From the NCBI RefSeq assembly GCF_009936035.1, contig NZ_QWEO01000008.1, positions 1-64,000 on the forward strand: a DNA stretch of 64,000 nt, written 5' to 3'. This stretch comes from Neglectibacter sp. X58 (GTDB lineage: Bacteria > Bacillota > Clostridia > Oscillospirales > Acutalibacteraceae). The translations under genes and the position numbers were made by a program. The notes below the pieces were generated by a model, which did no database searches, was not told the origin of the DNA, and worked only from the letters and a program-made list of their open reading frames with translations. Shown here in pieces: positions 1 to 64,000 of this stretch (within the stretch, counting starts at the first letter, position 1; each line of letters begins with the position of its first letter).

Positions 1-73
1 TTTTTCCCATTTGTCAAGCCTTTTTTATGCTTTTTTCTTATTTTGCTCTTTTATACCTTTAACTTAATGACAT

Positions 74-82
74 TGGTATACT
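74..82 (+). promoter_or_regulatory. Extended -10 promoter before the DUF2975 gene
   Basis: The sequence TGGTATACT fits an extended -10 element (TGn plus TATACT). No good -35 box is visible 17 bases upstream, which is usual for extended -10 promoters. It lies about 30 bases before the first gene. Confidence 0.45.
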
Positions 83-113
83 AGTGGCATAATCCATTTG
101 GGAGGTGCCCTGT

Positions 114-692
114 ATGACATTCTTTGACACACATGAAAAAAGGGTTACGAAAATCGCCGCCATCCTTTCCAAGATATTGGAAATCGCCTACTTTGCCGCC
201 ATGATATGCGTAGTGGTAATGCTGGTGCTGGTGCTGGTGGACCCCGCGCTGCCGGGCCGGCTTGGGCCTTTGGAGGAGCTTTCCTCCCGGGGCTTCTCCA
301 TTATCATTGCCGACAGCCAGGGGAAACTGTTGCCCGGCGCGCTGCCTGTGTTCTTTATCGAAGCGGCCCTGTCATTAGGCCTGATGTCTATGGTGTTCCG
401 CAATGTAAACCTCATTTTGCGCACCTCCCAGGGGCAGACCAAGTTTTCAAAAGGGGCCACGCCCTTCCAGAAGGACAATGTGCGGATGCTGCGGGAAATC
501 GGCCTGTTCTTTATAGGGATCACAGTGGTGCAGATAGCGCTTTGCGGCATAGCCGTCCTGGTGCTGGGGCCGGAAAACGCGGAGGTCAGCGCGGGGGCCA
601 GCGATCTCATCACAGGCATCCTCATGCTGTGCCTGTCAGAGTGCTTTGCAGCGGGGGCCAGGATGCAGCAGGACGTGGACGGCCTGGTGTAA
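114..692 (+). CDS. DUF2975-family membrane protein
   Basis: This is a 192-residue integral membrane protein of unknown function that resembles the DUF2975 family. Four hydrophobic stretches are visible, near residues 22-42, 75-95, 125-148 and 160-178 (rough positions). The ATG at 114 is preferred because the upstream in-frame GTG at 105 is itself part of the Shine-Dalgarno sequence GGGAGGTG. The next gene, an XRE regulator of the YozG type, follows after 10 bases. DUF2975 proteins are commonly paired with such a regulator, which supports the family call. The biological role is not known; the pairing suggests the regulator controls the membrane protein or senses through it. Confidence 0.75.
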   Translation: MTFFDTHEKRVTKIAAILSKILEIAYFAAMICVVVMLVLVLVDPALPGRLGPLEELSSRGFSIIIADSQGKLLPGALPVFFIEAALSLGLMSMVFRNVNLILRTSQGQTKFSKGATPFQKDNVRMLREIGLFFIGITVVQIALCGIAVLVLGPENAEVSAGASDLITGILMLCLSECFAAGARMQQDVDGLV

Positions 693-702
693 AGGAGGGC
701 GT

Positions 703-915
703 ATGGGGAAAATCGTGCTGAGCCTGGACAGACTGATGGCAGAGCGAAAGGTGTCGCTGAACCAGTTGGCAGAGCAGGTGGGCATCACCAACGTAAACCT
801 GTCGAAAATCAAGAACAACCACGTCACCGCCCTGCGGTTCTCCACCCTGGCAGCCCTGTGCGAGGCGCTGGACTGCCAGCCGGGGGATATCCTCTCCTAC
901 AGCCAGGAGGAGTAA
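703..915 (+). CDS. Small XRE-family (YozG-like) helix-turn-helix regulator
   Basis: This 70-residue protein is almost entirely one Cro/CI-type helix-turn-helix domain. The HTH reads LNQLAEQVGITNVNLSKIKN, followed by the usual FSTLAALCEALDCQPGDIL helical tail of this subfamily. The start is the ATG at 703, directly behind the ribosome site AAAGGAGGG; longer in-frame readings lack a ribosome site and run into the preceding gene. It is almost certainly co-transcribed with the DUF2975 gene 10 bases upstream. It likely autoregulates this two-gene operon, but no operator could be identified. Confidence 0.85.
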   Translation: MGKIVLSLDRLMAERKVSLNQLAEQVGITNVNLSKIKNNHVTALRFSTLAALCEALDCQPGDILSYSQEE

Positions 916-978
916 AGGAATATAGGTAACGCGGTTCAAAAGCGCGTTTACTATATAACTAAATAACTAATAATATAG

Positions 979-1016
979 AAAAGGGATCGCGCACAGCAGC
1001 GCGATCCCTTTTCTGC
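979..1016. terminator. Bidirectional intrinsic terminator
   Basis: A perfect 14-bp inverted repeat (AAAAGGGATCGCGC and its complement) encloses a 6-base loop. It is flanked by A-runs on one side and T-runs on the other, so it can end transcription from both the XRE gene and the opposing ABC-F gene. Confidence 0.85.
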
Positions 1017-1034
1017 CTCCACAGCTTCCCGGCG

Positions 1035-2579
1035 CTACAGGCTTTCCCTGCCATATTCCGAAAGCCCCTGCCCTGCCAGCTCCAAAACCCGCCCGCAGGA
1101 TTCCCGGATATACTTCCTGTCGTGGGAAATGCTGATAACAGCCCCGGGAAAATCCCCCAGCAGGCCCCGGATCACCGGGCCGGAAAGGGGGCTGAAATTC
1201 CGGGTAGGCTCATCCAGCACCAGCACGTTTGCCCCGTCCAGGATCATCTTGAGGAAGAAAAGCTTGGCCCTCTGCCCCCCGGAAAGCTCGCCCACCGGAT
1301 GCGCGAATTCCTCCGGGGTATATTTCATGCTGCCCAGATAGGTTTTAATCCGGGTGTGCTCTTCCTTTTCCCCGGTTTTTGCCAGAAACTCCACCGGGGT
1401 CTGGGCTGGGTTCAGCAGTTCATTATAGTCCTGGGGCATGTAGGCAGCCTTTATGTCCTCCCGCCCCAGCAGTTCCCGGGCGATTTCCCGCAGCAGGGTG
1501 GTTTTCCCGGCGCCGTTTTTCCCGATAATGCAGATGTGCTCCGGCCCCCGGACAAACAGGCGCAGGTTTTCCGCCAGCACCCGGCCCCCGGCCTCCAGCC
1601 GGGGCAGGGAGAAGTCCAGGACGGTTTTCCCGGCAGGCAGGCTGATGTCCTCTCCAAAGCCCGCCAGAATGGCCTCCTCTGTGTCGGGCAGCTCGGTCAT
1701 GTCCTCCCTCTCCCGCTCATAACGCTTTTCCAGGGATTTTACGGCTTTCATCTTCTTTTTCAGCAGCCGCCCGCTATGGGGATCCTGCCGGGAAACGGCG
1801 TTCTGTTGGTGCTCCACCTTCTGGTAAAGCTGGCGGAAACGCTCCTGCTGCTTTTTCTCCTCCTGCCGTTCCTTCCTGGCAAGCTGCTCCTGCTTCTGGA
1901 AGCAGTGAAGCCGCTCGCTTACATACTGGGCATACCCCATGCGGGCCACAGTATGCCGGGGCAGGGTTTTGCGCCGAAGCTGCTCCATGTGGAGCACCAC
2001 GTTGGCTGTGGCCTCCAGCAGGGTTTCGTCGTGGGAAATATACACCACCGGCTGGGGGCAGTCCCGGATAAATTCCTCCAGCCAGCGCAGGGTGTCCAGA
2101 TCCAAATCATTGGAAGGCTCATCCAGCAGGTAGCAGTCCGGCCTTTCCAGGGAGAGCAGGGCCATGCGCAGCTTCACCTTCTCCCCGCCGGAAAGGGTGC
2201 CCATAAGCTGATCGCTGTAAAAGGTTTCCGCCGGGATCCCCAGCTTTGCCCCCAGGGAGGCCAGCTCTTTGGGGCTTGCCTCTGAAAAGCCCCCGCTTTC
2301 CAGGCACTTTTCATAGATGGTTTTCCCCTTGTCCGCCTCCGGCAGCTCCTGGCTGAGGTATCCCATCAGCATCCCGTCCTTCTGAATGCGCCCTTCCCAT
2401 TGGGCATAGCCCTCCGCCAGGCTTTCGTCATAGAGAAGCTTCAGCAGGGTGGATTTCCCGTTCCCTTCCTCGCCCACCACAGCCACCTTGTCTCCAGGCC
2501 GCAGGGTAAAGGTCAGGCCCTCCACCAGGGTGCGCAGATCTTTTTTCATGGTTATTTTCAGGTTTTGTATTTGCAGCAT
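1035..2579 (-). CDS. ABC-F family ribosome-protection ATPase
   Basis: This 514-residue soluble protein carries two ABC ATPase domains in tandem and no membrane segment, as expected for ABC-F proteins that act on the ribosome. Domain 1 has Walker A GEEGNGKST (near residues 36-44), LSGGE and LLDEPSNDLD. A charged, coiled linker near 230-320 forms the interdomain arm. Domain 2 has GKNGAGKTT, LSGGQ and VLDEPTRNFSPLS. The DEPTRNFSPLS form is typical, from memory, of clostridial resistance-type ABC-F proteins such as CplR, Lsa and Vga relatives, which protect against pleuromutilins, lincosamides and streptogramin A. The start at 2579 follows AAAGGAGGG; the frame stays open upstream only by reading through the leader. 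The drug spectrum is inference. Confidence 0.85.
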   Translation of the reverse strand: MLQIQNLKITMKKDLRTLVEGLTFTLRPGDKVAVVGEEGNGKSTLLKLLYDESLAEGYAQWEGRIQKDGMLMGYLSQELPEADKGKTIYEKCLESGGFSEASPKELASLGAKLGIPAETFYSDQLMGTLSGGEKVKLRMALLSLERPDCYLLDEPSNDLDLDTLRWLEEFIRDCPQPVVYISHDETLLEATANVVLHMEQLRRKTLPRHTVARMGYAQYVSERLHCFQKQEQLARKERQEEKKQQERFRQLYQKVEHQQNAVSRQDPHSGRLLKKKMKAVKSLEKRYEREREDMTELPDTEEAILAGFGEDISLPAGKTVLDFSLPRLEAGGRVLAENLRLFVRGPEHICIIGKNGAGKTTLLREIARELLGREDIKAAYMPQDYNELLNPAQTPVEFLAKTGEKEEHTRIKTYLGSMKYTPEEFAHPVGELSGGQRAKLFFLKMILDGANVLVLDEPTRNFSPLSGPVIRGLLGDFPGAVISISHDRKYIRESCGRVLELAGQGLSEYGRESL

Positions 2580-2602
2580 AGGGCAGTCCCTCCTTTTTTC
2601 GC

Positions 2603-2640
2603 ACAAAAAGGCCCGTCTCCAGCATTGCCGGAAACAGGCC
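2603..2640 (-). terminator. Leader attenuator before the ABC-F gene
   Basis: On the minus strand GGCCTGTTTCC pairs with GGAGACGGGCC (11 bp, with G-U pairs) around the loop GGCAATGCT-like spacer, followed at once by TTTTTG. It lies between the promoter and the ABC-F ribosome site, so transcripts would end before the gene unless the hairpin is prevented from forming. Confidence 0.75.
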
Positions 2641-2692
2641 GCATACGCAAAAAGACAGAGACGCCCCCAGACAGGGTTTCTCCCTTTCACAG

Positions 2693-2785
2693 TCAAAAAA
2701 GAATGCGTATAAGACCCAGCCGGCAACAAAAACAGGCCCGGGGAAAGCAATGCCTTCCTCCCAGACGTTTTATCACCTTTTTCAT
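2693..2785 (-). CDS. Putative regulatory leader peptide of the ABC-F gene
   Basis: A 30-codon open frame starts at the ATG at 2785 and ends with TGA at 2693, inside the roughly 250-base leader of the ABC-F gene. The peptide begins MKKVIKRLGGRHCF and is rich in Arg and Cys. Its ribosome site is weak (AAGG, 4-5 bases before the ATG). Leader peptides on which antibiotic-stalled ribosomes alter RNA folding are established for resistance ABC-F genes such as vmlR. The position between a consensus promoter and a terminator hairpin fits that role. Expression of the peptide is inference. Confidence 0.5.
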   Translation of the reverse strand: MKKVIKRLGGRHCFPRACFCCRLGLIRILF

Positions 2786-2833
2786 GGCCTTATACTAACA
2801 TTCTTTCACTCCCAACTATTCAAAACTGACGCT

Positions 2834-2862
2834 ATTATACCCACCCGCCGCTGTTTTGTCAA
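2834..2862 (-). promoter_or_regulatory. Consensus sigma-A promoter for the ABC-F gene
   Basis: On the minus strand TTGACA (2862-2857) and TATAAT (2839-2834) are separated by exactly 17 bases, a perfect match to the housekeeping consensus. Transcription would begin near 2827, giving a leader of about 250 bases. Confidence 0.9.
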
Positions 2863-2899
2863 GCCTTTGCCTATAGAAAAGTTGAAAAGGCCTCGTTTA

Positions 2900-2948
2900 A
2901 GAAGCTGTACCGATAGGATTGGTGCAGGAGCCTATTGGTACAGCTTCT
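2900..2948. repeat. 18-bp inverted repeat, AGAAGCTGTACC family
   Basis: AGAAGCTGTACCGATAGG and CCTATTGGTACAGCTTCT form a 17-of-18 matched stem around a 13-base loop. Its right end overlaps the stop codon of the XRE gene at 2947. There is no T-run, so a classical terminator is doubtful. The same core recurs at 16681 and 52934. Confidence 0.75.
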
Positions 2949-3282
2949 AAAGTTCCTGCTCCCGGGCCATGTCCAGCAGCCCCTGCATATAGGCGGATAC
3001 AAGTTCAACCTGTCTTTTCGTCAGCTTGGAGAGCCGGGCGATTAACTGGGACATGCTGCTGTCCTCGCAGGCCTGGGTGGGATTGCGCACGTCCGACAGG
3101 CCCATAATATAGTCAATGCTGGCATTAAACAGGGTGGACATTCTGGAAAGCTGCAAAAAGCTGGGATAATGCTTCTGGTTTTCATAGGCGCTCACAGTTT
3201 CCTGGGATACCTCCAGTTCAATGCTCAGCCTCACCTGGGTCATGCGCAGCTCTTCCCGCAATTGCCGGATACGATTCTGCAT
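2947..3282 (-). CDS. XRE-family transcriptional regulator
   Basis: This 111-residue DNA-binding protein has an N-terminal Cro/CI helix-turn-helix, residues about 5-60, with the core MTQVRLSIELEVSQETVSAYE. The C-terminal half is helical and probably dimerises. The start at 3282 follows GGTGAGGTG. It is transcribed away from a SAM methyltransferase gene at 3434. The 150-base gap between them holds inverted repeats that look like operators, so the regulator probably controls itself and the methyltransferase. Function beyond this is unknown. Confidence 0.85.
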   Translation of the reverse strand: MQNRIRQLREELRMTQVRLSIELEVSQETVSAYENQKHYPSFLQLSRMSTLFNASIDYIMGLSDVRNPTQACEDSSMSQLIARLSKLTKRQVELVSAYMQGLLDMAREQEL

Positions 3283-3303
3283 GGGATCACCTCACCAAAA
3301 GGA

Positions 3304-3364
3304 TACAGGTTATACTTGTATTTTTCAGAGTTTTATGCTATACTCTGTACCAGTTTAACCTGTA
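3304..3364. promoter_or_regulatory. Putative operator pair in the XRE/methyltransferase gap
   Basis: TACAGGTTA at 3304-3312 and its exact complement TAACCTGTA at 3356-3364 flank the plus-strand promoter. A second repeat, CAGAGT at 3326-3331 and ACTCTG at 3342-3347, straddles the -10 box. These are candidate binding sites for the divergent XRE protein. Confidence 0.45.
3316..3344 (+). promoter_or_regulatory. Sigma-A promoter for the methyltransferase gene
   Basis: TTGTAT at 3316-3321 and TATACT at 3339-3344 are spaced by 17 bases. The -10 box lies inside the CAGAGT/ACTCTG inverted repeat. Confidence 0.65.
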
Positions 3365-3433
3365 CTCCCCCTTGCGGTTTTGTCGCCGCAGGCAGTGCGG
3401 GCCATATTTCAGTAAAGCGGAAGGTGATTTTGT

Positions 3434-4051
3434 TTGCGGGATTTATTGGTAAAGTGCAAGCGGTATGGAAAGTTTTTGTGCCAGTTTGCGGTGGAAAAAA
3501 TGCGGGGGCTGGATTTCACCCTGCCCGCCGCCAGCGAGGAAATTCAAAACTCCAGGGAATACAACGGCTACTGCAAAACCCCGGAGAAGCATATGGCGCT
3601 GATACTGCAAAGCCTGCGCGTCCCTTATGCCGAAAGCAGTTTTTTAGATATCGGCTGCGGCAAAGGCGCGGTTTTGCGGGAGGCAAGCAAAGTGCCGTTC
3701 CGCCGGGTGGCAGGCATTGAGCTGGACGGGGAGCTGACGGAAATCGCCCGGCGCAATATGAAAAAGCTGGGTCTGGAACGGGTGGAGTGCATCCAGGGCA
3801 ATGCGGTAACCTTTGAGCGCTATGGGGAATTCAATGTGTTTTTCCTGTTCAATCCCTTCTCCAGCGCGGTGCTGTCGCAGGTTCTTGAAAAAATCCTGCA
3901 AACCCTGGAGGATTCCCCCCGGGAAATCTATATCATTTACCACCATCCCGTACACCACCATCTGCTGGATGTGCCGGGCCTGCACCGGGAGAGCGTCTTA
4001 TATGACCGCCTGAAAAATTACGAAACATATATTTATACCAACAGAACATAA
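3434..4051 (+). CDS. Class I SAM-dependent methyltransferase
   Basis: This 205-residue protein has a Rossmann-type methyltransferase fold. Motif I is FLDIGCGKGAVLREA (near residues 69-83), the acidic end of beta-2 is GIELDGEL (near 94-101), and motif II-like QGNAVTF follows. The post-I region FNVFFLFNPFS replaces the usual NPP-type motif, so the substrate cannot be inferred. It starts with TTG at 3434, six bases after the ribosome site AAGGTGA. It stands alone between a promoter and a strong terminator and is divergent from an XRE regulator. A small-molecule or protein substrate is equally possible. Confidence 0.75.
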   Translation: MRDLLVKCKRYGKFLCQFAVEKMRGLDFTLPAASEEIQNSREYNGYCKTPEKHMALILQSLRVPYAESSFLDIGCGKGAVLREASKVPFRRVAGIELDGELTEIARRNMKKLGLERVECIQGNAVTFERYGEFNVFFLFNPFSSAVLSQVLEKILQTLEDSPREIYIIYHHPVHHHLLDVPGLHRESVLYDRLKNYETYIYTNRT

Positions 4052-4078
4052 AACGAAGCCCGTTTCAGCAGGGCATAT

Positions 4079-4113
4079 AAAAACCGCAGGCCGTTTAGGC
4101 CTGCGGTTTTTTG
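4079..4113. terminator. Bidirectional intrinsic terminator
   Basis: CCGCAGGCC and GGCCTGCGG pair around the loop GTTTA, with A-runs before and a run of six T after. It separates the methyltransferase gene from the convergent ComFB gene. Confidence 0.85.
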
Positions 4114-4127
4114 CGGCATAAAAGTAT

Positions 4128-4952
4128 TTAGTGCCTGGGATTATCCAGCACCTTTTTGCACGCCCACATGATCTGGGCGATGACGGCGGTGTTATAGCGC
4201 CCTTCATACACAGTCAGCATGGGGGTGGCCTCGTTTTCCCGCACCACCACATATTTTGCGGGAAGGCTGGTGAGGGTGAGGGCCACCACGTCCACCCGGC
4301 AGCGGGGGCAGGTACACAGGCCGAACATTTTCATGTATTTGTCAACCTTTTCCTCCACCAGCTCCTGCATAACGTTCAGGCAGGTAATAGGCCGATCCTC
4401 CTCCGGCACTTCTTCTTTCGCTTCCGCCGCCGGCGCGGGTTCCGGCTCCGGGACAGCTTCAGGCTCCGGCGCGGGTTCCGGCTCCATCTCTGCAACTGGT
4501 TCCGGCTCCGGCTCTGGCGCAGGCATGGGGGCGGGTTCCTGGGCCTGCTCTAAAACAGGCTCCGGTTCCGGTTCTGGCTCCGGAACAGGCTCGGGCTGAG
4601 GCTCCGGCTCGGGGGCGGGGGCGGGGGCCTCCTCCAGGGGCGTGGCGTCTACCGTGGCTTCCGGTTCTACCGCAGGGGCAAAGTCCTGCATGGGGATAAA
4701 ATCCTCCTCGGGCAGGGCTTCCGCAGGGGCTTCCCCCAGCTCGGCGGCTAAATCCTCCTCCAGTGCGTCCCGGATGGTGGCGGCGACAGTTTCATTGTCT
4801 GCAAGCTGGGGGGGGGCGGGAGGCGCGGCAGGAGGGGTGCGTCCGGCAGCCCCTTCCTCCTGGGTGTGGTCTGTTTCGGTGAGCAGGTTGAGCACATGGG
4901 CGGTTTTGCTGCTTTTGCCGCCCCTTCCAGATTTTCCGGTAGCTTTTGGCAT
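4128..4952 (-). CDS. comFB: ComFB-domain protein with Pro/Glu-rich linker
   Basis: The C-terminal ~90 residues of this 274-residue protein match the ComFB family: [12 protein letters not shown], then a cysteine set CTCPRCR, then [17 protein letters not shown]. The N-terminus is basic. Residues about 95-180 are a low-complexity PEPEPEP tract, probably disordered. Bacillus ComFB is encoded in the comF operon but has no proven essential competence role; cyanobacterial ComFB proteins are reported to bind cyclic dinucleotides. The start at 4952 lies 10 bases after AAAGGAA. The gene follows parA on the same strand after a 123-base gap, so the two may be co-transcribed. A sensory link between second messengers and motility is only inference. 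Confidence 0.75.
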
Positions 4953-5075
4953 GGTGTCACGTTCCTTTCTTTCAAAAATGGCGGATCATGAAATGGGAAA
5001 AGATTCCCCTATGATTACATTTCATATAATATATGGTATGCCTGCCCTCCAGCGGGGCCGTCCGGCGCCGGCGGC

Positions 5076-5867
5076 TCACCGCCGGGGGGGCCAGGGTCGG
5101 GGGTTGCCCATCAGCTCGTCCAGCAGGTTCTGGAAGTCCAAGGCGGGGTTGGAGTTGGGCGCATAGCTTAAAACGCTTTCGCCATGGGCCGGGGCCTCCG
5201 CCACAGTGACGCTGGTGCGGATTTTCGTCTCAAACACCTTGGTGTCCAGGCGGCGGGCAATTTCCGCGGAAAGCTCCAGCACCTCCCGGTTCAGGGTCAG
5301 GCGCATGTTATACTTGTTCAGCAGGATGCCCAGCACCCGCAGGTTCGGGTTATAGTATTTGCGCACCGTGTTGATGGTATCCAGAATCTGGGAGATGCCC
5401 AAAAGGCTTAAAATTTCCGGGGCCATCGGGATAATAAGGGCGTCGGAAGCCACATAGGCATTTACGGTGAGGACATTCAGGGCCGGGGGCGTGTCGATAA
5501 TAATGTGGTCATAGAGGTGGGCAATTTTTTGCAGCTCGTTTTTCAGCATATACTCCCGCCCCGGGGAATTGAATTCCAGCTCGGCAGTGGAGAGCAGGAT
5601 GTTGGAAGGCAGGATATCCCCCAAATCCGTGGGCACAATGGCCTGTTCCACAGAGGCGGTGCCCTTAAACACATCGTATACGGTGGTGCTGTTTTCAATG
5701 TCCAGCCCGGCGGAAAAGCCCAAGCTGCCCTGGGGGTCAAGATCCACCCCCAGCACCCGGCGGCCCCGCATGTGCAGGGCGTTAATGAGGGAGAGGGAGG
5801 TGGTGGTCTTGCCCACGCCGCCCTTCTGGTTGGTTACGGTAATAAATTTCTCCATAGGAATCGCCAT
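5076..5867 (-). CDS. parA: ParA/Soj-like ATPase without a ParB partner
   Basis: This 263-residue P-loop ATPase has the deviant Walker A KGGVGKTT (residues 15-22), Walker A' DLDPQGSLG and Walker B IIIDTPPAL, and the Soj-type tail. Such ATPases oscillate on the nucleoid or membrane to position cargo. No parB or parS is visible, and it is not a FlhG/MinD by sequence. It is divergent from fliD, which hints at positioning flagella or chemosensory arrays, but that is inference. The start is uncertain: ATG at 5867 or ATG at 5855 in the same frame. The nearest Shine-Dalgarno (AAAGGAAC) is about 55 bases further up, separated by a hairpin shared with the fliS leader. The frame stays open to 6125, but that part overlaps the fliD promoter region. 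Confidence 0.85.
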   Translation of the reverse strand: MAIPMEKFITVTNQKGGVGKTTTSLSLINALHMRGRRVLGVDLDPQGSLGFSAGLDIENSTTVYDVFKGTASVEQAIVPTDLGDILPSNILLSTAELEFNSPGREYMLKNELQKIAHLYDHIIIDTPPALNVLTVNAYVASDALIIPMAPEILSLLGISQILDTINTVRKYYNPNLRVLGILLNKYNMRLTLNREVLELSAEIARRLDTKVFETKIRTSVTVAEAPAHGESVLSYAPNSNPALDFQNLLDELMGNPRPWPPRR

Positions 5868-5934
5868 GCGATACAGGATGCGCGCAAAAGCTAAGAAAAC
5901 GCCGTCCTTTGCGCCCGGTATCGTTCCTTTCTTT
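5853..5934 (-). other. Structured leader element, parA copy
   Basis: Read on the minus strand, AAGAAAGGAACGATACCGGG is followed by a hairpin and then ATCCTGTATCGCATGGCGAT and the start codon. Stem 1 pairs GATAC with GTATC; stem 2 pairs GCGCAAAG with TTTTGCGC. The same arrangement precedes fliS at 9174-9255, with matching changes in stem 2. If the hairpin forms, the ribosome site is brought to within about six bases of the ATG at 5867. Confidence 0.55.
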
Positions 5935-6124
5935 AATATTAAAACCTCTATGTCAAAGCAAAATTTGCTGAAAGCCCTTATCTTTCTATTTGTATTGTCG
6001 ATATAAATAGGGAAAGAGTTAAGTGTCTCTGCGGCTTTTTTTACATTTGCCGCCCGCTGGGCGCGTTTATTTGAAAGGCCGCTTTCTTCCAAAGCTATTA
6101 TATCATAAAAGGAGTTGAGAATCA

Positions 6125-8932
6125 ATGGCGTCTATCAGCAGTTTAACTGGCAGCAGCTCCACCAGCAGCATATATGGCAACAGGAATGTTATCAGCGGCC
6201 TGGCCAGCGGCATGGATACGGAGGCCATGATCGAGAACAGTATCGCGGGGTATAAGAACAAAATCTATGCTCTGCAAAGGCAGCAGATAAAAACCGAATG
6301 GAAGCAGGACGCCTACCGCAGCATCATCAGCAAGATGGTTGGCCTCACCCAGAAGTACACCTCCTACACCTCGGGCACAAACCTGTTCAGCAACAGCTTC
6401 TTCAACCGGGCGGTCATCACCAAGGCCAATGGCAAGTATGCCGACAAGGTGTCCGCCACAGGCAAAAGCTCCAATGATGTGCAGATCAGCAGCATCAAGC
6501 AGTTGGCCCAGGCCGCCAAATATACGAAGAGCGCCGATTCCCTCATCGAAAAGGCCTCCCGGGCGGAGATGATGGACTGGTCCCAGCCTGTAAAGGAGAG
6601 CACCATTGCGGGCAGCATGAACCTGGTATACGGCAGCAACAACCTGACCATCCGCTTCGGCGAAGACGATATTTTTGAAAGCCAGCAGGATCTGGTTGAC
6701 AATATCAACAAACAGCTTTCCGAGCAGACCATCAAAACCAGCGGCGGCGCCGGCAAAGCCTCCGAATACCTGGAAGCCAAGCTCAACGATGACGGGCGCA
6801 TTGTCCTCCAGCAGAAGGAAGGCAAGGATAACAAGTTCTATATTGACAGCGCCAGCGACAGCATTATAGACAACCTGCTGGGCGGCAAGGGCCAAATCGG
6901 CGAGGATACATCCGGCAGGGTGAAGGTTTTCGGCGCCAGCAAGCCACAGGACTGGGCAGAAGATGTCAGCATGGTGGATCACCTGAAAGAGCGCTCCATC
7001 AGCTTCACCCTCAACGGCTCCACCAAAAGCGTCGGCTTCGGTTTCCTGGGGGATTACGAGGCTAAGGCCCGCTTTAAAGAACTGGATGAAGACACAAGCC
7101 TGACAGAAGGCGAGAAAAGCAAAAAGAAGACGGAATACATAGCCGACAGGCTGCAAAAGGAAGTAGACAAAGCTTTCGGCAAAGACAAAATCAGCATTGG
7201 CGTGGACGAGGTGCTGGGTGACGGCGGCCAGGTTTCCGGCGGCAAGCTGAACATCCAGGCTGTCAAAAAGCTGGACGGCAGCGGCAATGACATGAATAAC
7301 TTTACCCTCACCGTCAATTCCTCTGCGGGCCGGGCTTTGGGCCTTGGCAAAAACGGCATTGGCAACACCCTGAACACAAGTTGGACCCTGGGGGACCTGT
7401 TCGGCGAAGAGAACGAAATGTTCAAGCAGACGGACAAGGACGGGAATGTAAACTATAACGGCGAGCAGGAGCTTATCATCAACGGCAAGTCCCTGGGCAA
7501 GTTTAACAAGGATACCACCATCGAGCACATCCTCACCAGCATCAACAGCAATGCGGACGCAGGCGTAACGGTGAACTTCTCCAAGTCCACCAACGAGTTT
7601 GTGTTCACCACCCGGGAGATGGGCGCGAACCAGAAAATTGAGATGGGCGACGGCTTGGCCCAGAAGCTGTTTAGCCCCGAACCTGAGAAGCTTTATACAG
7701 GCGATATGAATCTATGGGAGGCTTGGGGCATCTCGTATACTAATGACGACAGCCTTAATTTCAGCTTCGATACTCACCACATTCTGATGCCGAACTGTGG
7801 ACTTAGTGCAGATACCACGTTGCAAGATATTGTGGATTTATATAATAATTCCAATGAAGGTGCTAACGGGAAGACCGCTTCTATAAATCCGTACTCAGGC
7901 GAAATTGAGATTGTGGACCGAGATGGAAATAAGCTGGATTTTGAATTGCTGACTTACATGAAAGGTTATGCTTATGAGGAGGACAAAGAGGATGATTTCC
8001 CTCCTATAAAAATTGAAACCACAAAAAAGCCCCTTGCTGTTTACACCCCTGGGCAGGACGCAGTCTTTACCGCCAACATCAACGGCACCGAAAAGACCAT
8101 GACCCGCTCCTCCAATGTCATCGACCTGGACGGACTCAGCGTCACCCTGAAGGGCACCTTTGAGCAGGAAGCTGGCGAAAACGAGCCTATCACCTTCACC
8201 AGCACCACGGATTCCGACACCATCGTGGACGCCATCAAGTCCTTTGTCAACGATTATAACGAGATGGCAAAGGAAATCCACAGCGCTTACTCCACCCTGC
8301 CTTATAAGAAGTCCAGCGGCGGCTTTGCCAATTACGAGCCTTTGGTAGGCGATGAAGCCGATGAATACAGCGAGAGCGAACTGAAAAAATACGAGGAAAA
8401 GGCCAAGCAGGGCATCCTCTTTGGAGATTCAGATCTCAGAAGCCTGTATCAGAGCCTTACCGGCTACATCCAGGGCAGCGGCGTAGACGGGGCCATCCTG
8501 CGCTCTATCGGCATTGAAACCGCCTATGAGGACGGCATGACCACCATCAGCCTTAACGAGACAAAGCTGCGGGAGGCCCTGGAAGCCAACCCCGACAGGG
8601 TGCGGGACGCTTTCACCAAAACTACGGAAAACGGCGCCTCTACCAACGGCCTGATGCAGAACCTGAAAACCACCATAGACAGGTATGCCAGCACCTCCAT
8701 CGCCACTCCCGGCTCCTTGGTGCAGAAAGCGGGCACGCCCCTTTCCTCCTATTCTTTGCAGAATAACTTCCTGCAAACCCAGATCGACAACCTGGACACC
8801 CAGATTGAAAAGTGGAAGGATAAGATGAGCGACCGTATCGACTACTACACCAACCAGTTCACCCGGCTGGAGCAGCTTATTAACCAGATGAATTCCCAAA
8901 GCTCCGCGCTGGCGGGGCTGATGGGCGGCTGA
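6125..8932 (+). CDS. fliD: Flagellar filament cap protein FliD (HAP2)
   Basis: FliD caps the growing filament outside the cell and helps flagellin fold at the tip. The FliD N-domain is clear (NVISGLASGMDTEAMIENSI, residues about 22-41, then a long coiled segment). The FliD C-domain is clear too (FVNDYNEMAKEIH, SIGIETAYEDG, a final coiled coil and a QSSALAGLMGG end). At 935 residues it is nearly twice the length of Bacillus FliD (about 500). The excess is an expanded central, surface-exposed region. Bases about 7,690-8,035 within it are markedly poorer in G+C than their flanks. The ATG at 6125 follows AAAGGAGTTGA. It is divergent from parA and upstream of fliS. Confidence 0.95.
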   Translation: MASISSLTGSSSTSSIYGNRNVISGLASGMDTEAMIENSIAGYKNKIYALQRQQIKTEWKQDAYRSIISKMVGLTQKYTSYTSGTNLFSNSFFNRAVITKANGKYADKVSATGKSSNDVQISSIKQLAQAAKYTKSADSLIEKASRAEMMDWSQPVKESTIAGSMNLVYGSNNLTIRFGEDDIFESQQDLVDNINKQLSEQTIKTSGGAGKASEYLEAKLNDDGRIVLQQKEGKDNKFYIDSASDSIIDNLLGGKGQIGEDTSGRVKVFGASKPQDWAEDVSMVDHLKERSISFTLNGSTKSVGFGFLGDYEAKARFKELDEDTSLTEGEKSKKKTEYIADRLQKEVDKAFGKDKISIGVDEVLGDGGQVSGGKLNIQAVKKLDGSGNDMNNFTLTVNSSAGRALGLGKNGIGNTLNTSWTLGDLFGEENEMFKQTDKDGNVNYNGEQELIINGKSLGKFNKDTTIEHILTSINSNADAGVTVNFSKSTNEFVFTTREMGANQKIEMGDGLAQKLFSPEPEKLYTGDMNLWEAWGISYTNDDSLNFSFDTHHILMPNCGLSADTTLQDIVDLYNNSNEGANGKTASINPYSGEIEIVDRDGNKLDFELLTYMKGYAYEEDKEDDFPPIKIETTKKPLAVYTPGQDAVFTANINGTEKTMTRSSNVIDLDGLSVTLKGTFEQEAGENEPITFTSTTDSDTIVDAIKSFVNDYNEMAKEIHSAYSTLPYKKSSGGFANYEPLVGDEADEYSESELKKYEEKAKQGILFGDSDLRSLYQSLTGYIQGSGVDGAILRSIGIETAYEDGMTTISLNETKLREALEANPDRVRDAFTKTTENGASTNGLMQNLKTTIDRYASTSIATPGSLVQKAGTPLSSYSLQNNFLQTQIDNLDTQIEKWKDKMSDRIDYYTNQFTRLEQLINQMNSQSSALAGLMGG

Positions 8933-8937
8933 TACGG

Positions 8938-9104
8938 GGAGTGTCCAAAGCGAGTCTTTTAAAGAATGAAGAAACATAAAAGTTTCGTCCACCTTTTCAA
9001 AGTGTGGGCAAACGCAAATGCTTTGCATTAGCGTTGCTCCGGGGTATTTAGGGGCAAAGCCCCTAAACCGCCGGAGGCATAAAACGTGCTGTCTGGACAC
9101 TCCC
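8938..9104. repeat. Palindromic multi-hairpin element
   Basis: Perfect 11-bp inverted ends, GGGAGTGTCCA at 8938 and TGGACACTCCC ending at 9104, bound a 167-base block. Inside are AACGCAAATGC/GCATTAGCGTT (one mismatch) and CTCCGG/CCGGAG, the latter enclosing TTTAGGGGC/GCCCCTAAA. It looks like a small non-coding structured repeat; no gene is visible in it or in the rest of the fliD-fliS gap up to the leader. Confidence 0.6.
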
Positions 9105-9173
9105 GCTGATGCGGCCCGGCTGGACAGGGAAGATAAAATCCTTTTAAAACGGCGCGGCAGCGTGAAGAATACG

Positions 9174-9252
9174 GAAGAAAGGAAAGATACCGGGCATAAA
9201 GCGCCGCTTTTTCAGGGCCTTTTGTGCGAATCCTGTATCGCGTGGCGATTAT
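9174..9252 (+). other. Structured leader element, fliS copy
   Basis: AAGAAAGGAAAGATACCGGG is followed by a hairpin and by ATCCTGTATCGCGTGGCGAT before the fliS ATG. Stem 1 pairs GATAC (9186-9190) with GTATC (9235-9239). Stem 2 pairs GCATAAAG (9194-9201) with TTTTGTGC (9220-9227). Relative to the parA copy, both arms of stem 2 have changed and pairing is kept. The distance from ATACCGGG to the ATG is 66 bases here and also 66 to the inner ATG of parA. Confidence 0.6.
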
Positions 9253-9657
9253 ATGGAACACAACGGTTTCCAGCAGTATAAGGAACAGTCTGTCAACACC
9301 ATGACCCAAGGCGAGCTGCTCCTGCTGCTGTATGACGAGCTGGTAAAGCATCTGGTACGTTGCGAGCTGGCCCTGAAGCAGGAGAATTTCGAGCTGCTGG
9401 AGGCTTCGGCAGATAAGGGCATGGACATCATCCAGTATCTGGACGACACCCTTGACAGGCAGTACCCCATCGCAGGGGATCTCCACCGGCTCTATGATTA
9501 CTTCAGCTATCAGTTGGGCCGGGTGAAAATCGGGCGGAACAAGGATGTGCTGGAGGAGATAAAGCCCATGATACTGGAGCTGCGGGAAAGCTTCCGCACA
9601 GCGGATAAGAACTGCGCCGAGCAGGCGCAGCCCCAGCCCCAGCAGCAGGAAAGTTAA
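9253..9657 (+). CDS. fliS: Flagellin export chaperone FliS
   Basis: FliS is a small helical cytoplasmic chaperone that binds the flagellin C-terminus, prevents early polymerisation and delivers it to the export gate. The 134-residue protein shows the family pattern: YKEQSVNTMTQGELLLLLYDELVKHL near the start, then helices carrying IIQYLDDTLD and LYDYFSYQLGRVKIGRN. The C-terminal tail is Gln-rich. No good ribosome site lies directly before the ATG at 9253; the closest, AAGGAAAG at 9179-9186, is separated by the structured leader described above. A GTG at 9243 starts a short frame that is not in phase with fliS. It follows fliD in the usual order. Confidence 0.93.
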   Translation: MEHNGFQQYKEQSVNTMTQGELLLLLYDELVKHLVRCELALKQENFELLEASADKGMDIIQYLDDTLDRQYPIAGDLHRLYDYFSYQLGRVKIGRNKDVLEEIKPMILELRESFRTADKNCAEQAQPQPQQQES

Positions 9658-9664
9658 CAGGAAA

Positions 9665-9690
9665 GGGAGGGCAGGGCCTCTGCGGCCCTG
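9665..9690 (+). promoter_or_regulatory. Ribosome site displaced by a hairpin
   Basis: GGGAGG at 9665-9670 is followed by a perfect 7-bp hairpin, CAGGGCC and GGCCCTG around TCTGC (9672-9690), and then nine bases before the ATG at 9700. Folding would shorten the effective spacing to about ten bases. Confidence 0.5.
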
Positions 9691-9699
9691 GCATCCGGT

Positions 9700-10104
9700 A
9701 TGGACGAAGCAACCCTGAAGCAATTGCTTTTGCAAGCCAGAAAGCAGTATATCAAGCTGCTGGAATTTTTCGACCTGACCCAGCAGTTGGGTCAGGCAGT
9801 AGACAGGAAGGACGAAGTGTCTGTGCAGATGCTCCTGCATATGCGGGAGGATCCGGTAAAGGACTTGAAAGAGCTGGAAGCCCAAATCCACAGCGGGGTT
9901 TTGAAGCTGCCGGAGGAGGACGCCATCCGCGCCCACCAGCTTTTAACCGGCAGCCCCCCCGAAGAGGAAGGGGAGACAGCCCTGTGCGGCCAGATAGCCC
10001 AGAACCGCAGGCTGCTGGAACGCGCCCAGGAACTGGACAGGCGCATCAGCCTGCGCATAGACGGCAGGCATTCTTTCTACAGCAAGTTCAGGACAAGCAA
10101 GTAA
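9700..10104 (+). CDS. Probable flagellar export chaperone (FliT/FlgN-like)
   Basis: This 134-residue protein is charged and almost wholly helical, with heptad-like stretches near residues 5-75 and 90-120. It has no signal peptide or membrane segment. The position directly after fliS is where Firmicutes usually encode FliT or another small late-export chaperone, and the size and composition agree. The sequence alone does not identify the family, so the call rests on context. It is only 42 bases after fliS and is followed by a hairpin that may end the fliD-fliS transcript. The start at 9700 has its ribosome site separated by a hairpin. Confidence 0.5.
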   Translation: MDEATLKQLLLQARKQYIKLLEFFDLTQQLGQAVDRKDEVSVQMLLHMREDPVKDLKELEAQIHSGVLKLPEEDAIRAHQLLTGSPPEEEGETALCGQIAQNRRLLERAQELDRRISLRIDGRHSFYSKFRTSK

Positions 10105-10117
10105 ATAAGCAGGCAAA

Positions 10118-10147
10118 ATGCCGTCAGGAAAAAAATCCAGACGGCAT
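10118..10147. terminator. Probable terminator after the fliS operon
   Basis: ATGCCGTC and GACGGCAT form an 8-bp stem around a 14-base A-rich loop. The trailing T-run is poor on both strands, so efficiency is uncertain. It lies between convergent genes. Confidence 0.45.
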
Positions 10148-10206
10148 ACTTTGCTGAAAACAGATAGAAACCATGAAAGGCGGTTTTTCCAGGGCGCTGC
10201 CTCCCC

Positions 10207-11112
10207 TTAAAGCTGGGGCGGCGGGGCGGAAATCTGCCAGAGCCACAGGCCCCGGCCGTCGCTTGCGGAGATTTCGTCCAGCAGAAGCTGGGGATCCCAG
10301 GAAGCAAGGCTGTTCTCCCTGCTGTTGGGATCCGCCACCAGGATCTCCCCGGAGAGGGTGGCCCCCCGCAGGATGATGAAGTGCCCGCTCTGGGTAAAGT
10401 GCCCAGGCCCCATCAGGGCCACCATCATGTCCCCCTGCAGCAGGGTGTTGATAATCATAGAAGGGGTGCATTCCGTCAGGCGGGTGCAGCCCAGGCCGAA
10501 AGCCAGGGAGGCGTCGGGGATAAGGGAGTGGCGGGAGCCGCTCTGGGGCGCCCAATAGCCGTTGTCCGCAGCCCAGGCCGCCATCTGCCCTGGATCCATG
10601 GAGGTGGAAGTCATGGAGGAAATGACCATGGACATGGCCACCGGGCCGCAGCCATAAGGCCCAATTGGATCTTTTCCAAAAGGCATACTTGACCAAGGGG
10701 CCTCTTGTTGATTATAATACACACAGGGGATTATGCCGCCGGTAAGGATCTCCCGCTCATCCTTCTTGTCAAACTGGGTAATAACGGGATCCGCGGGAAC
10801 GGGCTTTTCCAGGTGGGGCACCAAGGGTTCTTCCACTACCTGGGGCAAGGCAAACTCCAGAGGGAAGGGCGCGGCGCTTGCCTCGGCGCACTGGCGCAGC
10901 AGGGCTTTTGTCCGCAGGCTTACAGCAAGCTGGTGGAAATATGCCCCGGTCGATTCAGCCGCCTGCACCACCGGGCGCACAATGGGCTGGGTGATGCGGT
11001 CAAACTGAGCGGGAGCGAAATGCCAGCAGAACAGCAGCTCCATGCCGGCCACGCACAAAGCGGCCAGCAGGAACCAGGGCCATATACGCTTTTTCTTCAG
11101 ATTCGGCCTCAT
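10207..11112 (-). CDS. Membrane-anchored C39-like cysteine peptidase
   Basis: This 301-residue protein has one N-terminal membrane segment (about residues 11-30) after a basic stretch, so it is anchored with the rest outside. Residues about 130-290 match the C39-like papain-fold domain: the oxyanion glutamine in YYNQQEAPW, catalytic Cys155 in GPYGCGPVAM, His244 in SGHFIILRG and Asp261 in VADPNS. The triad is complete, so activity is plausible; substrates are unknown but this group is often linked to wall or peptide processing. The ATG at 11112 follows GGAGGGAA. It is divergent from the FtsE-like gene at 11349 and convergent with the fliS operon. Confidence 0.8.
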   Translation of the reverse strand: MRPNLKKKRIWPWFLLAALCVAGMELLFCWHFAPAQFDRITQPIVRPVVQAAESTGAYFHQLAVSLRTKALLRQCAEASAAPFPLEFALPQVVEEPLVPHLEKPVPADPVITQFDKKDEREILTGGIIPCVYYNQQEAPWSSMPFGKDPIGPYGCGPVAMSMVISSMTSTSMDPGQMAAWAADNGYWAPQSGSRHSLIPDASLAFGLGCTRLTECTPSMIINTLLQGDMMVALMGPGHFTQSGHFIILRGATLSGEILVADPNSRENSLASWDPQLLLDEISASDGRGLWLWQISAPPPQL

Positions 11113-11348
11113 GCGGTTCCCTCCAGTGCAGCAGTTTCTTCCGTATTATGAGGTAAAGTATAACACACGGCCGCTGTTTTTGTAAAGCGGCCTGCCCGGC
11201 AGGGGCATGTCCATCCCGCAGATATTGCGGCGGCAGGCTGCATGTGCAGCCCCCGCCAGGTTTGGGCTGGAGGCCCAGCGGCGCAGCGCGGATGCGCAAT
11301 GGGACATTCCTCCCCGGACAGGGAAGGGGGCGAAGGAGCAGACAGATT

Positions 11349-12053
11349 ATGCCAACCATCCGTTTGGAGCACGCTTCAAAAATATTCAAGGGCCACCGCC
11401 ATAAGTTTGAAACCCTGCGGGACGTCAACCTGACTGTGGAGCAGGGGGAGTTCGTGTTTATCGTGGGCAGCCGCGGGGCGGGCAGCACCACCCTGCTGGA
11501 CATGATAGCAGGGGATCTGCCGCCGGATGACGGGGTGGTGTACCTGGATCATTTTAATTTGGATAAGCTGAACCGCAGGCAGCAGAAAAAGCTGCCCTAT
11601 ATCTTCGGCAGGGTGCCCCAGGAATCCGCCCTGGTGCGTTCCGCCACAGTCTATGACAACATGTGCTCCATGAAAAAGATGGAGCGCCTGCGCACCCGCC
11701 TGGTTGACGAGCCTCGGATGAAAAAGGCCCTGGGGCTGGTGGGCATGGCGGGATGCGAATACCGCTACCCCTTGGAAATGTCCATCTCCCAATGCAAACG
11801 GGTGGAGCTTGCCAAGGCCATCTTCAACAGCCCCCCCATTCTGCTGCTGGATAAAATCACAGACAAAATGGACGACGACAGCATTTGGGACATCTTCATG
11901 CTCTTAAATGAGCTGAACAGGCGGGGCACCACAGTTATCATGTCCACCCACGCTAAACAGTTTGTAAACTTCATGCGCAGGCGGGTAGTAACCCTGGTGG
12001 ACGGCCGGGTGGTAGGGGACGTGCAGAAGGGCCGGTTCGGGGATATTGTATAA
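11349..12053 (+). CDS. Degenerate FtsE-like ABC ATPase
   Basis: This 234-residue protein aligns along its length with FtsE (EFVFIVG, TTLLDMIAG, NSPPILLLD, NRRGTTVIMSTHAKQFV). FtsE normally works with FtsX at the septum to activate wall hydrolases. Here the motifs are damaged. The Walker A lysine is Ser46 (GSRGAGSTT). The signature LSGGQ is MSISQ (144-148). The catalytic glutamate after Walker B is Lys169 (LLLDKITD). The Q-loop Gln91 and H-loop His201 remain. The frame is intact over full length, which suggests a kept non-ATPase role rather than decay. No ftsX is adjacent. The ATG at 11349 follows GAAGGAG. It lies between a C39 protease gene and a chemoreceptor gene. Confidence 0.75.
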   Translation: MPTIRLEHASKIFKGHRHKFETLRDVNLTVEQGEFVFIVGSRGAGSTTLLDMIAGDLPPDDGVVYLDHFNLDKLNRRQQKKLPYIFGRVPQESALVRSATVYDNMCSMKKMERLRTRLVDEPRMKKALGLVGMAGCEYRYPLEMSISQCKRVELAKAIFNSPPILLLDKITDKMDDDSIWDIFMLLNELNRRGTTVIMSTHAKQFVNFMRRRVVTLVDGRVVGDVQKGRFGDIV

Positions 12054-12127
12054 GCGGGATGGGAAAATACGGGGATGCGGCACAGCCGGGGTTTCCATAA
12101 ACAAGGCGCGCCTTCCAAAGCAGCCCC

Positions 12128-12143
12128 GATTTTATATAAAATC
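12128..12143. promoter_or_regulatory. 16-bp perfect palindrome upstream of the chemoreceptor
   Basis: GATTTTATATAAAATC is an exact palindrome 42 bases before the receptor start. It may be an operator or contain a -10-like TATATA; no matching -35 box or flagellar sigma-28 motif was recognised. Confidence 0.35.
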
Positions 12144-12185
12144 AAAGCACATGCAAGTACACAAATTTGAAGGAGGAACTTTATC

Positions 12186-13970
12186 ATGCTCAAGAACATG
12201 AAGGTCAAAGCGAGCCTGATACTGGGGTGGGGAGTCACGCTGCTGGTATCTGTGGTGATTATCGTCGCCACATTGATCATTATGAACCAGCAGACCGGGA
12301 CGTATCAGGAAATCATTGACAGCAACATCCGGGCCAGCAGCCTCATTTACCAGGCCCGTATGAACACAAACATCGGCGCCCGCCACCTGCGGGACATCGC
12401 GCTCTCCCCGGAGGGCAGCGACAACGCTTCCAAGGAAACCCGCATTAACGAAGCTTTGACAACGCTGTCTGAGGAGCTTAAGGAACTCAAGGAGATCTAT
12501 CCCCTGGAAGACACCACCAAGCTGGATGAGTACCTGAACAGCGTGGCAAGCTGGGGCGAGTCTGTACCCGGCATCATGGAAACCTTGGAGACCGATAAGG
12601 AAGAGGGCGTCCGCATGATCCTGGAGGAGTGCTCCCCCCTGATCAACGCCACAGCGGAAACCTCCCAGTCTGTTACCACAGCCTTGAACGACGCGGAGTC
12701 TTCAATCCTTGCCCGCCAGGAAATGGTAGTCATGTGGTCTATCATTATCATCATCGCTGTGCTGGTCATTTCCGCCGTCTTCGTGTTCATGATGGAAATC
12801 AGCATTATCCGCGGCATCACCAAGCCTGTTGAGGAAGTCCGCACCGCGCTGGTAGGCTTCAGCGAAGGCAAGCTGGATATCCCTGTAAACTACGAAAGCG
12901 AAAACGAGCTGGGCGATATGTGCAAGGCCCTGCGCACCAGCCAGCATGTACTTACCTCTGTTATCGGTGACGAAAGCCGCTTGCTGGAGGAAATGGCTGA
13001 AGGCAACTTTGATGTGCGCACCCAGGCGGAAGACATGTACGTGGGCGCCCTGTCCTCTGTGCTCACTTCAGTGCGCGGCATTAACAAGAGCCTGAGCAAC
13101 ACCCTGCAGCAGATCCAGTCTTCCTCCGATCAGGTTTCTTCCGGCGCCGAGCAGGTCAGCAACAGCGCCCAGGCCCTGGCCCAGGGCGCAACCCAGCAGG
13201 CCAGCGCTGTGGAAGAGCTGTCCGCCACTGTTACCGAAATTGCCCAGGGCGCTGAGGAGAGCGTGGGCCTGGCCAGGGATTCCAGATCCATGTCCAACGA
13301 CGCCAACTCCCAGATCACTGTGTGCAACGATCATATGCGCGGCATGGTCACCGCCATGGAGGAGATCAAGACCGCGGCCGAAGAGGTGCGGGAGATTATC
13401 GACACCATCTCCAACATCGCTTTCCAGACCAACATCCTGGCCCTGAACGCCGCCGTGGAGGCTGCCCGGGCAGGTTCCGCCGGCAAGGGCTTCGCGGTTG
13501 TGGCTGACGAGGTCCGGCAGCTTGCTTCCAAGTCCGACGAGGCTTCCAAGGCCACCAAGGCCCGCATCGAAAACGCCATCACCGCCGTCCAGAAGGGCAG
13601 CACCTATGTGGCAGACGTGTCCGAGGCCCTGGAAAAGACTGTGGAGCTGGTAAACTCTGCCGTTTCCAAGATGGGCGACGTGGCAGACGCCAGCCAGCAG
13701 CAGGCTGAGTCCATTGAGCAGATCCGCGAAGGCATCGACCAGATCTCCGCTGTTGTGCAGAACAACTCCGCCACCAGCGAGCAGAGCGCCGCTGCCAGCG
13801 AGGAGCTGTCCAGCCAGGCCCAGCTCATGAAGCAGTTAATGGCGAAATTCACCCTGCGCAGCTATGCTGGCAGTGAAAGCGTGTCCGCCCCTGCTCCCGC
13901 TCCCCGGGAAATCAGCAGCGCCGACAGCAGCTCCTACAGCTCCAGCAGCTATTATGACGACAAGTATTAA
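12186..13970 (+). CDS. Methyl-accepting chemotaxis protein
   Basis: This 594-residue transmembrane receptor senses a ligand outside and controls CheA inside. The order is TM1 (about 10-32), a four-helix-bundle-type sensor (about 33-180), TM2 (about 183-205), HAMP (about 206-260), a linker and the long cytoplasmic coiled coil. The signalling tip is unmistakable: [20 protein letters not shown], then [15 protein letters not shown]. The tail ends in Pro/Ala and Ser/Tyr-rich sequence with no visible pentapeptide tether for CheR or CheB. The ATG at 12186 follows AAGGAGGAAC. It is not in an obvious operon; the FtsA-like gene begins 125 bases later. The ligand cannot be predicted. Confidence 0.95.
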
Positions 13971-14005
13971 GCCCTAAAAAGGAACATACTATAGCGTGAA
14001 CGCAA

Positions 14006-14044
14006 GCAAAGCCGGACGGCCTTCTGGGGCTTGCCCGGCTTTGC
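14006..14044 (+). other. Hairpin in the leader of the FtsA-like gene
   Basis: GCAAAGCCGG (14006-14015) and CCGGCTTTGC (14035-14044) form a perfect 10-bp stem. GCAAGC (14002-14007) could instead pair with GCTTGC (14029-14034), so two exclusive folds exist. There is no T-run. It may be a weak terminator of the receptor gene or a leader switch. Confidence 0.4.
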
Positions 14045-14095
14045 CAAACAAAAGGGCCGAAAAGGCCGGAGAAGTTACCGAGGAAGGTGAAAGCC

Positions 14096-16219
14096 ATGCA
14101 GGGGAAGCAGGACGCGGGACAAATTTTTGCACTGGACATTGGCACCCGCAGCATTATCGGCATTGTGGGCCAGGAGGAAAAAGGCCGCTTCCATGTGGCT
14201 GCCATTGAAAAAGAGGAACATGGGCGGCGGGCCATGCTGGACGGGCAGATTGTAGAAATACAGCAGGTGGCAGAGGTGGCGAAGGCTGTGGTCAGGCGCT
14301 TGGAAGCCAAAACCCAAACCCAGCTTAAACGGGTGTGCGTGGCGGCAGCGGGCCGAGCCTTGCGCTCCCAGGGGGCGGGGTTCTGCCTGGAGTTCCCAGA
14401 GCTGCGGATAGCCGACGCGGATCTGCTGGGCCAGTTGGAAGCTGGGGCTGTTTCCGCGGCGGAAAGCGAGCTGGCTGCCCGGAACGAGACAGGGGACAGG
14501 TATTATATGGTGGGATACACCGCCCGCCAGTACACCCTGGACGGCTACCCCCTGGGAAACCTTTTAGGCCACCGGGGCCGGAAGTTTGAGGTAGAGGTAG
14601 TGGCAACCTTCCTGCCCTGCGGGGTGGTGGAAAGCCTGTATGCCGTGGTGTCCCGGCTGGGGTTGGAAGTGTCCTCCCTGACACTGGAGCCGATCGCCTC
14701 CCTGAACGCGGCAATCCCGGAGGACATCCGCCTTTTGAACCTGGTGCTGGCGGACATCGGCGCGGGCACCTCCGATCTGGCAGTGTGCCGGGAGGGCAGC
14801 GTGGTGGGCTACACCATGGCGACCGTGGCAGGGGATGAGGTGACGGAAGCCCTGATGAAGGGCCTTCTGGTAGACTTCAAAACCGCCGAGCGCCTGAAGC
14901 TTGCCATAGGCGCCAAGGAGCCTCAGCCCTATTCCGACATCCTGGGCATGAAGCACGAGGCGGATCCCCAGGATCTGCGGGAGCTTGCCCGCCCCGCCGC
15001 CCAGCGGCTTGCCAAAGAGATCGCCCAGAAAGCAGTGGAAATCAATGGGGGCACCCCCTCGGCTGTGTTCCTGGCAGGAGGCGGCAGCAAGCTGCAGGGC
15101 CTGGCCCAGATGGTGGCAGAGGAGCTGGAGATGAGCGAGGGCCGGGTGGCCCTGGCAGGCAGGCACTTTGAGGCCAGCGCCTATTCCGAGGAGTACGATC
15201 TGGAAGACCCGGAGTTTGCCACGCCCCTGGGCATCGCGGTATCCGCCGCCCTGGGCATGATAAACGACAGCTATATGATCACCCTGAACGGCGGCCCGGC
15301 AAAGCTTTTCCGAAGCGGGATGCTCACCTTGCGGGACGTGCTTTTGATGAACGGCTACCATTACGCCGACATGATGGGCCGCACCGGGGCCAACCTTACC
15401 GTAACGCTGAACGGGGAGCGCAGGTTCTTCCGGGGAGGCCCCGGCGCGCCTGCCCGGATGATCCGCAACGGGGAAGAGGCCACGCTCTCGGATGTGGTGC
15501 AGGCCGGGGATCGCATTGAGTTCACCCCGGCTGTGGCAGGGGCCGCTGCGGCCTGTACTTTAGGGGAGCTTCTGGGCGGAGGCGTTTCCGGAGCCATGGT
15601 CAATGGCAAAGGGGAAGGCCCAGGCTATGTCCTGCGCCAGGGGGACGTGGTGGAAGCCCTTGTGCAGGATGTCCCGCAGGCTCCGCCAGAACCTCCCGCC
15701 CCAGCGCCTAAGCCAGTTTTGCCGGCAGAAACCCCGGCGCCCCCGGCCCGTAAGCCAGTTCTGTCAGCGGAGAACTTAGCAGCCCCAGTCCGCAAGCCAG
15801 TTTTGCCAGCGGAGGACTTGGCCCCCCCGGCCCGCAAGCCAGTTCTGCCAGCGGAGAACCTGGCATCCCCAGTTCCAGCGGCTCTGCCCAAAGAGGAGGA
15901 ATCGCCTGCCCTGCCGAAAAAGCGGGAGCGCCCCCTGCCTCCGGCGGAACCGCCCAAGCGGGAAGAGCTGGCGGGGCAGATGGAGTTCGGGGGCGGCAGC
16001 CCTGGGGTGTTGCAAATCCAGATGAACGGCGGAATGCTCCGCCTGCCTCCCAAGCCCCAGGGCGGGGAGTATTACCTCATGGACGTGCTGCAATATGCCG
16101 GGCTGGATTTTGACAATCTGGAAAAGCCAGTGGAGCTGCTGGTAAATGGGGAGGCCGGGCAGTTCACCCAGGTGCTCAAGCCCCTGGATGACGTAGTCAT
16201 ACAGTATCAGGAGGGCTAA
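14096..16219 (+). CDS. Large FtsA/PilM-like actin-fold protein
   Basis: The first ~390 of 707 residues are an FtsA-type actin-fold ATPase: phosphate-1 FALDIGTRSIIGIVG (11-25), a 1C-like insert, phosphate-2 LADIGAGTSDLAV (218-230) and adenosine motif FLAGGGSKLQGL (325-336). FtsA links FtsZ to the membrane; PilM-type relatives do so for pili. Two small beta-rich modules follow (YMITLNGGPAKLF from 393, and LQIQMNGGMLRL near the end). They are separated by a proline-rich linker (528-625) with four or five copies of KPVLPAE-like sequence. No terminal membrane-targeting helix is seen. The start is the ATG at 14096; the GTG at 14087 belongs to the ribosome site GGAAGGTGA. A lipoprotein gene follows at once. 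The role is unknown. Confidence 0.75.
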   Translation: MQGKQDAGQIFALDIGTRSIIGIVGQEEKGRFHVAAIEKEEHGRRAMLDGQIVEIQQVAEVAKAVVRRLEAKTQTQLKRVCVAAAGRALRSQGAGFCLEFPELRIADADLLGQLEAGAVSAAESELAARNETGDRYYMVGYTARQYTLDGYPLGNLLGHRGRKFEVEVVATFLPCGVVESLYAVVSRLGLEVSSLTLEPIASLNAAIPEDIRLLNLVLADIGAGTSDLAVCREGSVVGYTMATVAGDEVTEALMKGLLVDFKTAERLKLAIGAKEPQPYSDILGMKHEADPQDLRELARPAAQRLAKEIAQKAVEINGGTPSAVFLAGGGSKLQGLAQMVAEELEMSEGRVALAGRHFEASAYSEEYDLEDPEFATPLGIAVSAALGMINDSYMITLNGGPAKLFRSGMLTLRDVLLMNGYHYADMMGRTGANLTVTLNGERRFFRGGPGAPARMIRNGEEATLSDVVQAGDRIEFTPAVAGAAAACTLGELLGGGVSGAMVNGKGEGPGYVLRQGDVVEALVQDVPQAPPEPPAPAPKPVLPAETPAPPARKPVLSAENLAAPVRKPVLPAEDLAPPARKPVLPAENLASPVPAALPKEEESPALPKKRERPLPPAEPPKREELAGQMEFGGGSPGVLQIQMNGGMLRLPPKPQGGEYYLMDVLQYAGLDFDNLEKPVELLVNGEAGQFTQVLKPLDDVVIQYQEG

Positions 16220-16265
16220 AGCAGGGATGCCCTGCAAAAGCCCAGGCAGAAAGGGGGGATCGGAT

Positions 16266-16682
16266 TTGAGACGAATTTGCACACTGCTGGCAGGGTGCCT
16301 GCTGCTGCTTACCCTGGCGGCCTGCGGCGGCGGGGAAGGGACTTCCTCCCTGGGCACGCTGGCGGAAAGCGCTTTAAGCCAGTTGGAGTCTGCCCAAAGC
16401 GAGCTGGAAGTGATGACAGTGGAGGAAACCGTAGAGAGCTTCAAGCACCTTTCGCCCCAGGTTTTAGGGCTGAAAGGGGACAGCCTGTCCACATATGAAA
16501 TCTACCACGAACAGGCCAGCGTCCCGGTGGATGGGATTCCCTGCCTGGAAATCAGCGTGTACGGGGAAAGCGAGTCAGCCCACACCAACGTGGTGCTGGG
16601 AACATACCTGTATGCCAGGGATGGCACAGCGCTGTACGAGCTGGATGTGGAGACAGACACCCTCACCCGGCTGGAGCTTTAG
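16266..16682 (+). CDS. Small predicted lipoprotein
   Basis: This 138-residue protein starts MRRICTLLAGCLLLLTLAAC, a signal peptide ending in a lipobox with Cys at residue 20, so it is expected to be lipid-anchored outside the membrane. The rest is acidic and unlike a family I recognise; it ends in a region of likely beta strands. The TTG at 16266 follows GGGGGG and gives a normal signal peptide. An in-frame ATG at 16227 would add 13 residues and is less likely. It lies 46 bases after the FtsA-like gene and is probably co-transcribed with it. The stop codon overlaps the AGAAGC repeat. Confidence 0.7.
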   Translation: MRRICTLLAGCLLLLTLAACGGGEGTSSLGTLAESALSQLESAQSELEVMTVEETVESFKHLSPQVLGLKGDSLSTYEIYHEQASVPVDGIPCLEISVYGESESAHTNVVLGTYLYARDGTALYELDVETDTLTRLEL

Positions 16683-16708
16683 AAGCCATACCAATCGGTA
16701 CAGCTTCT
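16681..16708. repeat. Inverted repeat, AGAAGCTGTACC family
   Basis: AGAAGCCATACC and GGTACAGCTTCT pair around AATC with a two-base internal mismatch. The right arm shares the 12-base core with the repeats at 2900 and 52934. Confidence 0.6.
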
Positions 16709-16719
16709 CAAAACTGCAC

Positions 16720-16750
16720 AAAAAAGCCGCGGGGAACCGCGGTATTTTTT
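16720..16750 (+). terminator. Intrinsic terminator after the lipoprotein gene
   Basis: CCGCGG (16727-16732) and CCGCGG (16737-16742) pair around GGAA, flanked by A6 before and ATTTTTT after. From here to the flgB promoter at 16951 (about 200 bases) I see no gene; a CTGCTTT/AAAGCAG hairpin near 16908-16926 is the only notable structure. Confidence 0.8.
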
Positions 16751-16950
16751 GTGTACGAACAGCCTGAAAGTCCTTGTAATATGCTCCAAAGATCCAAAGG
16801 GTGAATATGAAATTTTTAGATATTTTACAGAGAAATTCAAAAGCGCGTGCAGGCAGAACGCCGTTCCCATCCCGGTTTTGGCAGGAAATAGCAGGGGTTG
16901 GGCCTGCTTTTCGCGAAAGCAGAGGGCGGGGCAGCAGTAAATATTGGCTC

Positions 16951-16979
16951 TTGCAATTGGAAAAGCTTCATGCTATAAT
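16951..16979 (+). promoter_or_regulatory. Sigma-A promoter of the fla/che cluster
   Basis: TTGCAA (16951-16956) and TATAAT (16974-16979) are 17 bases apart. The leader to flgB is about 90 bases. No cyclic-di-GMP riboswitch motif was recognised in it. Confidence 0.85.
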
Positions 16980-17075
16980 TTATGTTGTCAAAAAAGGCAG
17001 GCGAAACCGCCAAAGAATTATATGAATTTTGTTAGTTTATAATAAAAAACACATAAACAGCAAGGAGGGCCTGTT

Positions 17076-17468
17076 GTGATCAGTCTGACCAATAACAGTA
17101 TGCGCATGATGGAGCGTTCCATGGACTTCCTGTGGACAAAACAGGCGGCCATTCTGGATAATATATCCAATGCGGAAACACCTAATTATAAAGTGAAAAC
17201 CGTTACCTTTGAAGAGTCCTTCCAGCAGGCCATAGAGGCTGCCGACCGGGACCGCCAGGGCAGCGGCGTCCAGCCTGCCATGCGCAAGGCTATTGAAAGC
17301 GTAAGCTGGGACGTTATGGAGCCGGAAGAAGTGGTGCGCATGGATGACAATGGCGTGAACGTCACCGAGCAGAGCATGGAGGCAGTGCGCAACGCCTACC
17401 AGCTCCAGTATGTATACCAGAGCATTTCCAGCGACATAAACGCACTGCGCACCGCTATTAACGGCTAA
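17076..17468 (+). CDS. flgB: Flagellar basal-body rod protein FlgB
   Basis: FlgB forms the proximal rod with FlgC and FlgF in the periplasm-equivalent wall zone. The 130-residue protein has the family pattern: an N-terminal helix ending DNISNAETPNYK (residues about 29-40), the region FEESFQQAI, and the C-terminal MDDNGVNVTEQSMEAVRNAYQLQYVYQSISSDINALR. The GTG start at 17076 follows AAGGAGGGCC. It is the first gene of the cluster, with the normal order flgB-flgC-fliE behind it. Confidence 0.96.
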   Translation: MISLTNNSMRMMERSMDFLWTKQAAILDNISNAETPNYKVKTVTFEESFQQAIEAADRDRQGSGVQPAMRKAIESVSWDVMEPEEVVRMDDNGVNVTEQSMEAVRNAYQLQYVYQSISSDINALRTAING

Positions 17469-17486
17469 CGGGAGGGTACATAGCAT

Positions 17487-17945
17487 ATGGCTTTTTTAGG
17501 TTCCATGAATATAGTAGGCTCCGGCCTTACGGCCCAGCAGCTCCGCTTAGATGTAATTTCCGAAAATATTACAAATCTGAACACCACCCGCACCGAAGAG
17601 GGCGACGGGCCGTACCGGCGGAAAATTGTGGTGTTTGAGGCGGAAAGCGGGCGCAACGATTTCCGCATGGCAATGGCAAGCGCCATGGGTGCTTCAAACC
17701 GAGGCTCCGAGCGGGCCGGGGGCGTGAAAGTGGTGGAAATCGCGGAAGATCCTTCCCCCTTCTCCATTTCCTATGATCCCACCCATCCCGACGCGGACGA
17801 GGAAGGGTATCTGGAAATGCCCAACATCACCCTTGTCAAGGAGATAACCGACGCCATGGCCGCCACCCAGGCGTATTCGGCAAACGTAACGGCGTTTAAC
17901 ACCCTGAAGGCCGTAGTGGCCCGGGGCATGGATATCGGGCGGTAA
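17487..17945 (+). CDS. flgC: Flagellar basal-body rod protein FlgC
   Basis: FlgC is a proximal rod subunit. The 152-residue protein starts MAFLGSMNIVGSGLTAQQLRLDVISENITNLNTTRTEEG, the rod/hook N-terminal signature. It ends EITDAMAATQAYSANVTAFNTLKAVVARGMDIGR, the matching C-terminal helix. The middle carries YRRKIVVFE as in other FlgC proteins. It sits 18 bases after flgB with ribosome site GGGAGGG, so translation is probably coupled. Confidence 0.96.
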   Translation: MAFLGSMNIVGSGLTAQQLRLDVISENITNLNTTRTEEGDGPYRRKIVVFEAESGRNDFRMAMASAMGASNRGSERAGGVKVVEIAEDPSPFSISYDPTHPDADEEGYLEMPNITLVKEITDAMAATQAYSANVTAFNTLKAVVARGMDIGR

Positions 17946-18001
17946 TAAAGCCGCCGGCTTTTTTGCGCGTTTTTACACATAGGAAAGAGGGTAAAAAAAC
18001 C

Positions 18002-18304
18002 ATGAACCATATTTCGCAAATCTCCCCGCTGTGGAGCACCATGCCCCTGACCAAGGTGGAGGAAAAAGAGAACGCCGCCCCTGGGGCTGCCTTTGCCGAT
18101 ATTTTCGGTTCGGCTGTGGAGGCTGTGCGCCAGTCAGACGAGGAAAAGAGCCACGCCCAGTACCTGCTGGCAACAGGCCAGCTGGATAACCCCGCGGAAT
18201 TGCAGATAGCCGCCAGCAAGTATGAGATGTCCGTAAGCCTGATGGTGCAGTTGCGCAACAAGGGCTTGGAAGCTTATAACGAGCTGATGCGCATCAGCCT
18301 GTAA
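18002..18304 (+). CDS. fliE: Hook-basal body protein FliE
   Basis: FliE joins the MS ring to the proximal rod. The 100-residue product has the FliE helix pair: FADIFGSAVEAVRQSDEEKSHAQYLLATGQLDNPAELQIAASKYEMSVSLMVQLRNKGLEAYNELMRISL-type sequence from residue 30 to the end (quoted here only by its key parts). The ATG at 18002 follows GAAAGAGGG. An alternative start further up lacks a ribosome site. It lies between flgC and fliF in the standard order. Confidence 0.94.
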   Translation: MNHISQISPLWSTMPLTKVEEKENAAPGAAFADIFGSAVEAVRQSDEEKSHAQYLLATGQLDNPAELQIAASKYEMSVSLMVQLRNKGLEAYNELMRISL

Positions 18305-18356
18305 TGATTCCTCTTGCTTGGGGAAAAGCGGTTGGGACTGAGTGGAGGTAGTGCCC

Positions 18357-20006
18357 GTGGGAGAGAAAGCAAAAGATGTCGTGTCTAAAACAAAAGGCTT
18401 CCTGGGGAAGCTGGGGAAAAAGCTGTGGATTATCATTGCCGCTGCAGTGGCGGTGGTGGCGGGTATCATTATATTCGTCTCTGTCCAAGGCTCTAAAAAC
18501 CCCTATGAGGTGCTGTTTACAGGGCTTGTCAGTGAAGACATGCAGTCGGTAACAACGTACCTTGCCAGCGCCGGCGTAACCGATTACCAGATACAGGGAA
18601 GCGACACCGTGCTGGTGCGGAAGGAGCAGGAGCCGCAGCTTAAGGCCCAGCTTCTGATGGAGGGGTATCCCAAGTCCGGCTTTGGGTATGAAACATATCT
18701 GAAAAACGTAGGTTCCCTTTCCACAGAGTCGGACAGGCGCACCATGTATATATATGAGCTGCAGGATAGGCTGGGAGCCACCATCCGCTGCCTGGAGGGT
18801 GTGCAGGACGCAAGGGTGAACATTTCCGTCGGGGAAGACAGGCGCTATGTGCTGGGCCAGGACGATGTCCTCATGGCCAGCGCCGGCGTCACCGTCACCA
18901 TGAAGGACGGGGAAGAGCTTGGCAAGAAGGAAGCCAACGCCATCCGCTCCCTGGTAAGCCGCAGCGTCCAGGGCCTGGAAATGGAAAAAATAACCATTAT
19001 AGATACCCAGGGCAATACATATGACGGCACCGAGGTAGACAGCGAAAGCACCGATATGGAGCTGCAATACGCCATTGAGGAGCATGTCAACAATAAAATC
19101 CGCAAAAGCGTGCTGGCTGTGCTCACCCCCATGTTCGGGGAGGGGAACGTTTCCGTAGGCGTGAACACCACTGTGGAAATGAGCACCAGGTTTGTGGAGA
19201 GCACAGAATACGACCTGCCTGACTGGGCCAACGACGGCAGCACCAACGGTGAAGGCATTGTGGGCCAAAAGGTATGGCAGGGAAAAATCGTCCGGGGGGA
19301 CGATGCCGCCGGCGGCACGGTAGGCACCACCACCAACGCCGACCTGCCCACCTATGTGGAGCGCGCCCCTGTCACAGGCAACGAGGATGAGCTGGAAGCC
19401 AGCGGGGAGAAGATATATAAGGTAGACGAAACCCACACCCAGCAGGAAATCCTGGCAGGCACGGTTTCCGATGTGATGGTGTCCGTCACCATTAACAGCG
19501 ACGTGCCCAATGTAGCCGACGCCGACGCCCTTTTAAACCACGTGGGCCGGGCTTCTGGCATCAGCGCCGACATGCAGGCCGAGAAAATATCCATTATCAG
19601 CCATCCCTTCTATGCACCGGAGGACGATCCGGACACCAAGGCCACCGACGGCCCGGTAAGCATTATCAGCGGCATACCGGATTGGGTGCTGTACGCCCTG
19701 GCCGCAGGCCTGCTACTGTTCATGATCCTGTTCTTCCTGCTGCTCGTCATGCGCCGCAAGAAGAACCAGGCTGTGCTGGAGGAAGCGCCTGTCATGTCCA
19801 TTATGCCTGAGGTAATTGCCCCGGCGGCAGAGCCGGAGCAGGAGCCGGAAGGGGCAGACATTATGGAAGTTCATGCGGAACGGAGCATGGAGCTGCGCCG
19901 CGGCGTGCGGGAGTTTGCAGAGCAGAATCCTGAGATAGCGGCTCAGATGGTCAAGACCTGGCTGAAGGGAGATGAGGAGAGCAATGCCGGCGAAAGTGAA
20001 ACGTGA
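18357..20006 (+). CDS. fliF: Flagellar MS-ring protein FliF
   Basis: FliF builds the MS ring in the cytoplasmic membrane, the base of the whole structure. The 549-residue protein has TM1 near residues 23-45 and TM2 near 440-465. Between them are the YscJ-type ring-building domain (NPYEVLFTGL, EMQSVTTYL, GYETYLKNVG) and the FliF-specific C-domain. The cytoplasmic tail after TM2 ends RRGVREFAEQNPEIAAQMVKTWL, the FliG-binding helix. The GTG at 18357 follows GGAGGT. Its end overlaps fliG by 23 bases, so the two are translationally coupled. Confidence 0.96.
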   Translation: MGEKAKDVVSKTKGFLGKLGKKLWIIIAAAVAVVAGIIIFVSVQGSKNPYEVLFTGLVSEDMQSVTTYLASAGVTDYQIQGSDTVLVRKEQEPQLKAQLLMEGYPKSGFGYETYLKNVGSLSTESDRRTMYIYELQDRLGATIRCLEGVQDARVNISVGEDRRYVLGQDDVLMASAGVTVTMKDGEELGKKEANAIRSLVSRSVQGLEMEKITIIDTQGNTYDGTEVDSESTDMELQYAIEEHVNNKIRKSVLAVLTPMFGEGNVSVGVNTTVEMSTRFVESTEYDLPDWANDGSTNGEGIVGQKVWQGKIVRGDDAAGGTVGTTTNADLPTYVERAPVTGNEDELEASGEKIYKVDETHTQQEILAGTVSDVMVSVTINSDVPNVADADALLNHVGRASGISADMQAEKISIISHPFYAPEDDPDTKATDGPVSIISGIPDWVLYALAAGLLLFMILFFLLLVMRRKKNQAVLEEAPVMSIMPEVIAPAAEPEQEPEGADIMEVHAERSMELRRGVREFAEQNPEIAAQMVKTWLKGDEESNAGESET

Positions 20007-21165
20007 GAAGCGGGAAAAGCGCGAAAAGAAGAAAAAACGCAAAAAAGGCGAGCCTGATATAGAAGAACTGGCGCTGGCGGAAGCCCCTGCGGCTGAAATG
20101 GAAGCAGCCGCCCCTCCGCCGCCTGTCATAAACCTGGAAACAGGCAGGCCTATTTCCCCCATTGTGGCAGGCATGAGCGGCGCCCAGAAGGCGGCCGCGG
20201 TCATCGTGGCACTGGGCGTGGATAAGGCTTCCGCAATATACCAGTATATGGATCCAGAGGATATAGAGCTGCTCACCTTAGAGGTGGCAAAGCTGGGCTT
20301 CTTGGACTCAGACGCCACAGAGGACGTGCTCACAGAGTTCTACCAGATGTGCATGACCAACAAGGCCGTCACCGAAGGCGGGTTGGAATATGCCCGTACC
20401 GTGCTGGAGAAGGCCTTTGGGGAGCAGTCGGCTTCCAGCCTGCTGGATAAGGTGACAAAGTCCCTGAAGAACAGGGAGTTCGCCTTCATGAACAAGGCCG
20501 GGGAAAAGGATCTGTTCACAGCCCTGCAGCACGAGCGCCCCCAGACCATTGCCCTGGTGCTCTCCTACATAGAGCCAGACAAGGCGGCAGGCGTGGTGGC
20601 GCAGCTCGATCCCCGCACCCAGCTCAAGGTGGTGCAGCGCATTGCCCAGATGGACAGCGCCTCCCCCTCTGCCATTAAAATTATCGAAACCGAGATGTCC
20701 AACAAGTTTGCCAGCATCTTCAGCGCCAGCCATGTACAGGTGGGCGGCATAGACTTTGTGGCAGACGTGATGAACCATTTGGACCGTTCCAGCGAGAAAG
20801 GCATTTTCGACGGCCTGGTGGAGCGGGACGCGGTTCTCGCGGACGAAATCCGCAAGCGGATGTTCGTGTTCGACGATATCATCACCATGGACGACCGTTC
20901 TGTGCAGCGCTTCCTGCGGGACTGCGATCCCCGGGATCTGGTGCTGTCCCTCAAGGCGGCCAATTCCGAGGTGGCAAACAAGCTCTTTACCAATATGTCC
21001 TCCCGTATGGCAGAGTCCATCCGGGACGATCTGGAAATCACCACCAATGTGCGCATGAAGGATGTGGACGAGGCACAGCAGCGCATTGTCGGCATCATCC
21101 GCACGCTGGAGGAACGCAACGAGATTATTATCCTGAAGGGCGGAAAGGACGATATCATTGCCTAA
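19984..21165 (+). CDS. fliG: Flagellar switch protein FliG with basic N-terminal extension
   Basis: FliG sits on the MS ring, meets MotA and sets torque and direction. The 393-residue protein has all three FliG domains; the C-domain carries the torque helix MFVFDDIITMDDRSVQRFLRD (quoted region near residues 300-320). The first ~60 residues are unusual: MPAKVKREKREKREKKKK is a near-pure Lys/Arg/Glu block, followed by an Ala/Pro linker. The canonical FliG (about 335-340 residues) begins near SGAQKAAAVIVALG. The ATG at 19984, with GAGGAG just upstream, is preferred over the ATG at 19972. It overlaps both fliF and fliH. Confidence 0.95.
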   Translation: MPAKVKREKREKREKKKKRKKGEPDIEELALAEAPAAEMEAAAPPPPVINLETGRPISPIVAGMSGAQKAAAVIVALGVDKASAIYQYMDPEDIELLTLEVAKLGFLDSDATEDVLTEFYQMCMTNKAVTEGGLEYARTVLEKAFGEQSASSLLDKVTKSLKNREFAFMNKAGEKDLFTALQHERPQTIALVLSYIEPDKAAGVVAQLDPRTQLKVVQRIAQMDSASPSAIKIIETEMSNKFASIFSASHVQVGGIDFVADVMNHLDRSSEKGIFDGLVERDAVLADEIRKRMFVFDDIITMDDRSVQRFLRDCDPRDLVLSLKAANSEVANKLFTNMSSRMAESIRDDLEITTNVRMKDVDEAQQRIVGIIRTLEERNEIIILKGGKDDIIA

Positions 21166-21997
21166 TATCCTGAAGCGCTTTACCAATGTCACCGCCAATA
21201 AATATGTGTTCCCCAACGCGGCGGATCTCCCTGTCCTCGGCGAGGAGCAGGCCGCGCCCCCGGCAGAAGAGCTGGAGGAGGGGATGTCCCAGGAGGAGGC
21301 TATACAGGAAGAGCCAACGCCGGAAGAGCCGGAACCTGCCAGCCAGTCCCCTGTGGACTTTGCCCAGGTGCAGGCGGAAGCCATTTTGGCAGACGCACGC
21401 CGGGAAGCGGAGCGCTTTATGGAGCAGGCAAGGGAAGAGTCCGCCCTGGAGCTGGAGGATATGCGGCGGCAGGCGGCCTCCGAAGGCTTCCAGCAGGGAA
21501 TGCAGGAAGGGCTTCTGGCCGGCAGGCTGGAGGCGCAGCAGCAGCTTGAAAAGGACGCGGCACAGCAGGCGGCAGATGTAAAGGCTTTCCTGCAGGCCGC
21601 CCAGGTGGAAAAAGAACTGTTGCTGGAAAAAAGCAAGGAAGATTTAAAGGAACTGGCTCTGGCCATTGCGGAAAAAGTCATCCGGGTAAGCCTCCGCAGC
21701 TCCAGCGATATCCTCATCCGCATGATAGAGGCCGCAACGGCGAAAAAGCGCCGCTGCGAGTGGGTGCAGATCTATATAGCAGACTGCGACGCCAGGACAA
21801 ACGCCCAAACCATCCCAGAGCTGACAGAGGCCATGCGCCACCTGTCCGACCGGGTGCGGGTTATCCCCATGGCGGACGACGAGTCCGGCACCTGCATCAT
21901 TGAAATGCCAGACGAGATTATTGACGCCAGCGTTTCCACCCAGCTTGACAACCTGCGCGGGGTGCTGGATAACGGAGAAAGGGACCCAGGGAGATAG
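21158..21997 (+). CDS. fliH: Flagellar export stator protein FliH
   Basis: FliH binds and restrains the export ATPase FliI and docks it at the gate. The 279-residue protein has an acidic Pro/Glu-rich N-terminus (about 25-65), a long helical region with small-residue spacing such as EGFQQGMQEGLLAGRLEA, and the C-terminal domain KELALAIAEKVIRVSLRSSSDILIRMIEAA. It starts with TTG at 21158, eight bases inside fliG, after AAAGGA. The gene ends three bases before fliI. Confidence 0.92.
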   Translation: MPNILKRFTNVTANKYVFPNAADLPVLGEEQAAPPAEELEEGMSQEEAIQEEPTPEEPEPASQSPVDFAQVQAEAILADARREAERFMEQAREESALELEDMRRQAASEGFQQGMQEGLLAGRLEAQQQLEKDAAQQAADVKAFLQAAQVEKELLLEKSKEDLKELALAIAEKVIRVSLRSSSDILIRMIEAATAKKRRCEWVQIYIADCDARTNAQTIPELTEAMRHLSDRVRVIPMADDESGTCIIEMPDEIIDASVSTQLDNLRGVLDNGERDPGR

Positions 21998-22000
21998 CCC

Positions 22001-23302
22001 ATGTTTCAGGATACCATCCGCCGGGTGCAGCAGGCTGAAACCATCGGCCACACCGGCAAAATTGAGAATATCGTGGGCATGTCCATTGAGGCCTCCGGCA
22101 GCCGCGCGGCTGTAGGGGACATCTGCCGTATTTACAGCGGCGAGTCCGGGGGGCAGATTCCCGCGGAGGTGGTGGGGTTCAAAAATGACCGCATCCTCCT
22201 GATGCCCTACAGCGAGATGACCGGAATCTCCTCCGGGAATTTTGTGCGCAACACCGGGCACCAGCTCCGTATGCGGGTAGGCCCTTTCCTCAAGGGCCGC
22301 ATTATCAACGCCCTGGGCCAGCCCATAGATGACATGGGTGCCTTTGAGGGCGGCGATTCCTACTGCATCGGCAGTTCCTACATAAACCCCCTGTCCCGCC
22401 CTCCCATCCGGGAGCGCATGGAGTTCGGGGTCAAGGCCATCGACGGCCTCCTTACCATCGGCAAGGGCCAGCGCATGGGTATCTTTGCCGGCTCCGGCGT
22501 AGGCAAAAGCACGCTCTTAGGCATGATAGCCAAAAACGTAAAAGCAGATATCAACGTTATCGCCCTGGTGGGCGAACGCGGGCGGGAAGTATTGGAATTT
22601 GTGCAGAAAGACCTGGGGGAGGAGGGCATGGCCCGCTCTGTGCTGGTGGTGGCCACCTCCGACCAGCCCGCCATGCTGCGGATGAAGTGCCCTTCCGTAG
22701 CCACAGGCATTGCCGAGTATTTCCGGGATCAGGGCTATGACGTGCTCCTGATGATGGATTCCCTCACCCGTTTCGCCATGGCCCAGCGGGAAATCGGTCT
22801 GGCAATTGGGGAGCCGCCAGTGGCCAGAGGCTACACCCCTTCCATCTATGCAGAGCTGCCCAAGCTTTTGGAGCGCAGCGGAAACTTCAAGCGGGGATCC
22901 ATCACCGCCATCTACACGGTGCTGGTGGAAGGCGACGACACCAACGAACCGATTGCCGATACAGTGCGCGGCATCCTGGACGGGCACATTGTGCTGTCCC
23001 GGCAGCTTGCGGCCCAGAACCACTATCCCGCCATCGACATCGGGGCCAGCATTTCCCGTCTGATGGTGGAAATCGTGGACACAGAGCACCAGCGGCTGGC
23101 CTCCCGGCTGCGGGATATTTTAAGCATATATAACCAGAACGCAGACCTTGTCTCTATAGGCGCCTATAAAGCGGGCACCAACCAGAAGCTGGACTTTGCC
23201 CTGACCAAGATTGACGAGATAAACGGCTTCCTCATGCAGGGCACCAAAGAGGTTTTCAATTACGAACAGTGCCTGGCGGAGTTACATAAAATATTACAGT
23301 AA
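22001..23302 (+). CDS. fliI: Flagellar export ATPase FliI
   Basis: FliI is the cytoplasmic hexameric ATPase of the flagellar type III export machine, related to F1-beta. The 433-residue protein has Walker A AGSGVGKST (about 163-171), the following GERGREVLEF, Walker B VLLMMDSLTRFA, and the family stretch QREIGLAIGEPPVARGYTPS. Length is normal. The C-terminal domain ends NYEQCLAELHKILQ. It follows fliH with three bases between and precedes fliJ by 14 bases. Confidence 0.97.
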   Translation: MFQDTIRRVQQAETIGHTGKIENIVGMSIEASGSRAAVGDICRIYSGESGGQIPAEVVGFKNDRILLMPYSEMTGISSGNFVRNTGHQLRMRVGPFLKGRIINALGQPIDDMGAFEGGDSYCIGSSYINPLSRPPIRERMEFGVKAIDGLLTIGKGQRMGIFAGSGVGKSTLLGMIAKNVKADINVIALVGERGREVLEFVQKDLGEEGMARSVLVVATSDQPAMLRMKCPSVATGIAEYFRDQGYDVLLMMDSLTRFAMAQREIGLAIGEPPVARGYTPSIYAELPKLLERSGNFKRGSITAIYTVLVEGDDTNEPIADTVRGILDGHIVLSRQLAAQNHYPAIDIGASISRLMVEIVDTEHQRLASRLRDILSIYNQNADLVSIGAYKAGTNQKLDFALTKIDEINGFLMQGTKEVFNYEQCLAELHKILQ

Positions 23303-23316
23303 AGGGGTGATGGGCC

Positions 23317-23763
23317 ATGAAGAAGTTTAAATTCCAGTTGGATACTGTCCTGCGCTATAAAGGGCAGGTGCTGGACACCCGACTCCAAGAGCATGGGCAG
23401 GTGCTGGCACAGGTACACCGGCAGGAGGACGTGCTGGAGGAGGCCCAGGAGAATCTGTGGGATTATCTGGAGGAATACCGGGAAAAGCAGGCCGCCGGCA
23501 TGACGGTTGTTGACGCCATGAAGTACCAGATGGGCATTGAAGTGCTGGAAAGAGCTGTGCAGCGGGAAGAGGAAAAGCTCCGGCGGCTGCGGCAGTTGGA
23601 AGAAGAAAAACGGGCGCGGGTGGTGGAGGCCAAACAGGAAACCTCCACTTTGGAGCGGCTCAAAGAGATAAAGCAAGGGGAGTATAACAGCGCCTTAGCC
23701 AAAGAGGAGGAAAAGCTGATAGATGATTTGGTCAGCGCAAGGCGGGCGGCGCAGCATGTGTAA
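23317..23763 (+). CDS. fliJ: Flagellar export protein FliJ
   Basis: FliJ is a coiled-coil protein that works like a gamma stalk in the FliI ring and cycles chaperones. The 148-residue protein starts MKKFKFQLDTVLRYKGQ, the usual FliJ beginning, and is helical throughout with heptad pattern and many Glu, Gln and Arg residues. Two halves suggest a two-stranded antiparallel coil. The ribosome site is AAAGGGGTGA. It ends the first tight block; a 183-base gap with its own promoter follows. Confidence 0.92.
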   Translation: MKKFKFQLDTVLRYKGQVLDTRLQEHGQVLAQVHRQEDVLEEAQENLWDYLEEYREKQAAGMTVVDAMKYQMGIEVLERAVQREEEKLRRLRQLEEEKRARVVEAKQETSTLERLKEIKQGEYNSALAKEEEKLIDDLVSARRAAQHV

Positions 23764-23792
23764 AGACTGTGCAACTTTTTTTGTAAAAACTG

Positions 23793-23821
23793 ATGACAGC
23801 CAGAAAAAGATAGTGTATAAT
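23793..23821 (+). promoter_or_regulatory. Internal sigma-A promoter before fliK
   Basis: ATGACA (23793-23798) and TATAAT (23816-23821) are 17 bases apart. Downstream, CGGTGTTT and AAACACCG form an 8-bp hairpin followed by a T-rich stretch, so the leader may be partly attenuated. Confidence 0.7.
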
Positions 23822-23946
23822 AAAGTGTGGCTTGTCGGTGTTTCCCGAAAAACACCGGTTTGACGGTTTTTCTGAAACAGGCGTATAAGGCTGGGGAGGC
23901 CCAGCGTACACATAGATAGCACGGATACAGAAAGGAGGTGGACAAA

Positions 23947-25065
23947 ATGCAGGTGAATTCTTTCTTCCAGGGAATGCTGAACATCGGCGCTCCCGGCAGC
24001 CAGGGAACATCCCAGGGCGCTTCTTCCGAGGAAATCGCCAAGCAGTTTGAAGACATGCTGACAGAGCATGCCCAGCAGAACAAGCAGGAGAAGCCCGCCG
24101 TAAAAAAGGACGGGGAAACAGCGGAGAAGCAGCCCCAGCAGCCCCAGGACGGGAAACAGGAAGCTGTCCCGGAGGAGGGCCAGGAGGTAGCTGCGGGCTT
24201 GGTAATGTCCCAGCCGGTGGTGCTTTTTGACGTGATCCCCGCGGAAAACGGCCAGCAGATCCCGGCCGGAGTCGATCCCCTGGCAGGCGTGCAGGAGCAG
24301 GCCCCCATACTCCAGGAGCAGGCGCTTCCGGAAGCCGTGCAGGAGCAGGCCGCTGCGCCGCAGCGGCCGGAGGTGGAAATCCCCCAGGAGCAGCCTGTAC
24401 TGCAAGAGGCTGAACAGCCAGTCGCCCCAGTGGAGCCCCAGCCCGAAACCCCTGAAACAGAGGTGGAGGCAAGGCCCCAGGAGCAGCCAAAGCTTCAGGT
24501 GGAAAGCGAAACCACCCCTGTGGCGGATCAGGCTCAGGATGCTGACACAGACGTGCAGGAAATCTGGTATGACGGCGCCCGCCCCGTGTTCCAGCGGGAG
24601 ACGGCAGCCCCTGTAAAGGTAGGGGAGAACTACGAGCCTGTGGCCCCGGAGGAGGCAGACGCCCCCCAGCAGCTTATGAACAGGCTGGGCCAGATGCTGG
24701 AGCAGGGCGACACCCATGTGGAAATCAACCTGGCCCCGGCAAACCTGGGTAAAATGACGATTTCCATCACCCGCACCCAGGAAGGCGCCCTTCATGTGGT
24801 GCTGGGCGCGGTAAGCCAGAAGGCCACAGATCTTCTGCAGCAGAACAGCGGGAGCCTTCAAAGCCTGCTGGCAGCAGGGAACCAGGGCGAAGTGCGCATT
24901 GAGGTGCAGCAGCAGGATCCCCAGGAGCAGCTCAACCAGTTCCTGAACCCCGACGAGCAGAACAGGCAGCAGCAGAACCAGCAGCAGAAGCCCCAGAAGC
25001 AGGCGGCCTCCGAAGACTTTATCCAGCAGCTCCGTTTAGGGCTGGTTGATAAAGAGGAGGAGTAA
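23947..25065 (+). CDS. fliK: Flagellar hook-length control protein FliK
   Basis: FliK is exported as a molecular ruler and switches the export gate from hook to filament substrates. The 372-residue protein has a long low-complexity Gln/Glu/Pro middle (about 45-240, the ruler) and a C-terminal hook-length domain. That domain starts near LMNRLGQMLEQGDTHVEINL and continues PANLGKMTISITRTQEG, with a final Gln-rich tail. The ATG at 23947 is chosen because the in-frame GTG at 23938 is part of the ribosome site AGGAGGTG. It precedes flgD as usual. Confidence 0.9.
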   Translation: MQVNSFFQGMLNIGAPGSQGTSQGASSEEIAKQFEDMLTEHAQQNKQEKPAVKKDGETAEKQPQQPQDGKQEAVPEEGQEVAAGLVMSQPVVLFDVIPAENGQQIPAGVDPLAGVQEQAPILQEQALPEAVQEQAAAPQRPEVEIPQEQPVLQEAEQPVAPVEPQPETPETEVEARPQEQPKLQVESETTPVADQAQDADTDVQEIWYDGARPVFQRETAAPVKVGENYEPVAPEEADAPQQLMNRLGQMLEQGDTHVEINLAPANLGKMTISITRTQEGALHVVLGAVSQKATDLLQQNSGSLQSLLAAGNQGEVRIEVQQQDPQEQLNQFLNPDEQNRQQQNQQQKPQKQAASEDFIQQLRLGLVDKEEE

Positions 25066-25094
25066 GCAAAACCAACTGAAAGGAGGGACAGCAC

Positions 25095-25697
25095 ATGGCA
25101 AATGATTACATGGGCGACCTTGCAACCATTATGAAAGTCCCAATCACCAACAAGGTGGCTGACAAGAGCACTAACAAGAAAGCTGGCTCCGACCTGGACA
25201 TGACCGACTTCCTCACCCTGATGGTAGCGGGCTTTAAGAACCAGGACATGGAGAACCCGGCGTCCACCTCGGACATGATGAACCAGCTTGTGCAGATGTC
25301 CGTAGTAACCGCCATCAACAACATCAACTCCCTGATAAGCGAGTCCACTGTTATGACCTATGCCGCTTCCCTGGTAGGGAAGACCGTCACGGTGGCCAAG
25401 GCGGCTGCGGGCGGCAAGGGATATGACGAAATCGAGGGCGTTGTAACAGGCACCGGCACGTTAAACGGCAAGCAGGTAATTTTCCTGGGCGAGGATACCT
25501 ACTACCTCACCGACATTATGGCAGTAGGCAAGCTCCCCGAACAGAAAGAGGAGATCGACCCGGACGGCGGCGCAACGGATAAACCCGATGGTTCCGGCGG
25601 AACAGAAGGCTCTGGCGGGACGGAAGGATCCGGTTCCACAGGCGGCGACAACGGCGTAAAGCCTGATGGCAATATGAATATTCCGTCTGCGATATAA
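25095..25697 (+). CDS. flgD: Hook assembly scaffold FlgD
   Basis: FlgD caps the growing hook and is later lost. The 200-residue protein has the conserved N-region LDMTDFLTLMVAGFKNQDMENPASTSDMMNQLVQMSVVTAINNI (quoted in part by position, residues about 35-78). A beta domain with GKTVTVAKAAAGG and GEDTYYLTDIMAVGKL follows. The last 40 residues are a Gly/Ser/Asp repeat tail of low complexity. Ribosome site AGGAGGGAC. It lies between fliK and the TIGR02530 gene. Confidence 0.93.
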   Translation: MANDYMGDLATIMKVPITNKVADKSTNKKAGSDLDMTDFLTLMVAGFKNQDMENPASTSDMMNQLVQMSVVTAINNINSLISESTVMTYAASLVGKTVTVAKAAAGGKGYDEIEGVVTGTGTLNGKQVIFLGEDTYYLTDIMAVGKLPEQKEEIDPDGGATDKPDGSGGTEGSGGTEGSGSTGGDNGVKPDGNMNIPSAI

Positions 25698-25733
25698 GCC
25701 CGGGCTATTTGCAAGAGGAAGGATGGCCCAACC

Positions 25734-26105
25734 ATGATTGACAGAATCTCAAGGGGGGCGGGGGTTGCCAATGCCCCTGGCACGAAGCAGGCAGCGGCTT
25801 CCCAGAAACAGCGCCAAAGCTTTGGGCAGGTGCTGCAGGGAGAGCTGCAAAACCAGGTGAACTTTTCCAAACATGCCATTTCCCGGGCAGAAGAACGGGG
25901 AATCGAGCTGACGCCCACCTTGATGGAAAAACTGGCGGGGTCGCTGGAAAAGGCCCAGGAAAAAGGCGCTAAAAACATATTGGCATTTGACGCCACACAG
26001 GCCTTCATCATTAACGTCCCTTACGGACGGGTCATCACAACCATGAGCCAGGATGAGATGAAGGAGAATATTTTCACAAACATTGACGGCGCTGTGCTCC
26101 TGTAA
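25734..26105 (+). CDS. Conserved flagellar operon protein, TIGR02530 type
   Basis: This 123-residue protein matches the small family found between flgD and flgE in many Firmicutes and spirochaetes. Hallmarks are the FSKHAISRAEERGIELTP stretch (near residues 43-60), a following helix LEKAQEKGAKN, and AFIINVPYGRVITTM near the end. The function is not established; a role in hook assembly is assumed from position. The ATG at 25734 follows GAGGAAGGATGG. No signal peptide or membrane segment. Confidence 0.85.
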   Translation: MIDRISRGAGVANAPGTKQAAASQKQRQSFGQVLQGELQNQVNFSKHAISRAEERGIELTPTLMEKLAGSLEKAQEKGAKNILAFDATQAFIINVPYGRVITTMSQDEMKENIFTNIDGAVLL

Positions 26106-26226
26106 AAATAAATTATACAGATAGCCGGACCCACCGGGGGCCTTCTGCCCCCACGGGATGCTATGGCAGGCGGCCCGAATGACTGCCTGCCGGCAGCGCC
26201 CACATTATAAAGGAGAAATTATCCCT

Positions 26227-27531
26227 ATGACTGGTGCAATGTATTCCGCTGTTGCCGGCCTGCGCGCTCACATGAACGCGTTGAACGTAATCGGCAACAA
26301 CATTTCCAACGTAAACACAAACGCATATAAGGCCTCGCGCTATACATTCCTGGAGTCCATGTACTCCAACGTCCGCGGCGGTTCTGACGGCACCACCATC
26401 GTGGGCGGCAGAAACCCCGCCCAGAACGGCTATGGCGCCTCCATCGGCACCATCGACCTGGACATGAGCACAAAAAACTTCACCCCCACAGGCATCAACG
26501 GCGACTGCATGATCAACGGCAACGGCTTCTTCATCGTGGGTGACAAGAACAACGTAATCGGCAACAGCTCCGACCTGAAAGACATGCTCCTCACCCGCCA
26601 TGGCGACCTTGCCTTTGACAACCAGGGCTATCTGGTAGACGGCAACGGCAAGGTAGTATATGGCTACCTGGCAACGGAGAAAATGGTGCAGAACGACGAG
26701 GGTGACTGGGTGCCTCAGTACGAGGGCCAACCCCACCTCACCGCCATGCGCCTGCCCATGACCGTGAAAAAAGAGTGCTGGGTCATGACAGACGCCCAAG
26801 GCCAGGTACACATTACTGGTGAAAAGCCAGCCGTAGGCCAAACGATTGATGGCATCACACTGGATGAAAACAACATCAACGAATGGATCCACAAAGAAGT
26901 AGGCGACTGCATTTCTCCCGGCTATCGGCAGATTCCGACCGCAGCGGACGGAACAGTGGCTCCTACAGATCCTTGGGAATTTGTGGATTATGAAAATTCA
27001 GAGTTTGTCAGCGACAGCCGCGCCCTGGTGGACAACATCAGCATTGATGAAAAGTCCGGACGGGTAACCGCCACCACCCAGAATGGCAAAGTGGTTGTCT
27101 GCGGATACATCGCCATCGCCAAGGTGGATAACCCCAACGGCGTTTCCCACATCGACGGCCACTATTATCAGGCGCTGGAAGGCGCGGGCCGCGTCCACGC
27201 CACCTCTATCGGCCACGCCGTGCAGAACAGCCATGGGCCGGTTATGGATAATACGACAAATCCGCCAACTGTGAAAGAGCCTGCAAGTTTAGGCTGGCGT
27301 GGCACTGATGCCAACGATCCCACTGTAGGTTCCGGTATCCCCGGCGAATACGAAGGCATCCTGAACTCCGGCGGCACCACCCTGATCACCGGCGGCCTGG
27401 AGTCCTCCGGCACAGACCTTGCTTCTGAAATCAGCAACATGATTCTCGTACAGCGCGGCTATCAGGCCAATACCCGTATCGTAACCGTTACAGACACCAT
27501 GCTGGAAGAACTTGTGAACATGAAGCGATAA
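26227..27531 (+). CDS. flgE: Flagellar hook protein FlgE
   Basis: FlgE polymerises into the flexible hook outside the cell. The 434-residue protein starts MTGAMYSAVAGLRAHMNALN, then VIGNNISNVNTNAYKASR, the rod/hook N-terminal signature. It ends with GLESSGTDLASEISNMILVQRGYQANTRIVTVTDTMLEELVNMKR-type sequence over the last 45 residues. The FlgE/F/G core is near residues 80-150; the middle is variable and locally less G+C-rich. The start at 26227 follows AAAGGAGAAA; upstream in-frame codons lie in non-coding sequence. It precedes flbD. Confidence 0.95.
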   Translation: MTGAMYSAVAGLRAHMNALNVIGNNISNVNTNAYKASRYTFLESMYSNVRGGSDGTTIVGGRNPAQNGYGASIGTIDLDMSTKNFTPTGINGDCMINGNGFFIVGDKNNVIGNSSDLKDMLLTRHGDLAFDNQGYLVDGNGKVVYGYLATEKMVQNDEGDWVPQYEGQPHLTAMRLPMTVKKECWVMTDAQGQVHITGEKPAVGQTIDGITLDENNINEWIHKEVGDCISPGYRQIPTAADGTVAPTDPWEFVDYENSEFVSDSRALVDNISIDEKSGRVTATTQNGKVVVCGYIAIAKVDNPNGVSHIDGHYYQALEGAGRVHATSIGHAVQNSHGPVMDNTTNPPTVKEPASLGWRGTDANDPTVGSGIPGEYEGILNSGGTTLITGGLESSGTDLASEISNMILVQRGYQANTRIVTVTDTMLEELVNMKR

Positions 27532-27619
27532 AAATAAACAAGGCCACCAAAAGCGGGGAAAATCCCAGAGGTTTCATCCCCGCTTCGGCGTGGCTGTATT
27601 GAGAAAGGCGATGAACTGG

Positions 27620-27838
27620 ATGATCACACTGACTAAAACAAACAAGGAACGGTTTTTGGTGAACCACATGCAGATCGAATGTATCGAGATGATCCCCGGC
27701 ACAAAGGTGGTCATGATGAACCACGACTTTTACCTTGTAGAGGAAAGCGCCCAGGAGATCATTCAGAAGATTGCGGACTATAACGCCAAGGTAATGGACA
27801 TCCGCCGGGAAGTAACCGTAACAAACGCTAGAAGATAA
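27620..27838 (+). CDS. flbD: FlbD-family small flagellar protein
   Basis: This 72-residue protein matches the FlbD/YlzI family found just after flgE in Firmicutes: MITLTKTNKERFLVNHMQIE, then IEMIPGTKVVMMNHDFYLVEES. It should not be confused with the unrelated Caulobacter regulator FlbD. The role is unknown. The ATG at 27620 gives the normal family N-terminus; the ATG at 27611 lies only two bases after AAAGG and is less likely. motA follows after 56 bases. Confidence 0.85.
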   Translation: MITLTKTNKERFLVNHMQIECIEMIPGTKVVMMNHDFYLVEESAQEIIQKIADYNAKVMDIRREVTVTNARR

Positions 27839-27894
27839 GCGCAGACGCTGACATACAGCGCCCGGGAATATCGACTGAATGAGGGTGACGTTTT

Positions 27895-28707
27895 ATGAAC
27901 ATAGGATATTTTATAGGTCTGCTGGTGGCAATCGCGGTTATGTTGCTGGGTATGATGGGCTTCCCCGAAATCAACCCTTCGCTGATAACAAACTTTGGCG
28001 ACGGCCCTAGCGTTATGATCGTTATCGGGTGTACGCTGGGCATTGTTCTGGCCAGCTTCCCCCTGAAAACAGTGTTAGGAATCCCGAAGCATTTCGGCAT
28101 TTTGCTGAAAAACCCCAAGATGACTTCCGATGTAGTCATCAACCGCCTGGTGGATTTGGCGGGCATTGCCCGTAAGGACGGCCTGCTGGCCCTGGAAGAA
28201 CACGCCAACCAGGAGGAAGACCCCTTCTTTAAACAGGCTATTATGCTCATTGTGGACGCCAACGACCCCGACCGGGTCCGCGCCACCTTGGAGAATGATA
28301 TAGAATGCATGTCCGCCCGGCACAACGCGGCCGCGGCCCTGTATGACAAAGGCTCTGCGGTGGCCCCGGCTTTCGGCATGGTGGGCACCCTGGTGGGCCT
28401 TATCAACATGCTGCAAAACATGGACCCCACCAACGGTTCCTCCACCATCGGCAAGGACATGGGCGTGGCCCTTATCACAACCCTGTACGGCTGTGTGCTG
28501 GCCCATATGATTTTCAGCCCCATCGCCAATAACCTCCGCGTCCGCGACGAGGACGAGGTGCTCATAAAGCTGATTATCGTAGAGGGCATCACCTGCATCC
28601 AGGCTGGTGAAAACCCCAAAATGCTCAAAGAAAAGCTCTTAACCTTCGTGGCGCAGAAGCAGCGCGAAAAGATTGGAGCAGGCAGCGGCGGCGGCAGCGG
28701 CGAGTAA
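27895..28707 (+). CDS. motA: Flagellar motor stator protein MotA
   Basis: MotA forms the proton- or sodium-driven stator with MotB and pushes on FliG. The 270-residue protein has four membrane segments (about 4-22, 33-52, 150-172, 180-202) and the large cytoplasmic loop between 2 and 3. The family motif PAFGMVGTLVGLINML is in TM3 and GVALITTLYGCVLAHMIF in TM4. The C-terminus ends in a Gly/Ser-rich tail. The ribosome site GAGGGTGACG precedes the ATG. It is followed by motB after 55 bases. Confidence 0.96.
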   Translation: MNIGYFIGLLVAIAVMLLGMMGFPEINPSLITNFGDGPSVMIVIGCTLGIVLASFPLKTVLGIPKHFGILLKNPKMTSDVVINRLVDLAGIARKDGLLALEEHANQEEDPFFKQAIMLIVDANDPDRVRATLENDIECMSARHNAAAALYDKGSAVAPAFGMVGTLVGLINMLQNMDPTNGSSTIGKDMGVALITTLYGCVLAHMIFSPIANNLRVRDEDEVLIKLIIVEGITCIQAGENPKMLKEKLLTFVAQKQREKIGAGSGGGSGE

Positions 28708-28762
28708 GCTTCCCTGCCTGCGGCCCTGCATAGAAACTAGGTAAAGGAAGTGACTTGCTGCC

Positions 28763-29671
28763 ATGAAAATGAAAAAGAGCGACGGGGGTGGCGGCGGCGC
28801 CAACTGGATGGACACCTATGGCGACATGGTTACCCTGTTGTTATGCTTCTTCGTGCTTTTGTATTCCATGTCCACTGTAGACGAAAACAAGTGGAAAGCT
28901 CTGGTGCAAAGCTTCAATCCGGACGCCATCGAAACCCCGACCGATCCAAAGGGCAACGATGGGCCTAACGCCGATCCCCTGCTGCCGAACGCTTCCTCCG
29001 ATACCCTCTCCCCAGAGGATATAGACGCGAAAGCCGCCCAGGAGGAAGTGGATAACGCCATGGAGGATCTGTACCAGATGCTCATGCAGTATATCCAGGA
29101 TTCCGGCAAGAACATTGAGGTAACAAAAGGTGACGGCGTGGTGTATGTAAACTTTGACGACACTGTGTTCTTTGACGGCGAGGAATACGTCATCAAGCCG
29201 GCAGGCGAAGAAACCCTCAATGTAGTCTGCGGCGTGCTGGACAATGCCGCCCCATACATCGACGAAGTCCGGGTGCTGGGCCACACCGCCCAGGCCAACG
29301 CAGACCGGCCCAATACCCCGTCAGTAGACCGGTTCCTGGCCTCGAATCGCGCTACCAATACTGTCATCTATATCCAGGAGCACACCAGCGTGCTGGATTC
29401 AGCCCGCCTGGTCAGCGAGGGATATGGCCAGCACAGGCCTATCGCTCCCAATGACAGCGAAGCCGGCCGTGCCAGGAACCGCCGGGTGGAAATGATCATT
29501 TCCGGCAAAAACATGCTGGATAAGCTGGGGGACAGCATCGAACAGTACCATACGCTTGTAAAGGGCGAGGCGCAAGCGCCCGAATCCTCTGCCCCATCTT
29601 CTGCCAGCCAGGAGGAATCCAGTACGTCCCATGACGCCGGGCTGAGTAACACAGAAGGGCAGGAGGGGTAG
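28763..29671 (+). CDS. motB: Flagellar motor stator protein MotB
   Basis: MotB anchors the stator to peptidoglycan and carries the ion-binding aspartate. The 302-residue protein has one N-terminal membrane segment with the motif WMDTYGDMVTLLLCFFVLLY; Asp21 is the ion site. A plug/linker region follows and then the OmpA-like peptidoglycan domain with VRVLGHTAQANA, LASNRATNTVIYIQE and AGRARNRRVEMII. The ion type (proton or sodium) cannot be read safely. It ends three bases before fliM; no fliL is present between them. Confidence 0.95.
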   Translation: MKMKKSDGGGGGANWMDTYGDMVTLLLCFFVLLYSMSTVDENKWKALVQSFNPDAIETPTDPKGNDGPNADPLLPNASSDTLSPEDIDAKAAQEEVDNAMEDLYQMLMQYIQDSGKNIEVTKGDGVVYVNFDDTVFFDGEEYVIKPAGEETLNVVCGVLDNAAPYIDEVRVLGHTAQANADRPNTPSVDRFLASNRATNTVIYIQEHTSVLDSARLVSEGYGQHRPIAPNDSEAGRARNRRVEMIISGKNMLDKLGDSIEQYHTLVKGEAQAPESSAPSSASQEESSTSHDAGLSNTEGQEG

Positions 29672-29674
29672 TCC

Positions 29675-30697
29675 ATGGCGGAGGTATTATCACAAGCGCA
29701 GATTGACGCGCTTCTAAACTCCATGAACGGCGGGGGCGGCGATTCTTCCCCGAAAAAGGAAGAGGCCCCGGAGAAAAAATACCGCAAGTATGATTTCTCC
29801 AGCCCCCGGAAGTTTACAAAAGACAGGCTGAAAATGCTCAGCGGCATTTTTGATAACTATTCCCGCGTTCTCAACACCCGCATAAACGGCCTTGCCCGGG
29901 CCACTTGCGAGGTGGAAGTGGAAGGCGTGGAAGAGCAGCGGTATTTCGAGTTCGCCAACGCCCTGACAGACACCATGGTGCTTACCAGCGCCCACCTGAA
30001 CCTGAAGGGGGAAGTAGAGGAAACCCCTGTGCTAATGTATGTAAGCACCCCCTTCATGGTCAGCATGATGGATCGCATGACTGGCGGGGACGGGGATGTG
30101 GTGGATGATCTGCCAGACGATTACGTTTACACGGATCTGGACTTAAAACTCTATGAAAGCCTGGTGAAGGATTTTGTCTCCATCATGGGCCGCAGTTGGG
30201 AAAACTACATCCAACTGGATTTTGAGTTCGGCAAGGTGGAGACAAACCCCACCTTGGTGCAGCTTATCGGCATGGACGAAACCGTCGTGCTGGTGGAGCT
30301 AAGCGCGAAATTCCCCAACGTGGAGGGCCGTATCAGTATCTGCCTGCCAGGAATGGTGCTGATGAATGTTTTCGCGGCAATCAACGCCGACAACCCCGCC
30401 AAGCGGGCGCACGAGGAGGACAACTCCGGGGAAATTATGGACAACCTGCGGGATTCCACCCTGGAGATACACGCCGAGCTTGCCCGCACCAGCCTGCGCT
30501 TGGGGGATGTCTACCGCCTCAGCGTGGGGGATGTCATAGACCTGAACCAGAAGCAGGACAGCCCGGTGTTCCTGCGCATAGGCGGGAACCAATGGTTTGA
30601 CGGCCTGATGGGCGTAAGCGAGAAGAAATTAGCGGTGAAGATCAAAGAGGTATATCATAACGCCGAGAGAAGGGACAGTTTGGAAAATGAGCAATGA
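29675..30697 (+). CDS. fliM: Flagellar switch protein FliM
   Basis: FliM is the middle C-ring protein that receives phospho-CheY. The 340-residue protein begins MAEVLSQAQIDALLNSMNGG, with the CheY-binding motif SQAQIDALL. The FliM core follows (YRKYDFSSPRKFTKDRL, then a CheC-like middle with GLARATCEVEVEGV and MGRSWENYI). The C-terminal SpoA domain ends the protein (LGDVYRLSVGDVIDLNQ, FLRIGGNQWFDGLMGVS). Its end overlaps fliY by 11 bases, so the two are coupled. Confidence 0.95.
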   Translation: MAEVLSQAQIDALLNSMNGGGGDSSPKKEEAPEKKYRKYDFSSPRKFTKDRLKMLSGIFDNYSRVLNTRINGLARATCEVEVEGVEEQRYFEFANALTDTMVLTSAHLNLKGEVEETPVLMYVSTPFMVSMMDRMTGGDGDVVDDLPDDYVYTDLDLKLYESLVKDFVSIMGRSWENYIQLDFEFGKVETNPTLVQLIGMDETVVLVELSAKFPNVEGRISICLPGMVLMNVFAAINADNPAKRAHEEDNSGEIMDNLRDSTLEIHAELARTSLRLGDVYRLSVGDVIDLNQKQDSPVFLRIGGNQWFDGLMGVSEKKLAVKIKEVYHNAERRDSLENEQ

Positions 30698-32222
30698 TGT
30701 TTTTAGACCAATAGAATTAGACGCTATCGGCGAGATCATGAATATCAGCTTGGGTTCATCGGCCACAGCCGTATCCAACCTGCTGGACCACAGGGTGGAT
30801 ATCACCACGCCCACTGTGGAAGTGGTGAATGTGGAGGACTTCTCGCTAGGCTCCATTGAACCTGCCGTAGGCGTTGAAATCAAATACGTAGAGGGCCTGG
30901 AGGGCAGCAACATCATGCTGCTGCGCCTAAGCGATATCAAGGTCATTGTGGACATCCTTATGGGTACGGATACCCCCTTGGAGGACTTCGTGCTGGATGA
31001 CCTGACCCTGAGCGCGGCCTGCGAGGTTATGAACCAGATGATGGGCGCGGCGTCTACCGCCTTGTCAGATTTCCTGGGGCGCGTGGTCAATATCTCCACC
31101 CCGCAAACCTTTGACGTATATGACCTGGACGCGTTCAAAAAGGAACGCATGCCGATAGAGTCCGGACCCATTGTAGCGGTTCGTTTTGCCTTGAGCATTG
31201 AGGGCAAGCTCAAGAGCGAATTTATGAACGTTATCTCCGTAGAGCTGGCAAAGGAGCTGATTGCAGGCTTTGGCCTGGATACAGAGGAAGAAACCCTTCC
31301 CGCCCCGGCCCCGGCCCCTGCACCCGCTCCCGCCCCGTCCTCTGGCGGCGTGATGAGCCAGGAGGAAATCGAGAAGATGCTGGCGGGGGGCGCGCCTGCC
31401 GCCGCGCCGGCCCCGGCTCCCGCCCCGTCCTCTGGCGGCGTGATGAGCCAGGAGGAAATCGAGAAAATGTTGGCGGGAGGCGCGCCTGCCGCCGCGCCGG
31501 CCCCGGCTCCCGCCCCGTCCTCTGGCGGCGTGATGAGCCAGGAGGAAATCGAGAAAATGTTGGCGGGAGGCGCGCCTGCCGCCGCGCCGGCCCCGGCTCC
31601 CGCCCCGTCCTCTGGCGGCGTGATGAGCCAGGAGGAAATCGAGAAAATGCTGGCAGGAGGCGCGCCTGCTGCCGCCCCGGCCCCGGCTCCCGCAGCCCCG
31701 GCCCCTGCGGCCCCCGCGCCTGTTCCTCCCGCGGCCATGCCTCCCGAAGGCATGGCGCCCCCGCCCTATTACCCGCCCTACCCGGGGCAGGAAGGGCAGC
31801 AGGGCGGATATCCCGGGTACCCGGGATACTATCCCCCGCCCTACTATGGCTGGCCCGCTCCCCCGGCTCCCCAGCCGGCAGATCCCAAGGTCATTCCCAC
31901 CCAGCAGCCGAAAATGCCCAGGTTGGAAAATGGCCAGGAGTTAAGCCAGGAGCAGGCAGAAAACCTGGATTTGATTATGAACGTGCCCCTGGAGGTCACG
32001 GTGGAAATAGGCCGCACACGGCGGCGGGTACAGGAAATCCTGGCTTTTGCCAAAGGCTCCCTGGTAGTGCTGGATAAGCTGGCAGGGGATCAGGTAGACC
32101 TGTTTGTCAACGGCAAGTGTATTGCCCGGGGCGATGTGGTGGTAGTCGATGACAACTTCGGCATCCGGGTGACAGAAATACTCAAAAAACCCGATCTGGA
32201 GGACGTGGCTCAGTTAAAATGA
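30687..32222 (+). CDS. fliY: Switch phosphatase FliY with four CheY-binding-like repeats
   Basis: FliY is the FliN-type C-ring protein that also dephosphorylates CheY. The 511-residue protein has an N-terminal CheC-like domain with both active centres intact (LDAIGEIMNI with Glu and Asn; LSAACEVMNQ with Glu and Asn). A linker holds four tandem 30-residue units (about 219-338), each with VMSQEEIEKMLAGG, and a Pro/Tyr-rich stretch follows. The C-terminal SpoA/FliN domain reads VPLEVTVEIGRTRRRVQEIL. The N-terminal CheY motif of Bacillus FliY is missing; the repeats resemble it and presumably replace it. The start at 30687 lies inside fliM. Typical FliY is 370-400 residues. Confidence 0.93.
   Translation: MSNDVFRPIELDAIGEIMNISLGSSATAVSNLLDHRVDITTPTVEVVNVEDFSLGSIEPAVGVEIKYVEGLEGSNIMLLRLSDIKVIVDILMGTDTPLEDFVLDDLTLSAACEVMNQMMGAASTALSDFLGRVVNISTPQTFDVYDLDAFKKERMPIESGPIVAVRFALSIEGKLKSEFMNVISVELAKELIAGFGLDTEEETLPAPAPAPAPAPAPSSGGVMSQEEIEKMLAGGAPAAAPAPAPAPSSGGVMSQEEIEKMLAGGAPAAAPAPAPAPSSGGVMSQEEIEKMLAGGAPAAAPAPAPAPSSGGVMSQEEIEKMLAGGAPAAAPAPAPAAPAPAAPAPVPPAAMPPEGMAPPPYYPPYPGQEGQQGGYPGYPGYYPPPYYGWPAPPAPQPADPKVIPTQQPKMPRLENGQELSQEQAENLDLIMNVPLEVTVEIGRTRRRVQEILAFAKGSLVVLDKLAGDQVDLFVNGKCIARGDVVVVDDNFGIRVTEILKKPDLEDVAQLK
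31341..31700 (+). repeat. Four tandem 90-bp repeats within fliY
   Basis: TCTGGCGGCGTGATGAGCC recurs at 31341, 31431, 31521 and 31611, exactly 90 bases apart. Units 2 and 3 are practically identical; unit 4 is slightly diverged at its end. The high identity means copy number could vary between strains or in assemblies. Confidence 0.95.
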
Positions 32223-32263
32223 GCGCCAGATACGAACCAAACTAAGAAAAGAGGAGAACTACA

Positions 32264-32629
32264 ATGGCAAAGATCTTATTAGTTGACGACGCTGCATTCA
32301 TGCGCAAGGTTATCAAGGATACCCTGAGCAAAAATGGGTATACTGACCTCCACGAGGCTGTGGACGGGGCCGACGCCGTAGAAAAGTTCACGGAGCTTTC
32401 CCCCGACCTGGTAATCATGGACATCACCATGCCCAACATGGACGGCCTGGAGGCCTTGAAGGCTATGAAGGCCAAGAACCCCGCCTGCAACGTGGTTATG
32501 TGCTCTGCCATGGGCCAGGAAGCCATGGTTATCGAAGCCATCCAGTCCGGGGCCAAGGACTTTATCGTAAAGCCCTTTAAGCCGGATCGCATTATGAAGA
32601 CGGTTTCCTCCATCGTCGGGGAGCCGTAA
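32264..32629 (+). CDS. cheY: Chemotaxis response regulator CheY
   Basis: CheY carries the signal from CheA to the switch. The 121-residue protein is a lone receiver domain: acidic pair in LLVDDAAF, phospho-acceptor Asp53 in VIMDITMPNMDG, the switch Ser in VVMCSAMG and Lys in FIVKPFKPDR. All catalytic positions are present. The ribosome site AGAGGAGAAC precedes the ATG. Its place between fliY and fliO matches Bacillus. FliY, CheC and FliM encoded nearby are its partners. Confidence 0.96.
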   Translation: MAKILLVDDAAFMRKVIKDTLSKNGYTDLHEAVDGADAVEKFTELSPDLVIMDITMPNMDGLEALKAMKAKNPACNVVMCSAMGQEAMVIEAIQSGAKDFIVKPFKPDRIMKTVSSIVGEP

Positions 32630-32635
32630 GGAACC

Positions 32636-33010
32636 ATGCCCCAGGGAGTTTTATCGCTCTTAGGCATGCTGCTGACCATAGGGGTGGTGCTGGTGCTGGC
32701 CTATTGGTGTACGCGCCTTATCGCCCGCCGGGGCCTGCCGGGCCTGCCCGGATTTCCCCGGTCAGGAGAAAAAGCCCATGAAAACATGGCCCTGTTGTGG
32801 CAGCGGAACGTGGGCAAAAATGAACGCCTGGTGCTGGTGCGTGTACACAGCCGCTGCCTGCTTTTAGGCGTGACAGGCGGGAGCATCCAGGTGCTGACAG
32901 AGCTTTCCCAGGAGGAAGCAAAACAGTGGCTGGAGGGCCAGCCCCCGGGCGGGGACAGCGCTCCCAGCTTTGCCCAGATACTGAAAGGGAGCTTTCCCTC
33001 AAAAAAATGA
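32636..33010 (+). CDS. fliO: Flagellar biosynthesis protein FliO
   Basis: FliO assists assembly of the FliP ring in the export gate. The 124-residue protein has one membrane segment (about 5-25), a basic stretch RLIARRGLPGLPG, then the cytoplasmic part with NVGKNERLVLVRVHSRCLLLGVTGGSIQVL, the recognisable FliO core. It begins six bases after the end of cheY and precedes fliP by 20 bases. Sequence conservation in this family is low, so context carries much weight. Confidence 0.85.
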   Translation: MPQGVLSLLGMLLTIGVVLVLAYWCTRLIARRGLPGLPGFPRSGEKAHENMALLWQRNVGKNERLVLVRVHSRCLLLGVTGGSIQVLTELSQEEAKQWLEGQPPGGDSAPSFAQILKGSFPSKK

Positions 33011-33030
33011 CGAAAGGATGGTGACAGCGT

Positions 33031-33714
33031 TTGGACAGCGGCCTTGACAGCCTGAACAATCTTGTAAACATCAACGGTGACAGCGTGCAGGTGCTGGACA
33101 TCATCCTTTTAACTACGATTATCACCCTTCTGCCCTCCCTGGTGATCATGTGTACATCCTTCACCAGATATGTGATTTCCCTGTCGTTCCTGCGAAACGC
33201 CATGGGCACCCAGCAGACGCCGCCCAACATGGTGCTGGTGGGCCTTGCCCTGTTCTTAACCCTGTTTACCATGGGCCCGGTGCTTTCCCAGGTGCAGGCA
33301 GAGGCTTACGAGCCATACATCAACGAGGAAATCACCCAGGAGGAATTTTTCGACCGGGCGAAAGCCCCTCTAAAGGAATTTATGCTGCGGCAGACAGAGC
33401 CATCCTCCCTGGATATGTACTGCGGGATGGCGGGCATCAGCAAGCCGGATACAGAGGAGGAGGCAAGGGAATTGCCCCTGCGGATTATCGTGCCCTCCTT
33501 TGCCACCTCAGAGCTGAAAAGGGCTTTTGAAATCGGCTTTTACCTCTATATCCCCTTCCTGCTCATCGACATCATCGTGGCTTCCACCCTTATGTCCATG
33601 GGCATGGTCATGCTGCCGCCTTCTATGATTTCCACGCCCTTCAAGCTCCTGCTGTTCATCACACTGAACGGCTGGGAACTGGTGTTTTCATCCCTGGTGC
33701 AGACATTCCGCTGA
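33031..33714 (+). CDS. fliP: Flagellar export gate protein FliP
   Basis: FliP forms the pentameric core of the export gate. The 227-residue protein has four membrane segments and the signature LPSLVIMCTSFTRYVISLSF, NAMGTQQTPPNMVLVGLALF and the C-terminal GMVMLPPSMISTPFKLLLFI. It starts with TTG at 33031 after GGATGGTGA. Most FliP proteins have a cleavable signal peptide in front; here only about 22 hydrophilic residues precede TM1. An earlier start is not apparent. Confidence 0.95.
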   Translation: MDSGLDSLNNLVNINGDSVQVLDIILLTTIITLLPSLVIMCTSFTRYVISLSFLRNAMGTQQTPPNMVLVGLALFLTLFTMGPVLSQVQAEAYEPYINEEITQEEFFDRAKAPLKEFMLRQTEPSSLDMYCGMAGISKPDTEEEARELPLRIIVPSFATSELKRAFEIGFYLYIPFLLIDIIVASTLMSMGMVMLPPSMISTPFKLLLFITLNGWELVFSSLVQTFR

Positions 33715-33741
33715 GGCAGATAGAGAAAGGCAGGTGGCAGT

Positions 33742-34002
33742 ATGGGGACCACGCAAGTTGTAGACGTATTCCGGGACGGCATCGGTGTTGTCATCCGGCT
33801 GGCAGGGCCAATGCTGCTGCTGAGCATGGCAGTGGGCGTGCTCACCGCCATCATACAGGCCGTCACTCAAATCCATGAACAGACCATCTCCTTCATTTTA
33901 AAGCTGGTGGTGGTGGGGCTGTTCCTGGTTATCGGCGGGGACTGGATGCTGGGAAACCTCCAGGAATATGCCAGGGAACTGCTGGAACTGATCCGGGCAT
34001 AA
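33742..34002 (+). CDS. fliQ: Flagellar export gate protein FliQ
   Basis: FliQ contributes to the FliP-FliQ-FliR gate complex. The 86-residue protein has two membrane segments (about 17-38 and 52-72). It shows the family pattern VVDVFRDGIGVVIRLAGPML, VGVLTAIIQAVTQIHEQTIS, and FILKLVVVGLFLVIGGDWML. The normal length is near 89. The ribosome site AGGTGGCAG precedes the ATG. It is followed three bases later by fliR. Confidence 0.95.
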   Translation: MGTTQVVDVFRDGIGVVIRLAGPMLLLSMAVGVLTAIIQAVTQIHEQTISFILKLVVVGLFLVIGGDWMLGNLQEYARELLELIRA

Positions 34003-34005
34003 CCT

Positions 34006-34794
34006 ATGGACAATTTAGACAATCTGTTAAATTGGGACAGCTTAACCCTGTTCATCTATATCACAGCCCGCATGTCGGGCTTTGTGCTGTTTACCCCCTT
34101 GTTCAGCCGGTCTAATATCCCCCGGTATTTCAAGGCCGGGTTTATTATGCTTTTAAGCGTGTCGGTAAGCTATGCCTATACAGGCGTTGTGACAACCCCC
34201 GGCACCCTGCTGGAGCTGATGGTAAAAATTCTGCTGGAGCTGGGCCTGGGCTTCATGGTAGGCATGATCATGCAGATGTTTTTCTTTATCCCAGCCCTGG
34301 CCGGTACGGTTATGGACGAACAGATGGGCCTTGCCATGGCCGCCACCTATGATCCCGGCTTTCAGGGGAACATGACCCCCTCGGCAAACCTGCTGAATAT
34401 CTATGCCATGCTCCTGTTCATTGCCGCTAATGGGCATTACACCCTTTTGCGGCTGATGATCTCCTCCGGAAACCTGGTGCCCTTTGGGGCGGCAGCTTTT
34501 GGGGAGGCCACGGCGGAGCGGGTGGTGGAAATTTTTGCAGACTGCGCCCTGATGGGGGTGAAGCTTTGTATGCCCATCCTGGCGGCAGAGTTTATGGGCC
34601 AGATAGGCATGGGGGTGCTGATGAAGGTCATCCCCCAGATAAACGTGTTTGCGATTAACATTGAGTTAAAAGTGCTGGTAGGCACCGTCATCCTGTTCTT
34701 CCTGCTTTCCACCTTCAGCGAATACATCCTGGCAATGGAAACCACCATGCTTTCAGAGCTGGAGAAGGCTGTGTCCCAAATCGCCGGCGGGTAG
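34006..34794 (+). CDS. fliR: Flagellar export gate protein FliR
   Basis: FliR completes the export gate core. The 262-residue protein has about six membrane segments and family features such as ARMSGFVLFTPLFSRSNIPR, AGTVMDEQMGLAMAATYDP and a C-terminal IELKVLVGTVILFFLLSTF. It begins three bases after fliQ. The 127 bases to flhB hold a GC-rich stretch with no gene. Confidence 0.93.
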   Translation: MDNLDNLLNWDSLTLFIYITARMSGFVLFTPLFSRSNIPRYFKAGFIMLLSVSVSYAYTGVVTTPGTLLELMVKILLELGLGFMVGMIMQMFFFIPALAGTVMDEQMGLAMAATYDPGFQGNMTPSANLLNIYAMLLFIAANGHYTLLRLMISSGNLVPFGAAAFGEATAERVVEIFADCALMGVKLCMPILAAEFMGQIGMGVLMKVIPQINVFAINIELKVLVGTVILFFLLSTFSEYILAMETTMLSELEKAVSQIAGG

Positions 34795-34921
34795 CCCCAG
34801 CCCCTCCAAAACCGAGAGGGATCCATAAAAAAAACCATTTCCCAAAACGAAAGGTTTTTGAGGGGGGCACGGGGGCAGGCAAGCACGCCGCAAAAGCGGG
34901 GAAGCGCAAAGGGGGGACACT

Positions 34922-35986
34922 GTGGGAGACAAAACCGAAAAGGCCACGCCGAAACGAAGGCGCGACGAACGGAAAAAGGGCAACGTGCTGCTGGTGCAGG
35001 ACGTGATAGCAGTGGCAACCCTCATAGGCAGCGTCATGATGATCCGGGTGCTGTTCCCCACCTATGTGGAGAAGCTGCAAGGCATGTTCCGCTATACTTA
35101 TTCCTATCTGGGCCTGATGGCGGAAGGCGCAGCCATAGAAGAATTCCTGGGGGAGATTGTGGTGCAGGGCGCCATCATTTTCGTGCAGACCGCCGGACTG
35201 ATGCTGGCAATCACCGTATTGATGGCGGTGTCAGCCACCTTTGCCCAAACCCGGCTCCTGGTCACTGGGGAGCTTTTGAAACCCAAGTTCAACCGCATAA
35301 GCCCGGCCCAGGGCATCAAGCGGATTTTTTCCCTGCGCAGCATCGTGGAGGCCCTGAAGGGCCTTTTGAAAATCAGCATCCTGCTGTACCTGATTTACAC
35401 CAGCGTGGAAGAACTGGTGCGGGTTTCCGGCAATTTCCTCTACACCGCCCTGCCGGAAGCCTGCGGCTACTTGCTGGAAGCCATTTTCTTCATGCTTTTG
35501 AAGGTAATTTTGGCCTTCGCCGCTCTGGCAGGCTTTGACTTCCTCTACCAGTGGTGGGATCACGAGCGGAAAATGAAAATGTCCAAACAGGAAATAAAAG
35601 AAGAATATAAACAGACCGAAGGCGACCCCCAGGTAAAGGGGAAGATTAAGGAGATCCAGCGGAAGATGGCCCAGGCCCGTATGATGCAGCAGGTGCCCCA
35701 GGCCGATGTCATTATCCGCAACCCCACCCATTACGCCATTGCCCTGGCCTATAAGCCGGGGCAGGACGCTGCTCCCAAGGTGCTGGCTAAGGGCCAGGAT
35801 GAGCTGGCCATGCGCATTGTGCAGAAAGCCGAGGAGTGCGAAATCCCCACCATCGAAAACGTCCCCCTGGCCCACGCGCTTTATGACACCGCGGAGCTTT
35901 ACCAGGAGATCCCGCCGGCGCTGTACGGGCCGGTGGCGGAAGTGCTGGTGTATGTGTTTAAACTGGCAAACAAGCTGCCCGGATAA
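34922..35986 (+). CDS. flhB: Export substrate-specificity switch protein FlhB
   Basis: FlhB controls the change from rod/hook to filament export. The 354-residue protein starts GDKTEKATPKRRRDERKKG, the usual soluble lead-in, then has four membrane segments up to about residue 210. The cytoplasmic domain carries the self-cleavage motif NPTH at 267-270, followed by YAIALAYKPGQDAAPKVLAKG. The GTG at 34922 follows AAGGGGGGAC. flhA follows after a 327-base gap with its own promoter. Confidence 0.95.
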   Translation: MGDKTEKATPKRRRDERKKGNVLLVQDVIAVATLIGSVMMIRVLFPTYVEKLQGMFRYTYSYLGLMAEGAAIEEFLGEIVVQGAIIFVQTAGLMLAITVLMAVSATFAQTRLLVTGELLKPKFNRISPAQGIKRIFSLRSIVEALKGLLKISILLYLIYTSVEELVRVSGNFLYTALPEACGYLLEAIFFMLLKVILAFAALAGFDFLYQWWDHERKMKMSKQEIKEEYKQTEGDPQVKGKIKEIQRKMAQARMMQQVPQADVIIRNPTHYAIALAYKPGQDAAPKVLAKGQDELAMRIVQKAEECEIPTIENVPLAHALYDTAELYQEIPPALYGPVAEVLVYVFKLANKLPG

Positions 35987-35996
35987 AAGGCCTTTT

Positions 35997-36038
35997 ACCT
36001 TTGTGCATTTCTGCCAAATCTCTGGCAGCACAAAAGGT
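35997..36038. other. Large hairpin in the flhB-flhA gap
   Basis: ACCTTTGTGC and GCACAAAAGGT pair outside, and CTGCCA/TGGCAG pair inside, with a 4-base bulge. No T-run follows. It may slow or end transcription from flhB, or protect the upstream mRNA. The rest of the gap to 36250 is A/T-rich and holds no gene that I can see. Confidence 0.5.
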
Positions 36039-36257
36039 GACAAAATGGTTTCAGAAATGACAAAATGTTTACAAAACTACCGTTTTTTCCCAAAAACCAG
36101 CAGTTTTTTGCAGAAAAACAGCAGGTTTTTCACCGCCTCGCAAAGGCAGGTTTTATAGGGAACAGGCTTGCAGGCGCGTTTTTTATGCATTTTGACGGCA
36201 TGGCAGATATTTCTTCCCGCAATGCCGCAGGATAGTCTTTATTTATCCGGGAGTTTA

Positions 36258-36266
36258 TGATATAAT
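36258..36266 (+). promoter_or_regulatory. Extended -10 promoter before flhA
   Basis: TGATATAAT is a perfect extended -10 element, about 48 bases before the flhA start. The -35 region (TTTATT) is poor. It would make flhA-fliA-flgF-flgG-cheCDV partly independent of the flgB promoter. Confidence 0.6.
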
Positions 36267-36313
36267 AGGCTGTACCCTTTAAGCAAGTCCAGAAAAAGGA
36301 AGGGAGGATGCCC

Positions 36314-38419
36314 ATGAAGCGGATACTGGACAACGCGGTTTCCCTGTTTGTGGTGGTAGTGGTGCTGTTCCTGATTTTGCCCCTGCCCACCTTTATGCTG
36401 GATGTCCTTCTGGTCATCAACATAGCCCTTTCCGTGATAATCCTTCTTATCACCATGAATATATCGGAGGCCCTGGAATTTTCCATTTTCCCCTCCCTGC
36501 TGCTCATCACCACCCTGTTCCGCCTAGGCATGAACGTTTCCTCCACCCGGCTGATTCTGTCAAACGGGGGCAACGCGGGACAGGTTATTGCTGCGTTTGG
36601 GCAGCTTATCACCAGCGGCAACATTGTAATTGGCTTCATCATATTCTTTATAATTGTGCTGGTGCAGTTTATCGTTATCACCAAGGGCGCGGAGCGCGTG
36701 GCCGAGGTTGCCGCCCGCTTCACCCTGGACGCCATGCCTGGCAAGCAGATGGCCATTGACGCGGATTTGAACACCGGCGTAATCGACGAGCAGGAAGCCC
36801 GTATGCGCCGCTCAAAAATCCAGAAGGAATCCGACTTTTACGGCGCTATGGACGGCGCTACGAAAATCGTCAAGGGCGACGCGGTGATGTCCCTTATCAT
36901 TACCCTGATAAACCTTATCGGCGGCATTCTTATCGGCGTGGTGCAGGGCGGCCAGGACATTGGGACAGTGGCCTCTATTTACTCCACCGCCACCATTGGC
37001 GACGGCCTGGTTTCCCAGCTTCCCGCCCTGATGATCTCCACCGCCACCGGCATGATTGTCACCCGCTCTGTTTCCGACGGCAGCCTGAACAGCGACGTGC
37101 TGGGACAGTTCAAGGCCCAGCCCCGGGCGCTGATGACGGCGGCAGCGGCGCTGGTGTTCCTGGCGGTTATCCCCAACACCCCCACTGTCCCCCTGGTGAT
37201 AGTGGCCAGCGTTATCTTCGCCATGGGCTTCATGATCAGCCGCGGCGGCAGGGCCAAGCAGGTGCAGGAGCAGGAGGCCGAGGAGGCTGCCGCCCTGGAG
37301 CAGGTCCCGGAGGCCGCGCCTGCGGAGTCTGACTATTATAAGGATATCAGCAACGTGTACTCCCTGCTTTCTGTGGAGCCGATTGAGCTGGAGGTGGGCT
37401 ACAGCCTTATCCCCCTGGTGGATGAAAGCAGCGGCGGCAAGCTGATTAACCGGGTGGTTATCTTCCGGCGGCAGTATGCCCAGGAAATGGGCTTCGTGGT
37501 GCCCACCGTGCGTATGCATGACAGCTCTATTATCGGCACCAACCAGTATGTGGTGCGCGTGAAGGGCGAGGAAGTGGCAAAGGGCGAAATCCTGGTGGAC
37601 TACTACCTGGCTTTGGAGCCTGCCAAGCCCCTGGGCGAAATTGACGGCATTGAGACAGTGGAGCCGGCCTACGGCATCCCCTCCCGGTGGATTCTGCCGG
37701 AGAACAAGGAAATGGCGGAGATTTACGGCTATACGGTTATCGACCCCCTGTCCGTTATGCTGACCCACCTTTCCGAAACCATCAGGCGCCATGCCCACGA
37801 GCTGCTTACCCGTTCGGAGACGATCCAGCTTGTGGAGAACCTGAAGAATACATCCCCGGAGCTGGTGGAGGAGGCCTGCCCGGCAGTGGTTTCCTATGCC
37901 ATGCTGGAAAAGGTGCTGCGGAACCTCCTGATGGAGGGCGTGCCCATCCGGGACATGGAAACCATCCTGGAAACCATGGTGGACGCCATGAACACCACCC
38001 GGGATCCGGATATTATTACGGAGAGCGTGCGCAGTGCCTTGAGCCGCACCATCACCCGGCGTTTCTGCGAGGACGGGCAGCTTAGGGCCATGACCCTGGA
38101 CGCAGAGGTGGAGCGGAAGATTGTGGCTTCCCTGGTGAAAAACGACCATGGCATCTATTTGGCAATGGAGCCGGAACTGATACAGACCGTTATCACCCAG
38201 CTTGCGGAGCACATTCCCAAGTTTGGCGATTTGAACCAGTCGCCCATCCTGCTTACCAGCCAGGTGATACGCATTTATCTCAGCCGGCTTTTGTCCCAGT
38301 ATTTCAACAACCTCTACGTGCTTTCCTTCAGTGAGATTGTGGGCACAGTGCAGATCCAGTCTATCGGCAACGTGACCATGCAGCAGGGGGCAAACGTGCG
38401 AAGGGCGGTGGGCACATGA
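36314..38419 (+). CDS. flhA: Flagellar export gate protein FlhA
   Basis: FlhA forms the nonameric export ring and docks chaperone-substrate complexes. The 701-residue protein has eight predicted membrane segments in the first ~310 residues, the FHIPEP-region markers LFRLGMNVSSTRLIL and FTLDAMPGKQMAIDADLNTG, and the cytoplasmic domain (PLVDESSGGKLINRV, VRMHDSS, RHAHELLTRSE, LRNLLMEGVPIRDME). The ATG at 36314 has GGGAGG six bases upstream; the ATG at 36308 abuts the ribosome site. Its last four bases overlap fliA (ATGA). The usual flhF and flhG are missing between them. Confidence 0.96.
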   Translation: MKRILDNAVSLFVVVVVLFLILPLPTFMLDVLLVINIALSVIILLITMNISEALEFSIFPSLLLITTLFRLGMNVSSTRLILSNGGNAGQVIAAFGQLITSGNIVIGFIIFFIIVLVQFIVITKGAERVAEVAARFTLDAMPGKQMAIDADLNTGVIDEQEARMRRSKIQKESDFYGAMDGATKIVKGDAVMSLIITLINLIGGILIGVVQGGQDIGTVASIYSTATIGDGLVSQLPALMISTATGMIVTRSVSDGSLNSDVLGQFKAQPRALMTAAAALVFLAVIPNTPTVPLVIVASVIFAMGFMISRGGRAKQVQEQEAEEAAALEQVPEAAPAESDYYKDISNVYSLLSVEPIELEVGYSLIPLVDESSGGKLINRVVIFRRQYAQEMGFVVPTVRMHDSSIIGTNQYVVRVKGEEVAKGEILVDYYLALEPAKPLGEIDGIETVEPAYGIPSRWILPENKEMAEIYGYTVIDPLSVMLTHLSETIRRHAHELLTRSETIQLVENLKNTSPELVEEACPAVVSYAMLEKVLRNLLMEGVPIRDMETILETMVDAMNTTRDPDIITESVRSALSRTITRRFCEDGQLRAMTLDAEVERKIVASLVKNDHGIYLAMEPELIQTVITQLAEHIPKFGDLNQSPILLTSQVIRIYLSRLLSQYFNNLYVLSFSEIVGTVQIQSIGNVTMQQGANVRRAVGT

Positions 38420-39192
38420 CGGATTCCGCCCGGAAGCCTTATGAGGAAATGACCACCGAGGAGCTTTTCGCCCTGTACGGGGAAACCCGGGATCAGGATT
38501 TGAAATGGGAAATCGCCTTACGGTATACGGGGCTGATACGCAGCATAGCCCTACAGATACGAGGCGTGTTCTGCAGCTTCACGCAACTGGACGACATCAT
38601 CAACGAAGGCCTGATTGTGCTGGCCGACGCGGTGGATAAATTTGACCCGGAGAAGGGGCGCTTTGAAATGTATGTGGCAAAGCGCATCCGGGGGATGATT
38701 GTAGACCTGGCCCGGCAGCAGGACTGGGTGCCCCGCACAGTGCGGCAGCGCGCCCAGCGCATTGACAAGGCTGTAACGGAAATGTATAACCAGACGGGGA
38801 AAATGCCCAGCGACAGCGAAGTGGCGGAAAAGCTGGGCATTACTATAGAGGAATACCGGGAGGCCATGGCAAACGCCTCCCTGCACAACATCCTGTCTTT
38901 AGACGAGGTTTTCGAGGGCAATGACAGTTGGGAGGCCGCCGCGGATCCGGAAAGCGGGGGGCACCCCGAGCAGGCGCTGATGGGGGAAGAGCTGGTGAAC
39001 ACTCTGGCAAAAGCTGTCAGCACCCTGAAGACCAACGAACAGCTTGTTCTGTCCCTTTATTATGAGCGGAACCTGAAAATGAAGGATATTGCCACAGTGC
39101 TGGAAATCAGCGCGCCCCGGGTGTCCCAGATACACGCCAGGGCTGTGCAGAAGCTGAAGGTGCTGATGGAGGACTATATGCGCAGCGGGTAA
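38416..39192 (+). CDS. fliA: Flagellar sigma factor FliA (sigma-28/sigma-D)
   Basis: This sigma factor drives late flagellar and chemotaxis genes. The 258-residue protein has sigma-70 regions 2 (LRYTGLIRSIALQ, LDDIINEGLIVLADAVDKFDP, FEMYVAKRIRGMIVDLARQ), 3 (VPRTVRQRAQRIDKAV, KMPSDSEVAEKLGI) and 4 (LKTNEQLVLSLYYERNLKMKDIATVLEISAPRVSQIHARA). These fit FliA/SigD rather than sporulation sigmas. It overlaps flhA by four bases. No anti-sigma FlgM gene is in the window. I did not find convincing sigma-28 promoters for fliD, fliS or the chemoreceptor. Confidence 0.94.
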   Translation: MTDSARKPYEEMTTEELFALYGETRDQDLKWEIALRYTGLIRSIALQIRGVFCSFTQLDDIINEGLIVLADAVDKFDPEKGRFEMYVAKRIRGMIVDLARQQDWVPRTVRQRAQRIDKAVTEMYNQTGKMPSDSEVAEKLGITIEEYREAMANASLHNILSLDEVFEGNDSWEAAADPESGGHPEQALMGEELVNTLAKAVSTLKTNEQLVLSLYYERNLKMKDIATVLEISAPRVSQIHARAVQKLKVLMEDYMRSG

Positions 39193-39258
39193 GGCTGCGG
39201 CAGGGGCGGACTTACCCCCCAAACCAATTTCAGAAATCTTTTTCGGGAGGAAAAGGAA

Positions 39259-40008
39259 ATGTTCAAAGGCTTTTACAACCTGGCGTCCGGGATGATTACC
39301 CATGGCAAAAACCTGGATGTCATTTCCAACAACATGGCAAACGTGGCCACTTCCGGCTTTAAGGAGGACTGCTTTACAGGGCAGACCTTTGATGAGGTGA
39401 TGTGGAGCCGCGTAGGCAACAAGGAGAAAATCTATACGGATATCGGCGGCATCAGCTATGCCACTGTGCCCAGCCAGCTTTATACCGATTACACCCAGGG
39501 CGCCTTTGATGAAACAGGCATGCCTTTGGATTTCGGCATAGAGGGGGAGGGCTTTTTCGCCATTCAGACGGGGGACGGCATTGCGTACAGCCGGGCCGGC
39601 AACTTCACCCTGGATGACGAGGGGTATCTCACCCTGCCGGGCTTTGGGCGGGTGCTGGACATTAACCGGGAGGAAATCCTGCTGGTGACAGACAAGGTGC
39701 GTGCCGACGATTACGGCAGGATTTACACGGAAAACGGCGGCTTCTTAGGGCAGATCGGCGTTTACGAGTTTGCGGACAACGGGGAGCTGACCAAAAACGA
39801 GCGGGGCCTGTTTGTGGGCGGGGGGGAACCCCAGCTTGGCACAGCCAGGGTGCTTCATGGCATGGTGGAACGCTCCAACGTGGGCATGGTGCAGCAGATG
39901 GTGAAAATGATGTCTACCCAGCGGGCCTACCAGAGCGCGGCGCAGCTCACCAAAATGTATGATCAGGTGATGACCCACGCCACCACAGATGTGGGCCGGC
40001 TGCAGTAA
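39259..40008 (+). CDS. flgF: Flagellar rod protein, FlgF/FlgG type
   Basis: This 249-residue protein is one of two consecutive rod/hook-family genes. It starts MFKGFYNLASGMITHGKNLDVISNNMANVATSGFKED (given in part), has the FlgE/F/G core YTQGAFDETGMPLDFGIEGEGFFAIQ, and ends with the C-terminal helix VQQMVKMMSTQRAYQSAAQLTKMYDQ. Clostridial FlgF and FlgG are similar; the first gene is taken as FlgF by order and by the N-terminus. The ribosome site GGGAGGAAAAGG precedes the ATG. It follows fliA by 66 bases. Confidence 0.85.
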   Translation: MFKGFYNLASGMITHGKNLDVISNNMANVATSGFKEDCFTGQTFDEVMWSRVGNKEKIYTDIGGISYATVPSQLYTDYTQGAFDETGMPLDFGIEGEGFFAIQTGDGIAYSRAGNFTLDDEGYLTLPGFGRVLDINREEILLVTDKVRADDYGRIYTENGGFLGQIGVYEFADNGELTKNERGLFVGGGEPQLGTARVLHGMVERSNVGMVQQMVKMMSTQRAYQSAAQLTKMYDQVMTHATTDVGRLQ

Positions 40009-40063
40009 AACCGCCGGGCAATGAGCGCGGTTCTATAAACACAGGGAAAGAGGGCATGAAACG

Positions 40064-40813
40064 ATGAACCAATCCTTCTATACAGCGGCGGTGGGGGCCT
40101 GGCAGCAGCAGGAGCGGCTGAATGTCCATGGCAACAACATTGCCAATGTGAACAACTATGGCTTCAAGGCCAAGAAGCCTTCCTTCGCGGCGCTGATGTA
40201 TGATTTCATTGCCGGGGCGCAGGCCGACGAGCTGCCCCGGGGCACCGGCACCTATATGGTGGGCGCGGACACAGACTTCGGCAGCACAGGCTTTGCGGAC
40301 ACAGGGCTTGATTTGGATTACGCCATTGAGGGCCACGGCTTTTTCGCTTTGTGGGATCCTGCCAGCGGGGAGTACAGCTACACCCGGGACGGCTCCTTTA
40401 CCAAGGCCGAATTTTATGTGGAGGGGGCGGTGGATCCGGACACCGGGGAACCCACCCAGGAAGCAAAATGGTATCTGTCAGACGGCGACGGGCGCTTTGT
40501 CATGGGCCGGGACGGCAGGCTGATTGAGCTGACAGAGGAGAACGTGAAGAGCGAACTGCCCATTGGCATTTTCGACTTTGTGAACACCAACGGAATGCTG
40601 CATGTGGGGCGCAACCGTTTTGTGCCTGTAGAGAAAAACGGGCAGCTCCAGATGGGGCAGGGAAAGCTGGTGAAGGGCTATCTGGAGCGCTCCAACACAG
40701 ATTTGGCCCATGAGATGGTGAAGGTTATCGAGTCCCAGCGCTCTTTCAGCTATGCGCTGAAAATGATCCAGACCTCGGATGAAATCGAAACCACAGTAAA
40801 CGGCCTGCGCTAA
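40064..40813 (+). CDS. flgG: Flagellar rod protein, FlgG type
   Basis: This 249-residue protein is the second distal-rod paralogue. It starts MNQSFYTAAVGAWQQQERLNVHGNNIANVNNYGFKAKK (given in part). Its core has FADTGLDLDYAIEGHGFFAL and its C-terminus LVKGYLERSNTDLAHEMVKVIESQRSFSYALKMIQ. The two paralogues could equally be named in reverse; both form the rod between FlgB/C and the hook. It lies 55 bases after flgF and 141 bases before cheC. Confidence 0.82.
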   Translation: MNQSFYTAAVGAWQQQERLNVHGNNIANVNNYGFKAKKPSFAALMYDFIAGAQADELPRGTGTYMVGADTDFGSTGFADTGLDLDYAIEGHGFFALWDPASGEYSYTRDGSFTKAEFYVEGAVDPDTGEPTQEAKWYLSDGDGRFVMGRDGRLIELTEENVKSELPIGIFDFVNTNGMLHVGRNRFVPVEKNGQLQMGQGKLVKGYLERSNTDLAHEMVKVIESQRSFSYALKMIQTSDEIETTVNGLR

Positions 40814-40954
40814 AAAAGAGGAAAAAATCGAGGCTGGCATGGCGCCTGGCGGGCGGAAAAGCCAGACAGGAAAGGCTGGAATGCCTGAACAGAACGGGCA
40901 GGACGGCGTTCTCCTGCGGGGCTGGGAATGCGGGCCTCTGAGAGGAGGAACCAT

Positions 40955-41581
40955 ATGGAAATTAAGAATTATGACTACTTGGGCAGCATGGAAATGGATA
41001 CCCTGCGGGAAGTGGGAAGCATTGGCACGGGCAACGCGGCCACAGCCCTTTCCGGGCTTTTGAACCGGCGGGTGCGCATTACCATGCCGGAGGTGCGCAT
41101 TATGGAGTATAACGAGGCTATCGACTGGATAGGCGGCCCGGAGAATGTGACGGCCGGGGTGCTGGTGCGCATTGGCGGGGACATTGGGGGCATTATGCTT
41201 TCCGTGCTGCCCCTGGAGTTTGTAAACATGGTGCTGGAATGTATGCTTGACAACAAGGTGGAGGAGTTCGAGCATCTGGACGAACTGCAGCGCTCTGCCC
41301 TGGTAGAGGTGGGGAACATCATGATTTCCACCTTCATCAACGCCCTGTCCGGGCTGTCCGGCGTAACCATGGAACTGACCGTGCCCAGCCTCACCGTGGA
41401 CATGCAAGGGGCTATTCTGGCAGTGCCCATGGCGGAATATGGCGGGCAGACAGACTACCTGATGACCATTGGCGGCAATTTTACCTGTGATGATTATGAG
41501 CTCCCCTGCAGGCTGCTGCTTTCCCCGGAGATTCGGGGCCTCAATTATCTTTTGCGTAAGTTGGGCGTGACAAATGGCTAA
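40955..41581 (+). CDS. cheC: CheY-P phosphatase CheC
   Basis: CheC dephosphorylates CheY and is boosted by CheD. The 208-residue protein has the two CheC half-domains. The second active centre is complete (SALVEVGNI, with Glu and Asn). In the first (DTLREVGSI) the catalytic Asn is replaced by Ser, so this centre is probably weak or dead; in Bacillus CheC the second centre is the main one. The ATG at 40955 follows AGAGGAGGAA. Its end overlaps cheD by eight bases, which fits their direct interaction. Confidence 0.93.
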   Translation: MEIKNYDYLGSMEMDTLREVGSIGTGNAATALSGLLNRRVRITMPEVRIMEYNEAIDWIGGPENVTAGVLVRIGGDIGGIMLSVLPLEFVNMVLECMLDNKVEEFEHLDELQRSALVEVGNIMISTFINALSGLSGVTMELTVPSLTVDMQGAILAVPMAEYGGQTDYLMTIGGNFTCDDYELPCRLLLSPEIRGLNYLLRKLGVTNG

Positions 41582-42062
41582 CGGACAAAAGCTGGTGGTG
41601 AAGATAGCCGACATGAAAATGGCGCAGTATGGAGAGGAGCTTATAACATACGCGTTGGGATCCTGTATCGGCATCTGCCTGCAAGACAAGCGGACAAAGC
41701 TTTCCGCGCTCATCCATATTATGCTGCCTATCAATATGGAGGCGGGGCGGAAGAATACCATGAAATACGCGGACACAGGCATACGGGAAACCCTGAAACA
41801 GATGGAAGCAAGGGGCGCCCGGCGGGCAAACATTGTGGCAAAGGTTGCCGGGGGCGCGAAAATGTTTGAAACAGCCCAGGGGAGCGCCCTGGGGAATATC
41901 GGCAAGCGCAACGCCGACAGCGTACATATGATTTTGCGGGCTGAGAAAATACCCCTGCTGGCAGAAGATTTGGGGGGCACTACAGCCCGGACCATCTCCT
42001 TTGACCCGGGTACGGGGAAGGTGACGGTGCGCAGCTATGGCAAGGCGGACTATGTGATTTGA
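41574..42062 (+). CDS. cheD: Chemoreceptor glutamine deamidase CheD
   Basis: CheD deamidates Gln to Glu in chemoreceptors and binds CheC. The 162-residue protein has the catalytic Cys31 in YALGSCIGICLQD and His48 in ALIHIMLP, with the TIGIRE-like region and the C-terminal FDPGTGKVTVRSY typical of CheD. Length is normal. It overlaps cheC by eight bases, and cheV starts 28 bases later. Confidence 0.95.
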   Translation: MANGQKLVVKIADMKMAQYGEELITYALGSCIGICLQDKRTKLSALIHIMLPINMEAGRKNTMKYADTGIRETLKQMEARGARRANIVAKVAGGAKMFETAQGSALGNIGKRNADSVHMILRAEKIPLLAEDLGGTTARTISFDPGTGKVTVRSYGKADYVI

Positions 42063-42089
42063 CTCAGGAGAAGAAAGGGAGCGAGTGTA

Positions 42090-43028
42090 ATGGCGGCCAT
42101 CATGAATGATGAAATCCTGCTGGAATCTGGTACCAACGAAATAGAGATTATGGAGTTCACCATTGACGGGGTGCTTTACGGCATCAACGTGGCGAAGGTG
42201 ACGGAAATCATGATCTCTGCGCCGGTAAAATTCATGCCCCACACCCATATGGCGGTGGAGGGGATTTTCAAGCCCCGGGACGCGGTGATTACGGTGATAA
42301 ACCTGCCTAAGTACCTGGGCGTGGAGGAATGCGAGCCAAAGGAAAAGGATTTGTTTATTGTAACCGGGTTCAATAAAATGACCCTGGCTTTCCGGGTGCA
42401 CACGGTGGTGGGCATTAACCGCATTTCCTGGACGGAAATCCAGAAGCCGGATAAGACCATCAGCGGCGGCGACGACGGGGTGGCCACAGGTATTGCCCAG
42501 TGCGGCGGGGATTTGGTGACTATCCTGGACTTTGAGAAAATTGTGGCGGAGATTGCCCCGGAAACCTCCATCCAGATAAGCGAAATTGACGAGATGGGCC
42601 CCCGGGAGCGGAACCTTCAGCCCATTTACATAGCGGAGGATTCCATCCTCCTTTCCCGCATGATCCGGGACGCCCTGACAAAGGCGGGCTACACCCACCT
42701 GAGCATGTTCCCCAACGGCAGGGAGCTGTGGGAGCATTTGCTGGAAAGCAAGCGCCATGGCACCATTGACAACGATGTGTCCCTCATTGTGACAGATATT
42801 GAAATGCCCCAGATGGACGGACACAGGCTGACAAAGCTTGTGAAGGATGATCCGGAGTTAAAGCATATCCCGGTGATCATCTTCTCCTCCCTGATAAGCG
42901 AGGAAATGCGTATTAAGGGCGAAGAGCTGGGGGCAAACGAGCAGCTTACCAAGCCTGAAATTGGGCGGTTGGTTTCCGTTATGGACGGCCTTCTCCAGGA
43001 AAAGGCGGCGCAGGGCGAGACAGCCTGA
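42090..43028 (+). CDS. cheV: Chemotaxis coupling protein CheV
   Basis: CheV couples receptors to CheA and has its own receiver for adaptation. The 312-residue protein has a CheW-like domain (about 10-165: IEIMEFTIDGVLYGINVAKVTEI, GIFKPRDAVITVINLPKYLG) followed by a receiver domain (about 180-300). The receiver has IYIAEDSILLSRMI, the phospho-acceptor Asp in LIVTDIEMPQMDGH, and Lys in QLTKPEI. Both halves look functional. The ribosome site GAAAGGGAGCG precedes the ATG. It is 60 bases from the next gene. Confidence 0.95.
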   Translation: MAAIMNDEILLESGTNEIEIMEFTIDGVLYGINVAKVTEIMISAPVKFMPHTHMAVEGIFKPRDAVITVINLPKYLGVEECEPKEKDLFIVTGFNKMTLAFRVHTVVGINRISWTEIQKPDKTISGGDDGVATGIAQCGGDLVTILDFEKIVAEIAPETSIQISEIDEMGPRERNLQPIYIAEDSILLSRMIRDALTKAGYTHLSMFPNGRELWEHLLESKRHGTIDNDVSLIVTDIEMPQMDGHRLTKLVKDDPELKHIPVIIFSSLISEEMRIKGEELGANEQLTKPEIGRLVSVMDGLLQEKAAQGETA

Positions 43029-43087
43029 CACTGCCGGGGAGAAGCAGGCCGGTTTTTTAGAGAAAACGCCTGATATGAGGAGGCTCT

Positions 43088-44350
43088 ATGAGAGAAAAAT
43101 ATATTGTGCGGCAGCCTATTAAAAATGCGGGCAGCCAGGTGATAGGCTATGAGATACTGTATCATGGCGAGAACCAGGCATATGGCAATGAGGAGGCTAC
43201 AAATGACTTTGCCGCGGCGGATACGGTATATAACTTTTTGCTGCAAAACGTGGAGCGCTCCCTAAAAGGCCCGGTCCACTTCATGACATTTACCACAAAC
43301 CTTCTGATGCGCAAGGCCCCCCGGCTTTTTGGGAAGGAAAGCCTTGTCATCCAGATAGATGACAGCGTGATTATCCACCCCTTTGCCATGCGCTTTGTGC
43401 AGCAGTTCGCCAGGGATGGGTATAAAATCGCGGTGAACGAGTTCCGCTTTTCTCCCCGGTACATGGCGCTGATGGGGGAGATTGATTACATCAAGTTGAA
43501 CTTTGAGACAACTGCTGACGCTTCTTTGCGCAACATTATTGAGATGGCCCACAGCATGAACAAGCAGTGCATTGCCACCCAGGTGGAAACAGAGGAGATT
43601 TATAACAAAGCCGTTTCCATGGGCGTGGATGCTATGCAAGGCTCTTATGTGGCCCAGAAGCTTGCCACCAAGGCCCACACCAGCGGGTATCTCCAGAGCA
43701 ACTTCTTCCGGCTGATGGTGGCTGTGGTGCAGGAAGAGCCGGATATGGAGGAGATAGAGCAGATTATCGCCACAGACGCCACGCTGACCTATGGCCTGCT
43801 GCGGGTGGCGAACACAGCCTATTTCTCCACCAGCCGGGTTACCACTATCCGGCAGGCCATTATGACGCTGGGCATTGGGCAGCTTAAACAGTGGATTTAC
43901 CTTTTGAGCGCCAGCAACGCGGAAAACGAAATTGACCCGGATTCAGAGGAATTCCTGAAGCTTTCCTTTATGCGGGCCAGCTTCTGCAGCGAGCTGATGC
44001 GCTATGCAAAGAATATGCCTATCAGCCGCACAGACGCTTACCTGATGGGCATGTTCTCCACCCTGGATTACCTCATTGCCGCTCCTTTGGAGGAAATCCT
44101 TTCTACTGTGCCTGTGGCAGAGGAGATTAAGGACGCTTTGCTGCGCCACGAGGGCCGCTGCGGCGCGCTGTATGACCTGGCCATCAGCTATGAGCGGGCA
44201 GACTGGAAAAACATCAATGTGTACGCGGAAAAGCTGGGCATTGCCACAAACCTTCTCACCAGCACCTATTTTAGCTGCACAGAGGAAGTAAACATGATTT
44301 GGAAGCAGCTTACGGAGATGGAATCTTACGCCCCTGCAGAGGAGGCGTAA
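43088..44350 (+). CDS. EAL-HDOD (YuxH-like) signalling protein, EAL likely inactive
   Basis: This 420-residue protein has a degenerate EAL domain (about 1-200) and an HDOD domain (about 205-400). In active EAL phosphodiesterases the motifs are ExLxR, ExT and DDFGxG. Here the first is EILYHG and the acidic DDFG-type loop reads VNEFRFSP, so cyclic-di-GMP hydrolysis is unlikely. The end of the barrel VDAMQGSYVAQKL is kept. HDOD resembles HD domains without the metal ligands (ATDATLTYGLLRVANTAYF). Such proteins are regulatory and bind partners. It is the last gene of the cluster, before a strong terminator. Confidence 0.85.
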   Translation: MREKYIVRQPIKNAGSQVIGYEILYHGENQAYGNEEATNDFAAADTVYNFLLQNVERSLKGPVHFMTFTTNLLMRKAPRLFGKESLVIQIDDSVIIHPFAMRFVQQFARDGYKIAVNEFRFSPRYMALMGEIDYIKLNFETTADASLRNIIEMAHSMNKQCIATQVETEEIYNKAVSMGVDAMQGSYVAQKLATKAHTSGYLQSNFFRLMVAVVQEEPDMEEIEQIIATDATLTYGLLRVANTAYFSTSRVTTIRQAIMTLGIGQLKQWIYLLSASNAENEIDPDSEEFLKLSFMRASFCSELMRYAKNMPISRTDAYLMGMFSTLDYLIAAPLEEILSTVPVAEEIKDALLRHEGRCGALYDLAISYERADWKNINVYAEKLGIATNLLTSTYFSCTEEVNMIWKQLTEMESYAPAEEA

Positions 44351-44373
44351 AGGTCGCTTCTGGCTTCATGAAA

Positions 44374-44417
44374 CAGCAAAAACAGCATGTGCGTTTTATA
44401 ACACATGCTGTTTTTGC
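44374..44417. terminator. Terminator of the fla/che cluster
   Basis: AGCAAAAACAGCATGTG and its exact complement form a 17-bp stem around a 10-base loop, with T-runs inside the descending arm. It also lies downstream of the opposing isomerase gene. Confidence 0.9.
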
Positions 44418-44471
44418 TTTATTGTCTTATGGAGGGGAGATATAGTAAACACACTTGAAAATCACTATACA

Positions 44472-45254
44472 TCAGGCCCGCAGGCTGTTAAGCAAAGCGA
44501 AGCTTTCTTTGGCGTCGGGCAGGAAGTTTGCGCACTGGCCTTCCACGCTTACCCGGCCCTCATAGCCCATGACCCGCAGGGTGGAAAAGAGGGCGGCATA
44601 AGCCTCCCGATCCTGCTGCGGGTCTTGCCTGCTGGGATAGGCCCGGTTCTGGGGCCTTGCCATGTGGACATGCCACAGCAGTTCCCCTGCCTCTGCAAGG
44701 GAGGAAAAGGACTCGTTTCCAGCGGCCATGTGGTAGGTATCCCCCAGCACGCCTACATGGGGAAGCTGGAGCAGGGAGGCCAGGATAAGGGCTTCCGAGA
44801 CAAAATGGAGGATGTTGCACTCCTGCCGGCGCAGAGGCTCTATGGCAATGCGCAGGCCGTTTTCCCTGGCAAGGCCGTCTGCCAGGGTGAGGAAATCCCC
44901 TAGCTGCCGGAAGGCTTTTTCATGGGGAAAGTTTTCCGGCACCCGGCGGCTGGCCCCGGATCCAAAGACAATAACCTTTGCACCCAGCTTTCGGACACGG
45001 CTGAAGGCCCGAGAGAGATATTCCCCGGCCCGGGATACATCTGCCTGGGGGCCTGTAAGGGGGATTTCCCCTGGCATCATCACGTTCATGGCCTCACAGG
45101 AAAGGCCCGATTCCAGAAGGGTTTTCTCGGCCTGCTGGAAGTCCTCCTCGGACATGGCGGCAACGGCGCTGAGGCTGGTTTCGATGTAATCAAAGCCGGC
45201 TTGGGCCAGGGCTTTGGCGTTTTCAACTCCTGTGCATACACCCAGCTTTATCAT
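44472..45254 (-). CDS. Sugar phosphate isomerase/epimerase-like TIM-barrel protein
   Basis: This 260-residue protein belongs to the xylose-isomerase-like TIM-barrel (AP endonuclease 2) superfamily. Metal-site candidates are Glu in YIETSLSAV, Glu in IAIEPLRRQECN, Asp/His in VGVLGDTYHM, His in WHVHMARP and Glu in RVSVEGQC. The substrate is unknown; relatives act on tagatose, myo-inositol or hydroxypyruvate derivatives. The start at 45254 follows AAAGGAGGAACC. It is the last gene of the minus-strand set and lies 14 bases after the HAD phosphatase, so the two may act on one pathway. Confidence 0.8.
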   Translation of the reverse strand: MIKLGVCTGVENAKALAQAGFDYIETSLSAVAAMSEEDFQQAEKTLLESGLSCEAMNVMMPGEIPLTGPQADVSRAGEYLSRAFSRVRKLGAKVIVFGSGASRRVPENFPHEKAFRQLGDFLTLADGLARENGLRIAIEPLRRQECNILHFVSEALILASLLQLPHVGVLGDTYHMAAGNESFSSLAEAGELLWHVHMARPQNRAYPSRQDPQQDREAYAALFSTLRVMGYEGRVSVEGQCANFLPDAKESFALLNSLRA

Positions 45255-45268
45255 AATGGGTTCCTCCT

Positions 45269-45922
45269 TTATGGGTTTTCCTGGCTTTGGAAAAAGGCGG
45301 GCAGGTCGAGAAGGGAGGGCAGGACAGGGGCGGGGCACTGGGCAAGCCGCCTGACGCTCTGGTGGCCCTGGGCCACCAGCACACAGCGGCAGCCCATCTT
45401 TGCCGCCACCTCCCAGTCGTGGAGGGTGTCCCCCACGCACCACACCTGCCCGGGGGCAAGGGAGCGGGCCTGGAGGTATCTTTGGGCCACCCCGGCCTTC
45501 CCGGCACCCAGCGCGTCCTGGATGCCCAGGAGAGCGTCAAAATAACCCTCAATGCCCAGGGCTTTTACCTGCTCCTCCAGGGCCTCCTGATGGGAGGCAG
45601 AGGCCACAGCCTGTCCCACGCCCCAGGCCTTAAGCCGCTCCAGGGCTTCCTCTGCGCCGGGGCACAGGCCGCAGGCAGCGGCGGCCTGGTTATAGGGGCG
45701 GATATATTCCTCCGCCAGCAGAGGGAAAGGCTCCTTTGCGAAATCGAAGCCGACGGCGCGGTAATAGTCTTCCACGGGGAAGGTGAAAACCTCCCGGTAG
45801 CGGGCCATGGTGAGAAGGGGCAGGCCCCGTCTGCTGAGCATGGCGTTCATGGTGTCCACGCAGGTTTGGGCATCGTCCAGCAGGGTGCCGTTCCAGTCCC
45901 AGATAACGTATGCAGGCTTCAC
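45269..45922 (-). CDS. HAD-superfamily phosphatase, phosphoglycolate-phosphatase type
   Basis: This 217-residue protein is a HAD hydrolase with a helical cap. Motif I is VIWDWNGTLLDD, where the second residue of DxD is Trp-flanked Asn-type (DWNGT), a common PGP-like variant. Motif II is AVASAS, and motif IV is VWCVGDTLHDWEVA. Substrates may be phosphoglycolate or another small phosphate ester. The GTG at 45922 follows GAGGGGG. The gene overlaps rsmI by four bases (GTGA) and is followed by the isomerase gene. Confidence 0.82.
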   Translation of the reverse strand: MKPAYVIWDWNGTLLDDAQTCVDTMNAMLSRRGLPLLTMARYREVFTFPVEDYYRAVGFDFAKEPFPLLAEEYIRPYNQAAAACGLCPGAEEALERLKAWGVGQAVASASHQEALEEQVKALGIEGYFDALLGIQDALGAGKAGVAQRYLQARSLAPGQVWCVGDTLHDWEVAAKMGCRCVLVAQGHQSVRRLAQCPAPVLPSLLDLPAFFQSQENP

Positions 45923-46782
45923 AGGCTTTCCCCCTCTCCTTTTTCTTCGGCTATCATCCGGTAGATATCCCCTTTGCGCAGGCCAGTGGCTTTGGCGGCC
46001 TCCTTGGCGGCGGCGCTGGGGGAAAGGCCTTTTTCCATCTGCGCCCGGGCCAGGGCGGCAGCTTCCTCCAGGGAGGGGCCGCTTTCCTCCTGGGGAGCGG
46101 GGGAGGCCCCCTTGATAACCAGCACATACTCTCCCCGCGGCTCCTGCTCCCGGTAACGGGCGGCGGCTTCCCCTAAGGTGGTGCGCCACACCTCCTCGTG
46201 GATTTTCGTAAGCTCCCGCACCACAGCTATGGGCCTGTCCGGCCCAAAGGTTTTAGAGAAGTCGGAGAGGGTTTTGCGCAGCTTATGAGGGGCTTCATAG
46301 AAAACCATGGTGCGCTCCTCCTTTTCCACTGCCAGCAGGTGCTCCCGGCGGCTGCGCTTATTGACGCTTAGAAAGCCCTCAAAGGTGAAGCGCCCGGTGG
46401 GCAGGCCGCTGACAGCCAGGGCGGAAATCACCGCCGTTGGCCCGGGCACCACGTATACGGGCAGGCCCTCCCGGGCGCAGGAGGCCACCAGGGCTTCCCC
46501 GGGATCGGAGATGGCAGGCATGCCTGCGTCGGAAACCAGGGCGCAGGTTTCGCCCCCCTTTAGCCGGGACAGGATTTGCGCCCCCCTGTCCAGCTTGTTG
46601 TGCTCGAAATAGCTGATGAGGGGCTTGTGGATGTCGAAATGGGTGAGCAGCCCCCGGGTTACCCGGGTATCCTCCGCCGCGATGAAGTCCGCTGCCCCCA
46701 GCACCTCCCTGGCCCGGGGGGAGAAGTCCCCCAGGTTCCCAATAGGTGTGCCCACTATGTATAGCGCGCCTTTTTCCAGCAT
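45919..46782 (-). CDS. rsmI: 16S rRNA 2'-O-methyltransferase RsmI (C1402)
   Basis: RsmI methylates the ribose of C1402 in 16S rRNA, at the decoding centre. The 287-residue protein matches the family in length and motifs: LYIVGTPIGNLGDFSPRAREVL at the start, IAAEDTRVT, SYFEHN, VSDAGMPAISDPG, VVPGPTAVISALAVSGLP and FYEAPHKL. It has the short C-terminal domain seen in Firmicutes. The ATG at 46782 follows AGGAGGGCGG. It sits in the minus-strand set with the tRNA methyltransferase gene upstream. Confidence 0.95.
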   Translation of the reverse strand: MLEKGALYIVGTPIGNLGDFSPRAREVLGAADFIAAEDTRVTRGLLTHFDIHKPLISYFEHNKLDRGAQILSRLKGGETCALVSDAGMPAISDPGEALVASCAREGLPVYVVPGPTAVISALAVSGLPTGRFTFEGFLSVNKRSRREHLLAVEKEERTMVFYEAPHKLRKTLSDFSKTFGPDRPIAVVRELTKIHEEVWRTTLGEAAARYREQEPRGEYVLVIKGASPAPQEESGPSLEEAAALARAQMEKGLSPSAAAKEAAKATGLRKGDIYRMIAEEKGEGESL

Positions 46783-46800
46783 GTGCCGCCCTCCTAAGTT

Positions 46801-46869
46801 CATGGGACTCTGTCCCATACCCTGCAACCCCTTTTGAAAAAAGGGGTTGACCCTAAAACCATGCAGGGA
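46801..46869. repeat. Multi-hairpin intergenic element
   Basis: Outer CCCTGCA/TGCAGGG (46820-46826, 46862-46868) encloses AACCCCTTTT/AAAAGGGGTT, and beside it lies TGGGAC/GTCCCA. The pattern resembles other intergenic hairpin blocks in this window, for example AAATCC/GGATTT near 59235. It lies between trmN6 and rsmI. Confidence 0.5.
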
Positions 46870-46923
46870 ATTTTTCTTGTATCACAATAACCAGTGCAAG
46901 TATGCTTGTCCTTCTTACATGAT

Positions 46924-47649
46924 TTATGTTGTGCGGTAGTCCCCGTATATCCCCAAAAGCTCTGGGGAGGGGGCGCCGGCGGGATGTTCCAGCAGCAGGG
47001 CAGGCTGCATCTCCAGGCCGGGCTTCCCGCCCTTGCGGCACTCCAGCAGGAACAGGTAAGGGGCTTTGTCCAGGCGCTGCTGCACAAGGCGCAGGCGCTT
47101 TGGCTCCAGGCCCATCTGCCCGAAGGCCAGAATTGCCTGGGCCAGGCGCTGCACACGCAGGCAGACGCAGAGCCTGCCCCCATACCGCAGGGCAAATTTC
47201 GCGGAGCGTCCCAGCTCTTCCAAAGAGAGGGTGCTGCCCACCCGAGCCAAGGCCCGGGCCGGGCTGGGGCTTAAAAGGCCTGTGCCCGCTGCCTGGTAGG
47301 GCGGGTTGCAGGCCACCAAGTCCAGGCTTTCGTGGGGCAGGAGGGACTTTATCTGCCGCACATCCCCTTGTAGAACCGTGATGACGCCGGAAAGCCCGCT
47401 GGCCTGGACCGAAGCCGCCGCAAGGGCCGCCGCCTCTTTTTGCAGCTCTATGGCCCGCACAGCCCCGGGCTTTCCCCGGGCGGCCCACAAAAGGGGGATG
47501 GCTCCGCAGCCTGTGCCAAAGTCTGCGCAGGACTCCCCGGGGTTTGGCTTGGAAAAATCTGCCAGCAGCAGGGTGTCTGTATTAAAGCTGTGCTCTTTTG
47601 TCACCTGCACCCGGCAGCCCGGGGCCAGGGTTTCCCAGCGCGGTTCCAT
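46924..47649 (-). CDS. trmN6: tRNA1(Val) (adenine-37)-N6-methyltransferase-like (TrmN6/YfiC)
   Basis: This 241-residue class I methyltransferase has CADFGTGCGAIPLLW (motif I, about 41-55), AIELQKEAA, and the N6-adenine motif NPPY at 115-118. This matches the YfiC/TrmN6 group that methylates A37 of tRNA-Val. The family is broad and other RNA or protein targets are possible. The ATG at 47649 follows GGAAGGGGG. In Firmicutes it is usually next to rsmI, as here, which supports the call. Confidence 0.85.
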   Translation of the reverse strand: MEPRWETLAPGCRVQVTKEHSFNTDTLLLADFSKPNPGESCADFGTGCGAIPLLWAARGKPGAVRAIELQKEAAALAAASVQASGLSGVITVLQGDVRQIKSLLPHESLDLVACNPPYQAAGTGLLSPSPARALARVGSTLSLEELGRSAKFALRYGGRLCVCLRVQRLAQAILAFGQMGLEPKRLRLVQQRLDKAPYLFLLECRKGGKPGLEMQPALLLEHPAGAPSPELLGIYGDYRTT

Positions 47650-47738
47650 GGCGCACCCCCTTCCTGTATACAAAAAGAGAGCCTGCAAAAGGGAAAGCCC
47701 CCTTCCCAGACTCCGCTTTTCTTGTTTGGCAATGCCAA

Positions 47739-47909
47739 TCAGCCCTCGACAGGAGCGCCTACGGGGCAGGTGCCGGCGCAAGCGCCGCAGCTGATGCAGG
47801 TATCGCCGTCGATTACGTACTTGCCGTCGCCCTCAGAGATGGCGTCAACAGGGCAGTCGCTGGCGCAAGCGCCGCAAGCGATGCACTCGTCATTGATAAC
47901 ATAAGGCAT
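47739..47909 (-). CDS. 2[4Fe-4S] ferredoxin
   Basis: This 56-residue electron carrier is a classical clostridial ferredoxin. The two clusters are bound by Cys9, 12, 15 and 48, and by Cys38, 41, 44 and 19 (CIACGACASDCP and CISCGACAGTCP). It serves anaerobic enzymes such as pyruvate:ferredoxin oxidoreductase or hydrogenase. The ATG at 47909 follows TGGAGGTG. It has its own strong promoter directly upstream and appears monocistronic. Confidence 0.97.
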   Translation of the reverse strand: MPYVINDECIACGACASDCPVDAISEGDGKYVIDGDTCISCGACAGTCPVGAPVEG

Positions 47910-47940
47910 AGGGAACACCTCCATATATTTTTACACCCAC

Positions 47941-47968
47941 ATTATATCACATTTTCTGAAAATTGCAA
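47941..47968 (-). promoter_or_regulatory. Sigma-A promoter of the ferredoxin gene
   Basis: On the minus strand TTGCAA (47968-47963) and TATAAT (47946-47941) are 16 bases apart, with an additional TG extended -10 element. Confidence 0.8.
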
Positions 47969-48022
47969 TGCCCACAGCCCATTTCCCAGCAGGGAATTTC
48001 TGTTTTCCACGAAAAACCGCCG

Positions 48023-48907
48023 TTATTTTTCCCCGGAGGCCTGCCGGCGGAAGCGGCGGGGGGGATAGCCATGCTCCCGGCGGAAGGCTTCTGTGAAATA
48101 GCTGGGGCTGTTGAACCCGCAGGCATAGGCGATTTCCGTGACAGACTGCCCGGTGGTGCGCAGCAGGTGGGCGGCGGCCTCCAGGCGGTAGGCCATGAGG
48201 AACTCGCCGGGGGTTTTCCGGAAATATTTTTTGAAAATCTGGCAGCACTTGCTTTTGCACACGCCGCCGGCCTGGGCTATCTGCCCCAGGGTGAGCTTGC
48301 GGGGGTAGTTGCGGTAAATGTAGTCTGCCATCTGCTTCTGTACGGCTACGTCCGGGTCGGACCGGGGAGGCGGGCCGGCGTTGCTTTCCTGCTGGACAAG
48401 CTGGAAGAACAAGGCCCACATCTGGTTGAGCTGGCTTAAAACACGCAGCTCAAAGGCAGGGGCCTTTTCCCGGTGGAGCCGGGCGGCTTCGTCCAGGCAG
48501 GCGCAGAGGGGATGGCTTTCCTCCAGAAGCAGGTAGGGGATATGGGCGCTTATGACGGGATCGATATAATTGCTGCGCAGGGCAATGTTATTGCTGAGGA
48601 TTTCCGGGCGGAACAGCACTGCCAGGTAGACGCAGTCCTCCTCGCTGGTGGCCTGGGCATGGTGAAGCTGCCTGGCGTTTATCAGCACAGCCTGGCCGGC
48701 GCCCAGGGGGATTTCCACGCCGTTGACATGGTAAGCCATTTTCCCTTCCCGCACGTGGATGTATTCAATGTCCTCGTGCCAGTGGGCGAGCATTTCCCGG
48801 TTGGGGAACATGGAAAGGCGGGAATTGTCGTTGACGTAAAAAGGAACCTCGGGATCGTTATAGTACATGATTTCCGAATCGTCCTCCCGCCGGTGGATTT
48901 GAGCCAC
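48023..48907 (-). CDS. AraC-family regulator with cupin sensor
   Basis: This 294-residue protein has an N-terminal cupin (about 30-110: MLAHWHEDIEYIHVREGKM, LINARQLHHAQ) and a C-terminal AraC double HTH (about 190-290: LTLGQIAQAGGVCKSKCCQIFKKYF, VTEIAYACGFNSPSYFTEAFRREHG). This layout is typical of sugar-responsive activators. No transport or catabolic gene lies next to it, so the target is unknown. The GTG at 48907 follows AAAGGAGGGG. It has a promoter 86 bases upstream. Confidence 0.9.
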   Translation of the reverse strand: MAQIHRREDDSEIMYYNDPEVPFYVNDNSRLSMFPNREMLAHWHEDIEYIHVREGKMAYHVNGVEIPLGAGQAVLINARQLHHAQATSEEDCVYLAVLFRPEILSNNIALRSNYIDPVISAHIPYLLLEESHPLCACLDEAARLHREKAPAFELRVLSQLNQMWALFFQLVQQESNAGPPPRSDPDVAVQKQMADYIYRNYPRKLTLGQIAQAGGVCKSKCCQIFKKYFRKTPGEFLMAYRLEAAAHLLRTTGQSVTEIAYACGFNSPSYFTEAFRREHGYPPRRFRRQASGEK

Positions 48908-48992
48908 AGGACACCCCTCCTTTGTGGGAAAAATACGATTGTTATAAAAGCAGATGTTTTTCTTGTAGAAATCTCAGGACTGTTCGGGTATG

Positions 48993-49022
48993 ATTATACC
49001 ATAAACCATAAGGAAATGTCCA
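48993..49022 (-). promoter_or_regulatory. Sigma-A promoter of the AraC gene
   Basis: On the minus strand TGGACA (49022-49017) and TATAAT (48998-48993) are 18 bases apart, with TGG forming an extended -10. Confidence 0.7.
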
Positions 49023-49080
49023 GGCTGGCAGATTCTTCTCCAACTGCTTATAAGTTATCCTTTTCATACTACATCCTCAT

Positions 49081-49121
49081 AAAAGGGAGGCCCCCGCAAA
49101 ACCTGCGGGGGCTTCCCTTTT
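49081..49121. terminator. Intrinsic terminator behind the P-type ATPase gene
   Basis: GGGAGGCCCCCGCA and TGCGGGGGCTTCCC pair around AAACC with one wobble, with A-runs before and T-runs after. It can serve the minus-strand ATPase gene, which ends at 49256. Confidence 0.75.
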
Positions 49122-49139
49122 TGCGGTTCATTAGGGGCA

Positions 49140-49255
49140 TGTAGGGCTGGCCGCGTGCCGCCAGGCGCCTGCCCGCACCAGGGGGCGGTGCGCGGGGAGC
49201 GGAGCGAGGGATTCTTAAGGGCGGAAGTCCTTAAGCGGGTTCTTCGGGAAGCGCC
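49140..49255. other. GC-rich hairpin-forming spacer
   Basis: The spacer is dense in inverted repeats, such as CTTAAGG and CCTTAAG near 49215-49235, and holds no plausible gene. It resembles the hairpin block at 54882-54975 in style only. Confidence 0.4.
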
Positions 49256-51667
49256 CTAAGCGCTGCGCTTGCGGGCGCGGCGGCGCTTTTTGAAGGGATA
49301 CATGGGGCTTTGGGAGTTTGCGATGACGTGGTCTATAAAGTGGAGCAGGGCCAGCATCAGGACGATGGCGAAAAGGAGCATGGGCAGCAGGGCAATGAGC
49401 ATGGGCAGGGTGAGGCTTACCAGAGAGAAGAACTGCCCCAGGAACAAAAGGGCCACCACGAACACGGCAAGCAGGCCACCGAACAGGAAGCCCCGCAGGG
49501 AATTGAAGGGGGTGCAGACCTTAAAGAGCATGATGAAGCCTGTGAGGGAGGTGAGGATAACCGCCAGGGTGGACATCTCCTGGGGGGCAAGGCCCAGGGG
49601 GCCGCTGAGGGCACACAGCAGGACAATGTTCGCGGTCATGGTGAGGGCGGCGGGGATGCACATTTTCAGGACGTTGAAGATGAACTTCCCCCGCAGGCGG
49701 TCCCGGTTCGGCTCCAGGGCCAGGATGAAGCTGGGCACGCCGATGGTGAGGGAGCTGATGAGGGTTTGCTGGATAGGCTCGAAGGGGTAAGTATAATTGA
49801 TGAAAATAAACAGCACGCCGATGAGGGCGGAGAAGATAGTTTTTTGCAGGAACAGGGAGCTGGAGCGCTGGAGGTTGTTGATGGAGCGGCGGCCCTCCTG
49901 CACCACCAGGGGCATGGAGGCAAAGTTGGAGTCTAAAAGCACCAGGTTGGAGACGGTGCGGGCGGCGTCGCTGCCGGAGGCCATGGCAATGGAGCAGTCG
50001 GCTTCCTTTAAGGCCAGCACGTCGTTTACCCCGTCCCCGGTCATGGCAACGGTGTGGCCGTCCTCCTTTAAGGCCTTTACAAAGGCCAGCTTCTGCTGGG
50101 GGGTCACCCTGCCGAACACAGCGTATTCGCTTACAGCCCGGCGGATATCCTCGTCGCTGCGCAGGGTGGTGGCGTCGCAGTATCTGTCCGCGTTTTCCAG
50201 CCCCGCCCGTTTGGCTATCTGGGAGACGGTGACGGCATTATCCCCGGAGATAACCTTTAAGTCCACCCCCTGGTCGGCAAAGTACCGCAGGGTGCGGGGG
50301 GCTTCCCGGCGGATTTTGTCGCTTATCAGCACAAGGCCCATAGGCTCCAGGCCTTCCGGCAGGGACTTGTCCTCAAAGGGGCTGTCCGACCGGGCCAGAA
50401 GCAGCACCCGCTGGCCGTTTTTGGAGTATTCCTCCGCCTGGGGGAACCGCTGCTGGAAGGCTTCCCCCAGGATGAATTCCCCTGCGCCCATGACATAAGC
50501 CCCTTTGCCGGGGAAGAAGGCCCCTGACCATTTTCGGGCAGAGGAGAAGGGCACTGTGCCGGAGGCATACCAGGCGCTTTGGCCGGGGAGGTAGTCCTTC
50601 AGGGCCAGGAAGGTGGGGTTGTCATCCTGAAGGCTGCCTGTGAGCGCGGCAAGGGCTTCTTTCATCTCCGCCTCTGTGCGGCCTTCAAAGGGGGAAAGCC
50701 CGTCTACCTGCATGGAGCCTTCGGTGATGGTGCCGGTTTTGTCCAGGCACAGGGTATCTACCCGGGCCAAAGTTTCGATGCAGTACATATCCTGCACCAG
50801 GGTTTTGTGCCGGGAAAGCTTGATGACGCTGACCGCAAAGGCCAGGCTGATGAGCAGCACCAGGCCTTCGGGGATCATGCCCACCATGGCGGCGCAGGTG
50901 CTGACCACCGAGCCTTGGAAGGTGTCCCCCAGGACAAAATACTGCTTCCAGAACAGCAGGCCCCCAATGGGCAGGATGGCAAAGCCGATGATTTTTACAA
51001 TCAGGTCAATGGAATCCATAATTTCGGAATTCCGCTTTTTGATGTATTTGGCGTCCCCGGCGATTTTGTTGGCGTAGTTTTCCGCACCCACATGCTCCAC
51101 CTGGGCGGAGCACTGGCCGCTTACCACAAAGCTGCCGGAAAGCAGGGGTTCCCCCGGCTGCTTTAAAATGGGATCGGACTCGCCGGTTATCAGGGACTCG
51201 TTTACCTCGCACTCCCCGGCTGCCACTACCGCGTCGGCGCAGATCTGGTTGCCGGCGGTGAGCAGGAGGATATCGTCTAAAACCACCTGCTCCACCGGGA
51301 TGGTCTGGCGCCTGCCGTCCCGCAGGACAGCCGCCTTGGGGGAGGAGATGAGGGAGAGCTTGTCTATGGTGTGCTTGGCGCGGATGCCCTGGAAGGATCC
51401 GATGACGATATTCGAGAGGATAACCCCCATGAAAAGGGCGCTGCGGGGGGAGCCTACCAGGATAACCGCTGCCGCCAGGGCGAAGTTCAGAAGGTTAAAA
51501 AAGGTGAACACGTTTTCCCAGATAATCTGGCCCTCGGTTTTGCTTTTCACGCCGGAATCCCCGTTGTGCAGGCCCCGCTGTATCTGCCCCGCAACCTGCT
51601 GGGAGGAAAGCCCCGCGGCCGGATCCGGGTGGAGCCGCTGCCCCCTTGTCTGGTCTGTCTGTGCCAT
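49256..51667 (-). CDS. P-type cation ATPase, CtpE/Exp7 type
   Basis: This 803-residue membrane pump has the P-type core: TGES (161-164), MIPEGL in TM4 (about 264-269), the phosphorylation site DKTGT (Asp309) and TGDGVND in the hinge. About ten membrane segments flank these. The PEGL motif and short N-terminus match the Exp7/CtpE group, of which mycobacterial CtpE is a calcium importer; Mg2+ or other cations remain possible. There is no heavy-metal domain. The start at 51667 follows AAAGGAG. It stands alone with its own promoter at 51769-51797 and has no partner genes. Confidence 0.87.
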   Translation of the reverse strand: MAQTDQTRGQRLHPDPAAGLSSQQVAGQIQRGLHNGDSGVKSKTEGQIIWENVFTFFNLLNFALAAAVILVGSPRSALFMGVILSNIVIGSFQGIRAKHTIDKLSLISSPKAAVLRDGRRQTIPVEQVVLDDILLLTAGNQICADAVVAAGECEVNESLITGESDPILKQPGEPLLSGSFVVSGQCSAQVEHVGAENYANKIAGDAKYIKKRNSEIMDSIDLIVKIIGFAILPIGGLLFWKQYFVLGDTFQGSVVSTCAAMVGMIPEGLVLLISLAFAVSVIKLSRHKTLVQDMYCIETLARVDTLCLDKTGTITEGSMQVDGLSPFEGRTEAEMKEALAALTGSLQDDNPTFLALKDYLPGQSAWYASGTVPFSSARKWSGAFFPGKGAYVMGAGEFILGEAFQQRFPQAEEYSKNGQRVLLLARSDSPFEDKSLPEGLEPMGLVLISDKIRREAPRTLRYFADQGVDLKVISGDNAVTVSQIAKRAGLENADRYCDATTLRSDEDIRRAVSEYAVFGRVTPQQKLAFVKALKEDGHTVAMTGDGVNDVLALKEADCSIAMASGSDAARTVSNLVLLDSNFASMPLVVQEGRRSINNLQRSSSLFLQKTIFSALIGVLFIFINYTYPFEPIQQTLISSLTIGVPSFILALEPNRDRLRGKFIFNVLKMCIPAALTMTANIVLLCALSGPLGLAPQEMSTLAVILTSLTGFIMLFKVCTPFNSLRGFLFGGLLAVFVVALLFLGQFFSLVSLTLPMLIALLPMLLFAIVLMLALLHFIDHVIANSQSPMYPFKKRRRARKRSA

Positions 51668-51768
51668 GTATGCCGCTCCTTTCTGCGCCTGGAAACGCCG
51701 TCCCGTTTATTGGCTGTGCGTATGTTTTTTACAGTTGCAAAGCTGCCGGCGGAAAAGGCAGCACTTAT

Positions 51769-51797
51769 AGTATACACCAGGGAAATGGCTTTTCCAA
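51769..51797 (-). promoter_or_regulatory. Sigma-A promoter of the P-type ATPase gene
   Basis: On the minus strand TTGGAA (51797-51792) and TATACT (51774-51769) are 17 bases apart. The leader is about 100 bases. Confidence 0.6.
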
Positions 51798-51871
51798 GCG
51801 GGATTTTCCCAGATTCCGGAATTTATTTTTTGCCGAATTTAAAAGCGCCCCGGCGGAAAGAATTACCTATA

Positions 51872-51958
51872 ATGGCTAAAAATTCATGCCCTAAGGGGGG
51901 CGGTTCGCCAAAAAGCGGGGCCATATGCGGGGAAAACACCTTTTTCACAAAGGAGTGA
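51872..51958 (+). CDS. Possible 28-residue small protein
   Basis: An ATG at 51872 opens a 28-codon frame ending at 51958, between the divergent promoters of the ATPase and the lectin. The peptide begins MAKNSCPKGGGSPKS and has two Cys. A weak GGAAAG lies about 11 bases upstream and a TATAAT overlaps the start. It may be a leader or chance; I recognise no family. Confidence 0.2.
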   Translation: MAKNSCPKGGGSPKSGAICGENTFFTKE

Positions 51959-51961
51959 TAT

Positions 51962-51990
51962 TTGACAGAAAGAGAATGAACCGCTATAAT
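51962..51990 (+). promoter_or_regulatory. Consensus sigma-A promoter of the lectin gene
   Basis: TTGACA (51962-51967) and TATAAT (51985-51990) are exactly 17 bases apart, a perfect match. The leader to the start at 52100 is about 100 bases and begins with a CAGCG/CGCTG hairpin. Confidence 0.9.
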
Positions 51991-52099
51991 GATAACAGCG
52001 GAAAGCGCTGTGAAACGGCGCTGCCACGCGGAAAACAGGCAACAAGGCCCTTTGTATATTTATAAACTGTGCAATGGCGAGCTGAAAGGAAGTAAGGAT

Positions 52100-52756
52100 A
52101 TGGTTGGGAAGAAAACGGCAGAATTTATGATTGTAAACCGCAGGACTGGCAAGGCACTGCAGGCCGCTGGCGTGGAGAACGGCCAGGGAGTGTGCCAGAC
52201 CGCCCCCACCGGAGAGGACGCTCAGTTGTGGGCCCAGGACGGCGGACGGCTTATTAACAGGCTTAGCGGCAAGGCCCTGGACGTGGTGCATGGCGGCGTG
52301 GAAAGCGGCGCGCGGGCGCACCTTTGGGAAAAGGTGGAGGACGCGTCCAGCCAGCAGTGGGAGCTGGTGAAGGTTACCGCTACTTACAAGAAGCTTTTGA
52401 ACGTCCAGTCCGGCAAGGTGCTGGATATTGTGGACATGAGCGAGGAGGACGGCGCGTCTGCCCAGCTTTGGGATGACGTGGACGGCGTGGGCCAGCAGTG
52501 GAAGCTTGTCCCCGCCGGGGAGAGCGCCCCTGCGAAAACTGTCACCAAAACTGTGAAAAAGCCTGCCTCCCCTAAAAAAGAGGCGGTGAAGGACGCTGCC
52601 AAGAAGGTGGAGGAGGCTGTGAAAGAGACTGCCGCCACCGTGAAGGAGGCAGTGAAGGAAACGGTGGCAAAGCCTGCCGTGCGGAAGGCTTCCGAGGGGG
52701 CGGCCCCTGCAAAGGCCCCCAGGGCAAAGAAGGCCCCTGCCAGAGGGAAAAAATAA
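52100..52756 (+). CDS. Ricin-type lectin domain fused to histone H1-like tail
   Basis: Residues about 5-140 of this 218-residue protein look like a ricin-type beta-trefoil: repeated QxW motifs (AQLWAQDGG, SQQWELVKV, AQLWDDVDG, GQQWKLVPA) with KALDVVHGG and KVLDIVDMS. Ricin-type domains bind sugars and are usually secreted, but no signal peptide or membrane segment is present. Residues about 148-218 are Lys/Ala/Pro/Glu-rich (KKPASPKKEAVKDAAKKVEE, then AKAPRAKKAPARGKK), like histone H1 or bacterial H1-like DNA-binding tails. A cytoplasmic protein that binds DNA or polysaccharide is suggested. The ATG at 52100 follows AAAGGAAGTAAGG. It has a perfect promoter and its own terminator. Confidence 0.7.
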   Translation: MVGKKTAEFMIVNRRTGKALQAAGVENGQGVCQTAPTGEDAQLWAQDGGRLINRLSGKALDVVHGGVESGARAHLWEKVEDASSQQWELVKVTATYKKLLNVQSGKVLDIVDMSEEDGASAQLWDDVDGVGQQWKLVPAGESAPAKTVTKTVKKPASPKKEAVKDAAKKVEEAVKETAATVKEAVKETVAKPAVRKASEGAAPAKAPRAKKAPARGKK

Positions 52757-52822
52757 GAACCTGTTTGTAACCGGAGCCGCCAGATCCGGCGGCGGGCAAA
52801 CGGGTTTTAAAAAGAGAGACGG

Positions 52823-52861
52823 AAAAAGGCCCCGGCAGGCTTCTGCCAGGGGCCTTTTCTT
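52823..52861 (+). terminator. Intrinsic terminator of the lectin gene
   Basis: AAGGCCCCGGCAG and CTGCCAGGGGCCTT pair around GCTT with one bulged A, preceded by A-run and followed by TTCTTT. A second hairpin, GCCGCC/GGCGGC, lies 40 bases upstream. Confidence 0.85.
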
Positions 52862-52885
52862 TAAGAAAAATCCCTTGGAAAAATC

Positions 52886-52914
52886 TTGCCAAAAGGCCCT
52901 GCAAGAGGTATTAT
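52886..52914 (+). promoter_or_regulatory. Sigma-A promoter of the sugar kinase operon
   Basis: TTGCCA (52886-52891) and TATTAT (52909-52914) are 17 bases apart. Confidence 0.65.
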
Positions 52915-52933
52915 ATAGTAGAGTATATTTTTG

Positions 52934-52946
52934 AGAAGCTGTACCG
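52934..52946. repeat. Single arm of the AGAAGCTGTACC repeat
   Basis: AGAAGCTGTACCG here repeats the left arm seen at 2900. No second arm is present downstream. It falls near the expected transcription start of the kinase gene. Confidence 0.5.
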
Positions 52947-53010
52947 GCAGTTTCCATGCGCGGCGATGGTGCGGCGGCTCCGGGACATACATATAGAAAG
53001 GAAGATAAAC

Positions 53011-53982
53011 ATGGCACAGCTTTTATCCATGGGCGAGCTTTTGATTGATTTCACCCCTGTAGGGACAACAGAGGACGGCAGGCTGCTTTTTGCCCGCAAT
53101 CCAGGCGGGGCGCCTGCCAATGTGGCGGTGCAGGCCCTGCGGGCCGGGGTGTCCGCCGGGTTTTTAGGCCGGGTGGGGAAGGATATGTTCGGGGATTTCC
53201 TTGCGGACACCCTGCAGGGCTGCGGCGTGGAAACCCAGGGCCTTTCCCAGGATCCGGACTACGCCACCACCCTGGCCTTTGTCCAGCTTAGCGAAACAGG
53301 GGACAGGGACTTCAGCTTTTACCGCAATCCCGGCGCGGACACCCGCCTTGCTGCCGGGGAGCAGGAGCGGAGGCTGATAGATCAGTGCAGGCTTTTATGC
53401 TTTGGCTCTTTGCTGCTGACAGCGGAGCCTTCCCGCTCCGCTGTGGAGGAGCTGGTGGGGTATGCCAGAAGCCAGGGGAAGGTGACGGCCTATGATCCCA
53501 ACTGGCGGCCGCCCCTGTGGCCCAGCCAGGAGGAGGGCGTGGCCCGGATGCGCAGCCTGGTTCCCCAGGCAGACATTATGAAGGTTTCCGACGAGGAGCT
53601 TTCCCTGCTGACTGCGCGGGAGGGCATGGAAGAGGGGGCCAAGGCCCTGCTTGCCAAGGGCGTCAGCGTGGTGGTGGTGACCATGGGTCCCAAGGGGTGC
53701 GCTGTGTTCACCCAGGGCTATTCCTTCCGGAAGAACACCTATGACACCCAGGTGAAGGACACAACCGGGTCTGGCGACAGCTTCTTCGGGGCGCTGCTGG
53801 CGAAAATTGTGCAGAGCGGCAAAAAGCCCGGGGAGCTTGCCCAGGAGGAGCTGGAGGGCTTTGTGGACTTCGCAAATGCCGCCGGGGCTGTGTGCGCCAC
53901 CAAAACAGGGGCCATCCCGGCCCTGCCGGACGCGGCTGCCATTGAGGCGTGCCGCAAAACAGTGCCCCTTTTGAAGCTGTAA
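53011..53982 (+). CDS. PfkB-family sugar kinase, fructokinase-like
   Basis: This 323-residue ribokinase-fold enzyme phosphorylates a sugar with ATP. Both PfkB signatures are visible: GGAPANVAVQALRAG (about 34-48) and the C-terminal DTTGSGDSFFGALLAKI (about 250-266) with the catalytic Asp in GSGDS. The start LLSMGELLIDFTP and the NWRPPLW stretch fit the fructokinase group (ScrK-like). The substrate is not certain. The ATG at 53011 follows GAAAGGAAG. It is followed after 46 bases by a DegV gene and is probably co-transcribed. Confidence 0.88.
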   Translation: MAQLLSMGELLIDFTPVGTTEDGRLLFARNPGGAPANVAVQALRAGVSAGFLGRVGKDMFGDFLADTLQGCGVETQGLSQDPDYATTLAFVQLSETGDRDFSFYRNPGADTRLAAGEQERRLIDQCRLLCFGSLLLTAEPSRSAVEELVGYARSQGKVTAYDPNWRPPLWPSQEEGVARMRSLVPQADIMKVSDEELSLLTAREGMEEGAKALLAKGVSVVVVTMGPKGCAVFTQGYSFRKNTYDTQVKDTTGSGDSFFGALLAKIVQSGKKPGELAQEELEGFVDFANAAGAVCATKTGAIPALPDAAAIEACRKTVPLLKL

Positions 53983-54028
53983 AGGCAGCGTGTGATAATA
54001 ATACAAGTGAGAGAAAGGCTGACTGCAT

Positions 54029-54865
54029 ATGGTAAAGATTTTAACGGACAGCTCCTGCGATTTAAGCCCTGCGCGGTGCGAGGAACTGGGCGTGGAGATG
54101 CTGCCCATTACGGTGAATTTCGGGGAGGAAAGCTTCCGGGCTAACATAGACATTACAAACGACGAGTTTTACGCAAAGCTGTCCCAGGCAAGCGAGCTGC
54201 CTAAAACCGCCCAGATTTCCCCGGCCTTCTTTGAAAAGAAATTTTCGGAATACAAGGACAGCGGGGACGAGGTGGTGTGCCTGTTTATCTCCTCCCGCAT
54301 GAGCGGCACCCTCCAGTCTGCCGCTGTGGCAAAGGACATCCTGGGGGCGGAGAACATCTATCTGCCGGACACGCTGAACGTGACCTTCGCTTTGGGCCTG
54401 CTGGTGGAGGAGGCTGTGAAAATGCGGGACAGGGGCCTGCCTGGGGCGGAAATTGCCCGGCAGGTGGAGGAACTGGTGCCCCGGGTGCGGCTGTGGGCCT
54501 TGATTGACGATTTGAAGTATTTGAAAATGGGCGGCAGGCTTTCCGCCACCAGCGCCCTGGTGGCCAGCATACTGGGCATATGCCCCATTATCACCCTGAA
54601 AGACGGCTTGGTTGAGGTGGTGGGCAAGGCCCGGGGGAAGAAAGCGGCTTTCAAGTTTATGCAGGGCTTAGTGGACAAGGAGCCGATTTCCGCCGACTAC
54701 AGCGTGACAGTGGGACATGCCGCTGTGCCCCAGACCCGGGATGACTTTATGGAATTCATGAGCGGGGAGCTGAAAAAGCGGGAGGTACATAAGCTGGACA
54801 TCGGCAGCATTGTGGGCACCCACACAGGCCCCGGGGCCTGCGGGCTGGCGTATATCAAGAAGTAG
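54029..54865 (+). CDS. DegV-family fatty-acid-binding protein
   Basis: DegV (FakB-type) proteins bind a fatty acid and present it to the FakA kinase for lipid synthesis. The 278-residue protein has the two-domain pattern: MVKILTDSSCDLSP at the start, LPITVNFGEESF, CLFISSRMSGTLQSA, LWALIDDLKYLKMGGRLS, and GTHTGPGACGLAYI at the end. No fakA gene is in the window. The ATG at 54029 follows GAAAGGCTG. It sits behind the sugar kinase gene. Confidence 0.9.
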   Translation: MVKILTDSSCDLSPARCEELGVEMLPITVNFGEESFRANIDITNDEFYAKLSQASELPKTAQISPAFFEKKFSEYKDSGDEVVCLFISSRMSGTLQSAAVAKDILGAENIYLPDTLNVTFALGLLVEEAVKMRDRGLPGAEIARQVEELVPRVRLWALIDDLKYLKMGGRLSATSALVASILGICPIITLKDGLVEVVGKARGKKAAFKFMQGLVDKEPISADYSVTVGHAAVPQTRDDFMEFMSGELKKREVHKLDIGSIVGTHTGPGACGLAYIKK

Positions 54866-54881
54866 GCAAGGAACAAAAAGG

Positions 54882-54975
54882 CCGCCCGCCTGCCGCCCCG
54901 GCGAAGCCGGGGCCGGGAGGGCGCAGCCCTCCCCCAGGGCGCCAGCTTGCTGGCGGCAGGGGCAGGCGGGGCAGG
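54882..54975. repeat. GC-rich nested hairpin block
   Basis: CCGCCCGCCTGCC and GGCAGGCGGG-type arms enclose three small hairpins: CCCCGGC/GCCGGGG, GGGAGGGC/GCCCTCCC and GGCGCCAGC/GCTGGCG. It lies between the convergent DegV and DUF2752 genes and could end transcription from both despite lacking a T-run. Confidence 0.55.
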
Positions 54976-54977
54976 CG

Positions 54978-55358
54978 CTACGGGCCGAGCAGGGAGAAGC
55001 CCGGCAGGTTTCGCAGCAGGGTGAAGGCTGCCGCCAGCAGGAGCACGCCTAAAAAAGCCAGGCGCGTCCCCTTCCTTTTATAGAGGGGCGGTTTTCCGGA
55101 CCCATACCGCCAGCCCTCCCACAGGGCATAGATCGCCCCCAGGGGCAGGGCAAGGAACATAAAGGGGTTATGGGAAAAGGCCCTGGGGATATCCCCCCGC
55201 AGCAGGGCGGTTACCATCCGCTGGGTGCCGCAGCCGGCGCAGTACAGGCCGGTGTGCTGCAAAATCAGGCAGGGGGGCCGCAGCAGGTAGACGGCGGCCC
55301 CGCAGAGGGCCAGCCCGCAGAGCAGGGCCGCGGCTTTGCATACCCGTTTTTTGTCCAT
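54978..55358 (-). CDS. DUF2752-family membrane protein
   Basis: This 126-residue protein has three predicted membrane segments (about 8-26, 64-80, 102-118) and the family hallmark LYCAGCGTQRMV (about 38-49), a CxxCG motif before the second segment. DUF2752 function is unknown; the cysteines may bind metal. The ATG at 55358 follows GGGGAGAAA. It is convergent with degV and divergent from the aldo/keto reductase gene. Confidence 0.85.
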   Translation of the reverse strand: MDKKRVCKAAALLCGLALCGAAVYLLRPPCLILQHTGLYCAGCGTQRMVTALLRGDIPRAFSHNPFMFLALPLGAIYALWEGWRYGSGKPPLYKRKGTRLAFLGVLLLAAAFTLLRNLPGFSLLGP

Positions 55359-55454
55359 GATGTTTCTCCCCTTTCGCTGTGCTTCTTCCAGTATAGCAGG
55401 CGGGGCGGGAATTTGCCAGGGGAAAAATCTTACAGGTGTTTACAAAAAACTGTC

Positions 55455-55485
55455 TTGACTTTAAGTGTGCTTTAAGCTTTATAAT
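55455..55485 (+). promoter_or_regulatory. Probable promoter of the aldo/keto reductase gene
   Basis: TTGACT (55455-55460) and TATAAT (55480-55485) are 19 bases apart, slightly long; a TTTATA at 17 bases is an alternative -10. A 19-base spacer can mark MerR-type control, though no dyad was seen. Confidence 0.5.
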
Positions 55486-55588
55486 AAAGAAAGGGAATGC
55501 CTGTTTTGAAAATGTGCGCGGATGGGGCATTCCAACGCGGCCCGTAAAAAACAGTTTTTCAGGAAGAAAACGAGAAGGAGTGCTGGCA

Positions 55589-56710
55589 ATGGCTGACAAG
55601 TACTTAGGAGAAAGCATTAAAAAGCTGGGCTTTGGCCTGATGCGCCTGCCCATGAAGGATCAGGAAATTGACATGGAGCAGACGAAAAAAATGGTGGACG
55701 CCTTTATGGAAAAGGGCTTTACCTATTTTGACACGGCTTATGTGTATATCGGCGGCAAATCGGAAGTGGCTTTAAAGGAAGCTGTGGTGGATCGCTATCC
55801 CCGGGAAAGCTTCCAGTGCGCCAGCAAGCTGCCTATGTTCGACATCAAGAAGCCCGAGGACATGGCTCCCATTTTCCAGGAGTCCTTGGACAGGGCGGGC
55901 CTTTCCTACTATGATTTTTATCTGCTCCACGCATTGAACCGGGACACCGCCAAAAAGTCTGAGGAGCTGGACGCCTGGGGCTTTGTCCAGAAGATGAAGG
56001 AGGAGGGAAAGATAAAGCATATCGGCTTCTCTTTCCACGACACCGCGGACGTGCTGGAGGATATCCTTACAAAGCACCCGGAGGCGGAGTTTGTGCAGCT
56101 TCAGATTAACTATGCCGACTGGGAAAGCGACAGCGTCCAGTCCAGGCTGTGCTATGAGGCGGCCCGCAGGCACAATGTGCCTGTTATCATCATGGAGCCT
56201 GTAAAGGGCGGCTCCCTTGCCACCATGACCCCCGAGGTGCAGAAACTCTTTAAGGACGCCAATCCGGAGATGTCCATCCCCTCCTGGGCTGTGCGGTACT
56301 GCGCCTCTCTGGACGGGGTTGTGACAGTGCTCTCCGGCATGTCTGACGAGGCACAGTTAAACGACAATGTTTCCTATATGGCAGACTTTAAACCCCTTTC
56401 CGACAGCGAACGGGAGGTTGTGGGCAAGGCGGTGGAGATCCTGAACAGCATCCCCACCATCCCCTGCACCGGCTGCAAATACTGTGTGGACGGCTGCCCC
56501 CAGAAGATTAACATCCCCTCTGTGTTCACAGCCATGAACAAGCTTACCCTGTATAATAACCCGGAAAGCTCCAAGGGCGAATACGGCAGGGTGACAAAGG
56601 ACGGCGGCAAGGCCTCCGACTGCATCCAGTGCGGGAACTGCGAGTCCCACTGCCCCCAGCACATTGAGATTATCGAGACTTTGAAGAAGGCTGCCGCCCA
56701 GTTTGAATAA
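55589..56710 (+). CDS. Aldo/keto reductase with C-terminal 2[4Fe-4S] domain
   Basis: This 373-residue protein has an NADPH-type aldo/keto reductase barrel: KLGFGLMRLP, FDTAYVYIGGKSE (Asp and Tyr of the tetrad), Lys in CASKLP, and His in YLLHAL. The C-terminus carries two ferredoxin-like clusters, CTGCKYCVDGCP and CIQCGNCESHCP. This fusion is common in anaerobes; the substrate is unknown and electron transfer between flavin-free barrel and clusters is not well defined. The ATG at 55589 follows GAGAAGGAG. It ends at a strong terminator. Confidence 0.9.
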   Translation: MADKYLGESIKKLGFGLMRLPMKDQEIDMEQTKKMVDAFMEKGFTYFDTAYVYIGGKSEVALKEAVVDRYPRESFQCASKLPMFDIKKPEDMAPIFQESLDRAGLSYYDFYLLHALNRDTAKKSEELDAWGFVQKMKEEGKIKHIGFSFHDTADVLEDILTKHPEAEFVQLQINYADWESDSVQSRLCYEAARRHNVPVIIMEPVKGGSLATMTPEVQKLFKDANPEMSIPSWAVRYCASLDGVVTVLSGMSDEAQLNDNVSYMADFKPLSDSEREVVGKAVEILNSIPTIPCTGCKYCVDGCPQKINIPSVFTAMNKLTLYNNPESSKGEYGRVTKDGGKASDCIQCGNCESHCPQHIEIIETLKKAAAQFE

Positions 56711-56730
56711 AAACAGGGCGCGAGAAAGCT

Positions 56731-56764
56731 TTGGCCCCCAATCCGTAGGGATTGGGGGCCTTTT
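56731..56764. terminator. Intrinsic terminator
   Basis: GGCCCCCAATCC and its exact complement pair around GTAG and are followed by TTTT. It separates the reductase and muramidase genes and can serve both. Confidence 0.88.
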
Positions 56765-56769
56765 GCTGC

Positions 56770-57642
56770 TTATGGCTCTTTTTCCTCCAGCTCATCCAGC
56801 AGGCGCAGCACCTTCTCGATGACAACCAGCGCCCGGGCATAGGTTTCGCTGGCGTCTATCCGGGTGTCTTTCCCGCTGTCCTCTGTGCCCAGCAGATCCA
56901 GCCGCCGGTAGACCTCCTCCACCGGGCCTCTGGCCCAATCTGGCAGGGAGGAAATGCGGGGATACCGGGCTTCGTTTTTGTCATACACTGCCTGGGCTTC
57001 CTCCCGGGCAAGCTTTGCCACCTCGTCTCGGGTCATATCCGTACCCTCCATTCCCTTTATGATGGCGGGATAGTCCCGGAAGGCCCTGTTCATGTCGAAA
57101 CGCCTGCCGTTTATCACGCCCCTGTCTGTATACTGCCACAGCCCTGCCCCCTGGTAGTCCAGGGTGTCGTTCCACTGGGCCACCCATTTGTCAAAGGGGT
57201 TTAACCGGGGGCTGTTCAGCCGGGTGCGCCACCAGTTTAAAGAGGAGTAGATGCCGCAGTACAGCCCGGCCTTTTCCATCTCCCGGCAGTAGGTTACGCA
57301 GTTGTCAATCAGGGTTTCCCCTGCGGGCAGGGCCACGTCCTCTACGTCATACCACACCCCGTACAGGGGCCTGCGCCCCTGGAGCAGCCGCAGGGTGTGG
57401 CGGGCTTCGCTGCGGGCCATGTCCGTGTTGCGGGCATAGGAGTACAGGTACACCCCGTAGGGCATGGCTGCCGCTTCGCATTTCCTTACATTTGCCTGAT
57501 ACTGTACGTCGTCCTGGGAAGCGTAGTCGCTGCCATAGCCGCAGCGGATTATGACGAAATCCACTTTGCCCTTTAGCGCCCCTATATCCACATCTCCGTT
57601 AAACTGGGAGATGTCTACGCCTGTCGCTACATACTCTGCCAA
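56770..57642 (-). CDS. GH25 muramidase
   Basis: This 290-residue protein has a glycoside hydrolase family 25 domain (about 5-200), which cleaves peptidoglycan glycan chains. Catalytic residues fit TGVDISQFNGDVD (Asp near the start) and WYDVEDV (Asp and Glu). WVAQWND and LWQYTDRGVINGRRFDMN are typical family stretches. The last ~80 residues are helical and of unknown type. No signal peptide is seen, so export would need lysis or another route. It starts with TTG at 57642 after AAAGGAGG. It could also be a phage-derived endolysin, but no phage genes are near. Confidence 0.87.
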   Translation of the reverse strand: MAEYVATGVDISQFNGDVDIGALKGKVDFVIIRCGYGSDYASQDDVQYQANVRKCEAAAMPYGVYLYSYARNTDMARSEARHTLRLLQGRRPLYGVWYDVEDVALPAGETLIDNCVTYCREMEKAGLYCGIYSSLNWWRTRLNSPRLNPFDKWVAQWNDTLDYQGAGLWQYTDRGVINGRRFDMNRAFRDYPAIIKGMEGTDMTRDEVAKLAREEAQAVYDKNEARYPRISSLPDWARGPVEEVYRRLDLLGTEDSGKDTRIDASETYARALVVIEKVLRLLDELEEKEP

Positions 57643-57721
57643 AAAAAGTCCTCCTTTCCACTTGCGCCCTGTATATGCTATGCTTTCCCCTGACAGGCTG
57701 TGCATGGCTGGGGCGGAAAGC

Positions 57722-57763
57722 AAAAAGCCCTGCCTTCCTGCTGGCAGGCAGGAGGGCAGGGGG
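57722..57763 (-). terminator. Terminator of the first MATE gene
   Basis: On the minus strand CCTGCCCTCCTGC and GCAGGAAGGCAGG pair with small bulges, followed by CTTTTTGC. Confidence 0.7.
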
Positions 57764-57790
57764 ATGGTTTGGGAAAGGGAGAGGGAAGGC

Positions 57791-59179
57791 TCAGGCTGGC
57801 TCCGGCGTTTCTTCCGGCTGCGCCCCGCTGGACTTGATACAGCGCTTGAGCCAGTTCATCCGCAGATAATAGACAGTGAACACCAGGGCTGTCACCGCCC
57901 AGGTGACGGGATAGTTCATAGCCACCATCTCCATGGTGGGCAGGAAGGGCACCGCCGCAAAAATCCATAAAACCCGCAGGCCGCACACCCCGAAGGTGGT
58001 GATAAGCATGGGCTGCAGGGCTTCCCCAGCCCCCCGGATGGCGCCGGAGAAGATTTCGATGAACACGAACAGGAAATAGGAGGGGCCTAATATCCACAAA
58101 AAGCGCTGCCCGATGGCGATAACCGTTTCGTCCCCGGTGAAAAACCGCAGCAGCGGCTCCATAAACGCCAGCATCAGGGCGCTGAGGGCCAGGGTGGTGC
58201 CTAAGGTCAGCCCCAGGCACACCTTTACACTGCGCTTTACCCGGCTGTACTTCCTGGCCCCGAAATTCTGCCCCACAAAGGTGGTGATGGAGATGCCGAA
58301 AGCGCCCATCACCATCCAGATAAAGCCGTCTATCTTGCCGATGGCTGCCCAGGAAGCAATGGCGTCGGTGCCAAAGGAGTTGATGCTGGCTTGGATAACC
58401 AGGTTGGAGAAGGAATACATGACAGACTGCAGGCCGGCGGGCAGGCCGATGCGGATGACGTTCTTTAAAATGCCCCTGTCAAACCGGATGTGCCGAAGCT
58501 CCACCCGGTAGCCCTCCCTTGTACACATGAGCCGCAGCATGATCAGGACAGCGCTGACCACCTGGGAAAGGACGGTGGCCAGGGCCACGCCCATCACCCC
58601 CCAGTGGAACACCACCACAAAGAGCAAGTCCAGCACAATGTTTACAAGGCAGCAGGCAATGAGCACATACAGGGGCATACGGCTGTCCCCGATGGCCCGC
58701 AGCACGCCGGTGCCCACGTTATAGATCATGCAGAAAACAATGCCTCCATAGTAGATGTTCAGGTACAGCAGGGCGTCGTCCAGGATTTCCTCCGGCACGC
58801 CCAAAAGCCCCAGGGAGGGCCTTGCGGTGAGCAGGCCCAGCACCATGATAACCGCCCCGCCTCCCAGGGCCAGGGCCACGGAGGTGTGGACGGCCTTGGA
58901 GAGGTTCTTCCAGTCGCCGCCGCCAAAAAACTGGGAAATGATTACGGTGGCGCCGGAGGAAAGCCCCACAAAGAAGCCTACCAGCAGGTTTATGAGGGTG
59001 CCGGTGGTGCCCACTGCCGCCAGGGCCTGGGTGCCCACATACTGGCCCACGATGATGGTGTCCACTGTGTTATAGAGCTGCTGGAAAAAGGTGCCGATGA
59101 GGATGGGGAAAAAGAAGATGAGAAGCTGTTTCCAGATGACCCCTTCGGTGATACTGTTTTCGCGAACCGCTTTTTCCAT
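57791..59179 (-). CDS. MATE-family efflux transporter (first)
   Basis: This 462-residue protein has about twelve membrane segments in two repeated halves, as in MATE sodium- or proton-coupled drug exporters. Family features are FPILIGTFFQQLYNTVDTIIVG at the start of TM1, GTGVLRAIGDSRMPLY after TM5-6, and TTFVGQNFGARKYSRVKR in the middle. The drug range is unknown; cationic drugs are typical. The start at 59179 follows AAGGAGTAAAAC. It lies 146 bases behind a second MATE gene. Confidence 0.92.
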   Translation of the reverse strand: MEKAVRENSITEGVIWKQLLIFFFPILIGTFFQQLYNTVDTIIVGQYVGTQALAAVGTTGTLINLLVGFFVGLSSGATVIISQFFGGGDWKNLSKAVHTSVALALGGGAVIMVLGLLTARPSLGLLGVPEEILDDALLYLNIYYGGIVFCMIYNVGTGVLRAIGDSRMPLYVLIACCLVNIVLDLLFVVVFHWGVMGVALATVLSQVVSAVLIMLRLMCTREGYRVELRHIRFDRGILKNVIRIGLPAGLQSVMYSFSNLVIQASINSFGTDAIASWAAIGKIDGFIWMVMGAFGISITTFVGQNFGARKYSRVKRSVKVCLGLTLGTTLALSALMLAFMEPLLRFFTGDETVIAIGQRFLWILGPSYFLFVFIEIFSGAIRGAGEALQPMLITTFGVCGLRVLWIFAAVPFLPTMEMVAMNYPVTWAVTALVFTVYYLRMNWLKRCIKSSGAQPEETPEPA

Positions 59180-59325
59180 TGTTTTACTCCTTCCTTGCGC
59201 GTCCCTTTGGGGGCCTTGCCCTCAAACTCCCACAAATCCTTTTGAAAACGGATTTGATTCTAAAACGAATGTAAAACCAATTTAGGTAAACAGATTCCCC
59301 ATAGCATGCGGCTTTGCCGTGTTGC
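59180..59325. other. Spacer between the two MATE genes
   Basis: This 146-base spacer has an AAATCC/GGATTT hairpin near 59235-59256 and no gene. It resembles the hairpin block at 46801. Confidence 0.4.
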
Positions 59326-60690
59326 CTATAAAGCCCGCTGCTCCCGCTGGCTAAGCCCGTGCATCCGCGCGTAATATCCTGCCACCAGCAGCAGGGCGGC
59401 CCCTGTCCAAGCGCCTACCTCGGCGTAATAGATGCCCTCCTGCCCTATAGCCAGGGGCAGGAAAAGGGCAATGCCTATGCGCACCGCCATCTCCACAAAG
59501 CCGGAGCTCATGGGGATAACGGTATCTCCCAGGCCCATGAGGGCGGAACGGTAAATGTGCAGCATATATAAAATGGGCAGGCCCAGGCTCATCAGCGCCA
59601 GATAGTGGTAAGCAATGGCCATGGAGGCTTCAATCTCCTCCGGGGTGCCGGAGATGAACAGGCCCAGGATGCTTTTGCCGAAAAGCAGCATGGCCGCGGC
59701 AATTACCATGGAGGTGATCAGGGCCACCAAAGCGGCGGCCCGCATTCCCTGGCGGATGCGGCCCAGCAGCTTTGCCCCCAAGTTCTGGCCTACATAGGAA
59801 GTGACCGCGTAGCCGTAAGAGGTGGCGGCAATCTCCAGGATGCCGTACAGCTTGTTGGTGGCGGTAAAGCCTGCGATAAACAGCATGCCAAAGCGGTTGA
59901 CCACAGACTGCACCACCATGCCGCCTACGGAGATGATGGCGTTTTGCAGGGCCACAGGCGAGCCAAGCCGGAGGAGGGCTGCCACCATGTCCCGCTGGAG
60001 CTTGAAATCTGTTTTTTCCAGGCGGATGATGGTGATTTTCCGCACATTCCCATAGCAGTATAGGGTGGAAACCGCCTGGGCAAACACCGTTGCCCCAGCC
60101 GCGCCCCCGATGCCCCAGTGAAAGCCCATTACAAAGAGGAGATCCAGGGCGATGTTCACAAAGGTGGCCAGCACCACAGCGTATAAAGGCGTTTTGCTGT
60201 CCCCCAAGGCCCGGAGGATGGAGGCCAGCAGGTTATAGGCCGCCACAATGGGGATGCCGCCAAACATGATGCGCAGATAGAGCACAGAGCCGCCCAGGAT
60301 GTCTGCCGGGGTGTTCAGCAGCCCCAGCACCGGCAGGATGGCAAGCTGGCTGACCGCCAGCAGCAAAAGGGCCGCAATGGCGCTTAGGGTTACCGAGGCC
60401 CCCACAGAGCGGGAAAGCTGGCGGTAGTCCTTGGCGCCGAAATATTGGGCCATTAAAATGGCAAAGCCCTGGGTGAAGCCCTGGATGATCCCTAAGGTCA
60501 TCCAGTTGAGCCAGTCTGCGGCCCCCAGGGAGGCCAGCGCCCCCACGCCTACCACCTGGCCCACCACTGCCGTATCCACCACCGTGTAAAGCTGCTGGAA
60601 CACATTGCCTACCATTAGCGGCAGGGCAAAACTGATGAGCAGCTTTACAGGGCTTCCTTCTGTCATACTGCGAATCCGCTGTTGTGCCAT
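59326..60690 (-). CDS. MATE-family efflux transporter (second)
   Basis: This 454-residue protein is a divergent paralogue of the neighbouring MATE gene with the same twelve-segment plan. Markers are ALPLMVGNVFQQLYTVVDTAVVG, LASILRALGDSKTPLYAVV and VTSYVGQNLGAKLLGRI. A tandem pair suggests duplication followed by change of specificity. The start at 60690 follows TGGAGGG. Its 5' leader is about 160 bases and includes a terminator-like hairpin. Confidence 0.92.
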   Translation of the reverse strand: MAQQRIRSMTEGSPVKLLISFALPLMVGNVFQQLYTVVDTAVVGQVVGVGALASLGAADWLNWMTLGIIQGFTQGFAILMAQYFGAKDYRQLSRSVGASVTLSAIAALLLLAVSQLAILPVLGLLNTPADILGGSVLYLRIMFGGIPIVAAYNLLASILRALGDSKTPLYAVVLATFVNIALDLLFVMGFHWGIGGAAGATVFAQAVSTLYCYGNVRKITIIRLEKTDFKLQRDMVAALLRLGSPVALQNAIISVGGMVVQSVVNRFGMLFIAGFTATNKLYGILEIAATSYGYAVTSYVGQNLGAKLLGRIRQGMRAAALVALITSMVIAAAMLLFGKSILGLFISGTPEEIEASMAIAYHYLALMSLGLPILYMLHIYRSALMGLGDTVIPMSSGFVEMAVRIGIALFLPLAIGQEGIYYAEVGAWTGAALLLVAGYYARMHGLSQREQRAL

Positions 60691-60858
60691 ATACCCTCCA
60701 TTTTCGTTGCAGAACCGTATACAGGATGCCTGTGAAAAACCCTGGAAAAGCAGCCTTTCAGGCCCTGCGTCGTTTCTTCTGTGTTTTTTGCAGAAAGCTT
60801 TATGTAAAAAAACAGCGCAAACGGTTTCCCGCTTCCGCCGCTTTTTGCGTGCATGGCT

Positions 60859-60887
60859 ATCCTATCACAGTTTTTGGGTTTTTGCAA
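60859..60887 (-). promoter_or_regulatory. Sigma-A promoter of the second MATE gene
   Basis: On the minus strand TTGCAA (60887-60882) and TAGGAT (60864-60859) are 17 bases apart. In the leader, CCTGAAA and TTTCCAGG form a stem followed by GTTTTTC near 60740-60775, a possible attenuator. Confidence 0.5.
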
Positions 60888-60932
60888 TATGGGAGCGTAA
60901 ATTTTTACAAAGGGGTGCAAAGGGCCTGGGCA

Positions 60933-60967
60933 GAAAAAGAGCCTGGGGACAAGCCCCCAGGCTCTTG
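60933..60967 (-). terminator. Terminator of the NCS2 permease gene
   Basis: On the minus strand AAGAGCCTGGGG and CCCCAGGCTCTT pair around GCTTGT and are followed by a T-run. Between here and the MATE start at 60690 I see only the MATE promoter and leader. Confidence 0.88.
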
Positions 60968-60991
60968 GACAGACGTGGACGCGCCAGGGCT

Positions 60992-62392
60992 TTAGGCCGG
61001 CATGACAAGGGTGATGATGCGCAGCACGAACAGGGCAAAGGCCACCCACATAACGGGATGCACGTCCTTAACCTTGCCGGTGCAGACCTTCAGGACAACC
61101 CAGGCCAGGATGCCGAACATGATGCCGTTGGCGATAGAATAGGTAAAGGGCATCATGATGAGGGCCAGGAAGCCGCCAACGATGTCGGCGATATCCCCCT
61201 CAAACTTCATCTTCAGCACAGACTTCATCATCAGCAGGCCCACAAACAGCAGGGCCGGCGTGGTGGCAAAGCTGGGGATTGCCAGGAAGATGGGGGACAG
61301 GAACAGGGCCAGCACAAACATAACGGCAGTGGAGATAGCGGTCAGGCCGGTGCGCCCGCCTTCCGCCACGCCCGCGGTGGATTCCACATAGCTGGTGACA
61401 GTGGAGGTGCCCAGCACAGAGCCTGCCACTGTGCCGATAGCGTCGCTCATCAGGGCAGCCCCTGCTTTGGGCAGCTTGCCGTCCTTTGTGAGCAGGCCGC
61501 CCTGGTCGGCCACGCCGATAAGGGTGCCCACAGTGTCGAACAGATCCACAAAGAGGAAAGCAAACACGATGGCGGCGAAGTTTACAAAATGCTGGCCCAC
61601 AAAGGCGAAGTCAAACTGAAAGAAGGTGGGGGCTAAGGACGGGGGCAGGATGCCGGCGCTGAAATCAGGGATAAGGGACAGGCCCTGATACCAGCCGGCA
61701 AGCTGGGCGATAATGCCCAGCACCCATGTGGCGAGAATGCCCCACAGGATAGCGCCCTTGATTTTAAAGTGCCACATGACGCCAATGGCGATAAGCCCTG
61801 CAAAGGCCAGCACTACGCCGGGATCGCTGAGGTTGCCCATGGCGACCAGGGTGGAGGAGCTGACTGTTGCGGTGCCGTCCTCTGCCACAATGGCGAAAGC
61901 GTCTGTGGTGACAATGCCCGCGCCTTTAAGGCCGACAATGGAGATGAACAGGCCAATGCCCGCGGAGATGCCGTACTTCAGGTTGGCGGGGACGGAATTG
62001 ACCAGGGCCTCCCGGAACTTGAAGAAAGACAGGATAATGAAGATGACGCCTTCTACCAGGATGGCGGTGAGGGCTACCTTCCAGGGGTCTGTGATGCCCA
62101 TGCCAATGAGCATGGGGCAGACGGTGTAGGCAAAATAGGCGTTAAGCCCCATGCCGGAGGCCAGGGCTACCGGGTAATTTGCGAAAACGCCCATGATGAT
62201 GGTGGCCATGGCGGCGGACACGGCGGTTGCCGTGAACACAGCCCCCTGATCCATTCCCGCGTCCGCCAGCATGCTGGGGTTCACAGCCAGGATATAGGCC
62301 ATGGACAGGAACGTGGTGATGCCGGCGATAACTTCGGTCTTTACGTCGGTGCCGTGTTCCTTGAGCTTAAAAAAACGTATGATCTTTTCCAA
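60992..62392 (-). CDS. NCS2-family purine permease (AzgA/PbuG type)
   Basis: This 466-residue protein has about 12-14 membrane segments and matches the AzgA-type NCS2 group that imports adenine, guanine or hypoxanthine: ITTFLSMAYILAVNPSMLADAGMD (start, quoted by region), ASGMGLNAYFAYTV, and VTSYVESTAGVAEGGRTGLTA. These contain the conserved Gly-rich and Glu positions of the transport core. It starts with TTG at 62392 after AAGGAGAG. I found no purine riboswitch; the leader holds a strong hairpin. Confidence 0.9.
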   Translation of the reverse strand: MEKIIRFFKLKEHGTDVKTEVIAGITTFLSMAYILAVNPSMLADAGMDQGAVFTATAVSAAMATIIMGVFANYPVALASGMGLNAYFAYTVCPMLIGMGITDPWKVALTAILVEGVIFIILSFFKFREALVNSVPANLKYGISAGIGLFISIVGLKGAGIVTTDAFAIVAEDGTATVSSSTLVAMGNLSDPGVVLAFAGLIAIGVMWHFKIKGAILWGILATWVLGIIAQLAGWYQGLSLIPDFSAGILPPSLAPTFFQFDFAFVGQHFVNFAAIVFAFLFVDLFDTVGTLIGVADQGGLLTKDGKLPKAGAALMSDAIGTVAGSVLGTSTVTSYVESTAGVAEGGRTGLTAISTAVMFVLALFLSPIFLAIPSFATTPALLFVGLLMMKSVLKMKFEGDIADIVGGFLALIMMPFTYSIANGIMFGILAWVVLKVCTGKVKDVHPVMWVAFALFVLRIITLVMPA

Positions 62393-62436
62393 CGCAGTTC
62401 ACTCTCCTTATTCCAAAAAGTATGATGAAAATAAAG

Positions 62437-62468
62437 GCGCCCCCGGCAAGCGAAAAGGCCGGGGGCTT
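62437..62468 (-). other. Leader hairpin of the permease gene
   Basis: On the minus strand GCCCCCGGC and GCCGGGGGC pair, followed by a T-rich CCTTTATTTTC. It lies between the promoter at 62485-62513 and the start, so it could attenuate the gene. Confidence 0.5.
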
Positions 62469-62484
62469 TCAGGCTTATACCCTT

Positions 62485-62513
62485 AGTATAGCCTGTCCTT
62501 TATAGAAAAGCAA
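62485..62513 (-). promoter_or_regulatory. Sigma-A promoter of the permease gene
   Basis: On the minus strand TTGCTT (62513-62508) and TATACT (62490-62485) are 17 bases apart. Confidence 0.65.
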
Positions 62514-62532
62514 TAGTCCTGTTACAATTTAT

Positions 62533-62922
62533 TCATATATTTTCCTGGTTTCCCCCTTTTTTCTTTGCCACAAAGCCCTGATACCAGGAAATTTTGTGGT
62601 CGATTTTTTGTAGATATTTTTCCATCACGGCAATGCCCTCTATCACCCGTTCCCGGTGGGAGGTGAAAATCTCCAGCCGCTGGTCCAGGGTTGCGTCCCC
62701 TTCCTGCACCAGCTGGAAGTACCGCTTGATTTCCTTTAAGGGCATGCCTGTGCTTTTCAGGCACAGGGCTGTTTCCAACTGGCTGACATCCTCCTCCGTA
62801 TAGGTGCGGATGCCGCTGGGCGTGCGGCCCGGGGAGACAATCCCCTCTTTTTCGTAAAACCGCAGGGTGTGCGGCTCCAGCCCGAACTTTTCTGCCACCT
62901 GCGAAATGCTGTACTTTTCCAT
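62533..62922 (-). CDS. MerR-family transcriptional regulator
   Basis: This 129-residue protein has the MerR winged helix (YSISQVAEKFGLEPHTLRFYEKEGIV, residues about 4-29, then RTYTEEDVSQLE) and a C-terminal coiled coil for dimerisation (about 75-120). No Cys cluster for metals is seen, so it is probably a drug- or redox-type MerR regulator. The start at 62922 follows GAAAGGACG. It is divergent from an ABC transporter gene 391 bases away. Target genes are not evident. Confidence 0.9.
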   Translation of the reverse strand: MEKYSISQVAEKFGLEPHTLRFYEKEGIVSPGRTPSGIRTYTEEDVSQLETALCLKSTGMPLKEIKRYFQLVQEGDATLDQRLEIFTSHRERVIEGIAVMEKYLQKIDHKISWYQGFVAKKKGGNQENI

Positions 62923-63078
62923 ACTCTCGTCCTTTCCGCGCGGCTTTCTTGGGGGCTGCCCTGCAAACCTGCCGCCCCAGACACCGGGCAGGGAATTTTC
63001 AGGAAAAACGCCGTGCCTGCTGTTAAAAACCTTTGTGATGGCGCGCGTTTTGTGATTACGAGCCTTCCTTACAGAATT

Positions 63079-63107
63079 AGTTTACCTTTCCAATCAGGGT
63101 TTGTCAA
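63079..63107 (-). promoter_or_regulatory. Sigma-A promoter of the MerR gene
   Basis: On the minus strand TTGACA (63107-63102) and TAAACT (63084-63079) are 17 bases apart. AGTTTACC and GGTTTGTCAACT around it form an imperfect dyad. The leader to 62922 is about 150 bases and appears non-coding. Confidence 0.65.
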
Positions 63108-63219
63108 CTGGGCGGGAAGGGAGGGGAAAACGGGCGGAGTTGTATTTTTATACAAAACCATGTGCATAAAACTCGGTAAATTTCCCGTTTTACCCCTTTT
63201 CAACTGAAAAAATATGCTG

Positions 63220-63225
63220 TATAAT
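63220..63225 (+). promoter_or_regulatory. -10 element of the ABC binding-protein gene
   Basis: TATAAT at 63220-63225 has a poor -35 (TTTCAA) in front. Downstream, GGGCCG...GTTTTC pairs with GAAAAC-GGCCC (about 63258-63295) just before the ribosome site. Confidence 0.5.
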
Positions 63226-63313
63226 AGGGCCTGTACTAAAACCATAATTCACAAACGGGCCGCGGTTTTCACAATAAAGAAGGGGAAAACGGCCCAGTAA
63301 GGAGAGAAAGAAC

Positions 63314-64000
63314 ATGAAAAAATTTGCAATGCTTCTGGCAGCCCTGCTGCTGATGATGACTGTTTTCGCCGCCTGCGGCGAATCGAAGGACGCGGCTTCC
63401 GGCGCTTCCCAGCCCGGCGGCGCAGCCTCCAGTTCCGAAGCTGCCGGGGAGGAATCCGCCCAGCCCGCAGACACGGGCGACGGGGACAACACTCTGGTGA
63501 TGGCCACCAACGCTTTCTTCGAGCCTTACGAGTATTATGAAGGCGACGATATTGTGGGCATTGACGCCGAGGTGGGCAAGGCCATTGCAGACAAGCTGGG
63601 CATGGACTTTGAAATTTCCGACGTGGATTTTGACGCCATCATCCCCAACGTCCAGAGCGGCAAGGCCAGCATGGGCATGGCAGGCATGACGGTTACAGAG
63701 GACCGGCAGAAGAACGTGAACTTTACCCGCAGCTATGCCACTGCCGTGCAGGTGGTTATTGTGCCTGAGGGCAGCGACATTGCTGCCATTGACGATATGG
63801 CCGGCAAGAAGATTGGCGTGCAGCAGGGCACTACCGGCGACATCTACTGCTCTGCCCCTGTAGAGGAGGACGGCTTTGGCGAGGAAAACGTCACCCGCTA
63901 CAACAAGGGTACAGACGCGGTGATGGCCCTGCTTTCCGGCAAGGTGGACTGCGTGGTTATTGACAACGAGCCTGCCAAGGCTTTTGTGGCTGCCAACGAG
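63314..64000 (+). CDS. Amino-acid ABC transporter substrate-binding lipoprotein (partial)
   Basis: The first 229 residues of this gene are present; the window ends inside it. The signal peptide MKKFAMLLAALLLMMTVFAAC ends in a lipobox Cys21 (shown here as two parts: MKKFAMLLAALLL and MMTVFAAC). A Ser/Ala/Glu linker follows and then a family 3 solute-binding domain: FEPYEYYEGDDIVGIDAEVG, GKASMGMAGMTVTEDRQKNV and GKKIGVQQGTTGDIY. These fit polar amino-acid (Glu/Gln, Arg or His) binding proteins. The ATG at 63314 follows AAGGAGAG. Permease and ATPase genes would be expected downstream. Confidence 0.92.
   Translation, partial: MKKFAMLLAALLLMMTVFAACGESKDAASGASQPGGAASSSEAAGEESAQPADTGDGDNTLVMATNAFFEPYEYYEGDDIVGIDAEVGKAIADKLGMDFEISDVDFDAIIPNVQSGKASMGMAGMTVTEDRQKNVNFTRSYATAVQVVIVPEGSDIAAIDDMAGKKIGVQQGTTGDIYCSAPVEEDGFGEENVTRYNKGTDAVMALLSGKVDCVVIDNEPAKAFVAANE

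Follow-up and report, generated by a model that had tools for sequence, protein, structure and literature searches.

The window, by which we mean the whole 64,000-nt stretch of DNA analyzed here, carries two copies of a non-coding element of about 85–95 nt, one in the leader of parA and one in the leader of fliS. The parA gene (5079–5855, minus strand; stop codon outside these coordinates) encodes a Soj-like ATPase (Pfam AAA_31), and its element copy (5859–5942, minus) is an 84-nt insertion relative to congeners, with a degenerate 5′ end and no clear GTGAAAAATAC. The displaced native Shine–Dalgarno (SD) sequence of parA, AGAGGT, lies at 5944–5949 (minus), and its congener counterpart stands directly before their ATG. 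Within the copy we placed a carried extended SD, AGAAAGGA (5925–5932, minus), from its sequence and from the duplex profile over copies; a hairpin, hp1 (5870–5922, minus), with a GATAC..GTATC outer stem, an inner stem, and a variable loop, from covariation; and a possible competing hairpin, hp2 (ATCGC-ATG-GCGAT; 5860–5872, minus). The fliS copy (GTGAAGAATAC..GGCGATT; 9159–9250, plus strand) likewise comprises the extended SD AGAAAGGA (9176–9183, plus, from sequence), hp1 (9186–9239, plus, from covariation), and a possible hp2 (ATCGC-GTG-GCGAT; 9237–9249, plus), which folding predicts to win here with P of about 0.7; fliS itself follows at 9253–9657 (plus). Both start codons were set by orthology. 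All 12 congener parA orthologs examined (a 13th, from G019, at 67% identity, lies outside this set) align with the ATG at 5855–5853, which makes the start at 5867 given in the initial annotation wrong, and all 12 evaluable congener fliS orthologs align at 9253, the ortholog in L139 being out of register and left out.

The initial annotation had described sequence blocks common to the two leaders, which a check of the sequence found at the positions claimed, and the likeness of the leaders is far beyond chance. The compensatory changes it had noted in the inner stem, GCGCAAAG/CTTTTGCGC in the parA leader and GCATAAAG/CTTTTGTGC in the fliS leader, are also present and agree with covariation in larger alignments. 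The covariance model and genome search that it had suggested were run as well, and yielded many further copies and hairpin covariation above shuffles. In a BLAST search of the whole genome with the parA leader (191-base query), 39 of the 41 matches were elements including the query, the remaining element matches being 75–86% identical to it. A covariance model based on the alignment of these 39 gave at least 97 matches at E ≤ 0.1 across the whole genome, a lower bound from scoring 150 of 1698 candidates; in the genome stretches fetched it identified 83 copies at E ≤ 0.001, so the genome holds at least 83. Three sets of copies were compared: the 83 of the own genome, 46 further copies (37 from congeners and nine from named contigs), and 37 from other genera. 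L229 has just 48 nt of upstream sequence, and set A6 comprised 90 chosen loci.

The consensus of the element reads (N)GT-GTGAAAAATAC-(N)-AAGAAAGGAACG-[hp1]-GCATGGCGATT-NNN-ATG; its parts are, in order, the A-rich 5′ end GTGAAAAATAC, the extended SD AGAAAGGA, a hairpin that differs between copies in length and sequence, and GCATGGCGATT, and the hp1 consensus sets GATAC-C-GG-GCACAAAAGG against CTTTTTGTGC-GNAT-CC-T-GTATC. In the mean duplex profile no stretch matches the anti-SD better than the carried SD, at −8.7 kcal/mol, and the complementarity of AGAAAGGA to the 16S tail extends past the usual core. Pairing in hp1 is standard in 93.5% of the cells of its 17 pairs among the 39 copies. In a larger set of 101 copies, drawn from over 20 genomes, 97.8% of outer-stem cells are paired, with double changes in five of five pairs (31 cells vs 7.7 in shuffles). 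The whole hairpin is 91.2% paired, with double changes in 15 of 17 pairs (88 cells vs 29.5 in shuffles), in an alignment that was fitted to hp1 and so biased in its favor, slid controls being far lower. Single-sequence folding energies of the two window copies are not unusual against shuffles (z of 0.40 and 0.12), so the claim for hp1 is a comparative one; the predicted outer-stem probability exceeds 0.5 in just 82 of 166 copies. In diverged copies the hairpin interior and bulge vary, being shortened or replaced, and the SD, the outer stem, and the spacing are retained (e.g., L195, L194, and L314); two copies before one gene in two species (L311 and L313) have the same outer stem and spacing with a different hairpin interior. 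Such variability inside a conserved SD, stem, and spacing fits a structural spacer and would hardly be allowed by a ligand pocket. The initial annotation recognized no known riboswitch in the leaders, in agreement with Rfam searches, in which the element matched no curated family when the whole window was scanned at the gathering threshold, and none of four matches in seven loci scanned up to an E-value of 5 overlapped it.

The A-rich 5′ end might be taken as the beginning of a leader peptide or upstream ORF that starts from GTGAAAAATAC, is translated from the native SD, and is coupled to the gene. Many copies do have a GTG or ATG after the native SD, and some upstream ORFs end at the main ATG; however, neither the frame nor the position of the stop is constant, indels of one base put copies in different frames, and many copies have lost the start. 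A leader peptide is thus very improbable, and its inconsistent frames led us to reject it.

The element lies in sense to its host gene, with 3 nt usually separating its end from the ATG. An ORF of at least 40 aa starts directly downstream of 74 of the 83 own copies, 40 of the 46 copies from congeners and named contigs, and 36 of the 37 from other genera (150 of 166, or 148 of 164 once the duplicates between sets, L120=L318 and L122=L304, are removed). This length criterion is permissive, five of the 74 own ORFs being under 90 aa; with ORFs of at least 90 aa, the counts are 69, 38, and 34. The start codon after own copies is ATG in 71 of 74 cases. Among the 150 copies at starts, 104 place the start codon 12 nt from the bracketed triplet in GC[ATG]GCGATT (45 own, 30 from congeners and named contigs, and 29 from other genera), and in five more own copies, scored at 6 nt, another ATG of the same frame stands at 12 nt. 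Random same-strand positions in the same loci, by comparison, had an ORF start in 35% of cases (1406 of 3983), an ATG in 16%, and the 12-nt distance in 2%. Copies scattered over unrelated sites away from starts, which the initial annotation had named as evidence against its reading, are not the prevailing pattern. Its main alternative, a simple dispersed repeat, also holds true, but the copies sit mostly at start codons and keep their structure. The ATG in the hp2 loop is unlikely to be the main start: a minority of copies have lost it or have it out of frame, and orthologs begin at the downstream ATG instead.

Host genes include parA, fliS, lgt, truB, rapZ, greA, rpe, scpA, hisE, and genes for prephenate dehydratase, iron hydrogenase, transporters, and a PemK/MazF-type protein. 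In a scan of 30 element-bearing genes, out of 64 closed own ORFs at least 90 aa long, functions were unrelated and no shared pathway emerged. The initial annotation had proposed an RNA element that controls the translation of ParA and the flagellar chaperone jointly; a structured RNA element at translation starts is what we find, but joint control was rejected in view of the 83 or more copies, mostly before unrelated genes, and of congeners that lack the element at parA (11 of 12) and at fliS (12 of 12).

A broader regulatory role was considered in connection with hp2, which shares ATC with hp1, the two helices being mutually exclusive. Comparison of copies supports hp2 weakly: 85.4% of its cells are paired, and it shows 13 double changes vs 5.7 in shuffles (a value reached in 2 of 500), and its T/A to C/G pair covaries (p = 0.007; 123 of 129 copies usable), but neither the number of covarying pairs nor that of pair types exceeds shuffles. 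Folding predicts that the fliS copy prefers hp2 and the parA copy hp1. A regulatory RNA, either protein-bound or acting as a ligand- or temperature-sensing hp1–hp2 switch, that spread to join genes in one regulon would be consistent with the shared ATC, with these differing predicted preferences, and with stem letters that are alike across genera in high-scoring copies. The unrelated functions of the 30 scanned genes, bulge and loop letters that are not conserved among diverged copies, occupancy that differs between species, and the weakness of hp2 all argue against this explanation, which we consider unlikely.

Comparison with relatives identifies the element as an insertion. At the parA locus, four congeners (G002, G001, G006, and G042) align at 82–94% on both sides and lack the element, and the empty site is clean: with junctions marked by a slash, relatives read ..GAGAGGTTCCAT/ATG.., vs ..TAGAGGTT/84 nt/CCT/ATG.. 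in the window. In full, the congener junction is GAGAGGTTCC(C)AT/ATGGAAAAA or similar, and that of the window is TAGAGGTT, 84 nt (5942 to 5859), CCT/ATGGAGAAA. Eleven of the 12 parA orthologs examined are empty, that of G041 holding a diverged element, and the fliS site is empty in all 12 evaluable congeners. Clean junctions were also found at a MinD-like gene (GGTGG.ATT/CTCATG) and at L050 (GGGGGTGATT/TTTATG); a few orthologs in the junction comparison (e.g., genes 10 and 23 and L272) have their start some bases off. In a model scan, 89 of 91 matching congener loci lacked the element, the carriers being L264 and L344; these 91 comprise the 12 parA loci and 79 loci for 23 other genes in five congeners, taken from 108 matches after leaving out two for L173 (not fetched), low-scoring ones, and several of G005. 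A native SD, taken as an anti-SD energy of at most −6 no farther than 20 nt from the element, lies upstream in 63 of 165 flanks, vs 34 and 35 of 165 in two control windows at the same energy cut. In a comparison of copy identity that took 60 of the 83 own and 30 of the 46 other copies, five copies at different loci of G042 were 90–97% identical, a sign of recent movement; an ORF start follows three of these five but neither L100 nor L106. Judged from these alignments, the element is dispersed and has been mobile recently, and its insertions separate the native SD of a gene from the ATG. Several genes, matched by their N-termini, carry the element in more than one species, often with diverged hairpins (L095/L096/L097, L103/L107, L180/L108, and L311/L313), and these copies may be either old shared insertions or repeated insertions at favored genes.

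We consider the best explanation, and probably the right one, to be a mobile split ribosome-binding site (RBS), in which folding draws the carried SD close to the start codon of the host gene. Separating a gene's SD from its ATG would be expected to silence that gene, but the element would bring its own SD, AGAAAGGA, in place of the disrupted RBS. By looping out the roughly 55 nt that separate this SD from the host ATG in the mRNA, the hairpin would offer the ribosome a nearer-to-normal spacing. This spacing comes to about 16 nt with hp1 formed, and to about 9 nt with hp1 trimmed and hp2 formed; the latter figure depends on the weakly supported hp2, which counts against the split-RBS explanation, as do the folding energies and outer-stem probabilities given above, the copies with no detected ORF start, and the failure to find an enzyme. 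We infer that initiation relies on the fold to use the carried SD, and that insertions survive for that reason.

How the copies came to lie at starts bears on two further possibilities. No ORF start was detected after 16 of the 166 copies, and such copies make up 8 of 32 at 95 bits or more vs 8 of 134 below (Fisher p = 0.003), although detection bias may contribute to this excess; the other 24 of the 32 do sit at starts, so a preference for starts may also play a part. That consensus-like, probably young copies more often lack a start favors survival over strict targeting, and speaks for some insertion away from starts, with the structure later kept only where it is translated. A selfish 90-nt element that seeks start codons, prefers the SD–AUG gap, and does no harm thanks to a transcript that folds up as a substitute RBS would, if real, be the translational counterpart of a self-splicing intron. 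We give this version tentative credence, short of an even chance, the excess of start-less consensus-like copies making it less likely. The same excess, together with the empty sites and the recent copies, would suit a MITE-like element acting at the DNA level, its hairpin serving transposition only, its RNA fold irrelevant, and its host genes translated from chance SDs. The fixed distance to start codons, the conserved carried SD, and the outer stem and spacing that L311 and L313 keep despite different interiors make this account distinctly unlikely. If the split RBS is correct, the translation-initiation region has been replaced at some 70 genes of one genome, including the core genes lgt, truB, greA, scpA, parA, and fliS; RNA folding offers a way to conceal an insertion; and the copies form a natural library of split RBSs with diverse hairpins for tests of SD–AUG spacing.

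Several known systems resemble the element in part. In the split RBSs of phage T4 genes 38 and 25, the precedent for the mechanism proposed here, RNA structure between SD and AUG shortens the spacing from 22 to 5 nt and from 27 to 11 nt, respectively (PMC3014915). Their common feature, a conserved helix between SD and start codon, is found in the element; these are, however, single phage genes, whereas the element is dispersed, inserting, and common to unrelated genes. The Start-Associated Sequences and extended SAS (SAS/ESAS) of cluster K mycobacteriophages lie nearly all in one orientation, typically 3–7 bp ahead of a start codon, which is ATG in most cases, and an inverted repeat accompanies about half of them (PMC3203893). 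They are like the element in their single orientation just before start codons and unlike it in belonging to phage genomes, in having a 13-bp core, and in an inverted repeat that lies upstream of that core rather than between SD and ATG; they are also conserved at homologous genes, whereas the element is a lineage-specific insertion. The 13-bp SAS core GGGATAGGAGCCC is absent from the consensus of 39 element copies. Rickettsia palindromic elements and other MITE-like repeats share with the element their small size, palindromic form, and tolerated presence in unrelated genes, but the Rickettsia elements lie in coding regions and encode peptide, and the portion of the source at hand describes no start-codon placement or carried RBS (PMC10969869). 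Our literature search, from sources available in part, found no description of this element, SAS/ESAS and the Rickettsia elements being nearest in kind. With many similar copies and empty sites in relatives, as expected of MITEs and other small dispersed mobile repeats, we class the element among such repeats, where it would be unusual in carrying a split RBS placed at start codons.

No mobilizing enzyme was found for the element among those considered below. No terminal inverted repeat joins both ends in the three copies tested, and no consistent target-site duplication was found in 65 copies, the letters of the 5′ flank being unlike the fixed GATT at the 3′ end. Nine of the 29 genomes of the genus, the own genome among them, have IS200-type (Y1) transposases, but an IS200/IS605 origin has no support in the 14 loci fetched, where the covariance model found no significant element copy (one match at E = 1) and the short BLAST words, those shown at E of 0.15–0.58, are at chance level. 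Three of the four IS200-type (Y1) transposase genes of the window genome look degraded, with in-frame stops or as fragments (L294, L295, and L296), and G042 has two full-length ones. A reverse transcriptase domain was found in 12 of the 29 genomes (11 over the cut-off), with no visible link to the element. Another dispersed repeat, unrelated to the element, occupies 8936–9108 of the window in the fliD–fliS gap; pieces of it occur, among the matches listed, at many places in the genome and in many congeners, and G042 has just 59 nt between its fliD and fliS matches.

The distribution of the element is patchy within Acutalibacteraceae. It was detected in 10 of 28 congeners searched, with one to five matches each and 19 in G042. 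Among 250 genomes sampled from the family, 17 were carriers, in 12 of 135 genera including the own genus, and among 345 sampled from the order there were five, all Acutalibacteraceae, with up to 15 and 11 candidates scored per genome, respectively. An exact pattern matched 16 stretches in named public genomes, including Acutalibacter sp. 1XD8-33 and the MAGs UBA7217, DTU089, and Lapin-021 bin38. The parA leader had no match in phage or plasmid records and the pattern none in viral contigs, and an origin from phage, plasmid, or virus was rejected. Clostridiales bacterium DTU089 has four tandem copies (L128, 2275–2738; one weak, at E of 0.009) before a gene that by eye resembles DUF421/YetF, and in the window genome the element also precedes a DUF421 gene (L054). 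Another locus (L036) has tandem copies at 2492 and 2582, and at 4419–4784 a PemK/MazF-type toxin–antitoxin gene with a diverged copy at its start.
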